Notes under the pieces: generated by a model
Told to the model about the DNA's origin: nothing
The model's input: only the letters and a program-made list of their open reading frames with translations
The model's database searches: none
Origin: Chloroflexota bacterium
Lineage (GTDB): Bacteria > Chloroflexota > Dormibacteria > Aeolococcales > Aeolococcaceae
Assembly: GCA_005880985.1 (NCBI GenBank)
Contig: VBIQ01000007.1
Location: 186,001 to 250,000 of the forward strand
DNA length: 64,000 nucleotides
Direction of reading: 5' to 3'
Made by a program: the position numbers and the translations under genes
In this document: positions 1-64,000 of the stretch, piece after piece
Numbering within the stretch: position 1 is the first letter of the stretch
Layout of the letters: each line of letters begins with the position of its first letter

Positions 1-2
1 TC

Positions 3-1541
3 ATCACCTCCTACACGCTGACCGTCGCGGTGTCCGTCGCCAGCAGCGTCGACGCGATCGTCAGTGCCGCTCCCTCGACGGCCGGGCTGCGAGTGCAGCT
101 CTGCGCCGCCTTTGTTCTCCTGCTTCTGATGGGCAACCTGCGGGGCATTCGCGAATCAGGCTCGATCTTTGCGGCCCCCACCTACCTGTTCATCCTGGGA
201 ATGTTCCTGATGGTCGGTGTCATCTTCGTCAAGCTCGCCACCGGCGACCTGCACCGCTCGAGCCCCCGCATCGGCCAGGCGACCGAGAGCCTGACGCTCG
301 TTCTCATCCTGCGCGCGTTCGCCTCGGGAGCCACCGCCCTGACCGGGGTGGAGGCGATCAGCGATGGCGTGCCCGCCTTTCGGCCGCCCGAGTGGCTCAA
401 TGCCCGCCGGACGCTCACCGCGATGGGGCTCATCCTCGGGGGGATGTTCCTGACCATCACCGTGGCCACCTACCTGCTCGGCATCACTCCGCAGAATCCG
501 GCCAGCCACGGGTATCAGACCGTCATCTCTCAGCTCGCCCACGCAGCCTTCAGCGACAGCTTCGGATACATCTACGTCGCGATCACCACCACGGCAATTC
601 TCGTCCTGGCGGGCAACACGGCCTTTTCCGACTTCCCCCGCCTCCTCTTCTTCATGGCTCGCGATGACTACGCCCCCCATCTGTTCCGCCGGGTCGGCGA
701 TCGGCTCGCCTACAGCAACGGGATCATCGCCCTGGCCGTGCTGGCGACCCTGTTGATCCTGGTGTTCCGCGGCGAGGTGTCACGGCTCATCCCCCTCTAC
801 GCCATCGGCGTCTTCCTCGCCTTCACCATGTCCCAAGCGGGGATGGTGGCCAGGTGGCGACGCCTTCGCGAGCCGGGATGGCGGCGTGGGCTCCCCATCA
901 ACGTGGTCGGGGTCCTCGCCACCGGCCTGGTCTTCATCATCACCGGCATCTTCAAGTTCACCCAGGGCGCGTGGATCATCGTGCTCGTGGTCCCCTTGTT
1001 GGTGCTGACCTGTCGCGCCATCCACAGCCATTACAACGAGGTGCGCGGCAACCTCGCCACCGAGATCCCGACCTCGCCCGACAAGGTGAAACCGATCTGC
1101 ATCGTCCCCATCGCCGACCTCGACGGCGTGGCGCTGCAGAGTCTCGCCTTCGCGCGCTCGATCTCCGACAACGTGATCGCGGTCCACGTCTCCGAAGACG
1201 AGCAGGACATCGCCCGCATGCGCGCCAAATGGGAGGCATGGGGCAATCACGTGCCGCTGGAGATCGTCGAGTCGCAGTATCGCGCCCTGGTCCGCCCGCT
1301 GCTGCGCTATATCGACGCCATCGACAAGCAACACCGTGACGACACCCTGGTGGTGGTGCTGCCGGAGTTGGTGGCGACCAGCTGGTGGCACCAGCTGCTC
1401 CACAACCAGAGCGCGCTGCGGCTCAAGGCGGCGTTGCTGTTCCGTCCCGGCACGGTGGTGGTCAACGTCCCCTACCACCTGCGCCGGGTGCCGCGGGCCC
1501 GCCGCGGGCTGAGGGCGCGGCCGCTGGACGACGACCTCTGA
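3..1541 (+). CDS. kimA: KimA-type K+ uptake permease, first copy (5' end outside window)
   Basis: APC-superfamily permease of the KimA/YdaO type, expected to import K+ with protons across the inner membrane. The reading frame is open from the first bases of the window, so the N-terminal part, including the LSSDxLSSVAYG segment, is missing; 512 residues are visible. Visible family marks are the TGVEAIS segment, the GDRLAYSNGII loop, several hydrophobic helices, and a cytosolic USP-like C-terminal domain that begins near CIVPIADLDG and ends WWHQLLHNQ...PYHLRR. It is closely similar along its whole visible length to the full copy at 35849-38011. It is followed after 56 bases by a flippase-like gene on the same strand. 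Amino-acid transport, the default label for the superfamily, is less likely given the KimA-specific C-terminal domain. Confidence 0.85.
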   Translation: MTSYTLTVAVSVASSVDAIVSAAPSTAGLRVQLCAAFVLLLLMGNLRGIRESGSIFAAPTYLFILGMFLMVGVIFVKLATGDLHRSSPRIGQATESLTLVLILRAFASGATALTGVEAISDGVPAFRPPEWLNARRTLTAMGLILGGMFLTITVATYLLGITPQNPASHGYQTVISQLAHAAFSDSFGYIYVAITTTAILVLAGNTAFSDFPRLLFFMARDDYAPHLFRRVGDRLAYSNGIIALAVLATLLILVFRGEVSRLIPLYAIGVFLAFTMSQAGMVARWRRLREPGWRRGLPINVVGVLATGLVFIITGIFKFTQGAWIIVLVVPLLVLTCRAIHSHYNEVRGNLATEIPTSPDKVKPICIVPIADLDGVALQSLAFARSISDNVIAVHVSEDEQDIARMRAKWEAWGNHVPLEIVESQYRALVRPLLRYIDAIDKQHRDDTLVVVLPELVATSWWHQLLHNQSALRLKAALLFRPGTVVVNVPYHLRRVPRARRGLRARPLDDDL

Positions 1542-1597
1542 GCGGGCCATCCGCGACCGGTCCCCAGGCGTCGCCGCGGCTCACCGCGGCCCAGGCG

Positions 1598-2641
1598 ATG
1601 CGACGTCCCCATCACCTCCTGCCGGCGCGGGTTCGCCGCCTTCTCTTCGGCCTGGTGCGCTTCGCCATCGGCGCCGCCGTGCTCGCCTACATCATCAGCC
1701 TGGTCAAGCTGAGCGCCTTCCGCCCACTGACCCGGGGAGACAACGCGCTCTGGCTGCTGCTGGCGGTGGCCTGCCTGGCCGCCAACGTCTACGTCGCCGC
1801 CTGGCGCTGGCAGCTGCTGCTGCTCGCCCTCGGTGTCCGCGAGCGCATCGCGCCGCTGCTGCGCGCCATCTACGTCGGCGCCTTCTACAACCTGGTGCTC
1901 CCGGGGCAGCTCGGCGGCCAGGCGATCAAGGTGCTGCTGGTGGGTCGCGCCAAGGGGATCCGCTCGCCAGCGCTGCGCGAGATCCTCGCCTCGGTGGCGA
2001 TGGATCAGCTGATCATCATCATCGCCCTGTTCATCCTGGGGCTGGTTGCCGCCGCCTTCGCCCCTCCCCTCGCCTACCGCACCGGCTGGCTCTTCGGCTT
2101 CGGCTTCACCCTGGTAGCCGCCATCGTTCTGTTGCTGGTGGTGATCGCCCCCCGACTGCAGCCGCGGCTGTTGCGCGGGGTCCGCCGCAGCCGGCGCCTG
2201 ATCTGGCTGCCCGACGGGCTGCGCCACCAGACCTCGAAGACCTGGGCCTCTCTCGCCGCCTACGGCCGGGAGCCGGTGATGCTGCTGGTCGCCATCGCCC
2301 AGGCGGTGCTCTTCTTGATCACCCTCGGCGGCATGGCGCTCGGGCTCGCCCGCGGCCTGGGGATCGACCTCGACTTCCTCACCATCCTCTTTGTCCTCTG
2401 CGTCGCCCTGATCGCCGGGGTCGCACCCTTCACCCTGGCCGGGCTCGGCGCCCGCGAGGCGGCCTTCACCGCCGCCTTCGTCAAGTTCGGCGTCGACAAG
2501 GACGTTGGCGCCGCCTTCGCAGTGCTGTGGTTGATCCTCAACGTCCTGGCGGACGCCATGGGCGGGGTGATGCAGTTCTGGCACCCGCGCCAGGCCGGCA
2601 CCCTGGAGCGGGCCCGACCCCGCCGCCGCGGAGGGCCCTGA
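1598..2641 (+). CDS. Lysylphosphatidylglycerol synthase TM-domain / UPF0104 flippase-like protein
   Basis: Integral membrane protein of 347 residues in the AglD/MprF-N/UPF0104 family. Members are membrane flippase-like domains that often accompany lipid or glycan modification genes, and the substrate cannot be read from sequence. The family segment FYNLVLPGQLGGQ lies about a third of the way in, the late motif PFTLAGLGAREAAF is present, and about seven or eight hydrophobic helices can be counted. The frame is open back to 1385, but those residues would overlap the permease gene and look like out-of-frame translation. The ATG at 1598, just before a basic stretch and the first helix, is the better start. 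The tail is Arg/Pro-rich. It may be cotranscribed with the aminotransferase pair downstream. Confidence 0.75.
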   Translation: MRRPHHLLPARVRRLLFGLVRFAIGAAVLAYIISLVKLSAFRPLTRGDNALWLLLAVACLAANVYVAAWRWQLLLLALGVRERIAPLLRAIYVGAFYNLVLPGQLGGQAIKVLLVGRAKGIRSPALREILASVAMDQLIIIIALFILGLVAAAFAPPLAYRTGWLFGFGFTLVAAIVLLLVVIAPRLQPRLLRGVRRSRRLIWLPDGLRHQTSKTWASLAAYGREPVMLLVAIAQAVLFLITLGGMALGLARGLGIDLDFLTILFVLCVALIAGVAPFTLAGLGAREAAFTAAFVKFGVDKDVGAAFAVLWLILNVLADAMGGVMQFWHPRQAGTLERARPRRRGGP

Positions 2642-2666
2642 GGGCGCCACCGCGCTGGGCAGGCCG

Positions 2667-2672
2667 TACACT
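2667..2672 (+). promoter_or_regulatory. Candidate -10 element TACACT upstream of the aminotransferase gene
   Basis: TACACT sits in the 11-base string GGCCGTACACT, which recurs exactly upstream of tRNA-Arg near 32709. Its end is 17 bases before the ATG at 2690, which would give a leader of about 10 bases. No good -35 box is visible, so this is a weak call resting mainly on the recurrence. Confidence 0.35.
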
Positions 2673-2689
2673 CACCCGATTCCACGCCC

Positions 2690-3985
2690 ATGCTCGAACT
2701 CGCGCCCACAGAAACCACCACCCCCGACCTGATCCGCCGCCTCACGGGCGGTGGTCCCCGCCGGATCGCCGAATCGGCCGGGGTGGTGATCAGCCACGGC
2801 CGCGGCGCCTGGCTCTATGACGAGGCCGGGAAGGGGTACCTCGACTTCACCACCGCGATGGGGGTCGCCGGCTTCGGCCACGCCCATCCCCGCTGGGTCG
2901 CGGCGGTGAGCCGTCAGGCGGAGCGGATGGCCGCCTGCATCCTCCACACCCGCGAGCACGGCGAGCTGCTCGCCGGCCTGGCCGGGCTGCTCCCTACCGG
3001 CCTGGAGCGCACCGCCCTCTACTCGGGCGGGACCGAGGCGGTCGAGGTCGCCGTGCGGCTGGCCCAGTCGGTCACCGGCCGGCGCCACCTGGTGTCCTTC
3101 GCCGGCGGGTTCCACGGCAAGACCGCCGGCACCCGCTTCACCGGGCACCGCTATCCGGGGGAGCGCGACTGGCTGGGGATCGACTGGGTCCACGACACCA
3201 CCTACCCGCTCTGCCGCGACCACGACGCCGTCAGCTACCCGGACTGCGACGCCACCGGCGCCGGTGCGCTCGCCGAGCTCGACCTCGTGGCCGCCGGCCT
3301 CGACGGCGGGGTCGCCGCGGTGATCGTCGAGCCGGTCCTCGGCACCGCCGGCAACCGCCCGCCCGAGCGCCGCTTCCTCGCCGCCCTGGCAGATCTCTGC
3401 GCCCGCCGCGGCTGGCTGCTGGTCATGGACGAGAACATCACCGGCTGCGGCCGGCTGGGCGCCCCGTTCGCCGCCGATTACTTCGGCGTCCAGCCCGACA
3501 TCCTTGTCTGGGGCAAGGCGATGGGCGGCGGCTTCCCTCTCAGCGCGGTGGCCGCGCGATCCGAGCTCTGGGATGCCAGCCTCTTCGCCGAGCCCTCGGC
3601 CACCTCCAGCAGCTACGGCGCCAACCCCGTGGCCTGCGCCGCCGGGCTCGCGGTCTGCGAGATCCTGGCCGAGGAGGGGTTCCTGGAGAACGTCCGCGCC
3701 GTCGCCCACCGGCTGGCCGCCGGGCTGCGAGAGATCGAGGCCGCCTCGCCGTACATCGCCCACACCCGCGGCGCCGGGCTGATGCTGGGCTTCGACTGGA
3801 TCGATCCTGCCAGCGGCGAGCTCGCCGGCAGCGAGCTGTGCGGCCGCCTGTTCCGCCGCTGCATGGAGCACGGACTGCTGGTGGTCGGCGACGTCCCCGG
3901 GGTGCGGCTGAACCCCCCGATGGTCCTCAGCCCGGAGGAGGCCGACCAGGCGCTGGAGGCGCTGGCCGCCGCCGCATGTCACTGA
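2690..3985 (+). CDS. Class III (PLP-dependent) aminotransferase
   Basis: Fold-type I pyridoxal-phosphate aminotransferase of the acetylornithine/4-aminobutyrate/glutamate-semialdehyde group, 431 residues, a normal length. Visible motifs are YSGGTEAVEVA (cofactor phosphate loop), FHGKTAGT, the Asp of VMDENITGCGR that contacts the PLP nitrogen, and Lys276 in WGKAMGGGFP, which should carry PLP. The middle of the DExxTGxGR motif is slightly divergent (DENITGCGRLG). Its last 10 bases overlap the start of a Gfo/Idh/MocA oxidoreductase, so the two are translated together and probably act on one substrate. The substrate is unknown; a sugar or a small keto acid are both possible. Confidence 0.85.
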   Translation: MLELAPTETTTPDLIRRLTGGGPRRIAESAGVVISHGRGAWLYDEAGKGYLDFTTAMGVAGFGHAHPRWVAAVSRQAERMAACILHTREHGELLAGLAGLLPTGLERTALYSGGTEAVEVAVRLAQSVTGRRHLVSFAGGFHGKTAGTRFTGHRYPGERDWLGIDWVHDTTYPLCRDHDAVSYPDCDATGAGALAELDLVAAGLDGGVAAVIVEPVLGTAGNRPPERRFLAALADLCARRGWLLVMDENITGCGRLGAPFAADYFGVQPDILVWGKAMGGGFPLSAVAARSELWDASLFAEPSATSSSYGANPVACAAGLAVCEILAEEGFLENVRAVAHRLAAGLREIEAASPYIAHTRGAGLMLGFDWIDPASGELAGSELCGRLFRRCMEHGLLVVGDVPGVRLNPPMVLSPEEADQALEALAAAACH

Positions 3986-5004
3986 GAGTCGGCGTCTGCG
4001 GGCTCGGGTCGGCGGCCCACCGTGCCCACCTACCCGCGCTGGCAGGCATCGCCGACGCAGCCGACGTCGAGGTGGCGGCGGTCTGCGATCCCGACCGCGA
4101 GCGCCGCACCGCGGTGGCGACCGCCCTCGGCGGCGCCCGTCGCTATCCCGATGCGACCGCGATGCTCCACGCCGGCGGCCTCGACCTCCTGGTGATCGCC
4201 AGCCCTCCCAGCTGCCACCTCGAGGCCCTGACGGCCGCCGCCGAACACGGCGTCGACGTGCTCTGCGAGAAGCCCCTGGGCCTCACCGCCGGCGACGTCT
4301 CCGCCCTCGAGCAGGTGGCGCGGCAGCACCCCGGCCGGCTGCTGGCGACCGTCCACCAGTACCGCCACGCTCCCGCCTGGACGGTGCTCGCCCGAGCGGT
4401 GCGCGCGTCACTGCGCAGCGGGGTCCCCTTCCGGGTCGAGGCCGAGGTCGAGCGGCCGGGGACCGATCCGCTGAGCAGCGGCGGCTGGCGAGCCCACGCC
4501 GACCGTGAGGGCGGGATCCTCGGCGACCACGGCAGCCACTACCTCGCCCTCTGCCACGACCTGACACCTCTGGCCCGGGTCATCGCCTGCCGCCGCCATG
4601 GCGCGGCGGGACGGGAGGGTGCCTCGGTCCGCCTGCGCCTCGGACTCGGCGAGGCCCGCATCGAGCTGACCTACGCGGGCGAGCGGCGGCGCAACCGGGT
4701 CGCCGCCGACATCGACGACGGCCGGCTCCAGCTGGAGTGGCTCGACGACGCGCTCACCGTGGTGCGCCGGGGCCGCACCACGCAGGGCGCGGTGGGAGCG
4801 CTGAGCCGTCGCGACTTCGTCAACCGGCTCTATCAGCCGATGTACCGCGACCTGGTCACCCGGCTGGGCGACGACGCCTGGCGCGCCGACCGCACCGCCG
4901 AAACGATGGCCACCGCCCGGCTGCTCTCCAGCGCCTTCAGCCTGGCGGCCAGGCCGGCGACCCAGATCGACGGCGGCGCCGGCCGGGCTGCGGCGGTTCG
5001 CTAG
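3976..5004 (+). CDS. Gfo/Idh/MocA family NAD(P)-dependent oxidoreductase
   Basis: 342-residue dehydrogenase of the glucose-fructose oxidoreductase/inositol dehydrogenase family. The N-terminal Rossmann fold starts at once with GVCGLGSAAH, the EKPLGLT motif (cofactor/substrate Lys) follows in the first third, and DHGSHY in the second domain is the usual catalytic D-x-G-x-H segment. The ATG at 3976 is chosen because the Rossmann strand begins there; the frame runs further upstream only by reading the aminotransferase out of frame. The 10-bp overlap with the aminotransferase indicates translational coupling. A dehydrogenase plus aminotransferase pair would fit oxidation then amination of a hydroxyl group, but that is inference. 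Confidence 0.82.
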   Translation: MSLRVGVCGLGSAAHRAHLPALAGIADAADVEVAAVCDPDRERRTAVATALGGARRYPDATAMLHAGGLDLLVIASPPSCHLEALTAAAEHGVDVLCEKPLGLTAGDVSALEQVARQHPGRLLATVHQYRHAPAWTVLARAVRASLRSGVPFRVEAEVERPGTDPLSSGGWRAHADREGGILGDHGSHYLALCHDLTPLARVIACRRHGAAGREGASVRLRLGLGEARIELTYAGERRRNRVAADIDDGRLQLEWLDDALTVVRRGRTTQGAVGALSRRDFVNRLYQPMYRDLVTRLGDDAWRADRTAETMATARLLSSAFSLAARPATQIDGGAGRAAAVR

Positions 5005-5708
5005 GAGGAACTCCGCGCGCGGAGAAAGGCTCGCACCTGGTCGCGCGCCCGCTCGCGGATCTCCGGTCCGTGGGTGAACGCCGCCACCTCGTAGTCGACC
5101 TCGCCCAGCCGGTCCGCCGTCTCGCGCGACAGCCGCCCATTGGTGCAGAAGACGGCGAACGAGTAGCGCATCCGGTTGCGCCAGTTGAAGATCGCGTCTC
5201 CGGTGATCAGCACTCCCGACGGTTCATGGAGTAGCGAGCAGTGGCCGGGGGTGTGTCCCGGGGTGTGCAGGACGCGCAGGCCTCCGGCCACCGGCAGCAG
5301 CTCGTTGTCGGCAAACGTCCGGTCCACGGGACCGCCGCCGATGCGGGCACCGACCACCGACCCGAGGGCGCGCGCGACCGGGTGGTCCAGCGGCGGCGCC
5401 GTTCCGCTCGCGCAGTAGGTGGCATCACCCTCGTGGATGCACAGCGCACCCCCGGTGCGCTCGCGCAGGCGGCGGGCATCGCCGACATGGTCGAGGTGGG
5501 CGTGGGTCACCACGATGCGCGCAACCTGGTCGGGCCGCTTGCCGATGGCGGACAGGTGACGCAACAGCCGGGCGGTGGCGCCGCGCAGCCCGGCGTCGAC
5601 CAGGGTGACGCCTCCGTCCGGCTCCTCGAGCGCGAATGAATTGACCAGGCTCCCACCGAGGGTGGGAAGCCGCCAGACGCCCGGAGCAAGCAGTGTCGGA
5701 AGGCTCAT
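5001..5708 (-). CDS. Metallo-beta-lactamase-fold hydrolase
   Basis: 235-residue MBL-fold enzyme of the glyoxalase II/hydrolase type. The metal motif THAHLDHVGD is intact, followed by HTPGHTPGH and the bridging Asp in ITGDAIF, so a dinuclear metal site is expected. The start is the ATG at 5708, which overlaps the nth stop by four bases (ATGA). The frame stays open upstream to 6836 but only as an out-of-frame reading of nth. It is the last gene of a three-gene minus operon and its 3' end meets the oxidoreductase from the plus strand, overlapping by four bases. The substrate is unknown. Confidence 0.82.
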   Translation of the reverse strand: MSLPTLLAPGVWRLPTLGGSLVNSFALEEPDGGVTLVDAGLRGATARLLRHLSAIGKRPDQVARIVVTHAHLDHVGDARRLRERTGGALCIHEGDATYCASGTAPPLDHPVARALGSVVGARIGGGPVDRTFADNELLPVAGGLRVLHTPGHTPGHCSLLHEPSGVLITGDAIFNWRNRMRYSFAVFCTNGRLSRETADRLGEVDYEVAAFTHGPEIRERARDQVRAFLRARSSS

Positions 5709-6484
5709 GCCTGCCGCTCCGCTCGCGTCGCCCGCCCTGCGGGGCCGGCGCCTCGCGGCCGAGCCTTGCGAGAACGCCGTCCCCCGGCGACGAACGCCGA
5801 CGGGCAGAAGGAGTTCAGCACGCAGACCTCGCAGCGCGGGATGCGGGCGAGGCAGACGCGACGGCCATGAAGGATGAGACGCAGGCTCAGCTCGGTCCAC
5901 TCCTCCTTCGGCGCCATGGCGCACACCTGCGCCTCGATGATCACCGGATCGTCCGACCTGGTCAGCCCCAGCCGTTTGCTCAACCGGATGACGTGGGTGT
6001 CGACGGCGAAGCCGGGGACGCCGAAGGCGACGCCGAGCACCACGTTCGCGGTCTTGCGACCGACGCCGCGCAGGGTGACCAGATCCTCCATCCGCGGCGG
6101 CACCTCGCCGTCGTAGCGGCTGACGATGTCCTGCGCCATCTCCGAGATCGCGCGGGACTTGGAGCGGAAGAAGCCGGTCGACTGGATGATCTTCTCCAGC
6201 TCCGGCAGCGGTGCGGCGGCCAGCGAGTCGGCGTCGGGATATCGCTCGAACAGCTGCGGCGTCACCATGTTGACCCGCTCGTCGGTGGTCTGCGCTGAGA
6301 GGATGGTGGCCACAAGCAGCTGCAGTGGCGAGGCGAACTTCAGGGCGATCTCCGCCGTGGGGTACTCGCGCCCCAAGGCCTCGACGGTGGCCAGCGCGCG
6401 CGCCTTGGCACCGCGCGGTGGGGCGGGGACTCGCCGCGGAGGTGCGCCGCGCTTGCTGGCCGGCCGGGCGGTGGTGCGGCTCAC
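5705..6484 (-). CDS. nth: Endonuclease III (DNA glycosylase/AP lyase)
   Basis: Base-excision repair enzyme that removes oxidised pyrimidines and cleaves the abasic strand. It has the helix-hairpin-helix LRGVGRKTANVV with the catalytic Lys, the catalytic Asp in VDTHVIRL, and a complete 4Fe-4S loop of four Cys (C-x6-C-x2-C-x5-C) near the C terminus. The chosen start is GTG at 6484, which overlaps the upstream stop as GTGA and gives 259 residues with a basic N-terminal tail of about 30. The longer frame to 6646 would only read the neighbouring gene out of frame. It sits between a CmpB-like membrane gene and an MBL hydrolase, with 4-bp overlaps on both sides. Confidence 0.92.
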   Translation of the reverse strand: MSRTTARPASKRGAPPRRVPAPPRGAKARALATVEALGREYPTAEIALKFASPLQLLVATILSAQTTDERVNMVTPQLFERYPDADSLAAAPLPELEKIIQSTGFFRSKSRAISEMAQDIVSRYDGEVPPRMEDLVTLRGVGRKTANVVLGVAFGVPGFAVDTHVIRLSKRLGLTRSDDPVIIEAQVCAMAPKEEWTELSLRLILHGRRVCLARIPRCEVCVLNSFCPSAFVAGGRRSRKARPRGAGPAGRATRAERQA

Positions 6485-6951
6485 GTCGCCGTGTCGCGAT
6501 GCACCCGGCGCAGCGGCAGGGTTCGCAGCACGTCGTCGATCCGCTCCAGACCGAGACCCGCGACCGCCCACAGCGGGGCATAGTCGAAGCGGGTTGCACC
6601 GCGGGCGGCGACGAAGCGGCTGCGCCCCGTGTAGTCCCAGGGACACACCCCGACCAGCCGCCGCAGCAGCGACCCGGTGGCGGCCTCGGTGGCGATGATG
6701 CCGGCGGCATAGATGCCGGCGCGGGTGGCTCGCGGCGCCGTCCGCAGCCGGTCGTGGACAGGCTCGAAGAGAAAGGCGGCAAGGCCGTAGATCGGGAGCA
6801 TCCAGAGGTACGTCTCCCCCACCAGACGGCGGTCACCGCGCCCTTGCAGCTGGTCGCTCAGCGCGGTGAAGACCACCTCCATCACCCATCCCGTCACGCC
6901 GTAGGCGAGGAAGCGCTCCGGACGTGTCAGCGGTCGGCGTTCCGGCTCCAC
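6481..6951 (-). CDS. CmpB-like putative ABC-transporter type IV membrane protein
   Basis: 156-residue membrane protein resembling the ABC_trans_CmpB family (PF06541). It has about four hydrophobic segments and the family hallmark CPWDYTG followed by a second conserved W/Y-rich stretch. Despite the family name no ATPase partner is present here and transport is unproven. It opens a minus-strand operon with nth, overlapping it by four bases (GTGA), and is divergent from malate dehydrogenase across only 56 bases. Confidence 0.6.
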   Translation of the reverse strand: MEPERRPLTRPERFLAYGVTGWVMEVVFTALSDQLQGRGDRRLVGETYLWMLPIYGLAAFLFEPVHDRLRTAPRATRAGIYAAGIIATEAATGSLLRRLVGVCPWDYTGRSRFVAARGATRFDYAPLWAVAGLGLERIDDVLRTLPLRRVHRDTAT

Positions 6952-7007
6952 CGCGCGGATCGTAGCGACCGCCCTCGCCCGCCGTCCTGACCTCCCCGCC
7001 TCCTAGA

Positions 7008-8015
7008 ATGCTGGCCGCAGTGCGCGCGAAGATCACCGTCGTCGGAGCGGGCAACGTCGGAGCCACCCTGGCGCAGCGCCTCGCGGAGCGCAACTACGCC
7101 GACATCGTCCTCGTCGACATCGTCGAAGGCCTGCCCCAGGGCAAGGCGCTCGACATGCTCGAGGCCGGTCCCATCGTCGGCTACGACTCGGTGGTCACCG
7201 GCAGCAACGGCTACGAGGAGACCGCCGGCTCGGACATCGTGGTGATCACCAGCGGCGTCGCTCGCAAGCCGGGGATGTCACGCGACGACCTGGTGATGAC
7301 CAACGCCAGGGTGATCGCCTCGGTGGTCCGCGATGTGGCGCGCCGTTCCCCCGACAGCGTGCTGGTGATGGTGACCAATCCGCTCGACGCCATGGCCCAG
7401 CTCGCCCACGCCGTCAGCGGCTTCCCGCGCGAGCGGGTGATCGGCATGGCGGGGGTGCTCGACACCGCCCGCTTCCGCACCTTCATCGCTCGCGAGCTCG
7501 ATGCCTCGATCGAGGACGTCGACGCCTACGTCCTCGGCGGACACGGCGACACGATGGTGCCGCTGACCCGGCTGTCCACGGTCGCCGGCATCCCGGTTGC
7601 CGAGCTGATCGCGCCACAGCGGCTGGAGAGCATCGTCCAGCGCGCCCGCGACGGCGGCGCCGAGATCGTCAACCTCTTGAAGACCGGCAGCGCCTACTAC
7701 GCACCCTCGGCAGCGGCGGCGCAGATGGTCGATGCCATCCACCTCGACACCCGGCGGATCCTGCCGTGCAGCGTCATGCTGAAGGGTGAGTTCGGCATCC
7801 AGGGGCTGTTCACCGGGGTGCCCTGCCAGCTCGGGACGGGTGGCCTGGTCGAGGTGGTCGAGGTCAAGCTGGAGCCCGAGGAGAGGGCCGCGCTGCATCG
7901 CTCGGCCAACGCCGTGCGCGAGGTGATCGAGCTGCTCGACTCGCGTCGCAGCGATATCGGCGGCACGGTGCCCCCGCTGGGGACGGGCGTGCTGGTGGGC
8001 GCGAGCACCAGCTGA
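7008..8015 (+). CDS. mdh: Malate dehydrogenase, NAD-dependent
   Basis: Lactate/malate dehydrogenase superfamily protein of the type found in Chloroflexus and many Gram-positives; interconverts malate and oxaloacetate in the TCA cycle. It shows the Rossmann motif [10 protein letters not shown], the loop [14 protein letters not shown] with the substrate Arg that marks malate over lactate specificity, VTNPLDAM, and the catalytic His in [10 protein letters not shown]. Length of 335 is slightly long. The ATG at 7008 is given, but GTG at 7020 would begin [11 protein letters not shown], which fits the family better. TAGAAT at 7004-7009 overlaps the ATG and could be a -10 box, which would favour the GTG. 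No Shine-Dalgarno sequence precedes either. Confidence 0.92.
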
Positions 8016-8108
8016 TCGTCACCCGTGGCGGCCTTGTCGCAGAAACGCGATCCCCGCCATCCGGCTTCCGTATAGAAATGTGAAGCACCCGAACGCAAGG
8101 AGTCCCCG

Positions 8109-8336
8109 ATGCGCTTCGTCCACACCGCGGCCGGTCGCCGCCGCTTCTTCGCCTACCTGGTCGCCTTCGCCTTCGCCATCACCGCCTACCTCGCGGCGGC
8201 GGGGGGCATCAGCGCGCTGGCCGATCCCTGCCTGATCGGACTCGGCGCGTCGCTGGTCTACGCGCTCTTGAGCAGGGACGACCAGGCGCAGGAGCAGAAC
8301 GCGGCCCGTCGGGAGGAGGCCGCCACCGCGCGTTGA
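8109..8336 (+). CDS. Small membrane protein, unknown function
   Basis: 75-residue protein with a basic N terminus, two hydrophobic helices (about residues 14-34 and 39-54) separated by a short polar turn, and a charged C-terminal tail. A strong Shine-Dalgarno sequence AAGGAG ends 6 bases before the ATG, and TATAGA at about 8070 could be a -10 box. These support a real gene. It stands alone between mdh and a convergent SRPBCC gene. I do not recognise a family. Confidence 0.6.
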   Translation: MRFVHTAAGRRRFFAYLVAFAFAITAYLAAAGGISALADPCLIGLGASLVYALLSRDDQAQEQNAARREEAATAR

Positions 8337-8358
8337 GCTCGGTGGCAGGGGGGCAAGG

Positions 8359-8829
8359 CTAGGCGGGCGGCGCCGGCCGCTCCGCCACGGCCTTCAGCCT
8401 CTCCAGGCTGCGGCGCAGGTTCTCCGGCATCCATTCCTCGTGCCGCCGGAAGACCAGGTCGACGATCGCGCGCACCGGCTGGCGGAGCTCGTTGACCGTC
8501 TCGTACGACTCGGTGACCTCGGTACCACCGTCGACCGGCTCGAAGCGGTACCGCCAGCGGGTATGCGGCCTACCCATGACGATCGTCGAGAAGACCAGCT
8601 CCCGGCCGGGCTCGCACGCCTCCACCTCGACCGTGGTCGACCACCGCAGCCGGCCGAATCGGTTCTGCCCCTTGAACCGCGCCCCGGGGCGTGCCTCGGT
8701 GGCGCCGCCGGTCCAGCTGGTACGCACCGTCTCCGGGCTCCATTCGGGGATCCGCGTGACGTCGGCGACCATCGCGTGCAGCCGCTCCGGCGGCACGTCG
8801 ACGCGGATCGTGGCCGCGGCCTGCGCCAC
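8359..8829 (-). CDS. SRPBCC-fold protein (polyketide cyclase/dehydrase-like)
   Basis: START/Bet v1-like ligand-binding domain of 156 residues, seen from the early motif for the first strand and helix (AATIRVDVPPERLHAMVADV), then RIPEWSPE, and the alternating strands GARFKGQN, WSTTVEV and RWRYRFEPVDGGTEVTESYE. The start is set at GTG 8829 because the fold begins directly after it, and because this GTG overlaps the stop of a small upstream ORF by one base (TAGTG). The open frame to 8991 reads that small ORF out of frame. The ligand is unknown. Confidence 0.75.
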   Translation of the reverse strand: MAQAAATIRVDVPPERLHAMVADVTRIPEWSPETVRTSWTGGATEARPGARFKGQNRFGRLRWSTTVEVEACEPGRELVFSTIVMGRPHTRWRYRFEPVDGGTEVTESYETVNELRQPVRAIVDLVFRRHEEWMPENLRRSLERLKAVAERPAPPA

Positions 8830-8951
8830 TACCCCTGGCTCGGTTGCGGGGCGGTCTGCGCCGCCAGCTTCTTCGCCGCCTTGGCCTTGGCCTTCGCGCT
8901 CGGCTTCTTCTGCTGCTTCTTGGGTGCGCCCCGGCGCTTTTCCCCGGCCAT
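8829..8951 (-). CDS. 40-residue Lys/Ala-rich small protein, coupled to the SRPBCC gene
   Basis: Starts at ATG 8951 and ends in a TAG whose last base is the first base of the GTG start of the SRPBCC gene, a TAGTG coupling arrangement. AGGAGG lies about 11 bases before the ATG. The product has about 13 Lys or Arg among its first 28 residues, in KK and AKAKAKAAKK runs, then a short neutral tail. It has no hydrophobic helix, so it is probably a cytosolic nucleic-acid-associated or disordered peptide. Too short for family assignment. It might instead act only as a leader ORF for the gene behind it. Confidence 0.5.
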   Translation of the reverse strand: MAGEKRRGAPKKQQKKPSAKAKAKAAKKLAAQTAPQPSQG

Positions 8952-9027
8952 GATGGTGCTGCCTCCTGCTGAGAATGCCGCGGCACATCATGCCATGACG
9001 CCGGCCGCCACTCCCGGACGGCGACTC

Positions 9028-9303
9028 CTACGGTGACCCCGGCGTGCGCGCGGCAGGGTCGGCGACGCCACCGGGGCCCTCTCCCGGCCCCTCGGGTCCG
9101 GGCGTGAGCACCGCCGGCGGCTCCGGCTGGGGCGGCTTGATGTGCACCCCGAAGAAGGGTCCGATCACCATCAGGAAGCGCACCGTGGCCCAGCGCAGCT
9201 CCGACTCCCGGAAGGCCGGGGTTCGCGACCAGCGGTAGAAGAGGATGAACCCCACCAGCAGCGACACGAAGATCCCCGAGAGGATGGCGACCGCCGGCAT
9301 CAT
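9028..9303 (-). CDS. Small membrane protein downstream of succinate dehydrogenase
   Basis: 91-residue protein with two hydrophobic helices (about residues 3-23 and 40-55), joined by a basic loop, and a Pro/Gly-rich C-terminal tail of about 35 residues. It lies 27 bases after the sdhB stop on the same strand and is probably in the Sdh operon. Its place and shape suggest an accessory membrane subunit or assembly factor, but no motif proves this. Confidence 0.6.
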   Translation of the reverse strand: MMPAVAILSGIFVSLLVGFILFYRWSRTPAFRESELRWATVRFLMVIGPFFGVHIKPPQPEPPAVLTPGPEGPGEGPGGVADPAARTPGSP

Positions 9304-9330
9304 CGCTAGTGCCCTGTCACGACCGCCGGC

Positions 9331-10119
9331 CTATCGCGGTGGGCCGCCCGCCGGCTCCTCGTCGAGTCCGCGTGTCGCTGCGCCGCCACCGCTGTCGCGG
9401 CGCAGCTTGCGGCGGACGAAGTTGATCGGATCCCAGTGCGCGTCGGCGTTGCGCTCCTTCAGCGGGATGATCGCGTTGTCGGTGATGTGGATGTGCTCGG
9501 GGCAGACCTCGGTGCAGCACTTGGTGATGTTGCAGAGCCCGAGTCCGCCCTCGGCGCGCGTCTGCTCCACCCGGTTGAGCACGTCCTTGGGATGCATCTC
9601 CAACCCGGCCACGCGGACGAAGAAGCGCGGACCGTAGAAGCGATCACGCATGTCGTGGTTGCGCAGGATGTGGCAGACGTCCTGGCAGAGGAAGCACTCG
9701 ATGCAGCGGCGGAACTCGTAGAGCCGGTCGATGTCGACTTCCTGGATCCGCCACGGTCCGCGGTCGCCCTCGGCGGCGGTGAAGGGCGGAATCTTCTTGT
9801 TCACCTCGTAGTTCCAGGACACGTCGGTGACCAGGTCCTTGATCAGGGGGAAGGCCGCCAGCGGGCGCACCGTGACCGGTCCCTCGGGGAGCTCATCGAT
9901 CCGCGTCTTGCACATCAGCCGGGGGGTGCCGTTGATCTCGGCGCTGCAGGACCCGCATTTGGCGGCCTTGCAGTTCCAGCGGCAGGCGAGGTCGGTCTGC
10001 AGATGCTTCTGGATGTGGTGGATGGCGTCGAGGACGACCATCCCCTCGACCGGGGGGACGTCGTAGGCGACCTCGCCCTGCTCGCCGCCCGGCACCCCGC
10101 GGAAGACGCGAACCTCCAT
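9331..10119 (-). CDS. sdhB: Succinate dehydrogenase/fumarate reductase iron-sulfur subunit
   Basis: 262-residue electron-transfer subunit carrying all three clusters. The 2Fe-2S site is in the N-terminal ferredoxin domain (CRWNCKAAKCGSCS, then a Cys in LMCKTR). The 4Fe-4S site is CIECFLCQDVCH, and the 3Fe-4S site is CNITKCCTEVCPE. It passes electrons from SdhA FAD to quinone at the membrane anchor. The ATG at 10119 overlaps the last base of the sdhA gene. Gene order anchor-A-B matches the mycobacterial Sdh1 operon. The C-terminal 30 residues are a charged, low-complexity extension. Confidence 0.93.
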   Translation of the reverse strand: MEVRVFRGVPGGEQGEVAYDVPPVEGMVVLDAIHHIQKHLQTDLACRWNCKAAKCGSCSAEINGTPRLMCKTRIDELPEGPVTVRPLAAFPLIKDLVTDVSWNYEVNKKIPPFTAAEGDRGPWRIQEVDIDRLYEFRRCIECFLCQDVCHILRNHDMRDRFYGPRFFVRVAGLEMHPKDVLNRVEQTRAEGGLGLCNITKCCTEVCPEHIHITDNAIIPLKERNADAHWDPINFVRRKLRRDSGGGAATRGLDEEPAGGPPR

Positions 10120-11849
10120 CAGCCGTCCTCGAGGTGGCGGCTGAGCTCGACCGGGATCGGCTCCAGCGGAACTGCGCGGATGCGCATCAGCTCACCGTCC
10201 CGGTAGACCGCGTAGTTGACCCGGCCCTGCTCCTCACTGAGATCAGGATAGTCGAGCCGCCACTGCGAGCCGCGGCTCTCCTTGCGCTCCAGGGCGCTGC
10301 GGACGATCGCCTCGGAGACGGTCAGCATGTTGACGACGTCCATGCAGCTGTGCCAGCCGGGGTTGAGGACGCGGCCGCCGCCGACGCGCATCCGCTTCGC
10401 CCTCTCCTGGAGCTCGAGGATGGCCTCGAGCGAGCGCGTCAGCGACTGCTGGTCGCGGGCGATGCCGGCGTCGTCCTGCATCGCATCCTGCAACGCCTCG
10501 TGGAGGAGGTAGGGATTCTCGCCGGTGGCATCACCGTCGCCGGCGAGGAAGCGCAGGGCGTCGCTCTGCGCCTCGGCGACCTGGGCATCGGCGATCACCG
10601 GCGCGCTGCCCACCGTCTTTGCGTACTCCGCCGCGTACTCGCCGGCGCGCTTGCCGAAGACGAGGATGTCGCCCAGCGAGTTGCCGCCGAGCCGGTTGGA
10701 GCCGTGCAGCCCGCCCGCCACCTCGCCTGCGGCGTACAGAGCGGCGACCCGCGTCGCCGCCGACTCCGGATCGACCCGCACCCCGCCCATGGTGTAGTGG
10801 ATGGTCGGGTAGACCTCCATCGGCTCGCGGGTGATGTCGACCGATGCCAGCGAATGAAACTGCTCCCACATCGAGGGCAGCTTCTTCTTGATGTACTCGG
10901 CACCGCGGTGGCGGATGTCGAGGTAGGCGCCGCCGTGGGGCGTGCCCCGCCCCGCCTTGACCTCCTTGAAGATGGAGCGGGCGACCACGTCGCGCGAGGA
11001 CAGATCCTTCTTCTGGGGGTCGTACTCGAGCATGAAGCGCTGCCCCTCGCTGTTGAAGAGCATCCCGCCTTCGCCGCGGACCGCCTCGGTGACCAGGATG
11101 CCGCGTGCTCCCGGCGGCCAGATCATCCCGGTCGGGTGAAATTGCACGAACTCCATGTCGAGCAGCTCGGCGCCGGCCAGGTAGGCCATTGCGGCACCGT
11201 CTCCCGTCCCCTCCCAGGAGTTCGAGGTGGTTCGGTACATCCGTCCCCATCCGCCGGTGGCGAGCACCACCGCCTTGGCCCGGACGACGACGAACTGGCC
11301 GTCATTGCGGTCGTACCCGATCGCTCCGGTGACGTGGTGACCATCGCCGAGCAGCTGGGTCAGCGTGTACTCCATGCTCACCTCGACCCCGGGGGTGTGC
11401 ACCGCCTTGTCCTGGCAGGTGCGGATCAGCTCCAGCCCGGTGCGGTCGCCGACGTGGCAGAGCCGGCGGTGGCTATGGGCGCCGAAGGCCCGCTGCATGA
11501 TGCGACCGTCCTCGGTCCGGTCGAAGAGCCCGCCCCAGCGCTCCAGCTCGAAGACGCGGTCGATGACCTCCTTCGCGTAGATCTCGACCATCCGCCAGTT
11601 GTTGAGCATCTTGCCGCCGCGCATGGTGTCGGCGAAGTGCACCGTCCAGCTGTCGTCGGCGTCGACGTTGCCCAGCCCGGCGGCGATGCCGCCCTCGGCC
11701 ATCACCGTATGGGCCTTGCCCAGCAGCGACTTGCTGACCACCTGCACCCGGCAGCCGGCCTCGGCGGCGGCGACCGCGGCCCGCAACCCCGTCCCACCGG
11801 CCCCGACGACGAGGACGTCGCAGTCGATGGTGGTGTAGGGCTCGGCCAT
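10119..11849 (-). CDS. sdhA: Succinate dehydrogenase/fumarate reductase flavoprotein subunit
   Basis: 576-residue catalytic subunit that oxidises succinate to fumarate. The N-terminal FAD-binding motif VVGAGGTGLRAAVAAAEAG is intact. AHSHRRLCHVGDRTG lies where the covalent flavin His region is expected, and the active-site segments EFVQFHPTG, TEAVRGEGG and HYTMGGVRVD are present, followed by the helical and C-terminal domains. It is placed between the membrane anchor and SdhB and is certainly cotranscribed. The direction of the reaction (oxidation or fumarate reduction) cannot be set from sequence; the aerobic complex I context favours succinate oxidation. Confidence 0.94.
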   Translation of the reverse strand: MAEPYTTIDCDVLVVGAGGTGLRAAVAAAEAGCRVQVVSKSLLGKAHTVMAEGGIAAGLGNVDADDSWTVHFADTMRGGKMLNNWRMVEIYAKEVIDRVFELERWGGLFDRTEDGRIMQRAFGAHSHRRLCHVGDRTGLELIRTCQDKAVHTPGVEVSMEYTLTQLLGDGHHVTGAIGYDRNDGQFVVVRAKAVVLATGGWGRMYRTTSNSWEGTGDGAAMAYLAGAELLDMEFVQFHPTGMIWPPGARGILVTEAVRGEGGMLFNSEGQRFMLEYDPQKKDLSSRDVVARSIFKEVKAGRGTPHGGAYLDIRHRGAEYIKKKLPSMWEQFHSLASVDITREPMEVYPTIHYTMGGVRVDPESAATRVAALYAAGEVAGGLHGSNRLGGNSLGDILVFGKRAGEYAAEYAKTVGSAPVIADAQVAEAQSDALRFLAGDGDATGENPYLLHEALQDAMQDDAGIARDQQSLTRSLEAILELQERAKRMRVGGGRVLNPGWHSCMDVVNMLTVSEAIVRSALERKESRGSQWRLDYPDLSEEQGRVNYAVYRDGELMRIRAVPLEPIPVELSRHLEDG

Positions 11850-11852
11850 GGA

Positions 11853-12662
11853 TCAGAACCGGATATGAGGATCGAGGAACCAGCCGGCCTGCAACATGCG
11901 CAGATAGATGTCGGTGCCCCAGACGCTGAACATACTGACCCAGGCCCACATGGGATGACGGATGTTGAGCAGCGTCACTCCCCGCCAAGCCTGATAGCGG
12001 GCCTTGCCGAAGCGCACGCAGCTGAAGCAGTCGACATGACCGCCCACCATGTGTCGGAAGGAGTGGCAGCTGGCCGAGTAGGCGGTGAGCAGGACGACAT
12101 TGCCAAGCATGACCCCGGTGCCCACGCCCAGCCAGATGTGGCCACTGTCGGCCCCGGTGCCGAAGAAGGCACGGAAGACATCGAGCCAGAGGAAGCTGAC
12201 GACGATGGCGACGAGCCACCAAACGTAACGGTGTAGGTTGTTGAGCACCGTGGGGAAAGAGGTCTCCCCGCTGTAGGTGCGATGCGGATCGCGGACAGCG
12301 CAGGCCGGCGGGTCTAGGAGGAAGGAGCGGTAGTAGGCCTTGCGGTAGTAGTAGCAGGTGAAGCGGAAGAGCAGCGGGGCCCCGGCGACGAAGATTGCCG
12401 AGGACGCGCGAGTCCGGCCCGCGGCGATCTCCGGCGAGTAGAACGGCGACAGATACGGCCCCCAGCGGTCGTGTCCGAGCAGGGCCGTCCAGAGCGCATA
12501 GCCGCTGAAAGTCGTCAGCGACGTCACCACCGTGGCCGGGAGCACCCACCAGGGGGCGTCGCGACGGAGGCGGGCCACCAGTCCAGGGCCAGCCGAGGGA
12601 CGAGTACTAGCCCCCGCGCTCGGGCCCATCGCCGTGGTCTCGGACGCCATGCGGCTCGACAC
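11853..12662 (-). CDS. sdhC: Sdh1-type succinate dehydrogenase membrane anchor
   Basis: 269-residue membrane protein, first gene of the sdh operon, three bases before sdhA. It has about five hydrophobic segments and several His that could ligate haem or line the quinone site (HRYVWW, the CHSFRHMVGGH segment, HPMWAWV). There is an aromatic YYYRKAYYRSF loop. Size, position and pattern match the fused anchor of the mycobacterial Sdh1 operon (Rv0249c type) rather than the classical separate SdhC and SdhD. The GTG at 12662 is the longest start; ATG at 12650 is an equal alternative. No separate sdhD is present. The symbol is by analogy. Confidence 0.75.
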   Translation of the reverse strand: MSSRMASETTAMGPSAGASTRPSAGPGLVARLRRDAPWWVLPATVVTSLTTFSGYALWTALLGHDRWGPYLSPFYSPEIAAGRTRASSAIFVAGAPLLFRFTCYYYRKAYYRSFLLDPPACAVRDPHRTYSGETSFPTVLNNLHRYVWWLVAIVVSFLWLDVFRAFFGTGADSGHIWLGVGTGVMLGNVVLLTAYSASCHSFRHMVGGHVDCFSCVRFGKARYQAWRGVTLLNIRHPMWAWVSMFSVWGTDIYLRMLQAGWFLDPHIRF

Positions 12663-12839
12663 TCCCCCGTTCGTCCGTTCGTCTCCGGCTGATCGTAGCG
12701 AACCGCCCGGGACACCCGGCCCTCGCGCGAGGACCCCGCCGGAGCCCCGGAAAGGCGCCGAGCGTCCGTTCTTCCTGTAGGATTCGCAATTCAGAGGGCC
12801 GGCCTTACCCTGCGCCGGCGCAACGACCGCCCCGAGGCG

Positions 12840-17438
<4,599 letters not shown>

Positions 17439-17440
17439 CC

Positions 17441-18871
17441 ATGGGCAAGCTCGGCGGCTTCATCGAGTTCCACCGCACGCTCCCGGCGCGCCGGCCGGTC
17501 GAGGAACGGTTGGACGACTACCGCGAGGTCTACCTCCCCTTCCCGGCGGAGGCGGTACGCGAGCAGGGCGCCCGCTGCATGGACTGCGGCATCCCCTTCT
17601 GCCACAGCGGCTGCCCGCTGGGCAACCTCATCCCCGAGTGGAACGACCTGGTCTACCGCGACGACTGGCGCACGGCGATCGAGCGGCTCCACGCCACCAA
17701 CAACTTTCCCGAGTTCACCGGCCGCATCTGCCCGGCGCCGTGTGAGCCGGCGTGCGTGCTGTCGATCAACGACGACCCGGTCACCATCAAGCAGATCGAG
17801 GTCTCGATCATCGACCGCGCCTTCGAGGAGGGCTGGGTGCGCGCCGCGCCGCCGGCCCACCGCACCGGCAAGCGGGTGGCGGTGGTGGGCTCCGGGCCGG
17901 CCGGCCTGGCGGCGGCGCAGCAGCTCAATCGTGCGGGCCACTGGGTCACCGTCTACGAGAAGAGCGACCGCATCGGCGGCCTGCTGCGCTACGGCATCCC
18001 CGACTTCAAGCTGGAGAAGTGGATCGTCGACCGCCGCCTCGAGTTGATGAGCGCCGAGGGAGTCGCCTTCGAGGCCAACTACCACATCGGCGTCGACATC
18101 ACCACCGACGAGCTGCGCGAACGCTTCGACGCGGTTGTCCTCTGCATGGGCGCCGAGCATGCGCGCGAGCTGCCGGTACCGGGACGCGAGCTCGACGGCA
18201 TCCACCTGGCGATGGACTACTTACCGCAGCAGAACAAGCGGGTTGCCGGCGATCTGATCGCGAAGGCAGGCACCATCACCGCAGCCGGCAAGCGGGTGGT
18301 GATCCTCGGCGGCGGTGACACCGGCGCGGACTGCCTCGGCAACGTCCTCCGTGAGAAGTGCGCCTCGGTTCACCAGTTCGAGCTGTTGCCACGACCGCCC
18401 GACGAGCGCGCCCCGGAGAATCCGTGGCCGACCTGGCCGGTGATCTTCCGCACCTCGTCCGCTCACGAGGAGGGAGGCATCCGTGACTTCGGCATCGAGA
18501 CCCTCGCCTTCAGCGGCGATGGACGGGTCGAGAAGCTCCACGCCATTCGCGTCGAACCCGAGCACGTCGACGGCCGGATGCAGTTCCGCCACCTGCCCGG
18601 CAGCGAGTTCGACCTCGACGCCGACCTGGTGCTGCTGGCGATGGGCTTCGTCTCGCCCGTTCACAGCGGGCTGCTCGACGACCTCGGGGTGGCCTACGAC
18701 CCGCGCGGCAACGTCGCCGTCAACGAGAGCTACATGGCCAGCGTCCCAGGCGTCTTCGCCGCCGGCGACACCAAGCGCGGCGCCTCGCTGGTGGTCTGGG
18801 CCATCGCCGAAGGGCGCCAGGCGGCACGCGGCTGTGACCGCTGGTTGATGGGCTCGACGCGACTGCCCTGA
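17441..18871 (+). CDS. gltD: Glutamate synthase, small (beta) subunit
   Basis: 476-residue FAD/NADPH-binding subunit that feeds electrons to GltB. The N-terminal segment [19 protein letters not shown] and a later [11 protein letters not shown] supply the two 4Fe-4S clusters. There are two dinucleotide folds: [13 protein letters not shown] for FAD and [13 protein letters not shown] for NADPH. The C-terminal [16 protein letters not shown] is the family FAD motif. It starts two bases after the gltB stop, a normal operon arrangement. Confidence 0.95.
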
Positions 18872-18911
18872 CCGGGGCTTGACGCGCTCGCAAACGCTGG
18901 TGCGTCCGCGT

Positions 18912-18917
18912 TAGGCT
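18912..18917 (+). promoter_or_regulatory. Candidate -10 element TAGGCT for a leaderless transcript
   Basis: TAGGCT ends 9 bases before the ATG at 18927 and there is no Shine-Dalgarno sequence, the geometry of a leaderless mRNA. No convincing -35 is seen at 16-18 bases upstream, so the call is tentative. Confidence 0.35.
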
Positions 18918-18926
18918 ACGCGGTCT

Positions 18927-19370
18927 ATGGCACGCAAGAGAACCACCTCCACCCGCAGACCGAGGACACCCACACCGCAGAACCCGGTGACGTTGCTGCG
19001 TGCAGCCATCCGGGCCCTCGACCGTCAGCTCGCGAGTCTCGAAACCCAGGTCTCGAAGGTGCTGCGCCAGCGGGCAGGCTCGAGCAGCCCAGCGCCCGCA
19101 GCCCCCGCCGCCAAGGCGGCGAAGCGCGGACGACGTGCGCCGAGGAGAAAGAGCACGACGCGGAAGTCCACGGCGTCGACGGCGACCCGAAAGACGGCGG
19201 CCAAGCGGGGCACGCGCAAGGCGGCGGCGAAGACCGCCGGACGGAAGACCGCGACACGCAAGCCCTCCGCCCGGAAGGCGACGGCCCGACGCAGCACCGG
19301 GCGCTCAGTCCCGCCGGCCCCGACGGTCACACCTCCGTCGTTGCCGGGCGAACCCGGCCTGTCGCAGTAG
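18927..19370 (+). CDS. Histone-tail-like basic protein (Lys/Arg/Ala/Thr-rich)
   Basis: 147-residue protein. Residues 20-50 form an amphipathic, possibly coiled-coil helix (VTLLRAAIRALDRQLASLET), and the remaining two thirds is a highly basic, disordered tail built of short repeats such as RKSTTRKSTAS, KTAAKRGTRKAAAK and TARRSTGRS, ending in a Pro-rich stretch. The composition resembles histone H1-like and HupB-type C-terminal tails that bind DNA. There is no HU fold, so this is not a classical HU. It is likely nucleoid-associated, by composition only. It follows gltD by 55 bases but has its own possible promoter. Confidence 0.6.
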   Translation: MARKRTTSTRRPRTPTPQNPVTLLRAAIRALDRQLASLETQVSKVLRQRAGSSSPAPAAPAAKAAKRGRRAPRRKSTTRKSTASTATRKTAAKRGTRKAAAKTAGRKTATRKPSARKATARRSTGRSVPPAPTVTPPSLPGEPGLSQ

Positions 19371-19407
19371 CTCGCCGCCCGCCAGGGCTCCGCCCCGGGC
19401 GGACGAA

Positions 19408-19770
19408 TCACCGGCGGAGCGGCTTGGCGAAGCTCAGTTCGTGGCCGTCCGGATCGGTGAGATGAAAGTACCGCTCGCCCCATTCCGCGTCTCTTGGAGC
19501 CGCCTCGGGTGCAAGACCAGCCGCGCGGGCGCGCTGATAGACGACATCCACGTCGCGGACGTAGAGGATCAGGCGTCCCCACCATGACCACCTGCGAGCG
19601 GCCGGCTGCGCGATCAGGTTCAGGCAGCCGTCGCCGGCGGCGAAGCTGGTGAAGCCCGCCTCCTCACCGCCGTAGCGCATCTCGAACCCGAGCGCCCGGT
19701 AGAACCGCACGGCACGCGCCATGTCGTGCGTTGCCAGGGTGACGGCGCTGATCGACTGGATGTCGCTCAA
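19408..19770 (-). CDS. VOC (glyoxalase/bleomycin-resistance) family protein
   Basis: 120-residue vicinal-oxygen-chelate domain with paired beta-alpha-beta-beta-beta units. The first unit is AVTLATHDMARAVRFYRALGFEMRYGG; the second holds ILYVRDVDVVYQRARAAG and the closing YFHLTDPDGHELSFAKP. The DPDGHELSFA ending and possible metal His/Glu fit the family, but the substrate is not predictable. It is divergent from a SnoaL-like gene 112 bases away, an arrangement repeated at 21357-22356. Confidence 0.8.
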   Translation of the reverse strand: MSDIQSISAVTLATHDMARAVRFYRALGFEMRYGGEEAGFTSFAAGDGCLNLIAQPAARRWSWWGRLILYVRDVDVVYQRARAAGLAPEAAPRDAEWGERYFHLTDPDGHELSFAKPLRR

Positions 19771-19882
19771 TCAGGCGGTGGCGCTTTCATGTGCCGCTGC
19801 GGCAAGCATACTGCGGCCGATTGACAATGAGGAGCCACAGTGGGAGCCTGCGCCGGTCCCAACCAGAGAGGAGGTGAAGGTC

Positions 19883-20290
19883 ATGGCGCAGCAGGTTGCA
19901 GAGCATCCCAACGCGGTCCGCGCCCGGGAGGGCTACGAGGCGTTCAGCCGGGGCGACCTCGAGGCGATCAAGGGACTTCTCCATCCCAACGTGGTCGCCC
20001 ATGTCAGCGGTCGCAGCCCGGTGTCAGGCGACTACAAGGGCGTCGACGGATTTATCGGCTGGCTCACCAAGCTCTTCGAGCTCTCCGACGGCACCGCCCG
20101 CGTCGAGGTGCACGACATCCTGGCCAACGACACCCACGTGGTCGTCCTCAGCACCGGACACGCCCAGCGCAAGGGCAAGTCCATCGCCGCCCAGCAGATC
20201 CAGGTGAGCCACACGGACAGCCAGGGACGGATCACCGAGTCGTGGTTCACCGGCACCGATCCCTACGGGGTCGACGAATTCTGGAGCTAA
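19883..20290 (+). CDS. SnoaL-like / NTF2-fold protein
   Basis: 135-residue cone-shaped alpha/beta fold of the nuclear transport factor 2/SnoaL superfamily. Visible parts are the helix REGYEAFSRGDLEAIKGLLHPNVVAHV, the strand pairs after it, and a final ITESWFTGTDPYGVDEFW. The ATG at 19883 is taken because GGAGG lies about 10 bases upstream; earlier in-frame starts reach into the intergenic region. It may be an enzyme or a small ligand-binding protein. TTGACA at 19821 resembles a -35 box but has no good -10 partner. Confidence 0.75.
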   Translation: MAQQVAEHPNAVRAREGYEAFSRGDLEAIKGLLHPNVVAHVSGRSPVSGDYKGVDGFIGWLTKLFELSDGTARVEVHDILANDTHVVVLSTGHAQRKGKSIAAQQIQVSHTDSQGRITESWFTGTDPYGVDEFWS

Positions 20291-20382
20291 GCGATCAGGG
20301 CGCGCTCCAGCGGCCGCGGCGAAGTCGGTAGAGGACATGTGGCCGGATGGGGTGGCCGGCGGGAACGGCCGGGTGCTCGAAG

Positions 20383-21312
20383 TCACCGGCCTCGTCCCGC
20401 GTCATCCCGATGCGCTCCATGACACGCCGAGGGGATCTGCTTCTGAAACCAGTGGTGCGCGTAGGCCTCGTCGTTGAAGGGGGCGACCTCGATGTAGCCG
20501 GCGGATCGGTACAGGCCGATCGCCTCGGTGAGCGCCTCGTTGGTGTCGAGTCGGACGGCGCGGGCCCCGCAAGCGGCGGCGCGTGCCTCGAGCTCGGTCA
20601 GCAGCCGGCGGCCGATGCCCAGGCCGCGCACCGCCTCGGCAACCCACATGCGCTTGATGGTGGCGGGTTCATTCTCGTGGAACCTGAGGGCGCCGCAGCC
20701 GATCGGGCTTGATTGCAGCGAGGCCAAGAGGAAGAGGCCGGCCGGAGCCCGCAGCTCCTGCTCGGCGAGGGGGATGCTCCGCGAGGGATCGAAGCCCGCG
20801 TCGAAGCGGCGGTTCAGCTCGGCGAAGTACTCGCGCAGGCACTGCCGTGCCTGTGGTTGGGCCGGGTCGATCACCATCACCTCGACCATCGCCGCCGTCA
20901 TCAGGCGCTCGATGTCGGCCATCGCCGCGACCAGGCGACCACGCTGCCTCGGGTTGAGAGGCGCCAGAAGCGATTCGGCCAGCTCGTCGCTGCGTTCGTC
21001 CAGCACGGCTCGTTCGGCCAAGCCCGACGGAGTCAGCCGCGCGGTCCGAATCCGCCCGTCGGACGCCTTCGATCCGACGGTGACCATCCCGGCTGCCTCC
21101 AGCGAACGCAGCAGCCGGCTGAGGTATCCCGAGTCGAGGCCCAGCTGAGCGCGCAGGGAACGCACGTCGCGCCCATCCGCCCCGATCTCCCACAGCAGCC
21201 GTGCCTCGCCCAGCGATCGATCCCGGGCGAGGAACCGGTCATTGAGCGCCCCCACCCGCTGGGTGACGATCCGGTTGAACCGGCGCACCTGCGAGACCAT
21301 CTCGGGGTTCAT
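20383..21312 (-). CDS. MarR-family regulator fused to GNAT acetyltransferase
   Basis: 309-residue bifunctional protein. Residues 1 to about 145 are a MarR winged helix: DNA-reading helix around LGLDSGYLSRLLRSLEAAGM, wing with SDGRIRTARLTPSG. Residues about 155-300 are a GNAT domain with the acetyl-CoA motif VRGLGIGRRLLTELE and the closing LYRSAGYIEV. Such fusions are known and usually act as regulators or small-molecule acetylating enzymes. The ATG at 21312 is used because a promoter and a perfect 20-bp palindrome end directly before it; the longer frame begins with TTG inside that promoter. It probably represses its own transcription. Confidence 0.85.
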   Translation of the reverse strand: MNPEMVSQVRRFNRIVTQRVGALNDRFLARDRSLGEARLLWEIGADGRDVRSLRAQLGLDSGYLSRLLRSLEAAGMVTVGSKASDGRIRTARLTPSGLAERAVLDERSDELAESLLAPLNPRQRGRLVAAMADIERLMTAAMVEVMVIDPAQPQARQCLREYFAELNRRFDAGFDPSRSIPLAEQELRAPAGLFLLASLQSSPIGCGALRFHENEPATIKRMWVAEAVRGLGIGRRLLTELEARAAACGARAVRLDTNEALTEAIGLYRSAGYIEVAPFNDEAYAHHWFQKQIPSACHGAHRDDAGRGR

Positions 21313-21332
21313 TCTCTGACTATAGTCAGAGA
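21313..21332. promoter_or_regulatory. Perfect 20-bp palindrome, likely MarR operator
   Basis: TCTCTGACTATAGTCAGAGA reads identically on both strands. It touches the ATG of the MarR-GNAT gene and contains that gene's -10 box. A bound MarR dimer would block RNA polymerase, so autorepression is the natural reading. The size and symmetry match typical MarR sites. Confidence 0.75.
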
Positions 21333-21348
21333 TCGGCGAAGAGATCAA
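21319..21348 (-). promoter_or_regulatory. Promoter of the MarR-GNAT gene (leaderless type)
   Basis: On the minus strand TTGATC (21348-21343) is followed after 18 bases by TATAGT (21324-21319), and the ATG begins 6 bases later at 21312. This places the start of transcription at or next to the start codon, with no room for a Shine-Dalgarno sequence. Confidence 0.6.
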
Positions 21349-21356
21349 GCCTCCAT

Positions 21357-21728
21357 CTACGTGAGCTCAGCCCGTCCTGCCCCGGACGTGTCCACGACAC
21401 AGAAGACGTTGCCCTCGGGGTCCTCGAGGAGGATGAAGTCATCCCCGGGCTCGGGGATGCGGGGGTGGCGGGCCGCGCCCAGCTCGAGCAACCGCCGCAC
21501 CTCCTCCGCCTGGTTGTCGGTATAGAGATCGAGGTGAAGGCGGTTCTTTCCGGCGCGCTTCTCGGGAACCAGCTGGAGGGAGATGTTGACGCGCCTTCCC
21601 TGGGGATCCCGGAGGACCGTGAAGCCCTCCTCGGGTGGGTCTCTGGGGACATAGCGAAGCGCCGCCTGCCAGAACGCCACCATCCGGGCGAGGTCATTGC
21701 AGTCGATCACCACGGATCCGACATGCAT
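21357..21728 (-). CDS. VOC (glyoxalase-like) family protein
   Basis: 123-residue vicinal-oxygen-chelate protein of the glyoxalase-like type. It has the first half SVVIDCNDLARMVAFWQAALRYVPRDPP, the central strand NRLHLDLYTDN carrying a likely metal His, and the closing DDFILLEDPEGNVFCVVDT, which are standard for this subgroup. The ATG at 21728 is chosen, with GGGAG about 8 bases upstream; the longer frame adds a poorly conserved stretch. It is divergent from a second SnoaL-like gene and immediately upstream of the MarR-GNAT promoter. Substrate unknown; a resistance or detoxification role is a guess. Confidence 0.82.
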   Translation of the reverse strand: MHVGSVVIDCNDLARMVAFWQAALRYVPRDPPEEGFTVLRDPQGRRVNISLQLVPEKRAGKNRLHLDLYTDNQAEEVRRLLELGAARHPRIPEPGDDFILLEDPEGNVFCVVDTSGAGRAELT

Positions 21729-21921
21729 TCGACATCTCCCTATCCCCCTCCCCGGATCAACCGAGCGCACGGGGACTGCGTCGCCGGTATCGTGGCATAG
21801 GCGAAGCGACGCATTCCCGACAGGGTGTCCTGGCTATTGACACCCGACCCACCCTGGACCACGATGCGGCCACCGGCCAAGCGCCGGCCAGCACGAGACC
21901 AGATGGAGAGGAGGGCGCTAC

Positions 21922-22356
21922 ATGTCGCTTGAGCAGAACAAGGCGATCTGCCGGCGGGTGCACGACGACGTCTTCGAGGGTGGGCGGCTCGAGGTCTGCG
22001 ATGAGATCGTCGCTCCCGACGCTCAGTATCACGGACCTGGATTTCCTCCGGGCCGCGGCCCCGAGGTGATGAAGCAGGACGCCACCATCTACCGCACCGC
22101 CTTTCGCTTCGACAGGCTCGTTCGCGACCTCGAGCTTGCCGAGGGCGATCTGGTGACGCACTACTGGACCTTCACCGGCACCCACGTCGGCGACCTGGGC
22201 GACATCAAGCCCACCGGGCGTCAGGTCACCATCAGCGGTGTCGACGTCTTTCGGCTGAAGGACGGCCGGATCACCGACTTCTACCAGCAGTGGGATCAGA
22301 TGGGGATGATGCAGCAGCTCGGCGTCGTTCCCTCGGCAGCGCCTGCGCGGGCCTGA
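21922..22356 (+). CDS. SnoaL-like ester cyclase family protein
   Basis: 144-residue protein of the SnoaL/ester cyclase group. Visible features are the early helix QNKAICRRVHDDVFEGGRLEVCDEIV, the strand pattern GDLVTHYWTFTGTHVGDLG with KPTGRQVTISGVDVFRLKDGRI, and the ending DFYQQWDQMGMMQQLGV, which is typical of the group. GGAGG lies about 9 bases before the ATG. TTGACA at 21837 followed by CACGAT at 17 bases is a possible promoter. It forms a divergent pair with the VOC gene to its left. Confidence 0.8.
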   Translation: MSLEQNKAICRRVHDDVFEGGRLEVCDEIVAPDAQYHGPGFPPGRGPEVMKQDATIYRTAFRFDRLVRDLELAEGDLVTHYWTFTGTHVGDLGDIKPTGRQVTISGVDVFRLKDGRITDFYQQWDQMGMMQQLGVVPSAAPARA

Positions 22357-22435
22357 GCCACACGACAGGGTGGCGTCGCGCTCCACGGGGCGCGGCGCTG
22401 CCGCTTTTCCGGAACCTCCAGACCGACGCAGAGTC

Positions 22436-23512
22436 CTACCCGGCGAGTCCAGGTAGGCCGGAGGCGGTAGCCTTTATCAGCGCGTAATCCACCATCTGGG
22501 GGACGCGCTCGCCGTAGTGCTCGAACCCCTCCCCCACCGTCATCCCCATCAGGTAGCGCGCGTGGATGCCCTCGGCCACGATCGCCAGCTTGTAGTAGCC
22601 GAGGCACGTGTACCAGTCGAGAGCGCTGGCGTCGCGACCACCTCGTGCGGCGTACTCGCGCACCAGCTCGGCACGGGTGAGAAAGCCCTCCTGCACCGTC
22701 AGCGGCGCCGGTGACAGAGCTCCCGCCACCTCGGCGGGATCGCTGCGATCGGCCCAGTACACCATCAGCAGGCCCAAGTCGGCGAGCGGATCACCGAGCG
22801 TGCACATCTCCCAGTCGAGCACGGCGACGATCCGACCCGGGTCGTCCAGCGCCAGCATGGTGTTGTCGAGGCGGTAGTCACCGTGCACGATCGCCGGCGG
22901 CCCGGACTCGGGGAGCCCCGCCTCCAGGCGCCGGCGGAGCTCCTCCATCTGGGGAAGCTCGCGCGTCTTGGACAGCTCCCACTGCTGCCACCATCGTCGC
23001 AGCTGGCGCTCCAGGAAACCGGCCGGCTTGCCGAAGCCCTCGAGACCGACGGCTGCCGGCTCGACCGCGTGCAGGGCGGAGAGCGTCTCCATCAGCGCCA
23101 GCGACATCGCCCGCCGCGTCTCGGGGACGTCGGCATAGTCGGGCGGCAGGCAGTCGCGGACGATGTGGCCGTGGACGCGTTGCATCACGTAGAAGTCGAC
23201 CCCGAGCACGTCGTGGTCCTGGCAGAACGCGATCGTCAGCGGCACTGGGATGCTGGTCGGCCCCAGCGCGCTGATCACCCGGAACTCGCGGGCCATGTCG
23301 TGCGCGGTCGGCAGCACATGGGCGAGCGGAGGCCGGCGCAGCACCCACTCGCGTGCGTCATCCGCGATGACGTAGGTGAGGTTCGACCGGCCGCCGGCGA
23401 TCAGCGTGGCGCGCAGCTCACCCTGCAGCCCGCCGACGTGCGGTGCCAGCCAGGCGGCGATGGCCGGCAGGTCGACCCCTTTGGGAACGCTGGTGGTCTC
23501 GATCTCGCTCAC
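22436..23512 (-). CDS. Aminoglycoside-phosphotransferase-like kinase (ACAD10/FadE36 type)
   Basis: 358-residue APH-family protein with a kinase-like fold. The N-lobe has GGRSNLTYVI and WVLRRPP with the nucleotide Lys/Arg region. The catalytic loop is VHGDYRLDNTM and the metal Asp lies in VLDWEMCTLGDPLADLG. The long PLAHVLPTAHDMAREFRV stretch and the tail are characteristic of the subgroup related to the kinase domain of acyl-CoA dehydrogenase 10, thought to phosphorylate hydroxyacyl-CoA, rather than antibiotic kinases. The GTG at 23512 is set by the protein start; TACCCT at 23527-23522 lies 9 bases upstream, a leaderless arrangement. It is divergent from a glycerophosphodiesterase gene. Confidence 0.8.
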   Translation of the reverse strand: MSEIETTSVPKGVDLPAIAAWLAPHVGGLQGELRATLIAGGRSNLTYVIADDAREWVLRRPPLAHVLPTAHDMAREFRVISALGPTSIPVPLTIAFCQDHDVLGVDFYVMQRVHGHIVRDCLPPDYADVPETRRAMSLALMETLSALHAVEPAAVGLEGFGKPAGFLERQLRRWWQQWELSKTRELPQMEELRRRLEAGLPESGPPAIVHGDYRLDNTMLALDDPGRIVAVLDWEMCTLGDPLADLGLLMVYWADRSDPAEVAGALSPAPLTVQEGFLTRAELVREYAARGGRDASALDWYTCLGYYKLAIVAEGIHARYLMGMTVGEGFEHYGERVPQMVDYALIKATASGLPGLAG

Positions 23513-23521
23513 GGGTCGAGT

Positions 23522-23527
23522 AGGGTA
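23522..23527 (-). promoter_or_regulatory. Candidate -10 element TACCCT for the phosphotransferase gene
   Basis: Minus-strand TACCCT ends 9 bases before the GTG at 23512 with no Shine-Dalgarno sequence between. It lies in the 69-base divergent region shared with the glycerophosphodiesterase gene. No clear -35 box. Confidence 0.3.
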
Positions 23528-23568
23528 GCTGCCTCGAGGAGCACGCGTGGGTATCCGCCTGGCTGCGC

Positions 23569-23574
23569 TATCGT
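23569..23574 (+). promoter_or_regulatory. Candidate -10 element TATCGT for the glycerophosphodiesterase gene
   Basis: TATCGT ends 7 bases before the GTG at 23582, as in leaderless genes, and there is no Shine-Dalgarno sequence. No clear -35 box. Confidence 0.35.
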
Positions 23575-23581
23575 CGCCGCG

Positions 23582-24388
23582 GTGCGCGCGTTCCTCGAGT
23601 GGCCCGGACCGATCCCCTTCGCGCATCGCGGCGGCGCCGAGGAACTGCCCGAGAACACCGTCCCCGCATTCGCCGCGGCGATCGACCTCGGCTACCGCCA
23701 CCTCGAGACCGACGTCCACCTCAGTCGCGACGGCGTGGTCATGGCCTTTCACGACGATGTCCTCGACCGGGTCACCGACGGACGCGGGGCCATCGGCTCA
23801 CTCAGCGCCGCCGAGATCGAAGCCGCGGATGCCGGGTACGGCTTCAGCCCCGACGGGGGAAGCACCTTCCCGTGGCGCGGTTGCGGCCTGCGAGTGCCGA
23901 GGCTGGCCGAGCTGCTGGAGCGGTGGCCCGAGGCGCGCATCAACATCGACACCAAGTCGGACGCCGTGGTCGCCCCCCTGATTGCGTTGCTCCGGCAGAT
24001 GAACGCCTTCGACCGGGTGTGCGTGGGTTCCTTCTCCGATGCTCGCATCGCGCGTGTCCGGCGGCTCGCCGAAGCCCGAGTCTGCACCTCGATGGGCCCG
24101 CGCGCGGCGACCGCGGCGCGCTTCGCCTCCTACATCGGGCGCATTCCCCGCCTCGGCGCCGACTGTCTCCAGATCCCCGTCAGCAACCGCGGCGTGCGCC
24201 TGGTCGATCAGGTGATGGTCCGCGCGGCGCACCGGTCGGGGATCGCGGTGCACGTCTGGACGATCGACGACGAGGGGCAGATGGAGCTGCTGCTCGACCT
24301 CGGCGTGGACGGCATCATGACCGATCGGCCTCGCCTGCTCCGGGACGTCCTCCGGCGTCGTGGCGCGTGGTTCGGTGCAGAGGTGTAG
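23582..24388 (+). CDS. glpQ: Glycerophosphodiester phosphodiesterase
   Basis: 268-residue TIM-barrel enzyme that releases glycerol-3-phosphate from glycerophosphodiesters. Hallmarks in order are AHRGGAEELPENTVPAF (HRG..ENT, with catalytic His and metal Glu), ETDVHLSRDGVVMAFHDDVLDRVTDG (ETDV and the second catalytic His), and the C-terminal VHVWTIDDEGQM...GVDGIMTDRP. The start is GTG 23582; the open frame reaches far upstream only because it runs antisense to the phosphotransferase. No signal peptide, so it is probably cytosolic. Symbol by family. Confidence 0.88.
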   Translation: MRAFLEWPGPIPFAHRGGAEELPENTVPAFAAAIDLGYRHLETDVHLSRDGVVMAFHDDVLDRVTDGRGAIGSLSAAEIEAADAGYGFSPDGGSTFPWRGCGLRVPRLAELLERWPEARINIDTKSDAVVAPLIALLRQMNAFDRVCVGSFSDARIARVRRLAEARVCTSMGPRAATAARFASYIGRIPRLGADCLQIPVSNRGVRLVDQVMVRAAHRSGIAVHVWTIDDEGQMELLLDLGVDGIMTDRPRLLRDVLRRRGAWFGAEV

Positions 24389-24397
24389 AACGTATCC

Positions 24398-24943
24398 ATG
24401 CCGCTGCTTCCGAGCGACCGTCTCCACGAGCTCTACCGCCTTCATTTCGAGGAGGCGCGCCGCGAGCGGATGTTCCTGTCGTCGACGTCCTTCTTCGCTG
24501 CCTTCGCGACCGCCCGGGCCATCACCCATGCCATCCGGCGTGGCGTCGGCCCGTTCCACAATCTGTCGACCGGCGGCCACCACCTCCACCACCTCGTGTT
24601 CGGGATCACCGGCCTTCTCACGACCGGCTATCTGTGGCTGCTGGAGGTGGGGACGGGCGCGCACGGCGACGATGACGCACTCTCGCGCGTCACCGCGCTG
24701 CTCTTCGGCGCGGCCGCGGCGCTGACCTTGGACGAGTTCGCGCTGTGGCTCAACCTCGAGGACGTCTATTGGGCACGCGAGGGACGCGAGAGTATCGACG
24801 CGGTCGTCCTCCTCGGCGCCGTGCTGTCGATGGGCCTGTGGGGCGGCGACTTCTTCCGGGCGGTGTCGGCAGAGATGCGGCGGGCGGAGGGGGTTGCCCC
24901 GCGCGCTATGGAAGCCGCCGGCGCCTCCGCAGGCTCGCGATGA
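24398..24943 (+). CDS. Integral membrane protein with HHLHH motif
   Basis: 181-residue protein of a conserved actinobacterial-type hypothetical membrane family. It has about four hydrophobic segments. Conserved-looking polar motifs are GGHHLHHLVFG (His61, His62, His64, His65) and TLDEFALWLNLEDVYWAREGRESIDA. Clustered His followed by Asp/Glu next to helices suggests metal binding, possibly a membrane di-iron or related site, but this is inference. It begins 9 bases after the glycerophosphodiesterase stop, so the two are probably cotranscribed. Its last 38 bases overlap the convergent esterase gene. Confidence 0.65.
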   Translation: MPLLPSDRLHELYRLHFEEARRERMFLSSTSFFAAFATARAITHAIRRGVGPFHNLSTGGHHLHHLVFGITGLLTTGYLWLLEVGTGAHGDDDALSRVTALLFGAAAALTLDEFALWLNLEDVYWAREGRESIDAVVLLGAVLSMGLWGGDFFRAVSAEMRRAEGVAPRAMEAAGASAGSR

Positions 24944-26471
24944 CGACCAGGCCAGCACCGGCGGCGATCGCGGAGCCGGCGCCTTCTGCGGTGGTGTTGG
25001 GAAGCGCTGCGGGAGGCCCACCACCGGTCGATCCGCTCGCTCCCCCGCCCGCCGGGACTGCCGCCACGGCCCTCTGCGGAGTGATGGTCACCGCGGCCGT
25101 CTCCCAGTAGCTGGGATCGCCAGCCTCGGCGGCACGCTCCTGCGGCGTGTACTGTTGGAGGGAGTGCGACGGTCCGAGGGTGACGTCGAAACTCAGCCGG
25201 CCGGCCGCGTCGGCCACCGCCGTCGCCGGTGACGCCCCGGCCCGCGCCCCCGACACCGACAGCGCATAGGCACCACCCGGCCGGTAGAGCGGTGCGCTCA
25301 GCAGGCTCACAGCGCCGCTGCCGCGCAGCGTTATCCCGCCGCTCGACACGCCGGCGAGCTCGAGGAACTCGACCACGTCGCGATGGGTCGTCGCCTGCCA
25401 TCCCCAGACGGTGAAGGCCGTCTCCATCGACCTGTGGCTCCAGCTCGCGGGATAGGCTGCGGGGTGGGCGAAGACCGCGGCGATGAACGGCCACGCCTGG
25501 TGAAGATCGTTCTGCCAGTGCCACCAGTTGTGACCGCCCTGCGGGTAGGGCGTGAAGGTGTACGGCACCCCAGCCTGGGTCAGCGCGGCGGCAAATCCCG
25601 CGTTCATGCTGAAGATGGCCGATTCGGTCGCCAGGCCACCGGGATCGTTGTCGTCCGGTGCCGGTCCGCCGGGGACACCCTCACCCGTTGCGAACCAGAG
25701 CGGTACCAAAGCCAGGTTGCTGGCGAGGTCGCTGGGATTGTGCCCGCGCCAGCGCACCTCCTGTTCCTGCCATGAACCCCAGACGGCATCGGTGGGTGTG
25801 CCGAAGTGATCGTGCAGCGCCATGAAGGCGGCCGGCTCCAGGTAGGGGATGCCGGTGGTGTTCACCGCACCCGAGAAGCTCAATGCCGCCGCGAACAGGT
25901 CGGGATGCCGGGCTGCGTCCGCCATCGCTCCAAAACCGCCCATGCTCAACCCCGCCACCACCCGCCCGGCGCGAGTCGCCTGGGTCCGGAAGTTGGCGTC
26001 GGTGAAGGCGACCAGCTGATCGATGTGGAAGTCCTCCCAACGGGGCGGCCCGAAGGCACCGTGGTTGAACCAGTTCGAATACCACCCGGCGTTGCTGTCC
26101 TTACCGGCGTCGGGCATCACCACGATCACATCCTTGTCAGCGGTGAATGCCTCGAGCGACTGCTGCCCGTCGTTGTTGGTGGTCCACGACGGGGCGGTGT
26201 CACCGGCGCCGTGAAGCAGGTAGAGCACCGGGTATCGGCTGGTGGAAGTCCCGTAGCCGGCGGGAAGCAGCACCCGGACCTTTGCCGCGGCAAGGGGCGG
26301 ATCGACCAGCGGGTCGGCGAAGCTCAGCTCGACCAGGCGCGAGTTGATCCACGTCGACGACGGCGACGGTGGTGGCGCAGTTGCGGCCCGCGCCGGCGCG
26401 AAGCCGGCCAGCGCCATCCCGGTGACAAGGCTGAGGAACGTGGCCGGCACCGCCGCCCGATGCCCGCTCAT
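24906..26471 (-). CDS. Secreted esterase (alpha/beta hydrolase) with sortase-like C-terminal signal
   Basis: 521-residue exported enzyme of the esterase D/tributyrin-esterase/antigen 85-like group. A signal peptide occupies residues 1 to about 29, cut after PARA. The nucleophile is Ser176 in AGLSMGGFGA, the oxyanion area follows YLLHGAGD, and the likely catalytic His is in GGHNWWHW. A beta-rich domain follows. The C terminus has LPNTT (490-494), a hydrophobic stretch and a RRRRR tail, like a cell-wall sorting signal. ATG 26471 has GGAAGG 7 bases upstream. The substrate is unknown. The terminal codons overlap a convergent membrane gene. Confidence 0.75.
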   Translation of the reverse strand: MSGHRAAVPATFLSLVTGMALAGFAPARAATAPPPSPSSTWINSRLVELSFADPLVDPPLAAAKVRVLLPAGYGTSTSRYPVLYLLHGAGDTAPSWTTNNDGQQSLEAFTADKDVIVVMPDAGKDSNAGWYSNWFNHGAFGPPRWEDFHIDQLVAFTDANFRTQATRAGRVVAGLSMGGFGAMADAARHPDLFAAALSFSGAVNTTGIPYLEPAAFMALHDHFGTPTDAVWGSWQEQEVRWRGHNPSDLASNLALVPLWFATGEGVPGGPAPDDNDPGGLATESAIFSMNAGFAAALTQAGVPYTFTPYPQGGHNWWHWQNDLHQAWPFIAAVFAHPAAYPASWSHRSMETAFTVWGWQATTHRDVVEFLELAGVSSGGITLRGSGAVSLLSAPLYRPGGAYALSVSGARAGASPATAVADAAGRLSFDVTLGPSHSLQQYTPQERAAEAGDPSYWETAAVTITPQRAVAAVPAGGGASGSTGGGPPAALPNTTAEGAGSAIAAGAGLVVIASLRRRRRLP

Positions 26472-26676
26472 CGGTGATCCTTCCGGACCGTCGCCATCTC
26501 GCACACCCAATCTAACGAGACCGCCGGCCGGTACCCGGCACTTCATCCCCAGTTCATCACCGACCCGGAGACTAGAGCGCCGGTATCATCCCGCCGGGAG
26601 CGCCGTGCTCGGGGTTGCGGACCGGTGCCACCTCGCTTTCTCTTCCCGCTGACAGCTGCGCCCAGAGGACAACGAT

Positions 26677-27449
26677 GTGACCATGGCCCCCGGTGCCCCG
26701 ACCGCGGAGTCCGCCGGCCGCGCGACCTCCGACGCCGCCTCCGCCAGCGAGCTGGTCAAGGTCTACGGGCACGGCGACACAGCGGTGCGCGCTCTCGACG
26801 GCATCACCATCGAGTTCCCCCGCGGTCAGTACTCGGCGGTGATGGGCCCGTCCGGCTCGGGAAAGTCCACGCTGATGCACTGCCTGGCCGGCCTCGACCG
26901 GTCACCTCGGGGTCGGTGAGCATCGACGGCACCGACCTCGGCACCCTCAACGACAAGGAGCTGACCCGCCTCCGCCGCGACAAGGTCGGCTTCATCTTCC
27001 AGGCCTACAACCTGGTGCCCACCCTCACCGCGCAGGAGAACATCCTGCTTCCTCTCTCGATTGCTCGCCGCTCGCCCGATCCGGCGTGGTACGCGTCCGT
27101 GATCGACACCATCGGGCTGCGCGACCGGCTCGCCCATCGGCCGTCCGAGCTGAGCGGCGGTCAGCAGCAGCGGGTCGCCGCCGCCAGGGCGCTGGTGTCG
27201 CGACCGGCGATCATCTTCGCCGACGAGCCGACGGGAAACCTCGACTCGAGATCCAGCGCCGAGCTGCTCGACTTCATGCGCCGCACCGTGGTCGAGCTGG
27301 GCCAGACCATCGTGATGGTGACCCACGACGCCACCGCCGCATCGTACGCGCAGCGCGTGGTCTTCCTCGCCGACGGCCGCATCGTCGACGAGATGCGGGC
27401 ACCCACCGCGGAGGCGGTCCTCGACCGGATCAAGGCCCTGGGCGGCTGA
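26677..27449 (+). pseudogene. ABC transporter ATP-binding protein (LolD/MacB type), single-base frameshift
   Basis: ATPase of a MacB/FtsX-class exporter. The first part reads in one frame with Walker A GPSGSGKST. The rest reads in another frame with the Q-loop FQAYNLVP, signature LSGGQQQR and Walker B IIFADEPTGNLD. The break is at about 26899-26902, where cgaccggtcacc appears in place of an expected cgaccgggtcacc, so one G is missing. With that base restored the protein is 257 residues and normal. The start is GTG 26677, with AGAGGA 8 bases upstream; ATG 26683 is possible. It may be a true lesion, a sequencing error or, less likely, programmed slippage. Confidence 0.8.
26899..26902 (+). other. 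Frameshift site in ABC ATPase gene (one G missing)
   Basis: Between Walker A and the Q-loop the reading frame changes exactly once. The upstream frame ends 5 codons later, while the downstream frame carries the rest of the ATPase motifs. One extra G in the CCGG run repairs the gene. Confidence 0.8.
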
Positions 27450-27450
27450 C

Positions 27451-30013
27451 GTGTTCCGCGTCAGTCTCAAGGGGATCCTCGGCCACAAGCTGCGCCTGGC
27501 GCTCACCGCCCTGGCGGTCACGCTCGGAGTGAGCCTGGTCGCGGGGACGCTGGTCCTCACCGACACCATCAACGCGGCCTTTACCGATCTCTTCGGCCGT
27601 GTCGACCAGAACGTCGACGCCGTGGTTCGGGCTCATGCCACGTTCTCCGACAACCAGTCCCTGAACGGCGGTCGCGATCCGATCCCGGAGTCGGTGCTCG
27701 GCCAGGTGAGCAACGTCGGCGGGGTGCGCGCGGCCGCCGGGGGCGTGCTCGGCTACGCGCAGATCATCGGCCGCAACGGCAAGGCGATCGAGCCCGCGGG
27801 AGGAGCCCCCACGCTCGGGGTCTCGGTGTCGCCGGTGCGCCAGGTCGACAGCGTCAGCACCGCCAGCGGAAGGCTTCCCACCTCGTCCGGCGACGCGGTC
27901 ATCGACGTCAAGACGGCCGCCGGCAACGGCATCCACGTGGGCGACCGGGTGAAGATCCTGTTCATCAACGGGCCCGGGACCTTCACCGTCGTCGGCACCA
28001 TCCGCTACGGAAACGCCGACAGCCTGGCCAACGCGACTCTTGCCGCCTTCGACCTGCGAACGGCTCAGCACGTGATGAACCGCAGCGGCCAGTTCGACGA
28101 GATCCGGGTGGTCGCCGATTCGGGTGTCAGCCAGACCACCGTCCGCGACCACATCAACCAGGCACTCGGCGGCCGCTACGAGGTGTTGACCGGCGCCGAC
28201 TACACCGCCTCCAACACCAAGTCCATAACCGACCAGCTCGGTTTCATCACCACCGCCCTGCTCGTCTTCGCTGCCATCGCCCTCTTCGTCGGCGCCTTCA
28301 TCATCTTCAACACCTTCTCCATCCTGCTGGTGCAGCGCACCCGCGAACTGGCGCTGCTGCGAGCGCTGGGAGCCTCGGCGCGCCAGGTGATCACCCTCGG
28401 TCCTGCTCGAGGCGCTCACCGTCGGTCTGGTCGCCTCGGTCGCCGGTCTCGGCCTCGGGGTGCTGATCGCAATGGGCCTCGAGGCGCTCTTCTCCGCCAG
28501 CGGGGCCACCCTGCCGACCACCAGCCTGCAGTTCCACGGGCGCACCGTGATCTGGTCCTTCGTCGTCGGCGTCGGCGTCACCCTGATCGCGGCGCTCGGG
28601 CCGGCCCGCCGGGTGCGCGCCGTCCCGCCGGTGGCGGCGATGCGGGACGACGCCGTGGTCACAGCCGCGGTCGTCACCCGCCGGCGCATCGTCAGCGGCA
28701 CCCTGACCACCGCCGTCGCCCTGGCAGTCCTTCTCTTCGGCCTTGTCGGATCGAGCAGCCAGGCGCTGCCGCTGGTCGGCATCGGGGCGCTGCTCACCTT
28801 CATCGGCGCCGGCATCCTGGCACCGCTGGTGGCCCGCCCGTCGGCACGCATCATCGGCTGGCCGCTCAGCCGCGGCCTCGGATTCTCGGGAAAGCTGGGA
28901 CGCGAGAACGCGATGCGCAACCCGCTTCGCACCTCCCGCACCGCCGCCGCGCTGATGATCGGCATCGGCATCATCGGCTTCTTCACCATCGTGGCCTCGT
29001 CCTTCAAGGCCTCGGTCGCCGACACCATCAACAACGCCATCGGCGCCGACTTCATCGTCAACCACTTCACCGGCAGCAGCCCGGGATTCAGCACCGATGT
29101 CGCCCGCCGCATCCAGCGTGTCCCCCTGGTCGCCAGCACCGCCGAGTTCCGGTTCGGCAACTGGAAAGATGGCTCCGGCAAGACCCAGCAGCTGTCGGCA
29201 GCCGATCCCCAGGCCTTCAGCAGCGGGATCTTCAAGTTGAACATGGTCCAGGGCGGATACTCGGACCTGGGCGCTGGAAGTGTGTTCGTGTCCAAGCAAA
29301 CCGCGGACGCCGACGGTTTTCACATCGGTGACAGCCTTCCCATGACCTTCGCACGGACGGGTGCGCAACACCTGCGGATCTCCGGCATCTACGACAAGAG
29401 TAACAACGCGTTCGCCGGCGACTTCTTCATCTCGCTGTCCTCCTACCAGGTCAACTTCACCGACCAGCTCGACAGCGTGGTCGGCGTCGACGTGAGATCC
29501 GGGGTCACACCCGCGGCCGGCAAGCAGGCACTGCAGGCCGCACTGGTCGACTATCCACAACTCAAGATCGACGATCAGGCCAGCCTCAAGAGGTCGAACG
29601 AGGACCAGATCAACCAGTTGCTGAACATCATCTACGTGCTGCTCGCCCTGGCGGTCTTCATCGCCCTCTTCGGCATCGTCAACACCCTGGCCCTGTCGGT
29701 CTTCGAGCGGACCCGCGAGATCGGGCTCCTCCGCGCGGTGGGCATGGCCCGCCGTCAGGTCCGGCGGATGATCACCTACGAGTCCGTGATCGTCGCCGTC
29801 ATCGGCGCCTACCTGGGGGTGATCATCGGATCCTTCTTCGGCTGGGCGACCACCAAGGCCCTTCACGACTCCGGGGTGACCAACTTCTCCTATCCGCTCG
29901 CCACCCTGGTGATCTTCGTGGTGCTGGCCGGGGTCGCGGGGGTCGTCGCCGGCTTCTTCCCCGCCCGCCGCGCCGCCCGCATCGACGTGCTGCGGGCAAT
30001 CACCACCGAGTAG
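27451..30013 (+). pseudogene. MacB/FtsX-type ABC transporter permease, single-base frameshift
   Basis: About 853-residue permease with two FtsX modules. The N-terminal helix LALTALAVTLGVSLVAGTLVLTDTIN and the first periplasmic (MacB_PCD) domain precede a three-helix FtsX block, then a second helix and MacB_PCD domain and a final FtsX block ending ARRAARIDVLRAITTE. The total of 2563 bases is one over a multiple of three: at 28399-28400 an extra G (ctcggtcctg for ctcgtcctg) shifts the frame inside the first FtsX block. Both halves are otherwise fully open. The GTG start follows the ATPase stop after one base, so the two form an operon. Substrate unknown; the family exports lipoproteins, lipids or peptides. 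Confidence 0.8.
28399..28400 (+). other. Frameshift site in ABC permease gene (one extra G)
   Basis: Removing one G restores a continuous frame through the FtsX motif RALGASARQVITLVLLEA. The shift is opposite in sign to the one in the neighbouring ATPase gene. Confidence 0.8.
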
Positions 30014-30065
30014 TCGTCGCAAGCGCCGGCGCGGCAGGCCGCCCCGGCCCCGGGTGCCGGACGGC

Positions 30066-30094
30066 TTGACGCCCGAAGATGTTCGTTGTACAAA
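30066..30094 (+). promoter_or_regulatory. Promoter of the TetR gene
   Basis: TTGACG (30066-30071), 17-base spacer, TACAAA (30089-30094), then 13 bases to the GTG at 30108. Spacing is ideal and supports the GTG as the start. Confidence 0.6.
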
Positions 30095-30098
30095 CATC
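30078..30098. promoter_or_regulatory. Likely TetR operator
   Basis: Inverted repeat with arms GATGTTCGT and ACAAACATC around TGT; eight of nine arm positions pair and TTGTACAA in the middle is a perfect palindrome. It covers the -10 box of the promoter for the adjacent TetR gene, so autorepression, and control of the downstream acyl-CoA dehydrogenase in the same transcript, is likely. Confidence 0.7.
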
Positions 30099-30107
30099 TC
30101 CACCGTC

Positions 30108-30755
30108 GTGACCGCGCTCACCACCGCCGCCCTCCCCCGCCATCGGGTCCGCGCCACCCGCGACTCCGGCCGCAGGACCCGGTCCGCCCTGCTCGACGCC
30201 GCCGCGGAGCTCTTCGGCGAGCACGGGCTCGCCGGTGTCTCCCTGGCCGGCATCGCCGCTCGCGCCGACGCCTTTCCCAGCCAGGTCACCTACTACTTCG
30301 GCAGCAAGGAGGCGCTCTTCGTCGAGGCGGCAAGCCGCGAGGTGCTCCACCTCGCCAGCCGCGTCGAGGCCGCCGGGTCGCGAGCGCGCAGCCACGCCGC
30401 CTACGCCCGGGCCCTGACCCGCGTCGCCCTCGGCTCCCCCGCCATGCTGGCCTTCGCCGAGGCGATGCTGCTCGCCCGGCACCGACCCGAGTTGTCCCCA
30501 CTGGTGACTAGAACTCTCGACCGGCTGCACGCCGAGGGCGCCCGCGCGGTCAGGGCCCGCTGCCGCGAGATGGGCTGGCCGCTGCGAGGCTCGGGGGAGG
30601 ACGTCGCCCGCCACTTCTGGGCGGCCGTGCTGGGCCTGGTCCTCGAGCGCGCCGCCTCGGGTGAGAGCTTCGACGCGCGGGCCGCCCAGGCCGCCATCCT
30701 TGCCACTCTCGGCATCGACCACGCACCGGCGCGCACCGCCTCCAGGAGGACCTGA
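30108..30755 (+). CDS. TetR-family transcriptional regulator
   Basis: 215-residue repressor-type protein. The N-terminal helix-turn-helix runs from RSALLDAAAELFGEHGLAGVSLAGIAARADAFPSQVTYYFGSKEALF, with SQVTYYFGSK as the recognition helix. The C-terminal all-helical part should bind an acyl or hydrophobic ligand. GTG 30108 is preferred over the upstream start at 30054 because a promoter and operator lie between them. The acyl-CoA dehydrogenase follows with one base between stop and start, so the ligand is plausibly an acyl-CoA or a DNA-damage-related signal. Confidence 0.85.
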   Translation: MTALTTAALPRHRVRATRDSGRRTRSALLDAAAELFGEHGLAGVSLAGIAARADAFPSQVTYYFGSKEALFVEAASREVLHLASRVEAAGSRARSHAAYARALTRVALGSPAMLAFAEAMLLARHRPELSPLVTRTLDRLHAEGARAVRARCREMGWPLRGSGEDVARHFWAAVLGLVLERAASGESFDARAAQAAILATLGIDHAPARTASRRT

Positions 30756-30756
30756 C

Positions 30757-32544
30757 GTGCTCACCGTCGACCCCGGCACCCGCCACATCCCGCTGCCCGA
30801 GTCCACCGACTGGTACACGCCCGATGAGCACCTGCGCTGGCTGGCGCGGCGCACCGTCGGCGAGGCGGTCTGGCCGGTGGCCGAGGCGGCGCTGCAGGAT
30901 GCCGGGCGCATCGTGCCGCAGCGGATCGAGCCGCTGGCCGCCATCGCCGACCAGCACCCAGCGGTGCTGCACCAGTACAACCCTCGGGGCGAGCGCGTCG
31001 ACGAGGTCGAGTTCCATCCCGCCTACCACGAGCTGCTCGACACCTGGACCCGGTTCGGCTTCGCCCGGGCAGCGTTTCGCGATGGCTGGCGGGGACTGCC
31101 GGGACGCGCCCCGCGAAGCCTCATCGCCGCGCTCAGCTATCTCTGGCTGCAGGCCGACCAGGCGGTGGCGGGGTGCCCCGGCGGAATGATCGAGGCGATG
31201 GCACGCGCGCTCGAGCGCAACGACCCGACACTGGCAGCACGCTTCGTACCCCGCCTGGCGGACGACACCGGCAACCACCTCACCGCCGCGATGTTCCTCA
31301 CCGAGAAGGCGGGAGGGTCCGACGTCGGCGCCAACGAGACGGTGGCGGTGCGCCAGGACGACGGCACCTGGCGCCTCCACGGCGAGAAGTGGTTCGCCTC
31401 CTGTCCCCAGAGCGACCTCGCGCTGGTGATGGCACGACCCGAGGGAGCCGGCCCGGGCACCCGCGGCCTCGGGCTCTTCCTGATGCCCCGCCACCTGGAG
31501 GACGGCAGCCGCAACGCGGTCGTCATCCACCGCCTCAAGGACAAGTTCGGCACCCGCGGAATGGCCTCTTCCGAGCTGGGACTGCGCGGCGCCTTCGCGT
31601 GGCAGGTGGGAGACATCGAGCGCGGCATGAAGCAGATGCTCGACATGGTCAACCTGACCCGCGTCGGCATCGCCACCGTCACCGCGGCGGTGATGCGCCG
31701 CTGCGCCCATGAATCGCTGGCCCACTGCGCCGAGCGCAGCACCTTCGGCCGGCGGCTCGAGACCCATCCGCTGATGCGCGACACCTTGGCGGAGCTGGTC
31801 GTCGACTCCGTCGCCGGGCTGACCGCCGCGCTCGGGGTCGGAGAGGCGCTCGAACGCGCCGACGCCGGTGAGCCGGGGGCGGAGGGAGTGCTGCGGCTGC
31901 TCACCCCGCTGTTCAAGATGTACGGCTGCGAGCGCGCCCGCATCAGCGCCAGCGAGGCCATGGAGGTGCGCGGCGGCAATGGCGCGATCGAGGACTGGCC
32001 CAACGCCCGCATCCTGCGCGACGTCTACATCCACTCCATCTGGGAAGGGCCGGGCAACATCATGGCGCTGGATGTGCTGCGGGCCATCAGTCGCGGAGCC
32101 GCCCCGGACTGGCTCGCCGATATCGAGCGGCGGGCGGAGGTGGTGATGGCGGACGGGCCGGCGCGGCCACTGGGCGCCGTCGTCCTCGCCGAGCTTCGGC
32201 GGGTCGAGGGGGGCATCGCCGCACTGGCATCCGCGGACGGCGACGCGCAGCAGCTGCCGGTGCGCCGGCTCGCCCGCCGCATGGCCATCCTCGCCACCGG
32301 GGCCCGCCTATCCGAGCAGGCGCGCGAGCACGCCGCCGAGACGGGCAGCGGACGTCTCAGCTGGCTTGCGGCGCGGTATCTCGCGCGCCTCGGAGGCGAG
32401 GACGCGGTCGCCGCCGTCGCCGACGATGTTGCGTGGCTGGAACACGCCGATGCGATATTCCGCGGTGGGCCCGTGCCACTGCAGCTGGGGGAGCGCGCCG
32501 CCGCCGAGGTGGCGCGGGCGCACGAGCTCAGCGTGCCGGCGTGA
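30757..32544 (+). CDS. AidB-like acyl-CoA dehydrogenase
   Basis: 595-residue FAD enzyme of the acyl-CoA dehydrogenase superfamily. The fold is marked by AMFLTEKAGGSDVGANET, WRLHGEKWFASCPQSDLALVMARP, the loop RLKDKFGTRGMASSEL, and the C-terminal MEVRGGNGAIEDWPNARILRDVYIHSIWEGPGNIM. This pattern and length match the AidB/isovaleryl-CoA-dehydrogenase-like group, whose E. coli member is part of the alkylation response, rather than ordinary beta-oxidation enzymes. The start is GTG 30757, with AGGAGG about 8 bases upstream. It is coupled to the TetR gene. Whether it oxidises acyl-CoA or binds DNA is not visible. Confidence 0.82.
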   Translation: MLTVDPGTRHIPLPESTDWYTPDEHLRWLARRTVGEAVWPVAEAALQDAGRIVPQRIEPLAAIADQHPAVLHQYNPRGERVDEVEFHPAYHELLDTWTRFGFARAAFRDGWRGLPGRAPRSLIAALSYLWLQADQAVAGCPGGMIEAMARALERNDPTLAARFVPRLADDTGNHLTAAMFLTEKAGGSDVGANETVAVRQDDGTWRLHGEKWFASCPQSDLALVMARPEGAGPGTRGLGLFLMPRHLEDGSRNAVVIHRLKDKFGTRGMASSELGLRGAFAWQVGDIERGMKQMLDMVNLTRVGIATVTAAVMRRCAHESLAHCAERSTFGRRLETHPLMRDTLAELVVDSVAGLTAALGVGEALERADAGEPGAEGVLRLLTPLFKMYGCERARISASEAMEVRGGNGAIEDWPNARILRDVYIHSIWEGPGNIMALDVLRAISRGAAPDWLADIERRAEVVMADGPARPLGAVVLAELRRVEGGIAALASADGDAQQLPVRRLARRMAILATGARLSEQAREHAAETGSGRLSWLAARYLARLGGEDAVAAVADDVAWLEHADAIFRGGPVPLQLGERAAAEVARAHELSVPA

Positions 32545-32561
32545 GGTTGTGCCGTCGAGGG

Positions 32562-32639
32562 TGGGGTGGCCAGAGGGATTTGAACCCTCGACCTCCAGGG
32601 CCACAACCTGGCACTCTAACCAGCTGAGCTATGGCCACC
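32562..32639 (-). tRNA. tRNA-His (anticodon GTG), CCA encoded
   Basis: The cloverleaf is complete. The acceptor stem pairs GTGGCCA with TGGCCAC, the anticodon stem is CCAGG/CCTGG around the loop TTGTGGC (anticodon GTG), and the T-arm is GAGGG-TTCAAAT-CCCTC. An extra G at position -1 opposite C73 is present, as expected for tRNA-His. The 3' CCA is encoded (32564-32562). It converges on the acyl-CoA dehydrogenase gene. Confidence 0.95.
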
Positions 32640-32651
32640 CCGAGGGCGCCG

Positions 32652-32657
32652 ATTATA
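32652..32657 (-). promoter_or_regulatory. -10 element TATAAT of tRNA-His
   Basis: Consensus TATAAT on the minus strand ends 12 bases before the tRNA 5' end, in the 89-base region between the divergent tRNA genes. No good -35 is seen at 17 bases. Confidence 0.6.
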
Positions 32658-32713
32658 TGGGTGCGCCCCCGAACGGCCCGGCTGGTGGAGGGGTCCTGAG
32701 GCTGTGCCGGCCG

Positions 32714-32719
32714 TACACT
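32714..32719 (+). promoter_or_regulatory. -10 element TACACT of tRNA-Arg
   Basis: TACACT, in the string GGCCGTACACT also found at 2662-2672, ends 9 bases before the tRNA-Arg 5' end, a normal distance for a processed tRNA start. Confidence 0.5.
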
Positions 32720-32728
32720 GCGGCCCGA

Positions 32729-32802
32729 GCCCCCTTAGCTCAGCGGGATAGAGCAGCCGCCTTCTAAGCGGCCGGTCGCAGGTTCGAGTCCTGCAGGGGG
32801 CG
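32729..32802 (+). tRNA. tRNA-Arg (anticodon TCT)
   Basis: 74-base cloverleaf: acceptor GCCCCCT/AGGGGGC, D-arm GCTC...GAGC, anticodon stem GCCGC/GCGGC with loop CTTCTAA (anticodon TCT, reads AGA/AGG), T-arm GCAGG-TTCGAGT-CCTGC, discriminator G. No encoded CCA, unlike the neighbouring tRNA-His. AGA/AGG are rare in GC-rich genomes. Confidence 0.95.
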
Positions 32803-32848
32803 CACCGAGCACGGGCAACTTACCGGCATCCGGAGACTGCCGCGATAA

Positions 32849-33382
32849 TCAAGGGGTTGGCGCCGCCGATGCCTGCGCGGCCGGGGCCGACGCTGCTGCA
32901 CCGCCACCTCCGGAGGGGGTGAAGCCGCAGTGAGACTGGACGTAGCTGTCTATGTGTTGACGCTCGGTGCTGACACTGGGTGCCTGTGCGAGGATCTTCT
33001 GCAACTGACTCAGAGACGTCGCTGCCTGGATCTGGGAATTCACGCTGTCAAAGACTGTCCGGAACTTGTGGAGGTCGGCGGCGATGTCAGCGGGTGCCTC
33101 TCCGTCGAGCGTGTCGAGGGCTGCCGTTCCCGCACCCACGCCACTCTTGACCTGGTCGAGGGTGGCGGTGGAGCCAAGCCCATTGAGCCTCGCGGTTGCG
33201 TCAGAGGAGCTCTTCGCGTCGCTGCAGAAGGCAGATCCGGGACCGACGCTCGAAGAGGACAACGACGACGACGCGGACGAGCCCCCGCCGCTGCTCGACG
33301 AGGACGACGATCCGCAGGCGGCGAGCAGGACGCCGATCACCACCAGGAAAGAGCCGAGACGCCACACACACCGCTCAGTCAT
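32849..33382 (-). CDS. Lipoprotein, unknown function
   Basis: 177-residue exported lipoprotein. A short hydrophobic signal ends in the lipobox LLAAC, with Cys23 as the lipidated residue, and is followed by a Ser/Gly-rich linker of about 25 residues. The rest is mostly helical (GLGSTATLDQVKSGVGAG...ADIAADLHKFRTVFDSVNSQIQAATS) with two further Cys that could form a disulfide, and an Ala/Pro-rich end. GGGAG lies 5 bases before the ATG. No family recognised. It is divergent from the KdpD-like kinase gene across 289 bases, in which I see nothing definite beyond possible promoters. Confidence 0.75.
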   Translation of the reverse strand: MTERCVWRLGSFLVVIGVLLAACGSSSSSSSGGGSSASSSLSSSSVGPGSAFCSDAKSSSDATARLNGLGSTATLDQVKSGVGAGTAALDTLDGEAPADIAADLHKFRTVFDSVNSQIQAATSLSQLQKILAQAPSVSTERQHIDSYVQSHCGFTPSGGGGAAASAPAAQASAAPTP

Positions 33383-33671
33383 CTCGTCTCCCTACGCCTC
33401 TGTGAGGGCTGAGCCAGGCTACACGACGAGGCTGCGGAACGCCACCACGCCCCGGAAGCAACACCCTCTACCCAATTCCTCCGACCCCCCTTCACTGAGC
33501 GGGGCGTCGCTTCCGTGAGATCGCCGGGGGAGGAGGGCACGCTGCCGGTCACCCGGAGACGGCGCTCTTGGTGCGCTCGCGGGCGTTGCCCACGCTTGTC
33601 TACTCTCTCAGGGGCGCACCAGCAGGCACACGTCACCGCCACGCTGTGACCGCCGCTGGTACAACCGAGGG

Positions 33672-34814
33672 GTGAACGGTCGACTTCGGCGGCTCGGCAG
33701 GCTCGCCCCCCTGGCGGCTGTCGTCGCCGGCCCGGTCGCTCTCACCGGGGTGCTTCTCGCCGCCAATCCTGGCAACCCGCAGAACTACGTGTACCTGTAC
33801 CTCGGGGTCGTCGCCGTCCTTGGTCTCGGCAGTGGCCTGGGCGCCGCGCTGGTGGCGGCCGGGCTCAGCTTTCTGCTCGTCGACTACCTCTTCGTCGCCC
33901 CGGTGCACACGTTCCGGATCGCCGACTCCACCGACCTGGTCAACCTGTGCGTCTTCTTCGGAGCCGCGGGCCTGGTGGGAACCGTCGGGTCGCGGCGACT
34001 GGCGGCGCAGCGGCGCGCCGAGGCGCTGGCCCAGGAGCTGCAGGCCGCGAACATCGAATTGGCGCGGCTCGCGGAGACGGAGCGCCAGGTTCGCGTCCTC
34101 GAGCAGAGCGACCGGCTGCGGCGCGAGGTGCTCGCGGAGGTCTCACATGAGCTTCGCACCCCCCTCGCCAGCATCCTCACCGGAAGCACGAGCATCCTTC
34201 GCCGGACCTCTCTCCCTGACGACCTCCGCGGCGACGTCGACTCCCTCGCCACCGCGGCGCGGCGCCTCAACCGTCTGGTGTCGGACATCCTCGACATCAC
34301 CCGGATCGAGGGCGGCGTGCTGGAGCTGCGTCCCGTCGACGTGGACCTCCGCGACGCGATCGATGCCGCCGTGCTTCGGTTGCGCCGCAAGAGTCCCGAG
34401 CGCGAGGTGATCGTGAGCGTGCCGGCCCAGACTCCGGAGGTGCTGGCTGACTGGGATCGCCTGGGACAGGTGCTCGACAACCTGCTCGACAACGCCGATC
34501 GGGTGGCGCCACCAGAGAGCCCCGTCCTGGTCGAGGCTCGTCGCACCGACGGGGGCGACGTTGTGGTTGCGGTCAGCGACCACGGGCCTGGGGTGCCCGC
34601 GGAGATCCGCGACCGCGTCTTCGATCGCTTCGTTACCGGCGGTGCGGGACGCGACGAGCCGGCACGCGGCATCGGCCTGGGACTGCCCATCGTCCGCGGT
34701 CTGGTTGCCGCCCAGGGAGGCCGGGTCTGGCTCGAGGATCCCGCCGACGGAGCCGGCGCCCGCTTCGTGTTCAGCCTGCCCACTGCGGCTGCCGGCGGCG
34801 AGGCAAGCGGGTGA
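33672..34814 (+). CDS. kdpD: KdpD-like sensor histidine kinase (short form)
   Basis: 380-residue kinase. Residues about 8-115 hold the four-helix DUF4118 module that is the membrane part of KdpD (the FLLVDYLFVAPVHTFRI loop is typical), followed by a coiled coil. The HisKA domain has SHELRTPLASIL with His159 as phosphoacceptor, and the ATPase domain has LDNLLDNADR, DHGPGVP and IGLGLPIVRGL. It lacks the N-terminal KdpD and Usp domains of full KdpD proteins, so the signal input is the membrane module alone. It overlaps the response-regulator gene by four bases (GTGA). The regulated target is probably the KimA permease just downstream. GTG start. Confidence 0.85.
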   Translation: MNGRLRRLGRLAPLAAVVAGPVALTGVLLAANPGNPQNYVYLYLGVVAVLGLGSGLGAALVAAGLSFLLVDYLFVAPVHTFRIADSTDLVNLCVFFGAAGLVGTVGSRRLAAQRRAEALAQELQAANIELARLAETERQVRVLEQSDRLRREVLAEVSHELRTPLASILTGSTSILRRTSLPDDLRGDVDSLATAARRLNRLVSDILDITRIEGGVLELRPVDVDLRDAIDAAVLRLRRKSPEREVIVSVPAQTPEVLADWDRLGQVLDNLLDNADRVAPPESPVLVEARRTDGGDVVVAVSDHGPGVPAEIRDRVFDRFVTGGAGRDEPARGIGLGLPIVRGLVAAQGGRVWLEDPADGAGARFVFSLPTAAAGGEASG

Positions 34815-35521
34815 GCGAGGGCGACCGCATCCTGCTGGTGGAGGACGACCGGAGCCTGCGCGAAGTCATCCTGGGGGCGCTGCACCAGAGCGGATTCCAG
34901 GCCGATGCCGTGCCCGACGGCATCCAGGCTGCCCAGCGCCTCCGCGCCGAGGAGTTCGGCCTGGTTCTTCTCGATCTGGGTCTTCCATTCGTCAACGGAT
35001 GGCAGATCCTGCACACCCTCGAGGGACGCCGGCTGCCCTCGGTGATCGTCATCTCCGCCCGCGGCGAGGAGGGCGACAAGGTGCGCGCCCTCGACATGGG
35101 CGCCGACGATTACCTCACCAAACCCTTCGGCGCTGACGAGCTGCTGGCGCGCGTCCGCGCCGTGCTGCGCCGGGCGCATCCCCCAACCAGTGCGGACCAC
35201 GTGGTGCAGTGCGGCGACGTCGTTGTTGATCTGGGTTCGCGCGCTGTCTCCCGCCAGGGACGCGAGGTTCGGTTGAGCCCCACCGAATGGGCGCTGCTGG
35301 CGGTCCTAGCGGAGCACGCCGGGACCGTGCTCGACCATCGCACCCTGCTGGCTCGAGTGTGGGGGCCGGAGTACGTCGGTGATCGGAACTACCTGCGCAC
35401 CTTCGTCCAACGACTCCGGCGCGCCCTGGAAGCCGACCCCGCAAACCCTGAGGTGATCGTCACGGTGGGACGTCAGGGCTACCGCTTCGGTCCCATGCCC
35501 CACCATCCGCAGCACCGCTGA
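34811..35521 (+). CDS. kdpE: KdpE/OmpR-family response regulator
   Basis: 236-residue regulator. The receiver domain has the acidic pair EDD near the start, the phosphoacceptor Asp55 in LLDLGLPF and the conserved Lys in DDYLTKPF. The C-terminal OmpR/PhoB winged helix contains LSPTEWALLAVLAEHAGTVLDHRTLL and ends in the wing YLRTFVQRLRRAL...GQGYRF-type sequence. The start is the GTG that overlaps the kinase stop. Partner of the kinase upstream. KdpE-type is based on similarity of the pair and on the K+ permease next door. Confidence 0.88.
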   Translation: MSEGDRILLVEDDRSLREVILGALHQSGFQADAVPDGIQAAQRLRAEEFGLVLLDLGLPFVNGWQILHTLEGRRLPSVIVISARGEEGDKVRALDMGADDYLTKPFGADELLARVRAVLRRAHPPTSADHVVQCGDVVVDLGSRAVSRQGREVRLSPTEWALLAVLAEHAGTVLDHRTLLARVWGPEYVGDRNYLRTFVQRLRRALEADPANPEVIVTVGRQGYRFGPMPHHPQHR

Positions 35522-35568
35522 GGCGTCGTTGATCGATCGTTGACGGTTGGCGAAGCACGCTGGTAGCG

Positions 35569-35856
35569 ATGGCAAGCCGACCGAGAGTGCACGCGCCGAT
35601 CGGACAGGTGGTCACCACCCCTGATGGCCGCCGCCTCGGTCGGGTGATCGCGATCATCCACCACGGAGCGGGGGCCGACGTTCTCGTCGAAGACAGGCGC
35701 TGGCTCCGACACCGGTCGCTTCGCATCTCTGGCGATCAGCTGAGCCGCGGCCCCGAGCACACCTTGGTGTGCCACGCCGCCCCGATCGCTGGCGGCGGGG
35801 ATGCGGGCAGCCTCCGCGAGTCAACCGCCGCCCGGAGGGCGCAGCAGGGTGGCTGA
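35569..35856 (+). CDS. Small PRC-barrel-like protein
   Basis: 95-residue protein. Residues 10-60 resemble a PRC-barrel strand set: IGQVVTTPDGRRLGRVIAII, ADVLVEDRRWLRHRSLRISGDQL. The remainder is disordered. It lies between the response regulator and the KimA gene and its last eight bases overlap the KimA start. This suggests cotranslation, so it may be an accessory of the permease. It is not certain that the ATG is used: TTGACG at 35540 with TAGCGA 18 bases on would put the -10 box across this ATG. Confidence 0.5.
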   Translation: MASRPRVHAPIGQVVTTPDGRRLGRVIAIIHHGAGADVLVEDRRWLRHRSLRISGDQLSRGPEHTLVCHAAPIAGGGDAGSLRESTAARRAQQGG

Positions 35857-38011
35857 GGAGGCAGCCGACCACGGCCAGGCCACCGTGAGCCTGAGCGAGG
35901 AGGAGCGGCGGGCGCTGCTGCAGGCGGGACGTGCGTGGGCAGCCCCCTCGCGGAGCGCAGCTCACACGCCGTGGCGTGTCGACGAGGATCTCGACCTCCA
36001 GGAGCGGCGCGGGGCGCTGCCCGGCGACAAGTACGTCAGGGTGGGACGCCTTCGCCGAGAAGGCCTGGAGAAGGTGTCGCCGGGCGTGTTGCAGGCGACC
36101 AAGCGCGCCAGCGAACCGAGCACCGGGTTGGGTCGCGCCGCCACGCTGTTGCGCCGCGTGGTGCTGGGCAGGCCGCTGGCTTCCACCCAGCTGGCTCACG
36201 AGCGGCTGTCCAAGCCCAAGGCGCTGGCCATCCTCTCCTCCGACCCGCTCTCGTCGGTGGCGTACGGACCGGAGGCGATCCTGATCGTCCTGGTCGGCGC
36301 CGGCAGCGTCGCCTACAGCGCGCTGATCCCCATCACCCTGGTCATCGTCAGCCTCCTGGCGGCGCTCGTGCTCAGCTACCGGCAGCTGATCAAGGCCTAT
36401 CCCAACGCCGGCGGCTCCTACATCGTCGCCAAGGAGAACCTCGGCCCCGCCTATGGCCTGATCGCTGGAGCATCGCTGGTGACCGACTACATCCTCACCG
36501 TCTCGGTCTCGGTGGCGAGCGGCGTGGCGGCCATCGTCAGCGCCTATCCCCAGATGGCAGGCTACACGGTTCAGGCGTGCGTCGCCATCATCGTCATCAT
36601 CACCGTCGCCAACCTGCGCGGCATCCGCGAGTCGGCGAGCCTGTTTGCGCTGCCGACATACGTCTTCGTCGGCAGCATGTTCGTGATGATCGTCACCATC
36701 TTCGTCAAGCTCGCCAGCGGCTCCCCGCACGCCGCCTCGCCACCGCCGGTCCACGTGACCGAGAGCCTGGGCGTCCTGCTCGTGCTCAAGGCGTTCTCAT
36801 CCGGCTGTGCCTCGCTCACCGGCGTCGAGGCGATGAGCAACAGCGTGAGCGCCTTCAAGCCGGTGGAGTGGCGCAACGCGCGCACCACGTTGACCACCAT
36901 GGCCTTCCTGGACGGGGGGATGTTGCTGGGTGTCTCCATCACCGCGCACCTGCTCAACCTGGGCATCAAGGACAACGAGACGCTGCTTTCGCAGCTGGCC
37001 ACGTATGCCTTCGGCCGCGGTGGCGCCTATCAGGTTGTGCAGTACTCGACCTTCCTCATCCTGGTGCTGGCGGCGAACACCTCGTTCACCGGTTTCCCCC
37101 GTCTCTTCTACTTCATGGCGCGCGATGGATACGCCCCGCGCCTGTTCACCCGCCTCGGCGACCGGCTCGCCTACAGCAACGGGATCATCATCCTCGGCGT
37201 CCTCGCCTCGGTGCTGGTCGCGGTCTTCCACGGCGAGACCAACTCCCTGCTCCCTCTCTACACCATCGGCGTCTTCGTCGCCTTCACCATGGCGCAGGCC
37301 GGAATGGTGGTCCGATGGCGCCGCCTGCGCGGGCCCGGCTGGCGCCATGGGCTGGTCATCAACGCCGTGGGCATGGTGATGACGGGAGTCGTCTTCGTCA
37401 TCACCGCCGAGGAGAAGTTCACGGCCGGAGCCTGGATCGTCCTGGTCGTCATCCCCATCCTGGTGCTCGTCTTCCGTGCCATCCACGAGCACTATGGCGA
37501 ACTCGACGGCCTGACGGCGACCGAGACGCCGACCTCTCCGGCCGGCATCAACGCGGTCTGCATCGTCCCCATCGCCGACCTCAACGCCGTCGCCCTGCAG
37601 AGCCTCGCCTTCGCCCGCACCATGAGTGAGAACGTCGTCGCCGTGCACGTGGTCTACGAGGGCGAGGACAACGAGGAGAGGATCGCCCGCCTGAGGGCGA
37701 AGTGGGAGGCATGGGGCAACCACGTTCCCCTGGAGATCATCGAATCACCCTACCGCTCACTGGTGCAGCCGCTGCTGCGATTCATCAACGTCGTCGACCG
37801 GCAGACCGATGACGCGACCCTGGTGGTGGTCCTTCCCGAGATGGTGGCCACCCGGTGGTGGCACCAGCTGTTGCACAACCAGACCGCGCTGCGGCTGAAG
37901 GCGGCCTTGCTCTTCCGTCCTGGCACCGTGGTGGTCAACGTCCCCTACCACCTGCGCCGGACCCGCCGTCTGATGCGGCTGCGCCGTGGCATCGAGGCCG
38001 ACGAGCTCTGA
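35849..38011 (+). CDS. kimA: KimA-type K+ uptake permease, second copy, with N-terminal extension
   Basis: 720-residue APC-type permease closely resembling KimA (YdaO), a K+/H+ symporter inhibited by c-di-AMP in Bacillus. Family marks are KALAILSSDPLSSVAYGPE (K124 on; the Asp and Tyr match the KimA ion-site segment), AYPNAGGSYIVAKENLGPAYGLIAG, DYILTVSVS, SSGCASLTGVEAMSN and GDRLAYSNGII. The cytosolic USP-like C-terminal domain begins at CIVPIADLNA. About 123 residues precede the first family motif, versus roughly 30 in Bacillus KimA, giving a charged cytosolic extension. GTG 35849 has GGAGG about 10 bases upstream and overlaps the PRC-barrel ORF by eight bases. It follows kdpD/kdpE-like genes. 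Confidence 0.88.
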   Translation: MAEEAADHGQATVSLSEEERRALLQAGRAWAAPSRSAAHTPWRVDEDLDLQERRGALPGDKYVRVGRLRREGLEKVSPGVLQATKRASEPSTGLGRAATLLRRVVLGRPLASTQLAHERLSKPKALAILSSDPLSSVAYGPEAILIVLVGAGSVAYSALIPITLVIVSLLAALVLSYRQLIKAYPNAGGSYIVAKENLGPAYGLIAGASLVTDYILTVSVSVASGVAAIVSAYPQMAGYTVQACVAIIVIITVANLRGIRESASLFALPTYVFVGSMFVMIVTIFVKLASGSPHAASPPPVHVTESLGVLLVLKAFSSGCASLTGVEAMSNSVSAFKPVEWRNARTTLTTMAFLDGGMLLGVSITAHLLNLGIKDNETLLSQLATYAFGRGGAYQVVQYSTFLILVLAANTSFTGFPRLFYFMARDGYAPRLFTRLGDRLAYSNGIIILGVLASVLVAVFHGETNSLLPLYTIGVFVAFTMAQAGMVVRWRRLRGPGWRHGLVINAVGMVMTGVVFVITAEEKFTAGAWIVLVVIPILVLVFRAIHEHYGELDGLTATETPTSPAGINAVCIVPIADLNAVALQSLAFARTMSENVVAVHVVYEGEDNEERIARLRAKWEAWGNHVPLEIIESPYRSLVQPLLRFINVVDRQTDDATLVVVLPEMVATRWWHQLLHNQTALRLKAALLFRPGTVVVNVPYHLRRTRRLMRLRRGIEADEL

Positions 38012-38034
38012 GCCGGCGACGGAGCGCCGAACGG

Positions 38035-40149
38035 TTACTCGACCTGACCGAAGGCCTTGATCTCCTCCAGCTCCTGCGGCGACAGCTCGCGCGGCACATC
38101 ACCGCGGGCCGCCTTCTCGCTCTGGACCTGGTGGCGGATGCTGTCGACGATCTCAGGGTTGGCGAGAGTGGTCACGTCGCCGACGTCGGCGAAGTTGGAG
38201 ATCGATGCGATCACCCGTCGCATGATCTTCCCCGAGCGGGTCTTGGGCATGTCGGGGACGATCCACACGTTCTTCGGTCTCGCGATCTTGCCGATCTCCT
38301 TCTCGATCGCGTTGATCACCTTCTCCTCGATGTCCGTGCTCTGCTTGAGGCCGGGCTTGAGCGCGACGTACATCTCCACGACGCGACCACGCAGCTCATC
38401 GATCACCGGGACCGCAGCGGCCTCGGCGATCTCATCGACGGTGAGGCACGCGGACTCGAGCTCCTTGGTCCCCAGTCGGTGGCCGGCGACGTTGATCACA
38501 TCGTCGACCCGGCCGAGGATCCGGAAGTAGCCGTCGGCCGCCTGGACCGCGCCGTCGCCGGCGAGATAGGGCCAGTCCCGCCAGTCCTTGCTCTGCGGAT
38601 CGCGACAGTACTTCGCGTAGTAGGTGTCCACGAACCGCTCGGGTTGACCCCAGATCGTCTGGAAGATGCCAGGCCAGGGGTTGCGGATGCAGATGTTGCC
38701 GGCACGGCCGCTGCCCGCCTCCACGACATTGCGTTCTTCGTCGTAGATCACGGGATAGATCCCGAGGACACCCGGGCCACAACTGCCGGGCTTCATCGGC
38801 TGGAGCGCAGGCAGGGTGCTGCCGAGGAAGCCGCCGTTCTCGGTCTGCCACCAGGTGTCGACGATGACCGCCTCGCCCTTGCCCACCACTTGGTGATACC
38901 AGCGCCAGACCTCGGGTTCGATGGGCTCACCGACCGTGGTCATGTGCTTGAAGTGGTAGTCGTACTTCTTGGGCTCGTCGGGACCGAACTTTCGCAGCAT
39001 GCGGATGGTGGTGGGTGCGGTGTGAAAGATGTTCACCCCGAGCCGCTCCGCGATCCTCCACGGGCGTCCGGCATCCGGGTACAGGGGCACCCCTTCGTAC
39101 ATCACGCTGGTCGTCCCCAGCGACAGCGGGCCGTACACGATGTACGAATGGCCGGTGATCCAACCGATGTCGGCAAAGCACCAGTAGGTGTCCTCGGGAC
39201 GGATGTCCTGGTAGTACCTGGAGGTACCGGTGACGTAGGCCAGGTAGCCGCCGGTGCTGTGCTGGCAGCCCTTGGGGCGTCCGGTGGTGCCACTGGTGTA
39301 CATGAGGAAGAGCGGAGCCTCAGCCGGCATGGGCAGGGGATCCACCAGCCGACCGGCATGGTCCGGCAGAAGCTCGTCGACGAAGAAGTCGCGGCCTTCG
39401 AGCATGGGGCTCTTGGATGCGTACTGGCCGGGATGACGTCGCCAGACCAGCACCTTCTCGACTTCGACGCCCTGCTCGCGGGCGACCGCCACCGCCTCGT
39501 CGGCCTTGGCCTTGTGGTCGATGAGCTCGCCGTTTCGGTAGTACCCGTCGATGGTGACCAGGATGCGGCTCTGCGAATCGGCGATCCGGCCGCCGCAGGC
39601 GGTGCCACTGAATCCGCCGAACACCTCGCTGTGGATCACGCCGAGCCGGGCGCAGGCCAGCATCGAGACCGGCAGCTCCGGGACCATCGGCAGATGGAAG
39701 GTCACCCGGTCGCCCTGTCGCACCCCGCCGAAGAGCTGGAGGAGGACGGCGAACTCGTTGACCCGCTTGTACAGCTCCTGGTAGGTGATCGCCTGGGTCG
39801 CCTCGACTTCCGGCTCGGGTACCCAGATCAAGGCAGCCTTGTTGCGACTCGACGCCAGGTGCCGGTCGATGCAGTTGTACGACGCGTTCAGCCGGCCGCC
39901 GGCGAACCACTTCCAGAAGGGTGGATTGCTGGTGTCAAGGGTGGTATGCCAATAGCTGTCCCAGCTGAGCAGGTCCGCATACTCCTTGAAGCACTCCGGG
40001 AAGCGCTCCTCGCGGAATCGCTCGAAGATGCTCGCATCACTCGCGTTCGCCTGGCCGATGAACTTCGCGGGCGGGAAGTAGTACTCCTCCTCGCGCCAGT
40101 GCACAGCGATCTGTGCCTCGGAGGGCTGGGTCTCCTCTCCGATTGCCAT
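38035..40149 (-). CDS. acs: Acetyl-CoA synthetase (AMP-forming)
   Basis: 704-residue enzyme that makes acetyl-CoA from acetate, ATP and CoA. Visible motifs are the early acyl-CoA-synthetase N-terminal PPFWKWFAGGRLNASYNC, the ATP loop YTSGTTGRPKG, the substrate-pocket segment WWQTENGG, GRVDDVINVAGHRLG, and the C-terminal PKTRSGKIMRR with the Lys that is usually acetylated to control activity. GGAGG lies 8 bases before the ATG at 40149. The closest alternative is propionyl-CoA synthetase; the length and motifs favour Acs. It converges on the KimA gene with 23 bases between. Confidence 0.93.
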   Translation of the reverse strand: MAIGEETQPSEAQIAVHWREEEYYFPPAKFIGQANASDASIFERFREERFPECFKEYADLLSWDSYWHTTLDTSNPPFWKWFAGGRLNASYNCIDRHLASSRNKAALIWVPEPEVEATQAITYQELYKRVNEFAVLLQLFGGVRQGDRVTFHLPMVPELPVSMLACARLGVIHSEVFGGFSGTACGGRIADSQSRILVTIDGYYRNGELIDHKAKADEAVAVAREQGVEVEKVLVWRRHPGQYASKSPMLEGRDFFVDELLPDHAGRLVDPLPMPAEAPLFLMYTSGTTGRPKGCQHSTGGYLAYVTGTSRYYQDIRPEDTYWCFADIGWITGHSYIVYGPLSLGTTSVMYEGVPLYPDAGRPWRIAERLGVNIFHTAPTTIRMLRKFGPDEPKKYDYHFKHMTTVGEPIEPEVWRWYHQVVGKGEAVIVDTWWQTENGGFLGSTLPALQPMKPGSCGPGVLGIYPVIYDEERNVVEAGSGRAGNICIRNPWPGIFQTIWGQPERFVDTYYAKYCRDPQSKDWRDWPYLAGDGAVQAADGYFRILGRVDDVINVAGHRLGTKELESACLTVDEIAEAAAVPVIDELRGRVVEMYVALKPGLKQSTDIEEKVINAIEKEIGKIARPKNVWIVPDMPKTRSGKIMRRVIASISNFADVGDVTTLANPEIVDSIRHQVQSEKAARGDVPRELSPQELEEIKAFGQVE

Positions 40150-40314
40150 TGGCCGACCTCCCGCTACCGAGCAGAACCGCAGTCCGGTCGTTCCGGTCTC
40201 GAGTCACCCCCTCGGCAGGCTCAAGGGTAGCGGCGCAAGGATCGAGCTCGCGGCGCCGTTACAGGAAGCAACGGGACCCCCGCGCCAGCAGCCCGCGTCA
40301 TCCCGGAGTGGACC

Positions 40315-42315
40315 ATGCGTGTGCGTCGTCTGCGCCTGCGCCCGGCGATCGCAGCCGGGGCGTGCGTCGCCACCCTCGGCGTCGTCGCCGCCACCGTCAC
40401 CGCCTCGCCGAGGACCGCCACCGCCGCCAGTCTGCCGGCTCCCTCGCTGCCGCCGCTGCCCACACCCTCCGCCCCACCCGGCCCGACGCTCCCGCCCGCA
40501 CCGCAGCCAACCCTGCCGCCGGCGCCGCTGCCGGTCCCCACCCTTCTCCCGACGCCTCAACCGGTGCCGAGCCCGTCGCCCACGGTGACCCCGCCGGCCC
40601 CGCCGTCGCTGCCCCCCACCCCCTCCTCACTTCCCCTTCCCGCCGGCCTCCTGCCCGCGCCGCCGCCCGGCCCGCCCAGCGGGCAGGGCCAGCCGCCGCC
40701 GGCGGGGCCCGGCAACGGCTCGCCCCTCGGTCCCGGCCAGGGTCCGACCGCGGGCGGGCTTCCCGGCCTCGTCCCCGGAGGGCCCGGGACGGCGCCGGCG
40801 GCACCAGACGGAACCGCCGGCCCAGGCTCGGCGCCGGCGGACAGCACCGGCCCCCCACCGACGGCGGCGACCAGCGCCGGCCCGCCGGCAACGGCGGCGA
40901 TTCCCCAACGCGATCTGGCGGCGCTGGCCGACCTCAACCCCGCCCTGGCCAGCCGCATCGCCGACATCGCCGGTCACCCGCTGACCGGCCAGCCGCCCGA
41001 CCTGCGCCACCTCCCCGGCGGGACGGCAGGGCGGGCCGCGGGAGCCGGCCGTGGCGGCGGCGGACCCGGGCTGCCGGTGCCGATCCTCGCCGCCGCCCTC
41101 GCCGCCTTCGCCACCTTCGTCGCCGTCCGCCGCAGCGTCGGGCCCCTTCTGGGGCGCCGCCGCTCCGCGTCCCATCGCAGCGGCGCGATCTGGCGCCGGA
41201 TCCCCCTCGGCTCGGCGTCCCTCCCCCTCGCCCTGCTTCTGCTCATTCCCCTCGGCGGCGCGGTCCTCTGGCTGCCGCTCGCCGCCGCCGGGGCCCGTAC
41301 CGCCGCGGTCACAACCTCACCGGCGACGGGCGGAGCGCGGCTGGCCGACTGGGTCACGGTGCGCTCGGGAGCCCCCGGCACCCGCTCGGCGCCGGCGCCG
41401 GTGGCGCGAGGGTCGAGCGCCGACTCGTGGAGCGGCCTGGTCGCCATCGAGCAGCGGCTGTCCGCGCAGCACGACCGGGTCGTCGTCCTGGAGTCGACCA
41501 TCAACGGGCTGGCCAAGTCGGTCGGCGGCGGCATCGCCCGGAGCACCCCGCTCGGCCCGGCGCTGACCGAGGCCTTCGCGACCCGACTCCACCAGGCGGT
41601 CGCCGCCCACGATGCCGCGGAAGCGGCCTACCAGAACTCCCTTCAGGCCGAGTACACCTTCTACCGCAGCGCCGCGACCAACCCGGCGCAACGCGACCGG
41701 CTGCTCGCCGCCGCGCAGCAGGCGTCGGCGCCCGGGGCCTCGGACGCGGTCGCCTACGACCTCCGGCTGATCGACACCCAGCTGGCCCAGGAGGCCGCGA
41801 TCCGCGACGCCACGCTCACCCAGGCGTCGTCAGCGATCAGCGCCGGCCAGCTCGCGGCGATCGGCTCGGTCCAGGCGACGCCGCTGGCGCTTCCCATGGC
41901 GGGCTCGATCACCCAGGTCTTCGGTCCGACCTCGCTCGCGATGGAGGCGCCGATGAGCTATCTCGGCCGCTTCTATCCCCACTTCCACACCGGCCTCGAC
42001 ATCGCCGCCCCGCTGGACACCCCGGTGGCGGCCGCGGCCGGCGGAGTGGTGATCCTGGCCGGCTCGAGCGTCGACGGGGCCGGTCATCTGGTCGGATACG
42101 GCAATTACGTCGTCCTCCAGCACCCCGGCGGACTGGTCACCCTCTACGGCCATCTCGACCGCATCCTGGTGGCGCCCGGCCAGCAGGTGGTGGCGGGGCA
42201 ACCGATCGGACAGGAGGGTTCGACGGGTTGGTCGACCGGTCCGCACCTGCACCTCGAGGTGCGGCGCGATGGACAGGTGGTCGATCCGCTCCAATACCTG
42301 GGCGGGGCGCGCTGA
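40315..42315 (+). CDS. Exported M23-family peptidoglycan peptidase with Pro-rich segment
   Basis: 666-residue cell-wall protein. A signal peptide or anchor lies at residues 1-30. A Pro-rich low-complexity stretch (about 39-200, with PLPTP, PPAPQP and PGPP runs) follows, then two hydrophobic helices near residues 255-275 and 300-325, and a helical/coiled region. The C-terminal M23 (LytM) domain has HFHTGLDIAAPLDTPV (metal His and Asp), GYGNYVVLQHPGG, LYGHLDRI and GPHLHLEVR, with all metal ligands present. It likely cleaves peptidoglycan cross-bridges during growth. The two inner helices suggest it stays attached to the membrane. It begins 165 bases after the divergent acs gene. Confidence 0.8.
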   Translation: MRVRRLRLRPAIAAGACVATLGVVAATVTASPRTATAASLPAPSLPPLPTPSAPPGPTLPPAPQPTLPPAPLPVPTLLPTPQPVPSPSPTVTPPAPPSLPPTPSSLPLPAGLLPAPPPGPPSGQGQPPPAGPGNGSPLGPGQGPTAGGLPGLVPGGPGTAPAAPDGTAGPGSAPADSTGPPPTAATSAGPPATAAIPQRDLAALADLNPALASRIADIAGHPLTGQPPDLRHLPGGTAGRAAGAGRGGGGPGLPVPILAAALAAFATFVAVRRSVGPLLGRRRSASHRSGAIWRRIPLGSASLPLALLLLIPLGGAVLWLPLAAAGARTAAVTTSPATGGARLADWVTVRSGAPGTRSAPAPVARGSSADSWSGLVAIEQRLSAQHDRVVVLESTINGLAKSVGGGIARSTPLGPALTEAFATRLHQAVAAHDAAEAAYQNSLQAEYTFYRSAATNPAQRDRLLAAAQQASAPGASDAVAYDLRLIDTQLAQEAAIRDATLTQASSAISAGQLAAIGSVQATPLALPMAGSITQVFGPTSLAMEAPMSYLGRFYPHFHTGLDIAAPLDTPVAAAAGGVVILAGSSVDGAGHLVGYGNYVVLQHPGGLVTLYGHLDRILVAPGQQVVAGQPIGQEGSTGWSTGPHLHLEVRRDGQVVDPLQYLGGAR

Positions 42316-42422
42316 CCATCACCACAATTGATTGACGCCTCAGCGGCGGTCGCCTACGATGCAGCCGCCTTCACCCCCACAGACGCGATGCAGAGCGAGG
42401 GGCAGGGCAGGAGGGCATCGCC

Positions 42423-43043
42423 GTGGATCAATGGAATCGCATGCCCCGGAGCGACCAGCTGATCGCTGTCGGGTCCTTGGTCGTCCTCGTCGGCCTTTTC
42501 CTGCCGTGGTTCGGCTATGACGTCAACGTCGGCGGCTTCAGCGCCAGCGACAGCGCCGACGGCTTCCACAGCTGGGGAATCCTCACCCTCATCGCCCTGC
42601 TCGCCGTCATCGCCCTCTACGTGGTGCGCAACTTCGCGGCTGAGGCGGTCAAGCTCCCCGAGCTACCAGTGGAGGATGGGGTCGCCTATCTGGGCCTCGC
42701 TGGGGTGGAGCTTCTCGGTGTCCTTCTCTTCTGGGTGGACTACCACGGTAAGGGTGTGTCGTTCTCCGGCGTTTCTTATGGCATCCGGTTCGGCTGGATC
42801 ATCGCTCTCATTGGCGTCGTTGCCACCGGTGCCGGCGGCTACCTCAAGCGCACCGAGCCCGCCGCCGCCAGCGGTGGAGGATCATCGACATGGCAGACGT
42901 CGCCTCCCTCCGCCCCTTATGGCGCGCCCCCGCCGCCCGCGGCGCCGCCTCCGCCACCGGCCCCACCCAGCTCGTCGGGGCCTCCCGGCAGCCCACCTCC
43001 TCCGCCCTACAACCCTCCGCCGCCACCGGGCCCCGGGGGTTGA
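42423..43043 (+). CDS. Four-helix membrane protein with Pro-rich tail
   Basis: 206-residue protein with four hydrophobic segments (about residues 12-30, 50-67, 85-100, 115-135), the first after a short N terminus. The C-terminal 65 residues are disordered, made of Pro and Ser. GTG 42423 is preceded by AGGAGG 8 bases upstream. The arrangement resembles mycobacterial DUF5336-type proteins, but I cannot confirm the family. Function unknown. Confidence 0.7.
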   Translation: MDQWNRMPRSDQLIAVGSLVVLVGLFLPWFGYDVNVGGFSASDSADGFHSWGILTLIALLAVIALYVVRNFAAEAVKLPELPVEDGVAYLGLAGVELLGVLLFWVDYHGKGVSFSGVSYGIRFGWIIALIGVVATGAGGYLKRTEPAAASGGGSSTWQTSPPSAPYGAPPPPAAPPPPPAPPSSSGPPGSPPPPPYNPPPPPGPGG

Positions 43044-43084
43044 TCACGGGCGGGAAGGGCGCTCCGATCCCGTAGCATCGGTCG

Positions 43085-43747
43085 GTGCCTGGCGTCCGCA
43101 CCCGCCTCTATCTCGTCCGCCATTGCGACGTCCACAACCCGGGGCGCGTCCTCTACGGCTTTCTCCCCGGCTTCGGCCTCAGCGAGAAGGGCGTGACCCA
43201 GGCGCACGCCCTGGGCCGCCACCTGGCGCAGCAGCCGCCGCCGATCGCGCAGATCTACACCAGCCCGCTGCAGCGGGCCAGGGAGACGGCGGAGATCCTC
43301 GCCTCCCACCTCGACGGCGTTCCCGTCGTCAGTACCGAGGAGCTGATCGAAGCCCGTTTCGGCCGCTATCTCCAGGGAGTGCAGGCGACCCAGGTGCCGT
43401 GGCGGCGCCCGCGATGGCTGGTGCACATGGCGCGTCCCGGGCTGCTGCAGGACGACGAGTCGGTGCCGGAGATGGCGGCCCGGGTGCGGGCACCGCTGAT
43501 GCGGCTGCTGCATGACCATCCCGGTCGCGGCGGTGTCTGTGTCAGCCACGGCGACCCGATCCAGGCGTTCTGGGTGGAGAGCGACGGGCGACCGAACTGG
43601 TCGCTCCACCGCCTGCAGTGCGCCAAGGGCGGAATGCTCGAGCTCGACTACGAGAACGAGACGCTCATGAGCAAGACCTATCGCGCGCCCGAGGAGCTCG
43701 CGGCACCCGCGTCGACCGCTCGCGCCGTCGATGCCGGCCACGCGTAG
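43085..43747 (+). CDS. Histidine phosphatase (phosphoglycerate-mutase-like)
   Basis: 220-residue phosphatase of the histidine acid/PGM branch 1. The N-terminal catalytic motif is LVRHCDVHNP, with a Cys replacing the usual Gly of RHG. The other elements are normal: SPLQRARETAEI (phosphate Arg), the acidic residues of STEELIEARFG, and the second His in CVSHGDPIQAFW. Substrate unknown. GTG start. It ends 21 bases before the convergent resB gene. Confidence 0.82.
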   Translation: MPGVRTRLYLVRHCDVHNPGRVLYGFLPGFGLSEKGVTQAHALGRHLAQQPPPIAQIYTSPLQRARETAEILASHLDGVPVVSTEELIEARFGRYLQGVQATQVPWRRPRWLVHMARPGLLQDDESVPEMAARVRAPLMRLLHDHPGRGGVCVSHGDPIQAFWVESDGRPNWSLHRLQCAKGGMLELDYENETLMSKTYRAPEELAAPASTARAVDAGHA

Positions 43748-43768
43748 ACGACAGGAGCCTAGCCGCCC

Positions 43769-45166
43769 CTACTCCATCCCGGCGGCGGCACCGACGTGGT
43801 CCGGCGCCGGACTCGCCTCCTCGCCCGCCCAGTCGAAGGCGGGCAGTGTCCGTGTCCGGCTCTTCCGCCGCCGCTGCAACCAGGGCCGCAGGTAGAGCTT
43901 GGTCATCAGCCCGGCCATGATCAGCGCAAAGGTGAGGTAGACGAGCGGGACGCCGTTGTCCTTCTTCACGTGGAAGAGCGAGTACTGCTTGAGCTCGGGG
44001 AAGGAGACGGTGAAGTCCGCCGATTGCCCGTTGCCCGCCGGCAGCGGCAGTCGCAGGGTCTGCCCCATCAACAGCGGCACCGGCTGAGCGTTGCTGAAGT
44101 ATGGCTGCATCGCCGCGGTGTCGAGCTCGTTGACGTTCTGCGCCCGTCCGCGGTCGAGACCGAGATCGCCGACGAACAGCTGCACCTGGAGAGCGGGGTT
44201 GCGTGCCTGATTGCCCCCGGGTCCGTATTCGGTGCGCGACGGGTCGATGCTGCCGTCGGGGTTGACCGCGGCGATGGTGCGGGCGTCCGGGAAGATCGCC
44301 ATCCGCGCGCCGATCTGCAGCGACCGCTTTGCCCCGGGAACCGTGTACCCGAAGTCGGGAACCTTGAGCACCCCCGTCTCCACGCTCTTGTCCGCCCCGA
44401 AGAACTGCACCGGACCGTCGAAGACCGACTGGCCGGAGGGGTTGCGGACCACCAGCCGTGGTGCCCAGCCGTAGTCCTGCTGGTAGAAGTCAACGTTGCG
44501 GTAGCCGAGAAAGTCATTGACCCTCACGTCGCGGCGTTCCACCAGCCGACCGTGATCCAAAACCGAGACGTTGCTCACGTAGTCCTTGGCCTCGCCATTG
44601 GCCGCATAGTCCGCGCGAAAGCTGTTCAGTTGCACCTGGTAGCCGCTGTGGTTCCCGTCGAAGAGCAGGCCCTCCTGCAGGGTGTCGAAGTTGGCCCGTG
44701 CCTCGGTGACGCGCTGTCCCTCGGTGACGGTGATGATCCCGTCGAAGCCGGTCGCCTTGCCCCACACCACCGCCACCAGCAGCAGGAAGAACGAGGTGTG
44801 GAAGAGCCACGATCCCCATTCGCCCCAGTACTGCGGCGTGCGGGGACTGCGTCGCATCGTGCGGACCACCAGGCTGCGACCACGGCGGAGCACGCAGGCG
44901 CCGAGAGCGAGATACAGGCTGCCAAGCAGGACGTAGAAGAGTGGCGAGACGAACACCTCGGTCAGCGGCAGGCCGACATGACTGGCGAGGCCGTTGAGGT
45001 TCTGGTGGGTGACCAGGAACTCGTCGACCTTGGTCTGGGCCGAGGTGTTGCGCTGGGGCACGAACGAGCCGATCAGGACGATGAGCACCACCCCGACGAG
45101 GAACATGATGGCGGTGCGCATGCGCGTGTACTCGCGCCAGAAGGAACGCAGATGGGTTGGCAACAC
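43769..45166 (-). CDS. resB: ResB-type cytochrome c biogenesis protein
   Basis: 465-residue membrane protein of system II cytochrome c maturation. Three N-terminal helices (LVGVVLIVLIGSFVP, SPLFYVLLGSLYLALGACVL and the WLFHTSFFLLLVAVVWG segment) frame a large periplasmic domain, and a last helix is VPLVYLTFALIMAGLM. The domain pattern, with GFDGIITVTEGQ and NVDFYQQDYGWAPRLVV, is typical. No ResC/CcsA partner is in the window. The stop of a lone FAD-binding gene is three bases upstream, so the two are coupled. Confidence 0.8.
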   Translation of the reverse strand: MLPTHLRSFWREYTRMRTAIMFLVGVVLIVLIGSFVPQRNTSAQTKVDEFLVTHQNLNGLASHVGLPLTEVFVSPLFYVLLGSLYLALGACVLRRGRSLVVRTMRRSPRTPQYWGEWGSWLFHTSFFLLLVAVVWGKATGFDGIITVTEGQRVTEARANFDTLQEGLLFDGNHSGYQVQLNSFRADYAANGEAKDYVSNVSVLDHGRLVERRDVRVNDFLGYRNVDFYQQDYGWAPRLVVRNPSGQSVFDGPVQFFGADKSVETGVLKVPDFGYTVPGAKRSLQIGARMAIFPDARTIAAVNPDGSIDPSRTEYGPGGNQARNPALQVQLFVGDLGLDRGRAQNVNELDTAAMQPYFSNAQPVPLLMGQTLRLPLPAGNGQSADFTVSFPELKQYSLFHVKKDNGVPLVYLTFALIMAGLMTKLYLRPWLQRRRKSRTRTLPAFDWAGEEASPAPDHVGAAAGME

Positions 45167-45169
45167 CCT

Positions 45170-45823
45170 CTACGAGGTGAGCAGCGACGCCGGGTCGAAC
45201 GCGCCGCGCACCAGCTCGGCGAGAACACTCCCGTCCGCCGGCGCGGTCGTGGCCGGCTCGGGCTCGGCCGGCTCGGCGGTCGGGATCAGCCGCAGGTGCA
45301 CCGCGGTGATCACCGCAAGCCGGCCCTGGCTGCCCAGCAGGAGGCCGGCGAGGTCGTACCCGGTGACGTCCTTGAGCACGCCGCCGCCGGCGCGCACTGT
45401 CTCGCCGGTGGGAAGCACGCCTTCGATGCCGCTCAGCGCTCGGCGCGACACACCCGCCCGAGCCACCAGGCTGCCCACGTGGGTTGCCACCGGACGCGAC
45501 CATCCCACCCCGACCGGACGCATGCCGGAGGCGCTGGCCACCGTGACCAGCTCGCTGACATTCGCGCCCGCCTCGGCGCGCACCACCGCGGCGCCGACAT
45601 CCATGCGGATGGCGGTGAGCCGCTCCAGCGACAGCAGCAGTGCTCCCTCCGGAGCCCGCCCGCCGGGCGAGCTGGTCACCGCCAGCCGGGTGCGCGACTC
45701 GGCGCAGTGGCGGCAGATCGTCGCCACCATGTCGGCGGACATGGGGATCGTGGCGCCCCGGGCCTCATCAACGGCCTGGGCCCCCAGCAGTTCGATCAGC
45801 CGAGCGCGGGTCGCCGCGTCCAT
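45170..45823 (-). CDS. Stand-alone FAD-binding (PCMH-type) domain protein
   Basis: 217-residue protein equivalent to the FAD_binding_4 domain of GlcD/GlcE-like and other PCMH-fold oxidases. It shows VRAEAGANVSELVTVASASG and the flavin loop GSLVARAGVSRRALSGIEGVLPTG, GGGVLKDVTGYDLAGLLLGSQGRLAVIT. The catalytic C-terminal half of the usual enzymes (GlcE is about 350 residues, GlcD about 490) is absent, and the downstream codons are only a linker before resB. It lies three bases before resB and is divergent from a DUF885 gene with a shared palindromic promoter region. It may bind FAD for electron transfer or be a degenerate remnant. Confidence 0.65.
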   Translation of the reverse strand: MDAATRARLIELLGAQAVDEARGATIPMSADMVATICRHCAESRTRLAVTSSPGGRAPEGALLLSLERLTAIRMDVGAAVVRAEAGANVSELVTVASASGMRPVGVGWSRPVATHVGSLVARAGVSRRALSGIEGVLPTGETVRAGGGVLKDVTGYDLAGLLLGSQGRLAVITAVHLRLIPTAEPAEPEPATTAPADGSVLAELVRGAFDPASLLTS

Positions 45824-45831
45824 GGCGCGCG

Positions 45832-45848
45832 AGTCTAGCCGCTAGACT
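45832..45848. promoter_or_regulatory. Symmetric divergent -10 elements over a 13-bp palindrome
   Basis: TCTAGC-C-GCTAGA (45834-45846) is a palindrome around one base. It places TAGACT on both strands: plus 45843-45848, 11 bases before the ATG at 45860, and minus 45837-45832, 8 bases before the ATG at 45823. It could serve two leaderless promoters or bind a regulator. No -35 boxes are clear. Confidence 0.4.
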
Positions 45849-45859
45849 TCCCCGTCCGA

Positions 45860-47479
45860 ATGAGGCACGAGGAGCGGAGCACCGAGCTCGCCGAGCAAAC
45901 CGTGCGCAGCGCCTTCGCGGCACGCCCGGCACTGGCTCGCGCCGCCGGCGATCATGCCTATGACGGTGTCATCGGCGACATCGGCGCCGAGGTGGTGCAG
46001 CGCCGCATCGCCGAGCTCGATGCCCTCGCCGCCGAGATCGCAGCGGGCCAGCGCCCGACCGCGAGCCCAGCGGAGCGCGCCGATCTCAGCACCGCCGCTA
46101 TGGCCGTGGCGAGTGAGCGCTTCGGCCTGGTGGCGCTGCGCGACCCGCAACGCGACCCTCGCTGGTGTCTGGATGCCGGCGCCGACGTGTCGAGCTACGT
46201 GTCGCGCCGGTACGCACCCGTCACCGACCGGGCCGACCTACTGTGCCGGCACCTGGCTCAGCTCCCCGACTGGCTCGACACCGGGGCCGGACTGCTCGAC
46301 GAGGAGGTCGCTGCCGGTCCTCGGGAGATCGCGACCGACTCTGCCCGCGGCTACGCCGCCTTCTATCGCGAGAACGTCCGCCAGGAGTTGGGGCCGCTCG
46401 GCGACGGCCTGAGCGCACGCCTCGACCGGAACCTGGAGGCCGCCGCAGCCGCCTGCGAGCGCTACGCACAGCGGATCGAGTCGCTCGCCGCATGCGGGAA
46501 CAGCGCCCTCGGCGAGCACCGGCTGGTCGCGATGCTGGCTGCCCAGGAAGGCATCACCGAGACGGCGGCGTCGCTGCGGTCTCGCGCCGACGCGGAGCTG
46601 GCACGGCTCGAGGCGGCGATGCTCGAGGTCGCCGGCGCGCTGGCTCCCCGCGGCGACATGACGGCCGCGATCGCGGCCATGGAGAGCGACCATCCCGCCG
46701 CCGGCGGACTGCTGGCCGCCGCCGAGGAGACCCTCGACCGGCTGCGCCGTTTCTGGCTCGAGCGTGGTGTTGTCAGCTTTCCCGAGGAGGCGCAGTGCGC
46801 CGTCCGGCCGACGCCGGTGTACCGGCGCTGGTCGAGTGCCTCGTACGAGCCGCCCGGCCCGCTCGACTCTCGCGACCTCCCCCACTTCTACTTCGTCACC
46901 ACCGTGCAGCGCGACTGGACGCAGGAACAGGCGGAGGAGTGGCTCCGCCACCTCAACCATCCATCGCTCGAGAATGTTTCGGTGCACGAGGCCTTCCCCG
47001 GGCACTTCGTCCACGACCTGGCTGCCAACCGCCAGCCCTCGCTGGTGCGACGTGTCTTCTGGGGGATGGGCTTCGGTGAAGGCTGGGCCCACTACACCGA
47101 GCAGCTTGCGGTCGAGCAGGGGCTTGCCGAGGGCCGGCCCGCGCTGCACCTCGCCCAGCTCCAGGACGCGCTGGTGCGAGCCTGCCGCTTCCGGACCAGC
47201 CTCGGTCTGCACACCGAGGGATGGACCGTCGAGGAGGGCACCCGCCTGTTCATGAAATGGGCGCACCTGGGCCGGCTTCCCGCCGAGCGCGAGGCCTTGC
47301 GAGGCACCCACGACCCGATGTATCTGCTCTACACCTACGGCAGGCTCGAGATCCTGCATTGGCGCGAGCTGCTCTCGCAGCGGCCGGGCTTCGACCTGCG
47401 CGAGTTCCACGACGTCTGCCTGCGCACCGGCTTTCCACCGCTGTCGGTGGTGCGCGAACTGCTGCTCGAGGGCGGCTAG
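45860..47479 (+). CDS. DUF885-family metallopeptidase-like protein
   Basis: 539-residue protein of the DUF885 family. The VHEAFPGHF motif supplies HExxxxH-like metal ligands (His376, Glu377, His382) and EGWAHYTEQ follows some 30 residues later, as in the family, suggesting a zinc carboxypeptidase-like fold. The first third is helical and there is no signal peptide, so it is probably cytosolic. The substrate is unknown. Start ATG 45860 with a possible -10 box 11 bases upstream. Confidence 0.8.
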   Translation: MRHEERSTELAEQTVRSAFAARPALARAAGDHAYDGVIGDIGAEVVQRRIAELDALAAEIAAGQRPTASPAERADLSTAAMAVASERFGLVALRDPQRDPRWCLDAGADVSSYVSRRYAPVTDRADLLCRHLAQLPDWLDTGAGLLDEEVAAGPREIATDSARGYAAFYRENVRQELGPLGDGLSARLDRNLEAAAAACERYAQRIESLAACGNSALGEHRLVAMLAAQEGITETAASLRSRADAELARLEAAMLEVAGALAPRGDMTAAIAAMESDHPAAGGLLAAAEETLDRLRRFWLERGVVSFPEEAQCAVRPTPVYRRWSSASYEPPGPLDSRDLPHFYFVTTVQRDWTQEQAEEWLRHLNHPSLENVSVHEAFPGHFVHDLAANRQPSLVRRVFWGMGFGEGWAHYTEQLAVEQGLAEGRPALHLAQLQDALVRACRFRTSLGLHTEGWTVEEGTRLFMKWAHLGRLPAEREALRGTHDPMYLLYTYGRLEILHWRELLSQRPGFDLREFHDVCLRTGFPPLSVVRELLLEGG

Positions 47480-47480
47480 C

Positions 47481-49271
47481 TCAGCCGCGCCGCCGGCGGC
47501 GACCCAGGGCAGCGCCACACCAGCCGGCTGCCAGCACCGCCACCGCCCCGGACCCGGCGGTTGCGGAGGCGGCGGTGCTGGGCAGCGACACCGGCACCGT
47601 CGCCGCCGCACCACCGGTCGCGGCCATCACCCCGAGATGGACGTGGTAGTCGCCGCCCTCGGGATACACGTACGCCTCGCGGGCGCCGCCGCCCCGGTCG
47701 AAGACCTCCACCTCGGCACCCTCGGCCTTCATCTCTCCCACCGAGGGCGGAGGAATGACGAGCAGCGTCGCGTGGGCCTGGTCACCGGGCGCCACCCGTG
47801 CCGAGGTCGCCCGCAGGTCGAAGGCGCCGCTGTCGGGTTGATAGGCGAAGCCGGTCAGGTGGCCGGCGGTGAACAACGGGAACGCCCGTCCCGTGTACTT
47901 GATGCGGGTCGGGACCGGCGTGCCCGCGCCGAAGGGCGGTTGGTAGACACCCCACGCCTGCGCCGCGTTGACGTCGTTGGCGTTCTCCTTCCACAGCCAC
48001 AGCGTGCCGCCGACCTGGTGCTGGTCCTGCAGCTGGTAGTGGGCGCGCAGCACGGTGTCGTCCTGGCTCGGCGGGTTGCCGTACTCGCCGACCCACAGCG
48101 GCAGGCCGAGCGCCTGAGCATCGCCGACAGCACTTCGGTACCCGTTCTCGGGAGGGAAGAAGGTCGGGGTGTGGGCCGCCCCCGCCAGCTCGGCGTCGAT
48201 GGTGAACACCCCGGTGTAGATGTGGGGTGCGTAGACAACGTTGGGGTACGAGCTGTACACCGACCAGGGGGTGAACTCGGTGCGGGCGTCGGTGAGGTTG
48301 CGAGCCGCGTCCGGCTCGACGAAGAACAGCTGCCGGAACCGCGGGACCGCCGCGGTGACGGTGTTCACCACCTTGCCGTAGAAGGGGAACAGCTCGGCGG
48401 GATCCATCGCGGTGACCGGGAGATATCCCGGCGACGGCTCGTTGATGATCTCGTAGCCGGCTACCGCCGGCTCGTTGTGGAACCGCCGTGCCAGCGCGGT
48501 CACCGCGGAGGCGAAGTGCTCCTGCAGTCCGACACCGTCAGGCGCGGGAGCGTCACTCCACAGCCGCTGGAAGTCCTCCTGGACGGCGGCGTCGAACTCA
48601 CGCACCCCGAAGAGGGCGCAGGCCGGCAACGCGTGGGTGCTGGCCCACTGCGGGGCGCCGTCGAAGCCGCGGATCGACGACAGCGGCGGTGGACAGGAGG
48701 TACCGCCGCTGGTGAACACGTACTTGCTCCACGCGTCCTGGTGCATGTCGAGAATGCTGTAGATCCCCTGCTGCTTCAGCCAGCCGACCGCCTGGGCGAC
48801 GCGGTCGAGGTACCCGGCATCGATCGCTCCCGCCCGGGGCTCGAGCAGGCTCCAGGAGAGGTCGAGGCGGACCGCGCTGTAGCCGAGCGGACGCATCTGG
48901 GGCAGGTCGAGGCTGCAGAACACCACGCCTTCGACGCTGGGATCGTCGCGCGGGCAGGCCCCATTCGCGTACGCCGCAGGATCAACCGGGTAGGGGGTCC
49001 GCAGGTCGGTGCGGAAGTAATCGGTGAGGCCGTCGACGTTGACACCCTTGAGCAGGACCTCGCGGCCGCCCTCGTCGACGATCTGAGCGAGATGCGACGG
49101 GCCGCTCGCCGGTCCGGCGTGCAGGAAGGAGAGCAACCGGTCGGGCGCCGGTGGCGGCGCGGGGGCCGCACGCACGGCAGCGGTGAACGGCGCCGCCAGC
49201 AGCATCGCGGCCAGGGCGCCGACAACCGGTGTGGCCGCGAGATGGCGCGGCCTTCTCCCTTCCCTTCCCAC
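47481..49271 (-). CDS. Secreted GH5 glycosidase, endoglycoceramidase-like, with sortase-like tail
   Basis: 596-residue exported enzyme. The signal peptide has an Arg-rich start, a hydrophobic core LAATPVVGALAAMLLA and a cut near AVRA. The GH5 barrel carries VRLDLSWSLLEP, LDMHQDAWSK, the acid/base Glu278 in IINEPSPG and the nucleophile Glu396 in WVGEYGNPP. DMHQD and the early GVNVDGLTDYF resemble endoglycosylceramidases. The C-terminal beta domain ends with LPSTA (563-567), a hydrophobic run and RRRRR, a cell-wall sorting-like signal. GTG 49271 is 10 bases after the nuoN stop; the frame extends to ATG 49316, overlapping nuoN. Substrate not proven. Confidence 0.75.
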   Translation of the reverse strand: MGREGRRPRHLAATPVVGALAAMLLAAPFTAAVRAAPAPPPAPDRLLSFLHAGPASGPSHLAQIVDEGGREVLLKGVNVDGLTDYFRTDLRTPYPVDPAAYANGACPRDDPSVEGVVFCSLDLPQMRPLGYSAVRLDLSWSLLEPRAGAIDAGYLDRVAQAVGWLKQQGIYSILDMHQDAWSKYVFTSGGTSCPPPLSSIRGFDGAPQWASTHALPACALFGVREFDAAVQEDFQRLWSDAPAPDGVGLQEHFASAVTALARRFHNEPAVAGYEIINEPSPGYLPVTAMDPAELFPFYGKVVNTVTAAVPRFRQLFFVEPDAARNLTDARTEFTPWSVYSSYPNVVYAPHIYTGVFTIDAELAGAAHTPTFFPPENGYRSAVGDAQALGLPLWVGEYGNPPSQDDTVLRAHYQLQDQHQVGGTLWLWKENANDVNAAQAWGVYQPPFGAGTPVPTRIKYTGRAFPLFTAGHLTGFAYQPDSGAFDLRATSARVAPGDQAHATLLVIPPPSVGEMKAEGAEVEVFDRGGGAREAYVYPEGGDYHVHLGVMAATGGAAATVPVSLPSTAASATAGSGAVAVLAAGWCGAALGRRRRRG

Positions 49272-49281
49272 AGCGGCGATG

Positions 49282-50790
49282 CTACGCCAGCTGCTGCGGC
49301 ACCGGAAGCACGCCATGCTGGGCGGACACGGCGGCGGTGTAGATCAGGAACACCAGGATTCCCAGCACCAGCGTCCCGGCGGCGCTGGCTGCGAGCACTC
49401 CACCACCCGCCAGCGAGGTGCGCGCCCAGGGATACGTCTCCTCGCCCTCCTTCGGTCGCGTGTACATCAGCAGCCCCACCCGCAGGTAGTAGAAGATGCT
49501 GATCACACTGGTGCCGATGCCCCACAGCGCCAGGTAGACGGCGTGCGCGTGGATGGCAGCGCTGAACACCAGGAACTTGGCGAAGAATCCGGCGGTCGGG
49601 GGAAACCCGCCCAGGGAGAAGAGGAAGAAGGCCATCGCCGCCGCGGTGTAGGGCCGTCGGTAGGCGAGCCCGCGGATGCCGTCGTAGCTGTCGAGGTCCT
49701 CTCCCCGTCCGGCCAGCACCGTGATCACCGCGAAGGCGCCGAGGTTGGTGGCCGCGTAGGCGGCGAGGTAGTAGAGGCTGCCCACCGTGCCCAGCGGGTC
49801 GGGCGACACCGCCACGCCGATCAGGATGTACCCAGCCTGGGCGATTCCGGAGTACGCGAGCATCCGCTTGAGGCTGGTCTGGGTGAGCGCGGCGACATTG
49901 CCGACCACCATCGAGATGATGGCGACGAAGGCGACGATCCCCGTCCATTTGTCGGTGCTGTCGGCGAAGGTGTAGGTGAAGACCCGGATCAGGCTGGCGA
50001 ACGCCGCCACCTTGGTGGCCACGCTCATGAAGGTGGTGACCGAGGTGGGCGCTCCCTGGTAGACGTCCGGGGTCCACCAGTGGAAAGGTGCGGCGCTGAC
50101 CTTGAAGGCGAAGCCGACGAACAGCAGACCCACCCCGACCAGGAACAGCGGATCGGTGCCGCTGCTGCCGGCGAGCGACTGCTTGATCAGCGTCAGCTGG
50201 GTGTGACCGGTCGCGCCGTAGATGAGCGCCATCCCGTAGAGGAGGATTCCCGAGGCGAATCCACCGAGCAGCAGGTACTTCAGCGCCGCCTCCTGCGATC
50301 GCGTCTCCGTGTGGGCGAATCCGGAGAGGATGTAGAGCGAGATCGAGAGCAGCTCGATGCCGAGGAAGATCACGATCAGGCTGGCGGCTCCGGCGAGCAG
50401 CATCATGCCCACGGTGGCGGCAAGGATCAGGGCGTAGTACTCGCCGAAATGGAGGCCGCGCCGGTTCAGATAGTCGGGACTGATCGCCACCGTCAGCGCC
50501 GCGCTGGCGATGACGATGCCGTCGACGAAGCGGCCGAAGCGATCGTAGGCGAAGGATCCCGCGTAGATGGTGCGGGCGTGGTCGGCGTCGAACCAGCCCC
50601 ACACCACCGCGCCCATCGCCGCCGCCAGAGCCACCAGGCTGACCGCCGCCAGGAGGCTGCGCCGCGAGGGCGGGGTGACCAGGTCGAGCATCAGCAGGAT
50701 GACGAAGGCTCCCGAGAGGATCAACTCGGGGAGCAGCCCGATCAGGTCGCGCGTGGGCGGGAACTGCAGATTCTGGGTCGCGAGCAGCAT
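49282..50790 (-). CDS. nuoN: NADH-quinone oxidoreductase subunit N
   Basis: 502-residue antiporter-like proton-pumping subunit of complex I, about 14 hydrophobic segments. Typical sequences include GIELLSISLYILSGF with the key Glu, LLLGGFASGILLYGMALIYG, FKVSAAPFHWWTPDVYQGAPT with the pump Lys, and YSGIAQAGYILIG. Last gene of the nuo operon, 10 bases after nuoM. Confidence 0.94.
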   Translation of the reverse strand: MLLATQNLQFPPTRDLIGLLPELILSGAFVILLMLDLVTPPSRRSLLAAVSLVALAAAMGAVVWGWFDADHARTIYAGSFAYDRFGRFVDGIVIASAALTVAISPDYLNRRGLHFGEYYALILAATVGMMLLAGAASLIVIFLGIELLSISLYILSGFAHTETRSQEAALKYLLLGGFASGILLYGMALIYGATGHTQLTLIKQSLAGSSGTDPLFLVGVGLLFVGFAFKVSAAPFHWWTPDVYQGAPTSVTTFMSVATKVAAFASLIRVFTYTFADSTDKWTGIVAFVAIISMVVGNVAALTQTSLKRMLAYSGIAQAGYILIGVAVSPDPLGTVGSLYYLAAYAATNLGAFAVITVLAGRGEDLDSYDGIRGLAYRRPYTAAAMAFFLFSLGGFPPTAGFFAKFLVFSAAIHAHAVYLALWGIGTSVISIFYYLRVGLLMYTRPKEGEETYPWARTSLAGGGVLAASAAGTLVLGILVFLIYTAAVSAQHGVLPVPQQLA

Positions 50791-50800
50791 GTTCAGCCTG

Positions 50801-52411
50801 CTACGGCCCCGGCGCCGATGCGGTGGCCGGCGAGGCGCCCGGTTCCGACGTCGCGATGGTCGCGTACTGGTGCACGTTGCCCCGGGCGACGTCGCCGATC
50901 GGCCGCGGGAAGACGCCGATCAACACCATCAAGGCCACCAGCGGCGCCAGCGTCAACCCCTCCCCCACCCGCAGGTCGCCGATCCGTTCCAGCCGACCCT
51001 GGATGGGGTCGTGCATCAGTCCCTGGTGCAGCCGCAGCATGTACCAGCAGGCGAGCACCGTCCCCAGCCCGGCGAGCACGGTGAAGACGGGATTCGCCTG
51101 GAAGGCACCCACCAGGATGGTGAACTCGCCGACAAAGCTGTTCATCCCCGGCATCCCCAGTCCGGCCAAGGTGATCACCAGGAACAGCGCGTAGAGCCAG
51201 GGCATTCGCGCCTCCAGGCCGGAGAGCTCGTGGCGGTCGCGGGTGCCGGTGCGCTCCTCGATGTAGCCGACCACCAGGAAGAGAGCGACGATGATGATGC
51301 CGTGGTTGATCATCTGGATGATGGCGCCGTTGATGCCGTTCTCGTTGAGCGCGAAGATCCCCAACACGATGAAGCCGAGATGGCTGATGCTGGCGTAGGC
51401 GACGATCCGTTTGATGTCGGCCTGGCTGAGTGCCAGCAGGGCGCTGTAGACGATGCTGACCACCGCCAGGCTCATCAGAAGCCACTGGAAGTGATGCACC
51501 GGCCCGGGGAACAGGGTGAGCCCGTAGCGGATGAACCCGTAGGCGCCCAGCTTGCTCACGATGCCGGCGAAGAATGTCAGTACCTGGGGGGGGGCCGAGG
51601 TATAGGAGTCGGGCAGCCAGGTGTGGAACGGCACCAGCGGGACCTTGATGGCGAACGCCGCCGCGAAGGCGAGAAACGCCCACTGCGCCGGGGTCAGGGT
51701 GGCGAACCCGAGCACCGACACGCGGTCCTGGGCCGCCGAGACGGCAGGGCTGTTGATCAGCGTCTGCAGGTCGAAGCTCAGCGTCCCGCTCGGGTTGGCG
51801 GCCGAGGCGGTCGCCTGCTGCGCCTGGAAGGTGATGTAGATGATCGCCACCAGCATCAGCAGGCTGCCGGCGGCGGTGTAGATGATGAACTTGATGGTCG
51901 CCCGTCCCCGGTTGGCGTCGCCGTAACTGCCGAGGATGAAGTACAGAGGGACGAGCATCGCCTCCCAGAAGAGATAGAAGAGCAGCAGGTCGGCGCTGAG
52001 CAGCACCCCCGCGGTGGCCGCCTCGGTGAGCAGCAGCAGGGTGCAGTAGAACTTCGGACGCTCGGTGGCGCGGCGCGAGACGACGACCGCGCCGATCAGG
52101 AACACCGCGGCATCGAGGGCCAGCAGCCAGCCGGAGAGCCCGTCGAGGCCGAGGTGGTACGAGGCGCCGATCCCCGGGATCCAGCTGTGCCGCTCCTGGA
52201 ACTGCAGGGTGAGCCCGCGTCCGGGGGTCGAGCTCGCCGCGCTCTGATTGAAGGCGATCAGCAGCCCGGCGACGATGCCCGCCACCGCCAGGGTCCCGGC
52301 CACGGTGGTCGCCTTGATCGCCCCCGCGGCGGTGCGCGGCAGCAGCTGCAGCAGCAGTGCGGTCCCCAACGGGACCACCAGCACCAGCGTCAGCCAGGGA
52401 ATCGAGTGCAC
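50801..52411 (-). CDS. nuoM: NADH-quinone oxidoreductase subunit M
   Basis: 536-residue antiporter-like subunit. Family marks are FYLFWEAMLVPLYFILG (Glu of the pump), IYTAAGSLLMLVAIIY, FAIKVPLVPFHTWLPDSYTSAP (Lys) and AYASISHLGFIVLGIF. The tail is a short disordered stretch. It begins 13 bases after nuoL. Confidence 0.94.
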   Translation of the reverse strand: MHSIPWLTLVLVVPLGTALLLQLLPRTAAGAIKATTVAGTLAVAGIVAGLLIAFNQSAASSTPGRGLTLQFQERHSWIPGIGASYHLGLDGLSGWLLALDAAVFLIGAVVVSRRATERPKFYCTLLLLTEAATAGVLLSADLLLFYLFWEAMLVPLYFILGSYGDANRGRATIKFIIYTAAGSLLMLVAIIYITFQAQQATASAANPSGTLSFDLQTLINSPAVSAAQDRVSVLGFATLTPAQWAFLAFAAAFAIKVPLVPFHTWLPDSYTSAPPQVLTFFAGIVSKLGAYGFIRYGLTLFPGPVHHFQWLLMSLAVVSIVYSALLALSQADIKRIVAYASISHLGFIVLGIFALNENGINGAIIQMINHGIIIVALFLVVGYIEERTGTRDRHELSGLEARMPWLYALFLVITLAGLGMPGMNSFVGEFTILVGAFQANPVFTVLAGLGTVLACWYMLRLHQGLMHDPIQGRLERIGDLRVGEGLTLAPLVALMVLIGVFPRPIGDVARGNVHQYATIATSEPGASPATASAPGP

Positions 52412-52424
52412 CGCGGCGGCAACC

Positions 52425-54401
52425 TCAATGGGCGATGACGAACACGATCACCACCACTCCGACAGCGGTCGCCCCGATCATGTACGAGGCGTAGTCGCGG
52501 ATCAGTCCGCTCTGGTAGCTGCGGAAGTCGAGGGAGAGGCCGGCGAAGACGTCGGCGAGGCCGCGCACCCAGCCGTCCATGACCCCGGGTTCGACAACCC
52601 GCCGCATGGTCTGCGCCGCCGCCCGGGTGGGTCGCACCAGGACGGCGTCGTAGAGCTCGTCGAAGTAGAACTTGTGAAGCGAGAGCAGGGTCAGCGACCG
52701 CGGCACCCGCGACGCGACCGCCTGCGCGTCGGGCTGGTGCCACAGCCACAGGCGAAGCGCACCGCCCACACCGACCAGGCTGGCGGCGGTGCCGGCGATC
52801 AGGGCCAGCGCCGCCACCCCGGCCCCGGGTTCGCCGGCAGGGTGTCCGCCGGCGGCGAACACCGGATCGAGAAAGCCGCTGACGAGATGGGCTCCGCCGC
52901 CGAGGATCTGGATCGGCCATTGGATGATCAGCCCGGTCAGGGTGCTGAGACCCGCCAGCGCAAGCACCGGCCAGAGCATCACCGGCGGGGCCTCGTGAAC
53001 GGCGTAGCCGCGTGCCGTCTGCGGTTCCCCGCGGAAGACGATGGCCCACAGACGGAACGCATAGAGGCCGGTGAGCACGTTGACCCCGATGCCGACGAGG
53101 TAGAGCAGCGGCGACAGCGGTCCACTGACGGCGCCGAAGCCGAGCAGGTATTCCTTGCTGAACCACCCCGCGAAGATCGGGATGCCGGCGAGCGCGAACG
53201 AGCCCGCCAGGAAGGCGACCTCGGTCTGTCGCATCCGCGCCGACAGCCCGCCCATCAGCCGGATGTCCTGCTCGTCGGCCAGAGCGTGGATGACGTTGCC
53301 CGCGGCCATGAAGAGGAGCGCCTTGAAGAGCGCATGGGTGACGAAGTGGTACATCCCCGCGGTGTACGCGCCGATTCCCACCGCGAAGATCATCAGCCCG
53401 ATCTGCGACATCGTCGAGTAGGCGATCACCCGCTTGATGTCGACCTGGGAGAGGGCGATGACGCCGGCCATCACCGCCGTGCCGATGCCGACGCAGGCGA
53501 CCATCCCGGCCGCGACGGGAGCGAGGTCGTAGAGCACGTGGAAGCGGGCGATCAGATAGACCCCGGCGGTGACCATGGTGGCGGCATGGATCAGCGCCGA
53601 CACCGGGGTGGGGCCCTCCATGGCATCCGGCAGCCAGGTGTGCAGCGGGAACTGGGCCGATTTGGCGAAGGCGCCGATGGCGAGGAGGGCGCAGATCCCG
53701 GTGATCAATGGGCCGCCGTGCGAGAACGACGACGACGCGTTGGCGAAGATGGTCGGCAGGCTCAGCGTGAAGATGCGATGGCCGCCGGCATCGTGCAGGC
53801 TGGTGAAGAGCATGGCGGCGGCGATGATCATGGCGACGTCGCCGATCACCTGCGTGATGAAGGCCTTGCGCGCCGCCAGCACTGCGCTCGGCCGCTCGTA
53901 CCAGTAGCCGATCAGCAGGTAGCTGGAGAGGGCCACCAGCGCCCAGCCGATGATCAGGATCACCAGGTCCGCCGCCAGCACCAGCAGCAACATGCTGAAG
54001 ATGAACAGGTTCATGTAGCTGAAGAAGCGGGCGATGCCCGGGTCATGCTCCATGTAGCCGACGCTGTAGAGGTGGATCAGGAAGCCGACCCCGCAGATGA
54101 CCATGATCATCACCGTGCTGAGCGGGTCGAGGGTCAGATCGACGCCGACATGGAGGTTGCCGGCCCCGAGGAAGAGCCAGTTCCAGATCTCCACCGTGGT
54201 CGACTTGGAGTGCTCGGGAGCCCCGACCACCTGGGCGAGGACGATCAGCGCGACGAGGAATGACAGCCCCACCACCCCCGGCCCCACCCAGTTGACGAAG
54301 CGGCGGCCGTAGCGCGGGCCGAGCAGGGCGCAGAGCACACACCCCGCCAGGGGGAAGGCGAGGATGAGCGTGCCGAGGACACCCGCCAGGGTGCCGTTCA
54401 T
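52425..54401 (-). CDS. nuoL: NADH-quinone oxidoreductase subunit L
   Basis: 658-residue largest membrane subunit, with the lateral helix at its C terminus that lies along the membrane arm. Motifs are ILIIGWALVALSSYLLIGYW, GAFAKSAQFPLHTWLPDAMEGPTPVSALIHAATMV, AYSTMSQIGLMIFAVG and HALFKALLFMAAGNVIHA, all typical of NuoL. It follows nuoK after 13 bases. Confidence 0.95.
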   Translation of the reverse strand: MNGTLAGVLGTLILAFPLAGCVLCALLGPRYGRRFVNWVGPGVVGLSFLVALIVLAQVVGAPEHSKSTTVEIWNWLFLGAGNLHVGVDLTLDPLSTVMIMVICGVGFLIHLYSVGYMEHDPGIARFFSYMNLFIFSMLLLVLAADLVILIIGWALVALSSYLLIGYWYERPSAVLAARKAFITQVIGDVAMIIAAAMLFTSLHDAGGHRIFTLSLPTIFANASSSFSHGGPLITGICALLAIGAFAKSAQFPLHTWLPDAMEGPTPVSALIHAATMVTAGVYLIARFHVLYDLAPVAAGMVACVGIGTAVMAGVIALSQVDIKRVIAYSTMSQIGLMIFAVGIGAYTAGMYHFVTHALFKALLFMAAGNVIHALADEQDIRLMGGLSARMRQTEVAFLAGSFALAGIPIFAGWFSKEYLLGFGAVSGPLSPLLYLVGIGVNVLTGLYAFRLWAIVFRGEPQTARGYAVHEAPPVMLWPVLALAGLSTLTGLIIQWPIQILGGGAHLVSGFLDPVFAAGGHPAGEPGAGVAALALIAGTAASLVGVGGALRLWLWHQPDAQAVASRVPRSLTLLSLHKFYFDELYDAVLVRPTRAAAQTMRRVVEPGVMDGWVRGLADVFAGLSLDFRSYQSGLIRDYASYMIGATAVGVVVIVFVIAH

Positions 54402-54414
54402 CGGCTCGTTGGTC

Positions 54415-54726
54415 TCATTCGCTCATCTCGCTGAGCTCGTCGACGTCGAGATCGTGGCGGGCGCGGAACACCTGGGTGATCAGCGCCAGCCCGACCACCA
54501 CCTCGGCGGCCGCGACCACGATCACCATGAACGCGAAGATCTGGCCGTCCTGGCTGTTGAGAAAGCGGCCGAAGCTGATCAAGGCGAGGTTGACCGCGTT
54601 GAGCATCAGCTCGATGCACATGAAGACCACCAGCGGATTGCGGCGCACCAGCACTCCGGCGGCGCCGATGGTGAACATCGCGGCGCTGATGGCAAGCAGG
54701 ATGGGAAAGGCGTCGATGGTCAGCAT
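54415..54726 (-). CDS. nuoK: NADH-quinone oxidoreductase subunit K
   Basis: 103-residue, three-helix subunit. It has the conserved Glu in [16 protein letters not shown] and the second one in [12 protein letters not shown]. The ATG at 54726, one base after the nuoJ stop, gives the family length; the frame upstream to 54801 is the nuoJ tail read out of frame. Confidence 0.94.
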
Positions 54727-54727
54727 C

Positions 54728-55528
54728 TCAGGCGCTCTCCGGCTCGCCGGTGGCGGCGGGCGCTTTGGGGGAGGCCGCGACTCCGGGACCGAGCGACTCA
54801 CCGGCCGGCGCCGGCAGCGGCGGACGGCGGCTCGCCCGCGCCTGCTCCGCGCGCTCGCGTCCTGGGCTCCGCCGGGTCAGGTAGACGGCGCCGACGGCGG
54901 CCACCAGCAGCAGCAGCGAGGTGATCTCGAAGGGGAGCACAAAGGTGGTGAAGAGCTGGCCCCCGGTGACCTGCACGTTGCCCACCCGGTTGACGTCGTC
55001 GGGAAAGAACAGCACCCCGTTGAGACCAGCGGCGCTGTTGTTCGCCTGAGCGATCGGCACCGCGTTCTCGTTGCCGTGAAGCGGGAAGGGATTGCAGCTC
55101 GCCGGCTGTCCCGCCTGGATCAGCCGGTAGGCAGGCACGGCCTCCCGGATGGTGGCGCATGTGGCCGTCGGCAGTCCTTTCTTGTAGGTCGTGCCGTTGG
55201 TGGCGAGCACGAAGATCTGCACCGTCACGTAGACGATCGCCGCCCCACCGATCAGCGCCCGCCGGTCGCGCAGCGGGCTGTCCTCGCGGCCGGGACTCAG
55301 CAGGGCGATGATGAACACGAAGAGCACCATCACCGCCCCGGCGTAGACGATCACCTGCACCGCCGCGAGGAACTGGGCGTTCAGCAGCAGGAACAGCACC
55401 GCCAGGCTGACCATGTTGCCCACCAGCGAGAGGGCGCTGTAGATCGGCTGCGACGACATCACCACCCCGGCGGCGCTCACCACCGCCAGCGCCCCGGCGA
55501 TGTAGATGAGGATGTCGGCCTGGGTCAC
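54728..55528 (-). CDS. nuoJ: NADH-quinone oxidoreductase subunit J
   Basis: 266-residue subunit with five helices. The N-terminal part contains [32 protein letters not shown] and [17 protein letters not shown], typical NuoJ. A loop of about 50 residues precedes the last helix and the C-terminal 45 residues are disordered, both longer than in E. coli (184 residues). The GTG start overlaps the nuoI stop as GTGA. Confidence 0.92.
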
Positions 55529-56160
55529 CCGGGATTCCGCTTCGGTGGCGTGGCCACGGTGGGCACGTGGGGTGCCAGACCCTCCTGCCCGGCCGCCGGA
55601 CTGCCGCGTCCCGCCTGGCCGACCGCACCCTCGCGGTCCTCCCAGGCCACCCGCGGACTGACCCCGGGAGCACGCCCCGCCTGCTCGCGCTGGTCGGCAC
55701 CGGCGCCGCGCGGGTTGTCAGCCAGCGACTTCTCGAACCCCGGCCACGCCTCCAGCAGGTCCTCCTTGGTCGCCACCAGGCGCTCGCGACGGTAATCGGC
55801 CAGCTCGTAGCGCGGACCCAGGGTGATCGCCTCGGTGGGGCAGGCCTCGGCGCAGTAGCCGCAGTAGATGCAGCGCATCAGGTTGATCTCGTAGCGCTCG
55901 GCGTACCGCTCCCCCGGCGAGACCGGATGCGCGGGATCGTTCTCGGCGGAACCGACGTAGATGCATCCCACCGGGCAGGCGGCGGCACACAGCTCGCAGC
56001 CGATGCATTTCTCCAGGCCGTTGTCGTAGCGGTGCAGGATGTGCCGCCCCCGGTGGCGAGGGGGAGACGGCTTCTGCTCCTCCGGCCACTGCAGGGTGAT
56101 CGGCTTGCTGAGCATCTGTTTCAGAGTGAAGGCCATGCCCTTGGCGATCTCTTTGAACAT
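55525..56160 (-). CDS. nuoI: NADH-quinone oxidoreductase subunit I (2x 4Fe-4S)
   Basis: 211-residue peripheral subunit with clusters N6a and N6b. The two ferredoxin motifs are CIGCELCAAACPVGCIYV and CIYCGYCAEACPTEAI. The C-terminal 60 residues are a Gly/Pro/Arg-rich extension not needed for the fold. It begins 15 bases after nuoH. Confidence 0.94.
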   Translation of the reverse strand: MFKEIAKGMAFTLKQMLSKPITLQWPEEQKPSPPRHRGRHILHRYDNGLEKCIGCELCAAACPVGCIYVGSAENDPAHPVSPGERYAERYEINLMRCIYCGYCAEACPTEAITLGPRYELADYRRERLVATKEDLLEAWPGFEKSLADNPRGAGADQREQAGRAPGVSPRVAWEDREGAVGQAGRGSPAAGQEGLAPHVPTVATPPKRNPG

Positions 56161-56175
56161 CGCTCAATCCTCCGC

Positions 56176-57221
56176 TCAGCTCGCGGCCCGGGCGGCCACC
56201 ACCGACCCGGTGATGACGATGTTGAGCAGCCCCAGCGGCAGCAGCACCTTCCACCCCAGGTTCATCAACCGGTCGTAGCGGAGCCGGGGAAGCGTCCAGC
56301 GGATCCACATCATCAGGAAGAGGAGGATCGACGCCTTCCCCAGGAACCACATCACCCCGACCAGACCGCCGAGCCAGTCGGAGTGGATCCAGGGGATCAG
56401 CGGCAGCCAGCCGCCGAGGAAGAGGGCGGTGGCGAGCGAGCAGACGGTCACCATGTTGACGTACTCGCCGAGGAAGTAAAACCCGAAGCGCATGCTCGAG
56501 TACTCGGTGTGGTATCCGGCGATCAGCTCGGTCTCCGCCTCGGGCAGGTCGAAGGGCAGGCGGTTGGTCTCCGCCAGCGCCCCGACGAAGTACAGCAGCC
56601 CTGCCAGCGGCTGCATCACGATGAACCAGGCGTGCTGCTGGGCGTTGACGATCTCCTCGAGGTCGAGGGAGTGAGCGAGGATCACCACGCCGATGAGCGC
56701 GAAGGCGACGGCCATCTCGTAGGAGATCAGCTGGGCTGAGGAGCGCAGCGCGCCGAGCAGCGAGTACTTGTTGTTGGCCGCCCAGCCTCCCAGGAAGATC
56801 GCGTACACCCCGAGCGCGGTGATCGCCAGCACGTAGAGCAGGGCAACGTTGACGTGGGCCATATTCCAGTGCAGCGCGTAGCCGTTGACGTTGGTGGTCC
56901 CGCTGAGCGGGATCACCGCATAGGCCAGGATTGCCGCCCCCGCCATCAGCGCCGGAGCCAGCCAGAAGAGAAGCTTGTCCCGCCCCGCCGGTGCGGTGTT
57001 CTCCTTGAAGAGCAGCTTGACGGCGTCTGCGGCGGGCTGGAGCAGACCGAACGGTCCCACCCGGTTGGGCCCGATGCGCAGCTGGATGTGGGCCGACACC
57101 TTGCGCTCCGCCAGGGTCAGGTACGCGGCGGCGGTGGCGAGGAAGCCGAGGACGATCACCCCCTTGATCAGCACCACCCACCAGTAGTCGGGGCCGATGC
57201 TGAAGTGGGCGAGATCGGCGA

Positions 57222-57225
<4 letters not shown>
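56176..57225 (-). CDS. nuoH: NADH-quinone oxidoreductase subunit H
   Basis: 349-residue membrane subunit next to the quinone pocket. Characteristic segments are ERKVSAHIQLRIGPNRVGPFGLLQPAADAVKLLFKE near the N terminus, SYEMAVAF, and ETNRLPFDLPEAETELIAGYHTEYSSMRFG in the quinone-facing loop, followed by WIRWTLPRLRYDRLMNLGWK at the end. Start ATG overlaps the nuoG stop by four bases (ATGA). Confidence 0.96.
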
Positions 57226-59143
<1,918 letters not shown>

Positions 59144-59147
<4 letters not shown>

Positions 59148-60445
59148 GACGCTCCCACCAGCGCGGCGGTGCGGGCGCCGCCGCGGACCGGACAACCACC
59201 GGCCCCGCAGTGGGCCTCGAACTCCTCCCGGAAAGCCTGGTAGGCGGACATCACGAACCAGGTCGCGGTATCACCCAGCGGGCAGAAGCACTTGCCGTTC
59301 ATGTTGTCGCAGATGTCGCTCAAGGTGGCCAGCTCCTCGGGCTTGCACGTCCCGGCCTCGAGCCGGTGCATCAGGTCGGATTCGAAGTAGGTACCCTCGC
59401 GACAGGGCACGCACTTGCCACACGACTCGTGGTGATAGAAGTCGACCAGCCGCATCGAGACGTTGACCATGCAGGTCGTCTCGTCCATGAACATCATCGC
59501 CCCCGCGCCGAGCGACGATCCCGCCTTCATCACCGCGTCCATGTCGAGAGGGAGGTCGAGATGCTCCGGGAGGAGCACCTGCATCGAGCCGCCGCCGGGC
59601 TGGAAGGCCTTGAGCCGGCGTCCCTGCCAGACTCCGCCCGCCTCCTCCTCGAGGAGCTCACGAATGGGGCGGCCGTTCTCCATCTCGTAGCAACCCGGGC
59701 GCTCGATGTGGCCGCTGACGCACCACACCCGGGTGCCGGTGCTCCGCTCGGTGCCGATGCCCTTGAACCAGTCGCCGCCGCGCAGCACGATGTGCGGCAG
59801 GTTGCTGAGGGTCTCGACGTTGTTGACCACGGTCGGCTTTCCGTAGAGGCCCTTGAGCGCGGGGAAGGGCGGTTTCAGCCGGGGCTGCCCCCGATATCCC
59901 TCGAGCGAGTCGATCAGGGCGGTCTCCTCGCCGCAGATGTAGGCACCGGCACCCCCGTGCACGATCACCTCACAGTCGAACCCGCTACCGAGGATGTTGC
60001 GACCGATGTAGCCGGCGCCGCCCGCCTCCTCGACGCAACGCTCGAGCAGCAGCCGCTGATCGTGATACTCGCCGCGGATGTAGATGAAGGCGTGGTGGAC
60101 CTGGAGGGCGTAGGCGGCGATCAGCACGCCTTCGATGAGCTGGTGCGGGTTCTCGTCGATGAGGTAGCGGTCCTTGAAGCAGGCGGGCTCCGACTCGTCG
60201 GCGTTGCAGCACAGATAGCGTGGGAACACATCCTTGGGGAGGAACGACCACTTGGTGCCGGTGGGGAATCCGGCGCCTCCGCGGCCGCGCAGCCCGCTGA
60301 GCTTCACCTGCTCGATGAACTGCTCCGGGGTGAACCTGCGAAACACCTCGCGCAGGCCCTGGTACCCGCCGAGGCGCTCGTAGCCGGCGCGCGTCTGCAG
60401 ACCGTCGGCGCCGATGTGCTGGGTCAGGAGCTTGTACTCAGCCAT
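59144..60445 (-). CDS. nuoF: NADH-quinone oxidoreductase subunit F (NADH/FMN-binding)
   Basis: 433-residue NADH-oxidising subunit. It has LRGRGGAGFPTGTKW (FMN), CNADESEPACFKDR, the NADH loop GAGAYICGEETALIDSLEGYRGQPRLKPPFP, and the N3 4Fe-4S ligands ESCGKCVPCREG with a Cys in NMNGKCFCPLG. 14 bases after nuoE. Confidence 0.96.
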
Positions 60446-60459
60446 GAGCCGACGGAATC

Positions 60460-61122
60460 CTACAGGTCGTTGCCCTCGGGACGCCCCCTGCGTCGGCGCT
60501 TCTGCCCCGGCACGCTCTCCCCCTTGACGGTGCCGGGCATGCGCGCATCGGAGGGCGGCCCCTCGGCCTCCGCCGGTGGCGGCGCCACCGATGGAGGCGC
60601 CTTGGGCATGGCCACCGCCTGCATGGTCGCGTGCCCGTCGTCACCGGCTTCGCCGGCCACCCGGTCGAGGATGGCGTCGATCTTGGCTGGGGTGAGGTTC
60701 TCGTAGAAGCGATGGTCGACCTGCATCATCGGCGCATACCCGCAGGCGCCGAGGCACTCGATGGTGCTCTGCCAGGTGAACATGCCGTCGGCGGTGGTGC
60801 GTCCCGACGGACAGCCGAGGGCCCTCTCCAAGTAGGCGACCACGTCGTCGGCGCCGCGCAGGGCACAGGCGACGTTGACGCACACCATCACGGTGTGGCG
60901 GCCGCCCGGCTTCTGGAAGTACATCGAGTAGAACGTGGCGACCGCCTGCACCTCGCTCGGCGCGAGATCGAGGATGCGCGCCACCTCCTCCATCCCCGCG
61001 GGAGCCAGATAGCCGAGCTCGTGCTGCACCGCCCACAGCGCCGGGAGGATCGCCGACCGTGCACTCGGATACCGCTCCTTCTGCCTGCTGATCTCCACCC
61101 GCGTCTGCTCCGAGAGTGCCAC
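60460..61122 (-). CDS. nuoE: NADH-quinone oxidoreductase subunit E (2Fe-2S)
   Basis: 220-residue thioredoxin-like subunit with cluster N1a. Cysteines are in CVNVACALRG and CLGACGYAP. GTG 61122 is chosen because GGAGAG lies 5 bases upstream; ATG 61161 has no such site. The core matches usual NuoE (about 165 residues), and about 60 extra residues form a Pro-rich then Arg-rich (QKRRRRGR) tail. 115 bases separate it from nuoD, in which no gene is seen. Confidence 0.92.
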   Translation of the reverse strand: MALSEQTRVEISRQKERYPSARSAILPALWAVQHELGYLAPAGMEEVARILDLAPSEVQAVATFYSMYFQKPGGRHTVMVCVNVACALRGADDVVAYLERALGCPSGRTTADGMFTWQSTIECLGACGYAPMMQVDHRFYENLTPAKIDAILDRVAGEAGDDGHATMQAVAMPKAPPSVAPPPAEAEGPPSDARMPGTVKGESVPGQKRRRRGRPEGNDL

Positions 61123-61237
61123 GTCTACTCTCCGGTCATCGGCTAGGACGCGGCCGGTCATGGGGCATCACTGATCGCCCTGGCGAACACGGGCTTTGCG
61201 GCCCTCTGTCGCGCCCACCATCGACGGCGAGCCCGGC

Positions 61238-62524
61238 TCAGCGATCGACATCGCCGAGGACGATGTCGATGCTGCCGATGACGGCGACGACGTCGGCGAT
61301 CAGCTCGCCGCGGCACATATAGGGCAGGGCGCAGAGGTTGCTGAAGGAGGGAGCGCGCACCTTGCAGCGGTACGGCCGGTTGCTGCCGTCGCTGACCAGA
61401 TAGAAGCCGAGCTCACCGCGCGGCGACTCTACCGCGGCGTACACGTGGCCGCGGGGAGTGCGGAAGCCCTCGGTCACCAGCTTGAAGTGGTGGATCAGGG
61501 ACTCCATGCTGGTGTTGATCTCGTTGCGCGGTGGCAGCGCCACCTTGCGGTCCAAGGTGTTGACCGGGCCATCGGGAAGGTTCTCGAACGCCTGCTTGAT
61601 GATCCGCACCGACTCCCGCATCTCCTGCATGCGGACCAGGTAGCGGTCATAGACATCGCCGTGACTGCCGATGGGGACGTCGAACTCGAAGTGGTCGTAG
61701 GAGGAGTAGGGCTGCGCCTTGCGCAGGTCGTAGGGCACGCCGCTGCCGCGCAGAGTCGGTCCGCTGACCCCGTAGCTGAGCGCGTCCTCGACGCTGATCA
61801 CCCCCGTCCCGCGGGTGCGTTCCAGCCAGATGGGGTTTTTGGTGATCAACAGCTCGTAGTCATCGATGAAGCCGGGATAGGTGTGGATGACGTCCTCGAC
61901 CATGGGGGAGAACTCATCGGGGACGTCCGCCATCAGGCCGCCGACGCGGATGAAAGAGGTCATCATCCGCACTCCGCTGACCAGCTCGTTGATGTCGAGG
62001 ATCTTCTCCCGCTCGCGCCAGGCGTAGAGGAATGGGGTGGTCGCGCCGAGGTCGAGGGCGTGGGTGCCGAACCAGATCAGGTGGCTGCCGATCCGCGCCA
62101 GCTCGGCCATGATCACCCGGATGTACTGTCCGCGCAGCGGCACCTCGATCCCCAGCAGCTTCTCCACCGCCAGCGAGAAGCCGAGGTTGTTGATCGGCGG
62201 TGCCAGGTAGTCCATGCGGTCGGTGAAGGGGATGCACTGCTGATAGGTGTGCGACTCGAAGGAGCGCTCGAACCCGGTGTGGAGGAAACCGATGTCGGGG
62301 CGCATCTCGCGGACGACCTCGCCGTCGAGATTCACCACCAGCCGCAGCACCCCGTGGGTAGAGGGGTGCATCGGCCCCATGTTGAGCTCCATGGTGTCGT
62401 CATCGATCTGGGTGAGCTCGATCGCCTCCAGATGGCTCGGGACACCGAGAGTCTCGCGAGCGCGCGCGTACTCGTCGGGCTCACCGGTCGGCGGCGGGGT
62501 GGCGGGTGGCAGCGCCGCCGTCAT
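61238..62524 (-). CDS. nuoD: NADH-quinone oxidoreductase subunit D
   Basis: 428-residue 49-kDa-type subunit forming the quinone pocket. Family segments are MGPMHPSTHGVLRLVVNLDGE (quinone His), DIGFLHTGFERSFE, YLAPPINNLGFSLAVEKLLG, and the C-terminal CKVRAPSFSNL with the terminal DIVLGDVDR. ATG 62524 overlaps the nuoC stop as ATGA. Confidence 0.95.
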   Translation of the reverse strand: MTAALPPATPPPTGEPDEYARARETLGVPSHLEAIELTQIDDDTMELNMGPMHPSTHGVLRLVVNLDGEVVREMRPDIGFLHTGFERSFESHTYQQCIPFTDRMDYLAPPINNLGFSLAVEKLLGIEVPLRGQYIRVIMAELARIGSHLIWFGTHALDLGATTPFLYAWREREKILDINELVSGVRMMTSFIRVGGLMADVPDEFSPMVEDVIHTYPGFIDDYELLITKNPIWLERTRGTGVISVEDALSYGVSGPTLRGSGVPYDLRKAQPYSSYDHFEFDVPIGSHGDVYDRYLVRMQEMRESVRIIKQAFENLPDGPVNTLDRKVALPPRNEINTSMESLIHHFKLVTEGFRTPRGHVYAAVESPRGELGFYLVSDGSNRPYRCKVRAPSFSNLCALPYMCRGELIADVVAVIGSIDIVLGDVDR

Positions 62525-63105
62525 CGGGTGCTCCCCGGCATCCCCGGCGGACGTTCCTGCGCGGGCAGCGCCCACTCGAGGTTGTGGGTGAAGGCGACCG
62601 GCTCGCCGAAGGACACGTAGTCCTTGCGCAGCGGATGCCCGACCCAGTCGTCGGGAAGCAGGAGGCGGCGCAGCTCGTGGTGTCCCTCGAAGATGATCCC
62701 GAGGAGGTCGTAGGTCTCCCGCTCCAGCCAGTCCATGCCGGCGAACACGCCCTCCAGGGTGGGCACCGTGGGGTTCTCCTCGGGAGCCTGCACCACCAGG
62801 CGGCAGATGTCGTTGTGCTCCAGCGAACGGAGCTGGTACACGACGTCGAAACGGGGCTCCTCCGGCTCGCGGTCGGGCCAGTCGACGGCGGTGACGAACA
62901 CCGCCATCTCGTAGCGCCCCTCGGGGTCGTCACGGAGCAGGGTGCAGGCGTCGACCAGGCGCTCGGCACGGAGGTAGACGGTCTCCTCGCCGAATGCTTC
63001 GTCGCGGCGGAGCACGGCGTCGGGCATCTTGGCGGCGAGCAGCTGCGCTGCCCGAGCCCCGGCCACCGGCCGCGCCGCCGCGTTCGGGGTGGTGCCGGTG
63101 CTCAA
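62521..63105 (-). CDS. nuoC: NADH-quinone oxidoreductase subunit C
   Basis: 194-residue 30-kDa-type subunit. The core includes FDVVYQLRSLEHNDICRLVVQAPEENPTVPTLEGVFAGMDWLERETYDLLGI and FEGHHELRRLLLPDDWVGHPLRKDY, which is diagnostic. The start read here is a TTG at 63105 six bases after the nuoB stop, with only a weak ribosome site; a downstream start within the first 30 residues is possible because that part is not conserved. Confidence 0.93.
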   Translation of the reverse strand: MSTGTTPNAAARPVAGARAAQLLAAKMPDAVLRRDEAFGEETVYLRAERLVDACTLLRDDPEGRYEMAVFVTAVDWPDREPEEPRFDVVYQLRSLEHNDICRLVVQAPEENPTVPTLEGVFAGMDWLERETYDLLGIIFEGHHELRRLLLPDDWVGHPLRKDYVSFGEPVAFTHNLEWALPAQERPPGMPGSTR

Positions 63106-63111
63106 GGCTGC

Positions 63112-63666
63112 CTACCCGCGCAGTGACGCCGGCTCGGCGACGATCTTCTGCTGCAGCTTCAGCACCGCGTCCAGCACCGCCTCGGGACGCGGCGGGCAGC
63201 CGGGGATGTACACGTCGACCGGCACCACCTTGTCGACCCCCTGCACGATCGCGTAGTTGTTGAACATCCCACCACAGGAGGCGCAGGCGCCCATGCTGAT
63301 CACCCACTTGGGCTCGGGCATCTGGTCGTAGATCTGTCGCAACACCGGCGCCATCTTCTGGGAGACACGGCCGGCGACGATCATCAGGTCGGCCTGCCGC
63401 GGCGAGGCCCGGAACACCTCGGCGCCGAAGCGCGCCATGTCGAAGCGGCTGGCGCCGGTGCCCATCATCTCGATGGCGCAGCAGGCGAGCCCGAAGTTGG
63501 CCGGCCAGATGGAGCTGGCGCGGCCCCACGAGATCACCTTGCCGAGGGTGGTGGTGATCACCCCGCTGCGGATGGCGGTACGCTCGCGCGCTCCGGTCCG
63601 GGGAAGCGGGATCGCTCCTGCGTCGCCCTGGGCGCGCAGCAGCGTGGAGCCGTTCAGAACTCCCAC
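63112..63666 (-). CDS. nuoB: NADH-quinone oxidoreductase subunit B
   Basis: 184-residue subunit carrying the last cluster N2. The four Cys are in LACCAIEMM (two adjacent), GACASCGG and [12 protein letters not shown] 63666 overlaps nuoA by 13 bases and has AAGGGTG about 10 bases upstream; GTG 63687 is an alternative. Confidence 0.94.
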
Positions 63667-64000
63667 CGCAACGCACCCTTGGCCCACACATAGATGAGCG
63701 CGATGAACAGGGTGGCGATGAAGATGCCCATCTCCACCAGCCCGAAGATCTTGAGATCACGGACGATGGTAGCCCAGGGGAAGAGGAAGATCGATTCGAC
63801 GTCGAAGATGATGAAGAGCATCGCCGTCACATAGAAGCTGACCGAGAAGCGACGCCGCGCCGACTCCAGCGGCACGATGCCGGACTCGTAGGGGAGCTCT
63901 TTCTCCGGCGTCGGCTTGCGCGGTCCCACCGCGGCGCTGAGCGCCTGGACCCCGACCCCGAAGGCCACGCAGATCCCCAGGAAGACGAGAATCGGAGCGT
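63654..64000 (-). CDS. nuoA: NADH-quinone oxidoreductase subunit A (5' end outside window)
   Basis: Three-helix subunit; 115 residues visible and open to the window edge. Upstream of the apparent start the frame continues through a hydrophobic helix ([14 protein letters not shown]), so the true start lies beyond 64000. It shows [18 protein letters not shown] in the loop, [21 protein letters not shown] with the conserved Asp/Glu, and a last helix. First gene of the nuo operon seen here. Confidence 0.93.

Follow-up and report, generated by a model that had tools for sequence, protein, structure and literature searches.

KdpDE is a textbook K+ sensor, and the division of sensing among its parts is still being worked out. 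In a Chloroflexota bacterium, a KdpDE-like two-component system is encoded directly upstream of the K+/H+ symporter KimA, which raises the question of whether such a pair can control an importer other than the KdpFABC pump. The locus lies in a 64,000-nucleotide stretch of contig VBIQ01000007.1 (the window, to which all coordinates without another label refer). In Bacillus subtilis, KimA is governed by a c-di-AMP (ydaO) riboswitch and by c-di-AMP binding (PMC10284832). The analysis described here makes it likely that the window encodes a KdpDE-type system that has been reduced to its kinase half and whose output has moved from the KdpFABC pump to KimA. The features of the locus are as follows:

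33672-34814, + strand: histidine kinase of 380 amino acids (DUF4118 membrane module, HisKA, HATPase_c), assigned by Pfam and a kinase tree.
34811-35521, + strand: KdpE-like response regulator of the OmpR/PhoB type, 236 amino acids, assigned by Pfam, PDB match and residues.
35515-35521: weaker third half-site, CCGCTGA.
35526-35543, + strand: predicted KdpE-type operator, a direct repeat of TCGTTGA spaced by TCGA (period 11), without another perfect copy in the genome, kept in relatives and also preceding kdpA in kdp operons of the class.
35556-35561, + strand: candidate -10 element CACGCT of a putative leaderless promoter, proposed from the xAxxxT pattern in aligned promoters.
35569-35856, + strand: putative PRC-barrel small protein of 95 amino acids (conserved family, Pfam matches of orthologues, fold match).
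35849-38011, + strand: K+/H+ symporter KimA, 720 amino acids from GTG 35849 (homology to B. subtilis KimA; Shine-Dalgarno sequence and overlap).
38035-40149, opposite direction: acetyl-CoA synthetase-like gene, 3' of kimA.

The layout given in the earlier note was recovered: the regulator gene overlaps the kinase gene by 4 bases, and the small PRC-barrel-like open reading frame joins the regulator to an overlapping kimA. The start of kimA in the listed open reading frame, ATG 35801, is probably not the true one; GTG 35849 is preferred because GGAGGG at 35834-35839 lies nine bases before it and because kimA read from this codon overlaps the stop of the PRC gene by 8 bp. Upstream of the locus is a divergent pair of tRNA genes (32565-32638, - strand; 32729-32802, + strand), about 90 bp apart.

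The kinase had been described as a KdpD-type DUF4118 module that lacks the KdpD-N and Usp domains, and Pfam agrees: DUF4118 was matched with an E-value of 5e-19, HisKA and HATPase_c are also present, and both the N-terminal KdpD (serine kinase) domain and the Usp domain of full-length KdpD are absent from the protein encoded at 33672-34814. Rather than a reduced KdpD, it is better called the kinase-bearing half of a split KdpD, because Kdp-positive relatives encode the same type of short kinase beside kdpA together with a distinct KdpD-N protein, and the window's kinase groups with these. The partner consists of a receiver domain and a Trans_reg_C domain (Pfam). KdpE is the top-scoring model for it among 91 matching NCBIfam models (188 bits, below the equivalog cut-off of 325 bits), and in the PDB it matches KdpE (4kfc) and 6lgq_D best. 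The phospho-acceptor aspartate and the residues with which KdpE contacts DNA (R193, R200 and T215) are kept, the latter also across the regulators of the linked loci compared; the protein is thus an OmpR/PhoB-type regulator nearest to KdpE, although the NCBIfam cut-off is not reached.

Conservation of the gene order was followed in 110 genomes of the class, 52 of which contain a kimA match at E<=1e-60. In 11 genomes of the class, kimA has a DUF4118 kinase gene no more than about 4 kb away; the rough chance of this is about 0.7% per genome, and the adjacency exceeds chance. The proposed order of kinase, regulator, PRC protein and KimA is indeed shared by relatives and is found again in other phyla. 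Within the class, the order kinase-regulator-(PRC)-kimA is found in the window's own genome (G000) and in G001, G004, G005, G006 and G017, with no PRC gene detected in G005. G007, G008 and G009 have kimA followed by the kinase and a convergent regulator gene, G055 has kinase-regulator-kimA with a longer kinase, and in G049 kimA adjoins a kdp cluster. A wider survey drew on a collection of 84,980 species and covered its 80 best named KimA loci; among these, kinase-regulator-kimA occurs in three other Chloroflexota loci (L183, L193, L233), in an Acidobacteriota locus (L237) and in a Steroidobacteraceae MAG (L243), and an unclassified bacterium (L222) has a divergent arrangement. The domains were confirmed for L183, L193, L237 and L243. 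The linked loci thereby span Chloroflexota, Acidobacteriota and Gammaproteobacteria, and the linkage was found in none of the 26 Bacillota loci among the 80.

Six kimA-linked kinases are of the window's type, and in a kinase tree they make up one clade (support 99/98) among kdp-linked kinases; the kinases of the G007-G009 type and of G055 are placed elsewhere. Three changes between kimA and kdp labels are needed, at least two of which are forced by well-supported branches; kimA-linked kinases branch at three places among the kdp-linked split KdpD kinases. A single co-inherited clade of the KimAs linked to window-type kinases was rejected for the four KimAs tested (AU p 0.0065, an indicative value, since the grouping was chosen after the tree had been viewed), and kimA was therefore exchanged while its link to the kinase persisted or formed anew.

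The absence of kdpFABC, which had been noted for the window, extends to the genome (3.3 Mb in 29 contigs, 93% complete): neither KdpA nor TrkH was found anywhere in it, KdpD-N (PF02702) gave no match above the cut-off, and the kinase is its only DUF4118 protein. A hidden kdp operon or KdpD-N gene elsewhere was rejected after this empty whole-genome search, and a KdpDE system with kdpFABC as its target is not what this genome, being without KdpA, encodes. At 93% completeness, the assembly might in principle lack a kdp operon that the organism has; no KdpA match was found in any genome of the six-kinase clade, including G017, which is 98% complete. In the window's family, kimA and the kinase are linked in 7 of 14 genomes without KdpA versus 2 of 18 with KdpA (Fisher p 0.02, which ignores kinship and incompleteness). 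G007 and G009 carry a kdp operon in addition to their kimA-linked kinase, so that kdp loss is not required.

The gap between the stop of the regulator gene and the start of the PRC gene contains TCGTTGATCGATCGTTGA (35526-35543), which is the only perfect copy of this box in the 3.3 Mb genome; 0.003 perfect boxes are expected from base composition, and one further match exists at one mismatch. Corresponding boxes are TCGTTGACGGTTCGTTGA in G001, TCGTTGATCGTTCGTTGA in G004, GCGTTGACCCATCGTTGA in G006 and the alignable CGATTGACCAATCGTTGA in G017, and G005 has a weaker form. As an independent test, the upstream regions of kdpA were searched (700 bp each): the box is present in 9 of the 14 kdp operons of the class, and 16 sites with up to two mismatches were found at a spacing of N4 (shuffled mean 0.02), while the spacings N0-N3 and N5-N9 gave no site. 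Since it is common to these kdpA promoters, the box is taken to be the KdpE box of the class. A pair of TT[GT]A elements at distance 11 is present in 13 of 14 kimA loci linked to a two-component system, with none at other distances from 6 to 20, and in 0 of 40 unlinked kimA loci. Because some regions in the 14-locus count had been trimmed by eye, the count was repeated on whole gaps of seven loci not used for motif definition, six of which contain the pair; L183 has the gene order and no such pair in its gap. Similar loci with the period-11 pair are found in other Chloroflexota, an Acidobacteriota and a Gammaproteobacterium.

The predicted operator thus has two half-sites with a period of 11 bp and is common to the kdp promoters of relatives. 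The E. coli KdpE site, TTTATA-N5-TTTACA, has the same period (PMC3264566), and the 22-bp site of Mycobacterium smegmatis was reported to be unlike other KdpE sites (PMC5401905); read on the other strand (GGCCTTGATGGTTTCTTTACGG), it contains TTGA and TTTA 11 bp apart. No box was seen upstream of the kinase in the window, and there is therefore no sign of autoregulation. Further boxes were observed outside the window. At L050, a box with one mismatch (about 8589-8606; G026:C42:53588-53605) lies 137 bp before an unlinked KimA match in a Kdp-positive genome, which suggests that this kimA may be controlled in trans. At the G009 locus, about 14 bp separate the kimA box from another box on the other strand (L034 9226-9243, + strand), which suggests divergent control of a neighbouring gene. 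Two DUF4118 proteins apparently without a kinase domain (L177 7198-7545; L159 7537-7881) are encoded next to kdp or regulator genes, each preceded by a box.

The earlier note had proposed K+-dependent control of KimA by the sensor pair. As to the tie between regulator and kimA, this proposal now has more than adjacency behind it, because a KdpE-type box shared with kdp promoters directly precedes PRC-kimA; judged from the sequences compared, control of kimA by the regulator is strongly supported. The adjacency could instead be accidental, with the regulator acting on kdp or on other genes missing from the assembly. The incompleteness of the assembly and the coexistence of a kdp operon and a kimA-linked kinase in G007 and G009 would fit such a case; however, the sole perfect operator of the genome precedes PRC-kimA, the linkage recurs at three places in the kinase tree and in other phyla, and KdpA is missing from the nearly complete G017 as well, which leaves accidental adjacency with hardly any probability.

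In most kimA and kdp promoters, the start codon lies about 24-26 bases past the box with an xAxxxT-like element in between, which suggests that both kinds of promoter may give rise to leaderless transcripts. A standard promoter (TTGACG-N17) with the second half of the box as -35 was rejected, since its transcription start would fall past the start codon of the PRC gene; the better fit is a leaderless start, for which the box lies immediately before the -10 element. The box overlies the expected -35 region, a position that is also open to a repressor, and the regulator might thus block the PRC-kimA promoter, for example until K+ falls. We consider repression very unlikely, since KdpE acts as an activator of kdp both in E. 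coli (PMC3264566) and in M. smegmatis (PMC5401905) and the box stands at a nearly equal distance upstream of the -10 element in kimA and kdp promoters, as for PhoB-type activators.

That K+ is the signal is the other part of the proposal; we infer it purely from family membership, and we likewise infer that the regulator activates rather than represses. Intact catalytic domains, the phospho-acceptor, the operon order, the box shared with kdp and the recurrence in other lineages are seen directly in the sequence. In the proposed mechanism, K+ limitation would activate the kinase, a dimer of the phosphorylated regulator would bind the box with its 11-bp period, and the bound regulator would activate the leaderless PRC-kimA promoter; KimA would then restore K+ and close the feedback through uptake, with c-di-AMP still inhibiting KimA directly, as in Bacillus. 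The KdpD-N/Usp half would have been lost together with the pump on which it acted, which makes sense given that the serine-kinase domain of KdpD-N phosphorylates KdpB (PMC11018627). The pair might also control PRC-kimA in answer to an osmotic shift, turgor, pH or the state of the membrane, in which case KimA would be part of a response to osmolarity or pH. The kinase lacks KdpD-N and Usp, DUF4118 alone may sense something other than K+, and a link to pH is conceivable for a proton symporter. On the other hand, relatives use this type of kinase and this box for kdpFABC, those Kdp operons that have been tested respond to K+ limitation, and the split system of Deinococcus radiodurans reacts to a shortage of K+ but not to osmolarity (PMC5716572); a signal other than K+ is therefore rather improbable.

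The transporter itself is a KimA by homology across the transporter and cytosolic domains (phmmer E 5e-147 over 600 amino acids against B. subtilis KimA, 6s3k). Judged by the residue list of PMC10284832, all four K+ ligands (D36, Y43, T230, Y377) are kept, as are the c-di-AMP contacts R337, P479, V506, H579, N580 and Q581; S582 is replaced by threonine, and V457 and L461 differ. The genome encodes one diadenylate cyclase. Inhibition of KimA by c-di-AMP as a second layer of control is plausible because most pocket residues and the K+ ligands are retained. In Staphylococcus aureus, c-di-AMP acts on KdpD through the Usp domain (PMC4686210); the kinase of the window has no such domain, and c-di-AMP therefore probably does not enter through it. 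A c-di-AMP riboswitch ahead of kimA was rejected, as RF00379 had no match in the 110 class genomes, including the regions upstream of kimA; among ten named KimA loci scanned for RNA families, one, L185 (Symbiobacteriaceae), carries it. An N-terminal extension of about 100 amino acids with a GxRYVRVxR-like motif (35849-36150; also in L033, L243, L233 and L066) is missing from the aligned B. subtilis KimA. Across the start of the window (1-1541; G000:C2:185391-187517) lies another KimA, which shares 60% identity with the first; it has no adjacent two-component genes and no operator, and the two copies probably differ in their regulation.

The 95-amino-acid protein belongs to a conserved family. 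The protein itself has no Pfam match; three of five orthologues match Pfam PRC (best E 2e-4), and the top matches of its predicted fold (pLDDT 73, from 5 sequences only) are RimM/PRC barrels with weak E-values, all of which is consistent with a PRC barrel. More speculatively, the cross-phylum recurrence might reflect a third mode of KimA control, in which KdpDE, left with a Usp-less kinase half, has been redirected repeatedly from the Kdp pump to KimA, transcription by a two-component system is combined with inhibition of the protein by c-di-AMP, and the co-transcribed PRC protein and the KimA extension form an accessory module; this wider reading is possible and tentative.

If the proposed control is true, a two-component system can govern KimA in the absence of the c-di-AMP riboswitch. 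As a natural kinase that lacks the N-terminal half and apparently drives a different importer, the protein would be a minimal test system, and the locus offers a reason why the serine-kinase domain of KdpD, whose substrate is KdpB (PMC11018627), would be dispensable after loss of the pump. The predicted operator is a concrete regulon marker for Kdp-less bacteria. No report of KdpDE-type control of kimA was found in the literature searched, outside of which most subscription journals lie. Split KdpD, KdpE boxes and KimA have each been described on their own; what appears to be new is their combination at kimA. Split KdpD was noted for Chloroflexota and Acidobacteriota in a survey (PMC11018627) that was restricted to species with an annotated Kdp(F)ABC and would thus miss Kdp-less genomes like this one.

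Compared with KdpD/KdpE of E. coli and M. smegmatis, the system shares the DUF4118 module, a HisKA/HATPase kinase, a KdpE-like regulator with its DNA contacts and two half-sites with a period of 11; it differs in that this genome lacks the KdpD-N/Usp half and KdpFABC, and the predicted target is kimA. The split KdpD of D. radiodurans (PMC5716572) likewise has a short DUF4118 kinase separate from KdpD-N, whereas the present genome has neither the KdpD-N partner nor the pump, and its kinase and regulator genes adjoin kimA. With B. subtilis KimA, the transporter shares the protein family, the residues of the K+ site, most c-di-AMP contacts and a diadenylate cyclase in the genome; in contrast to the Bacillus protein, it carries the N-terminal extension, the class has no riboswitch, and its transcription appears to be tied to a two-component system.
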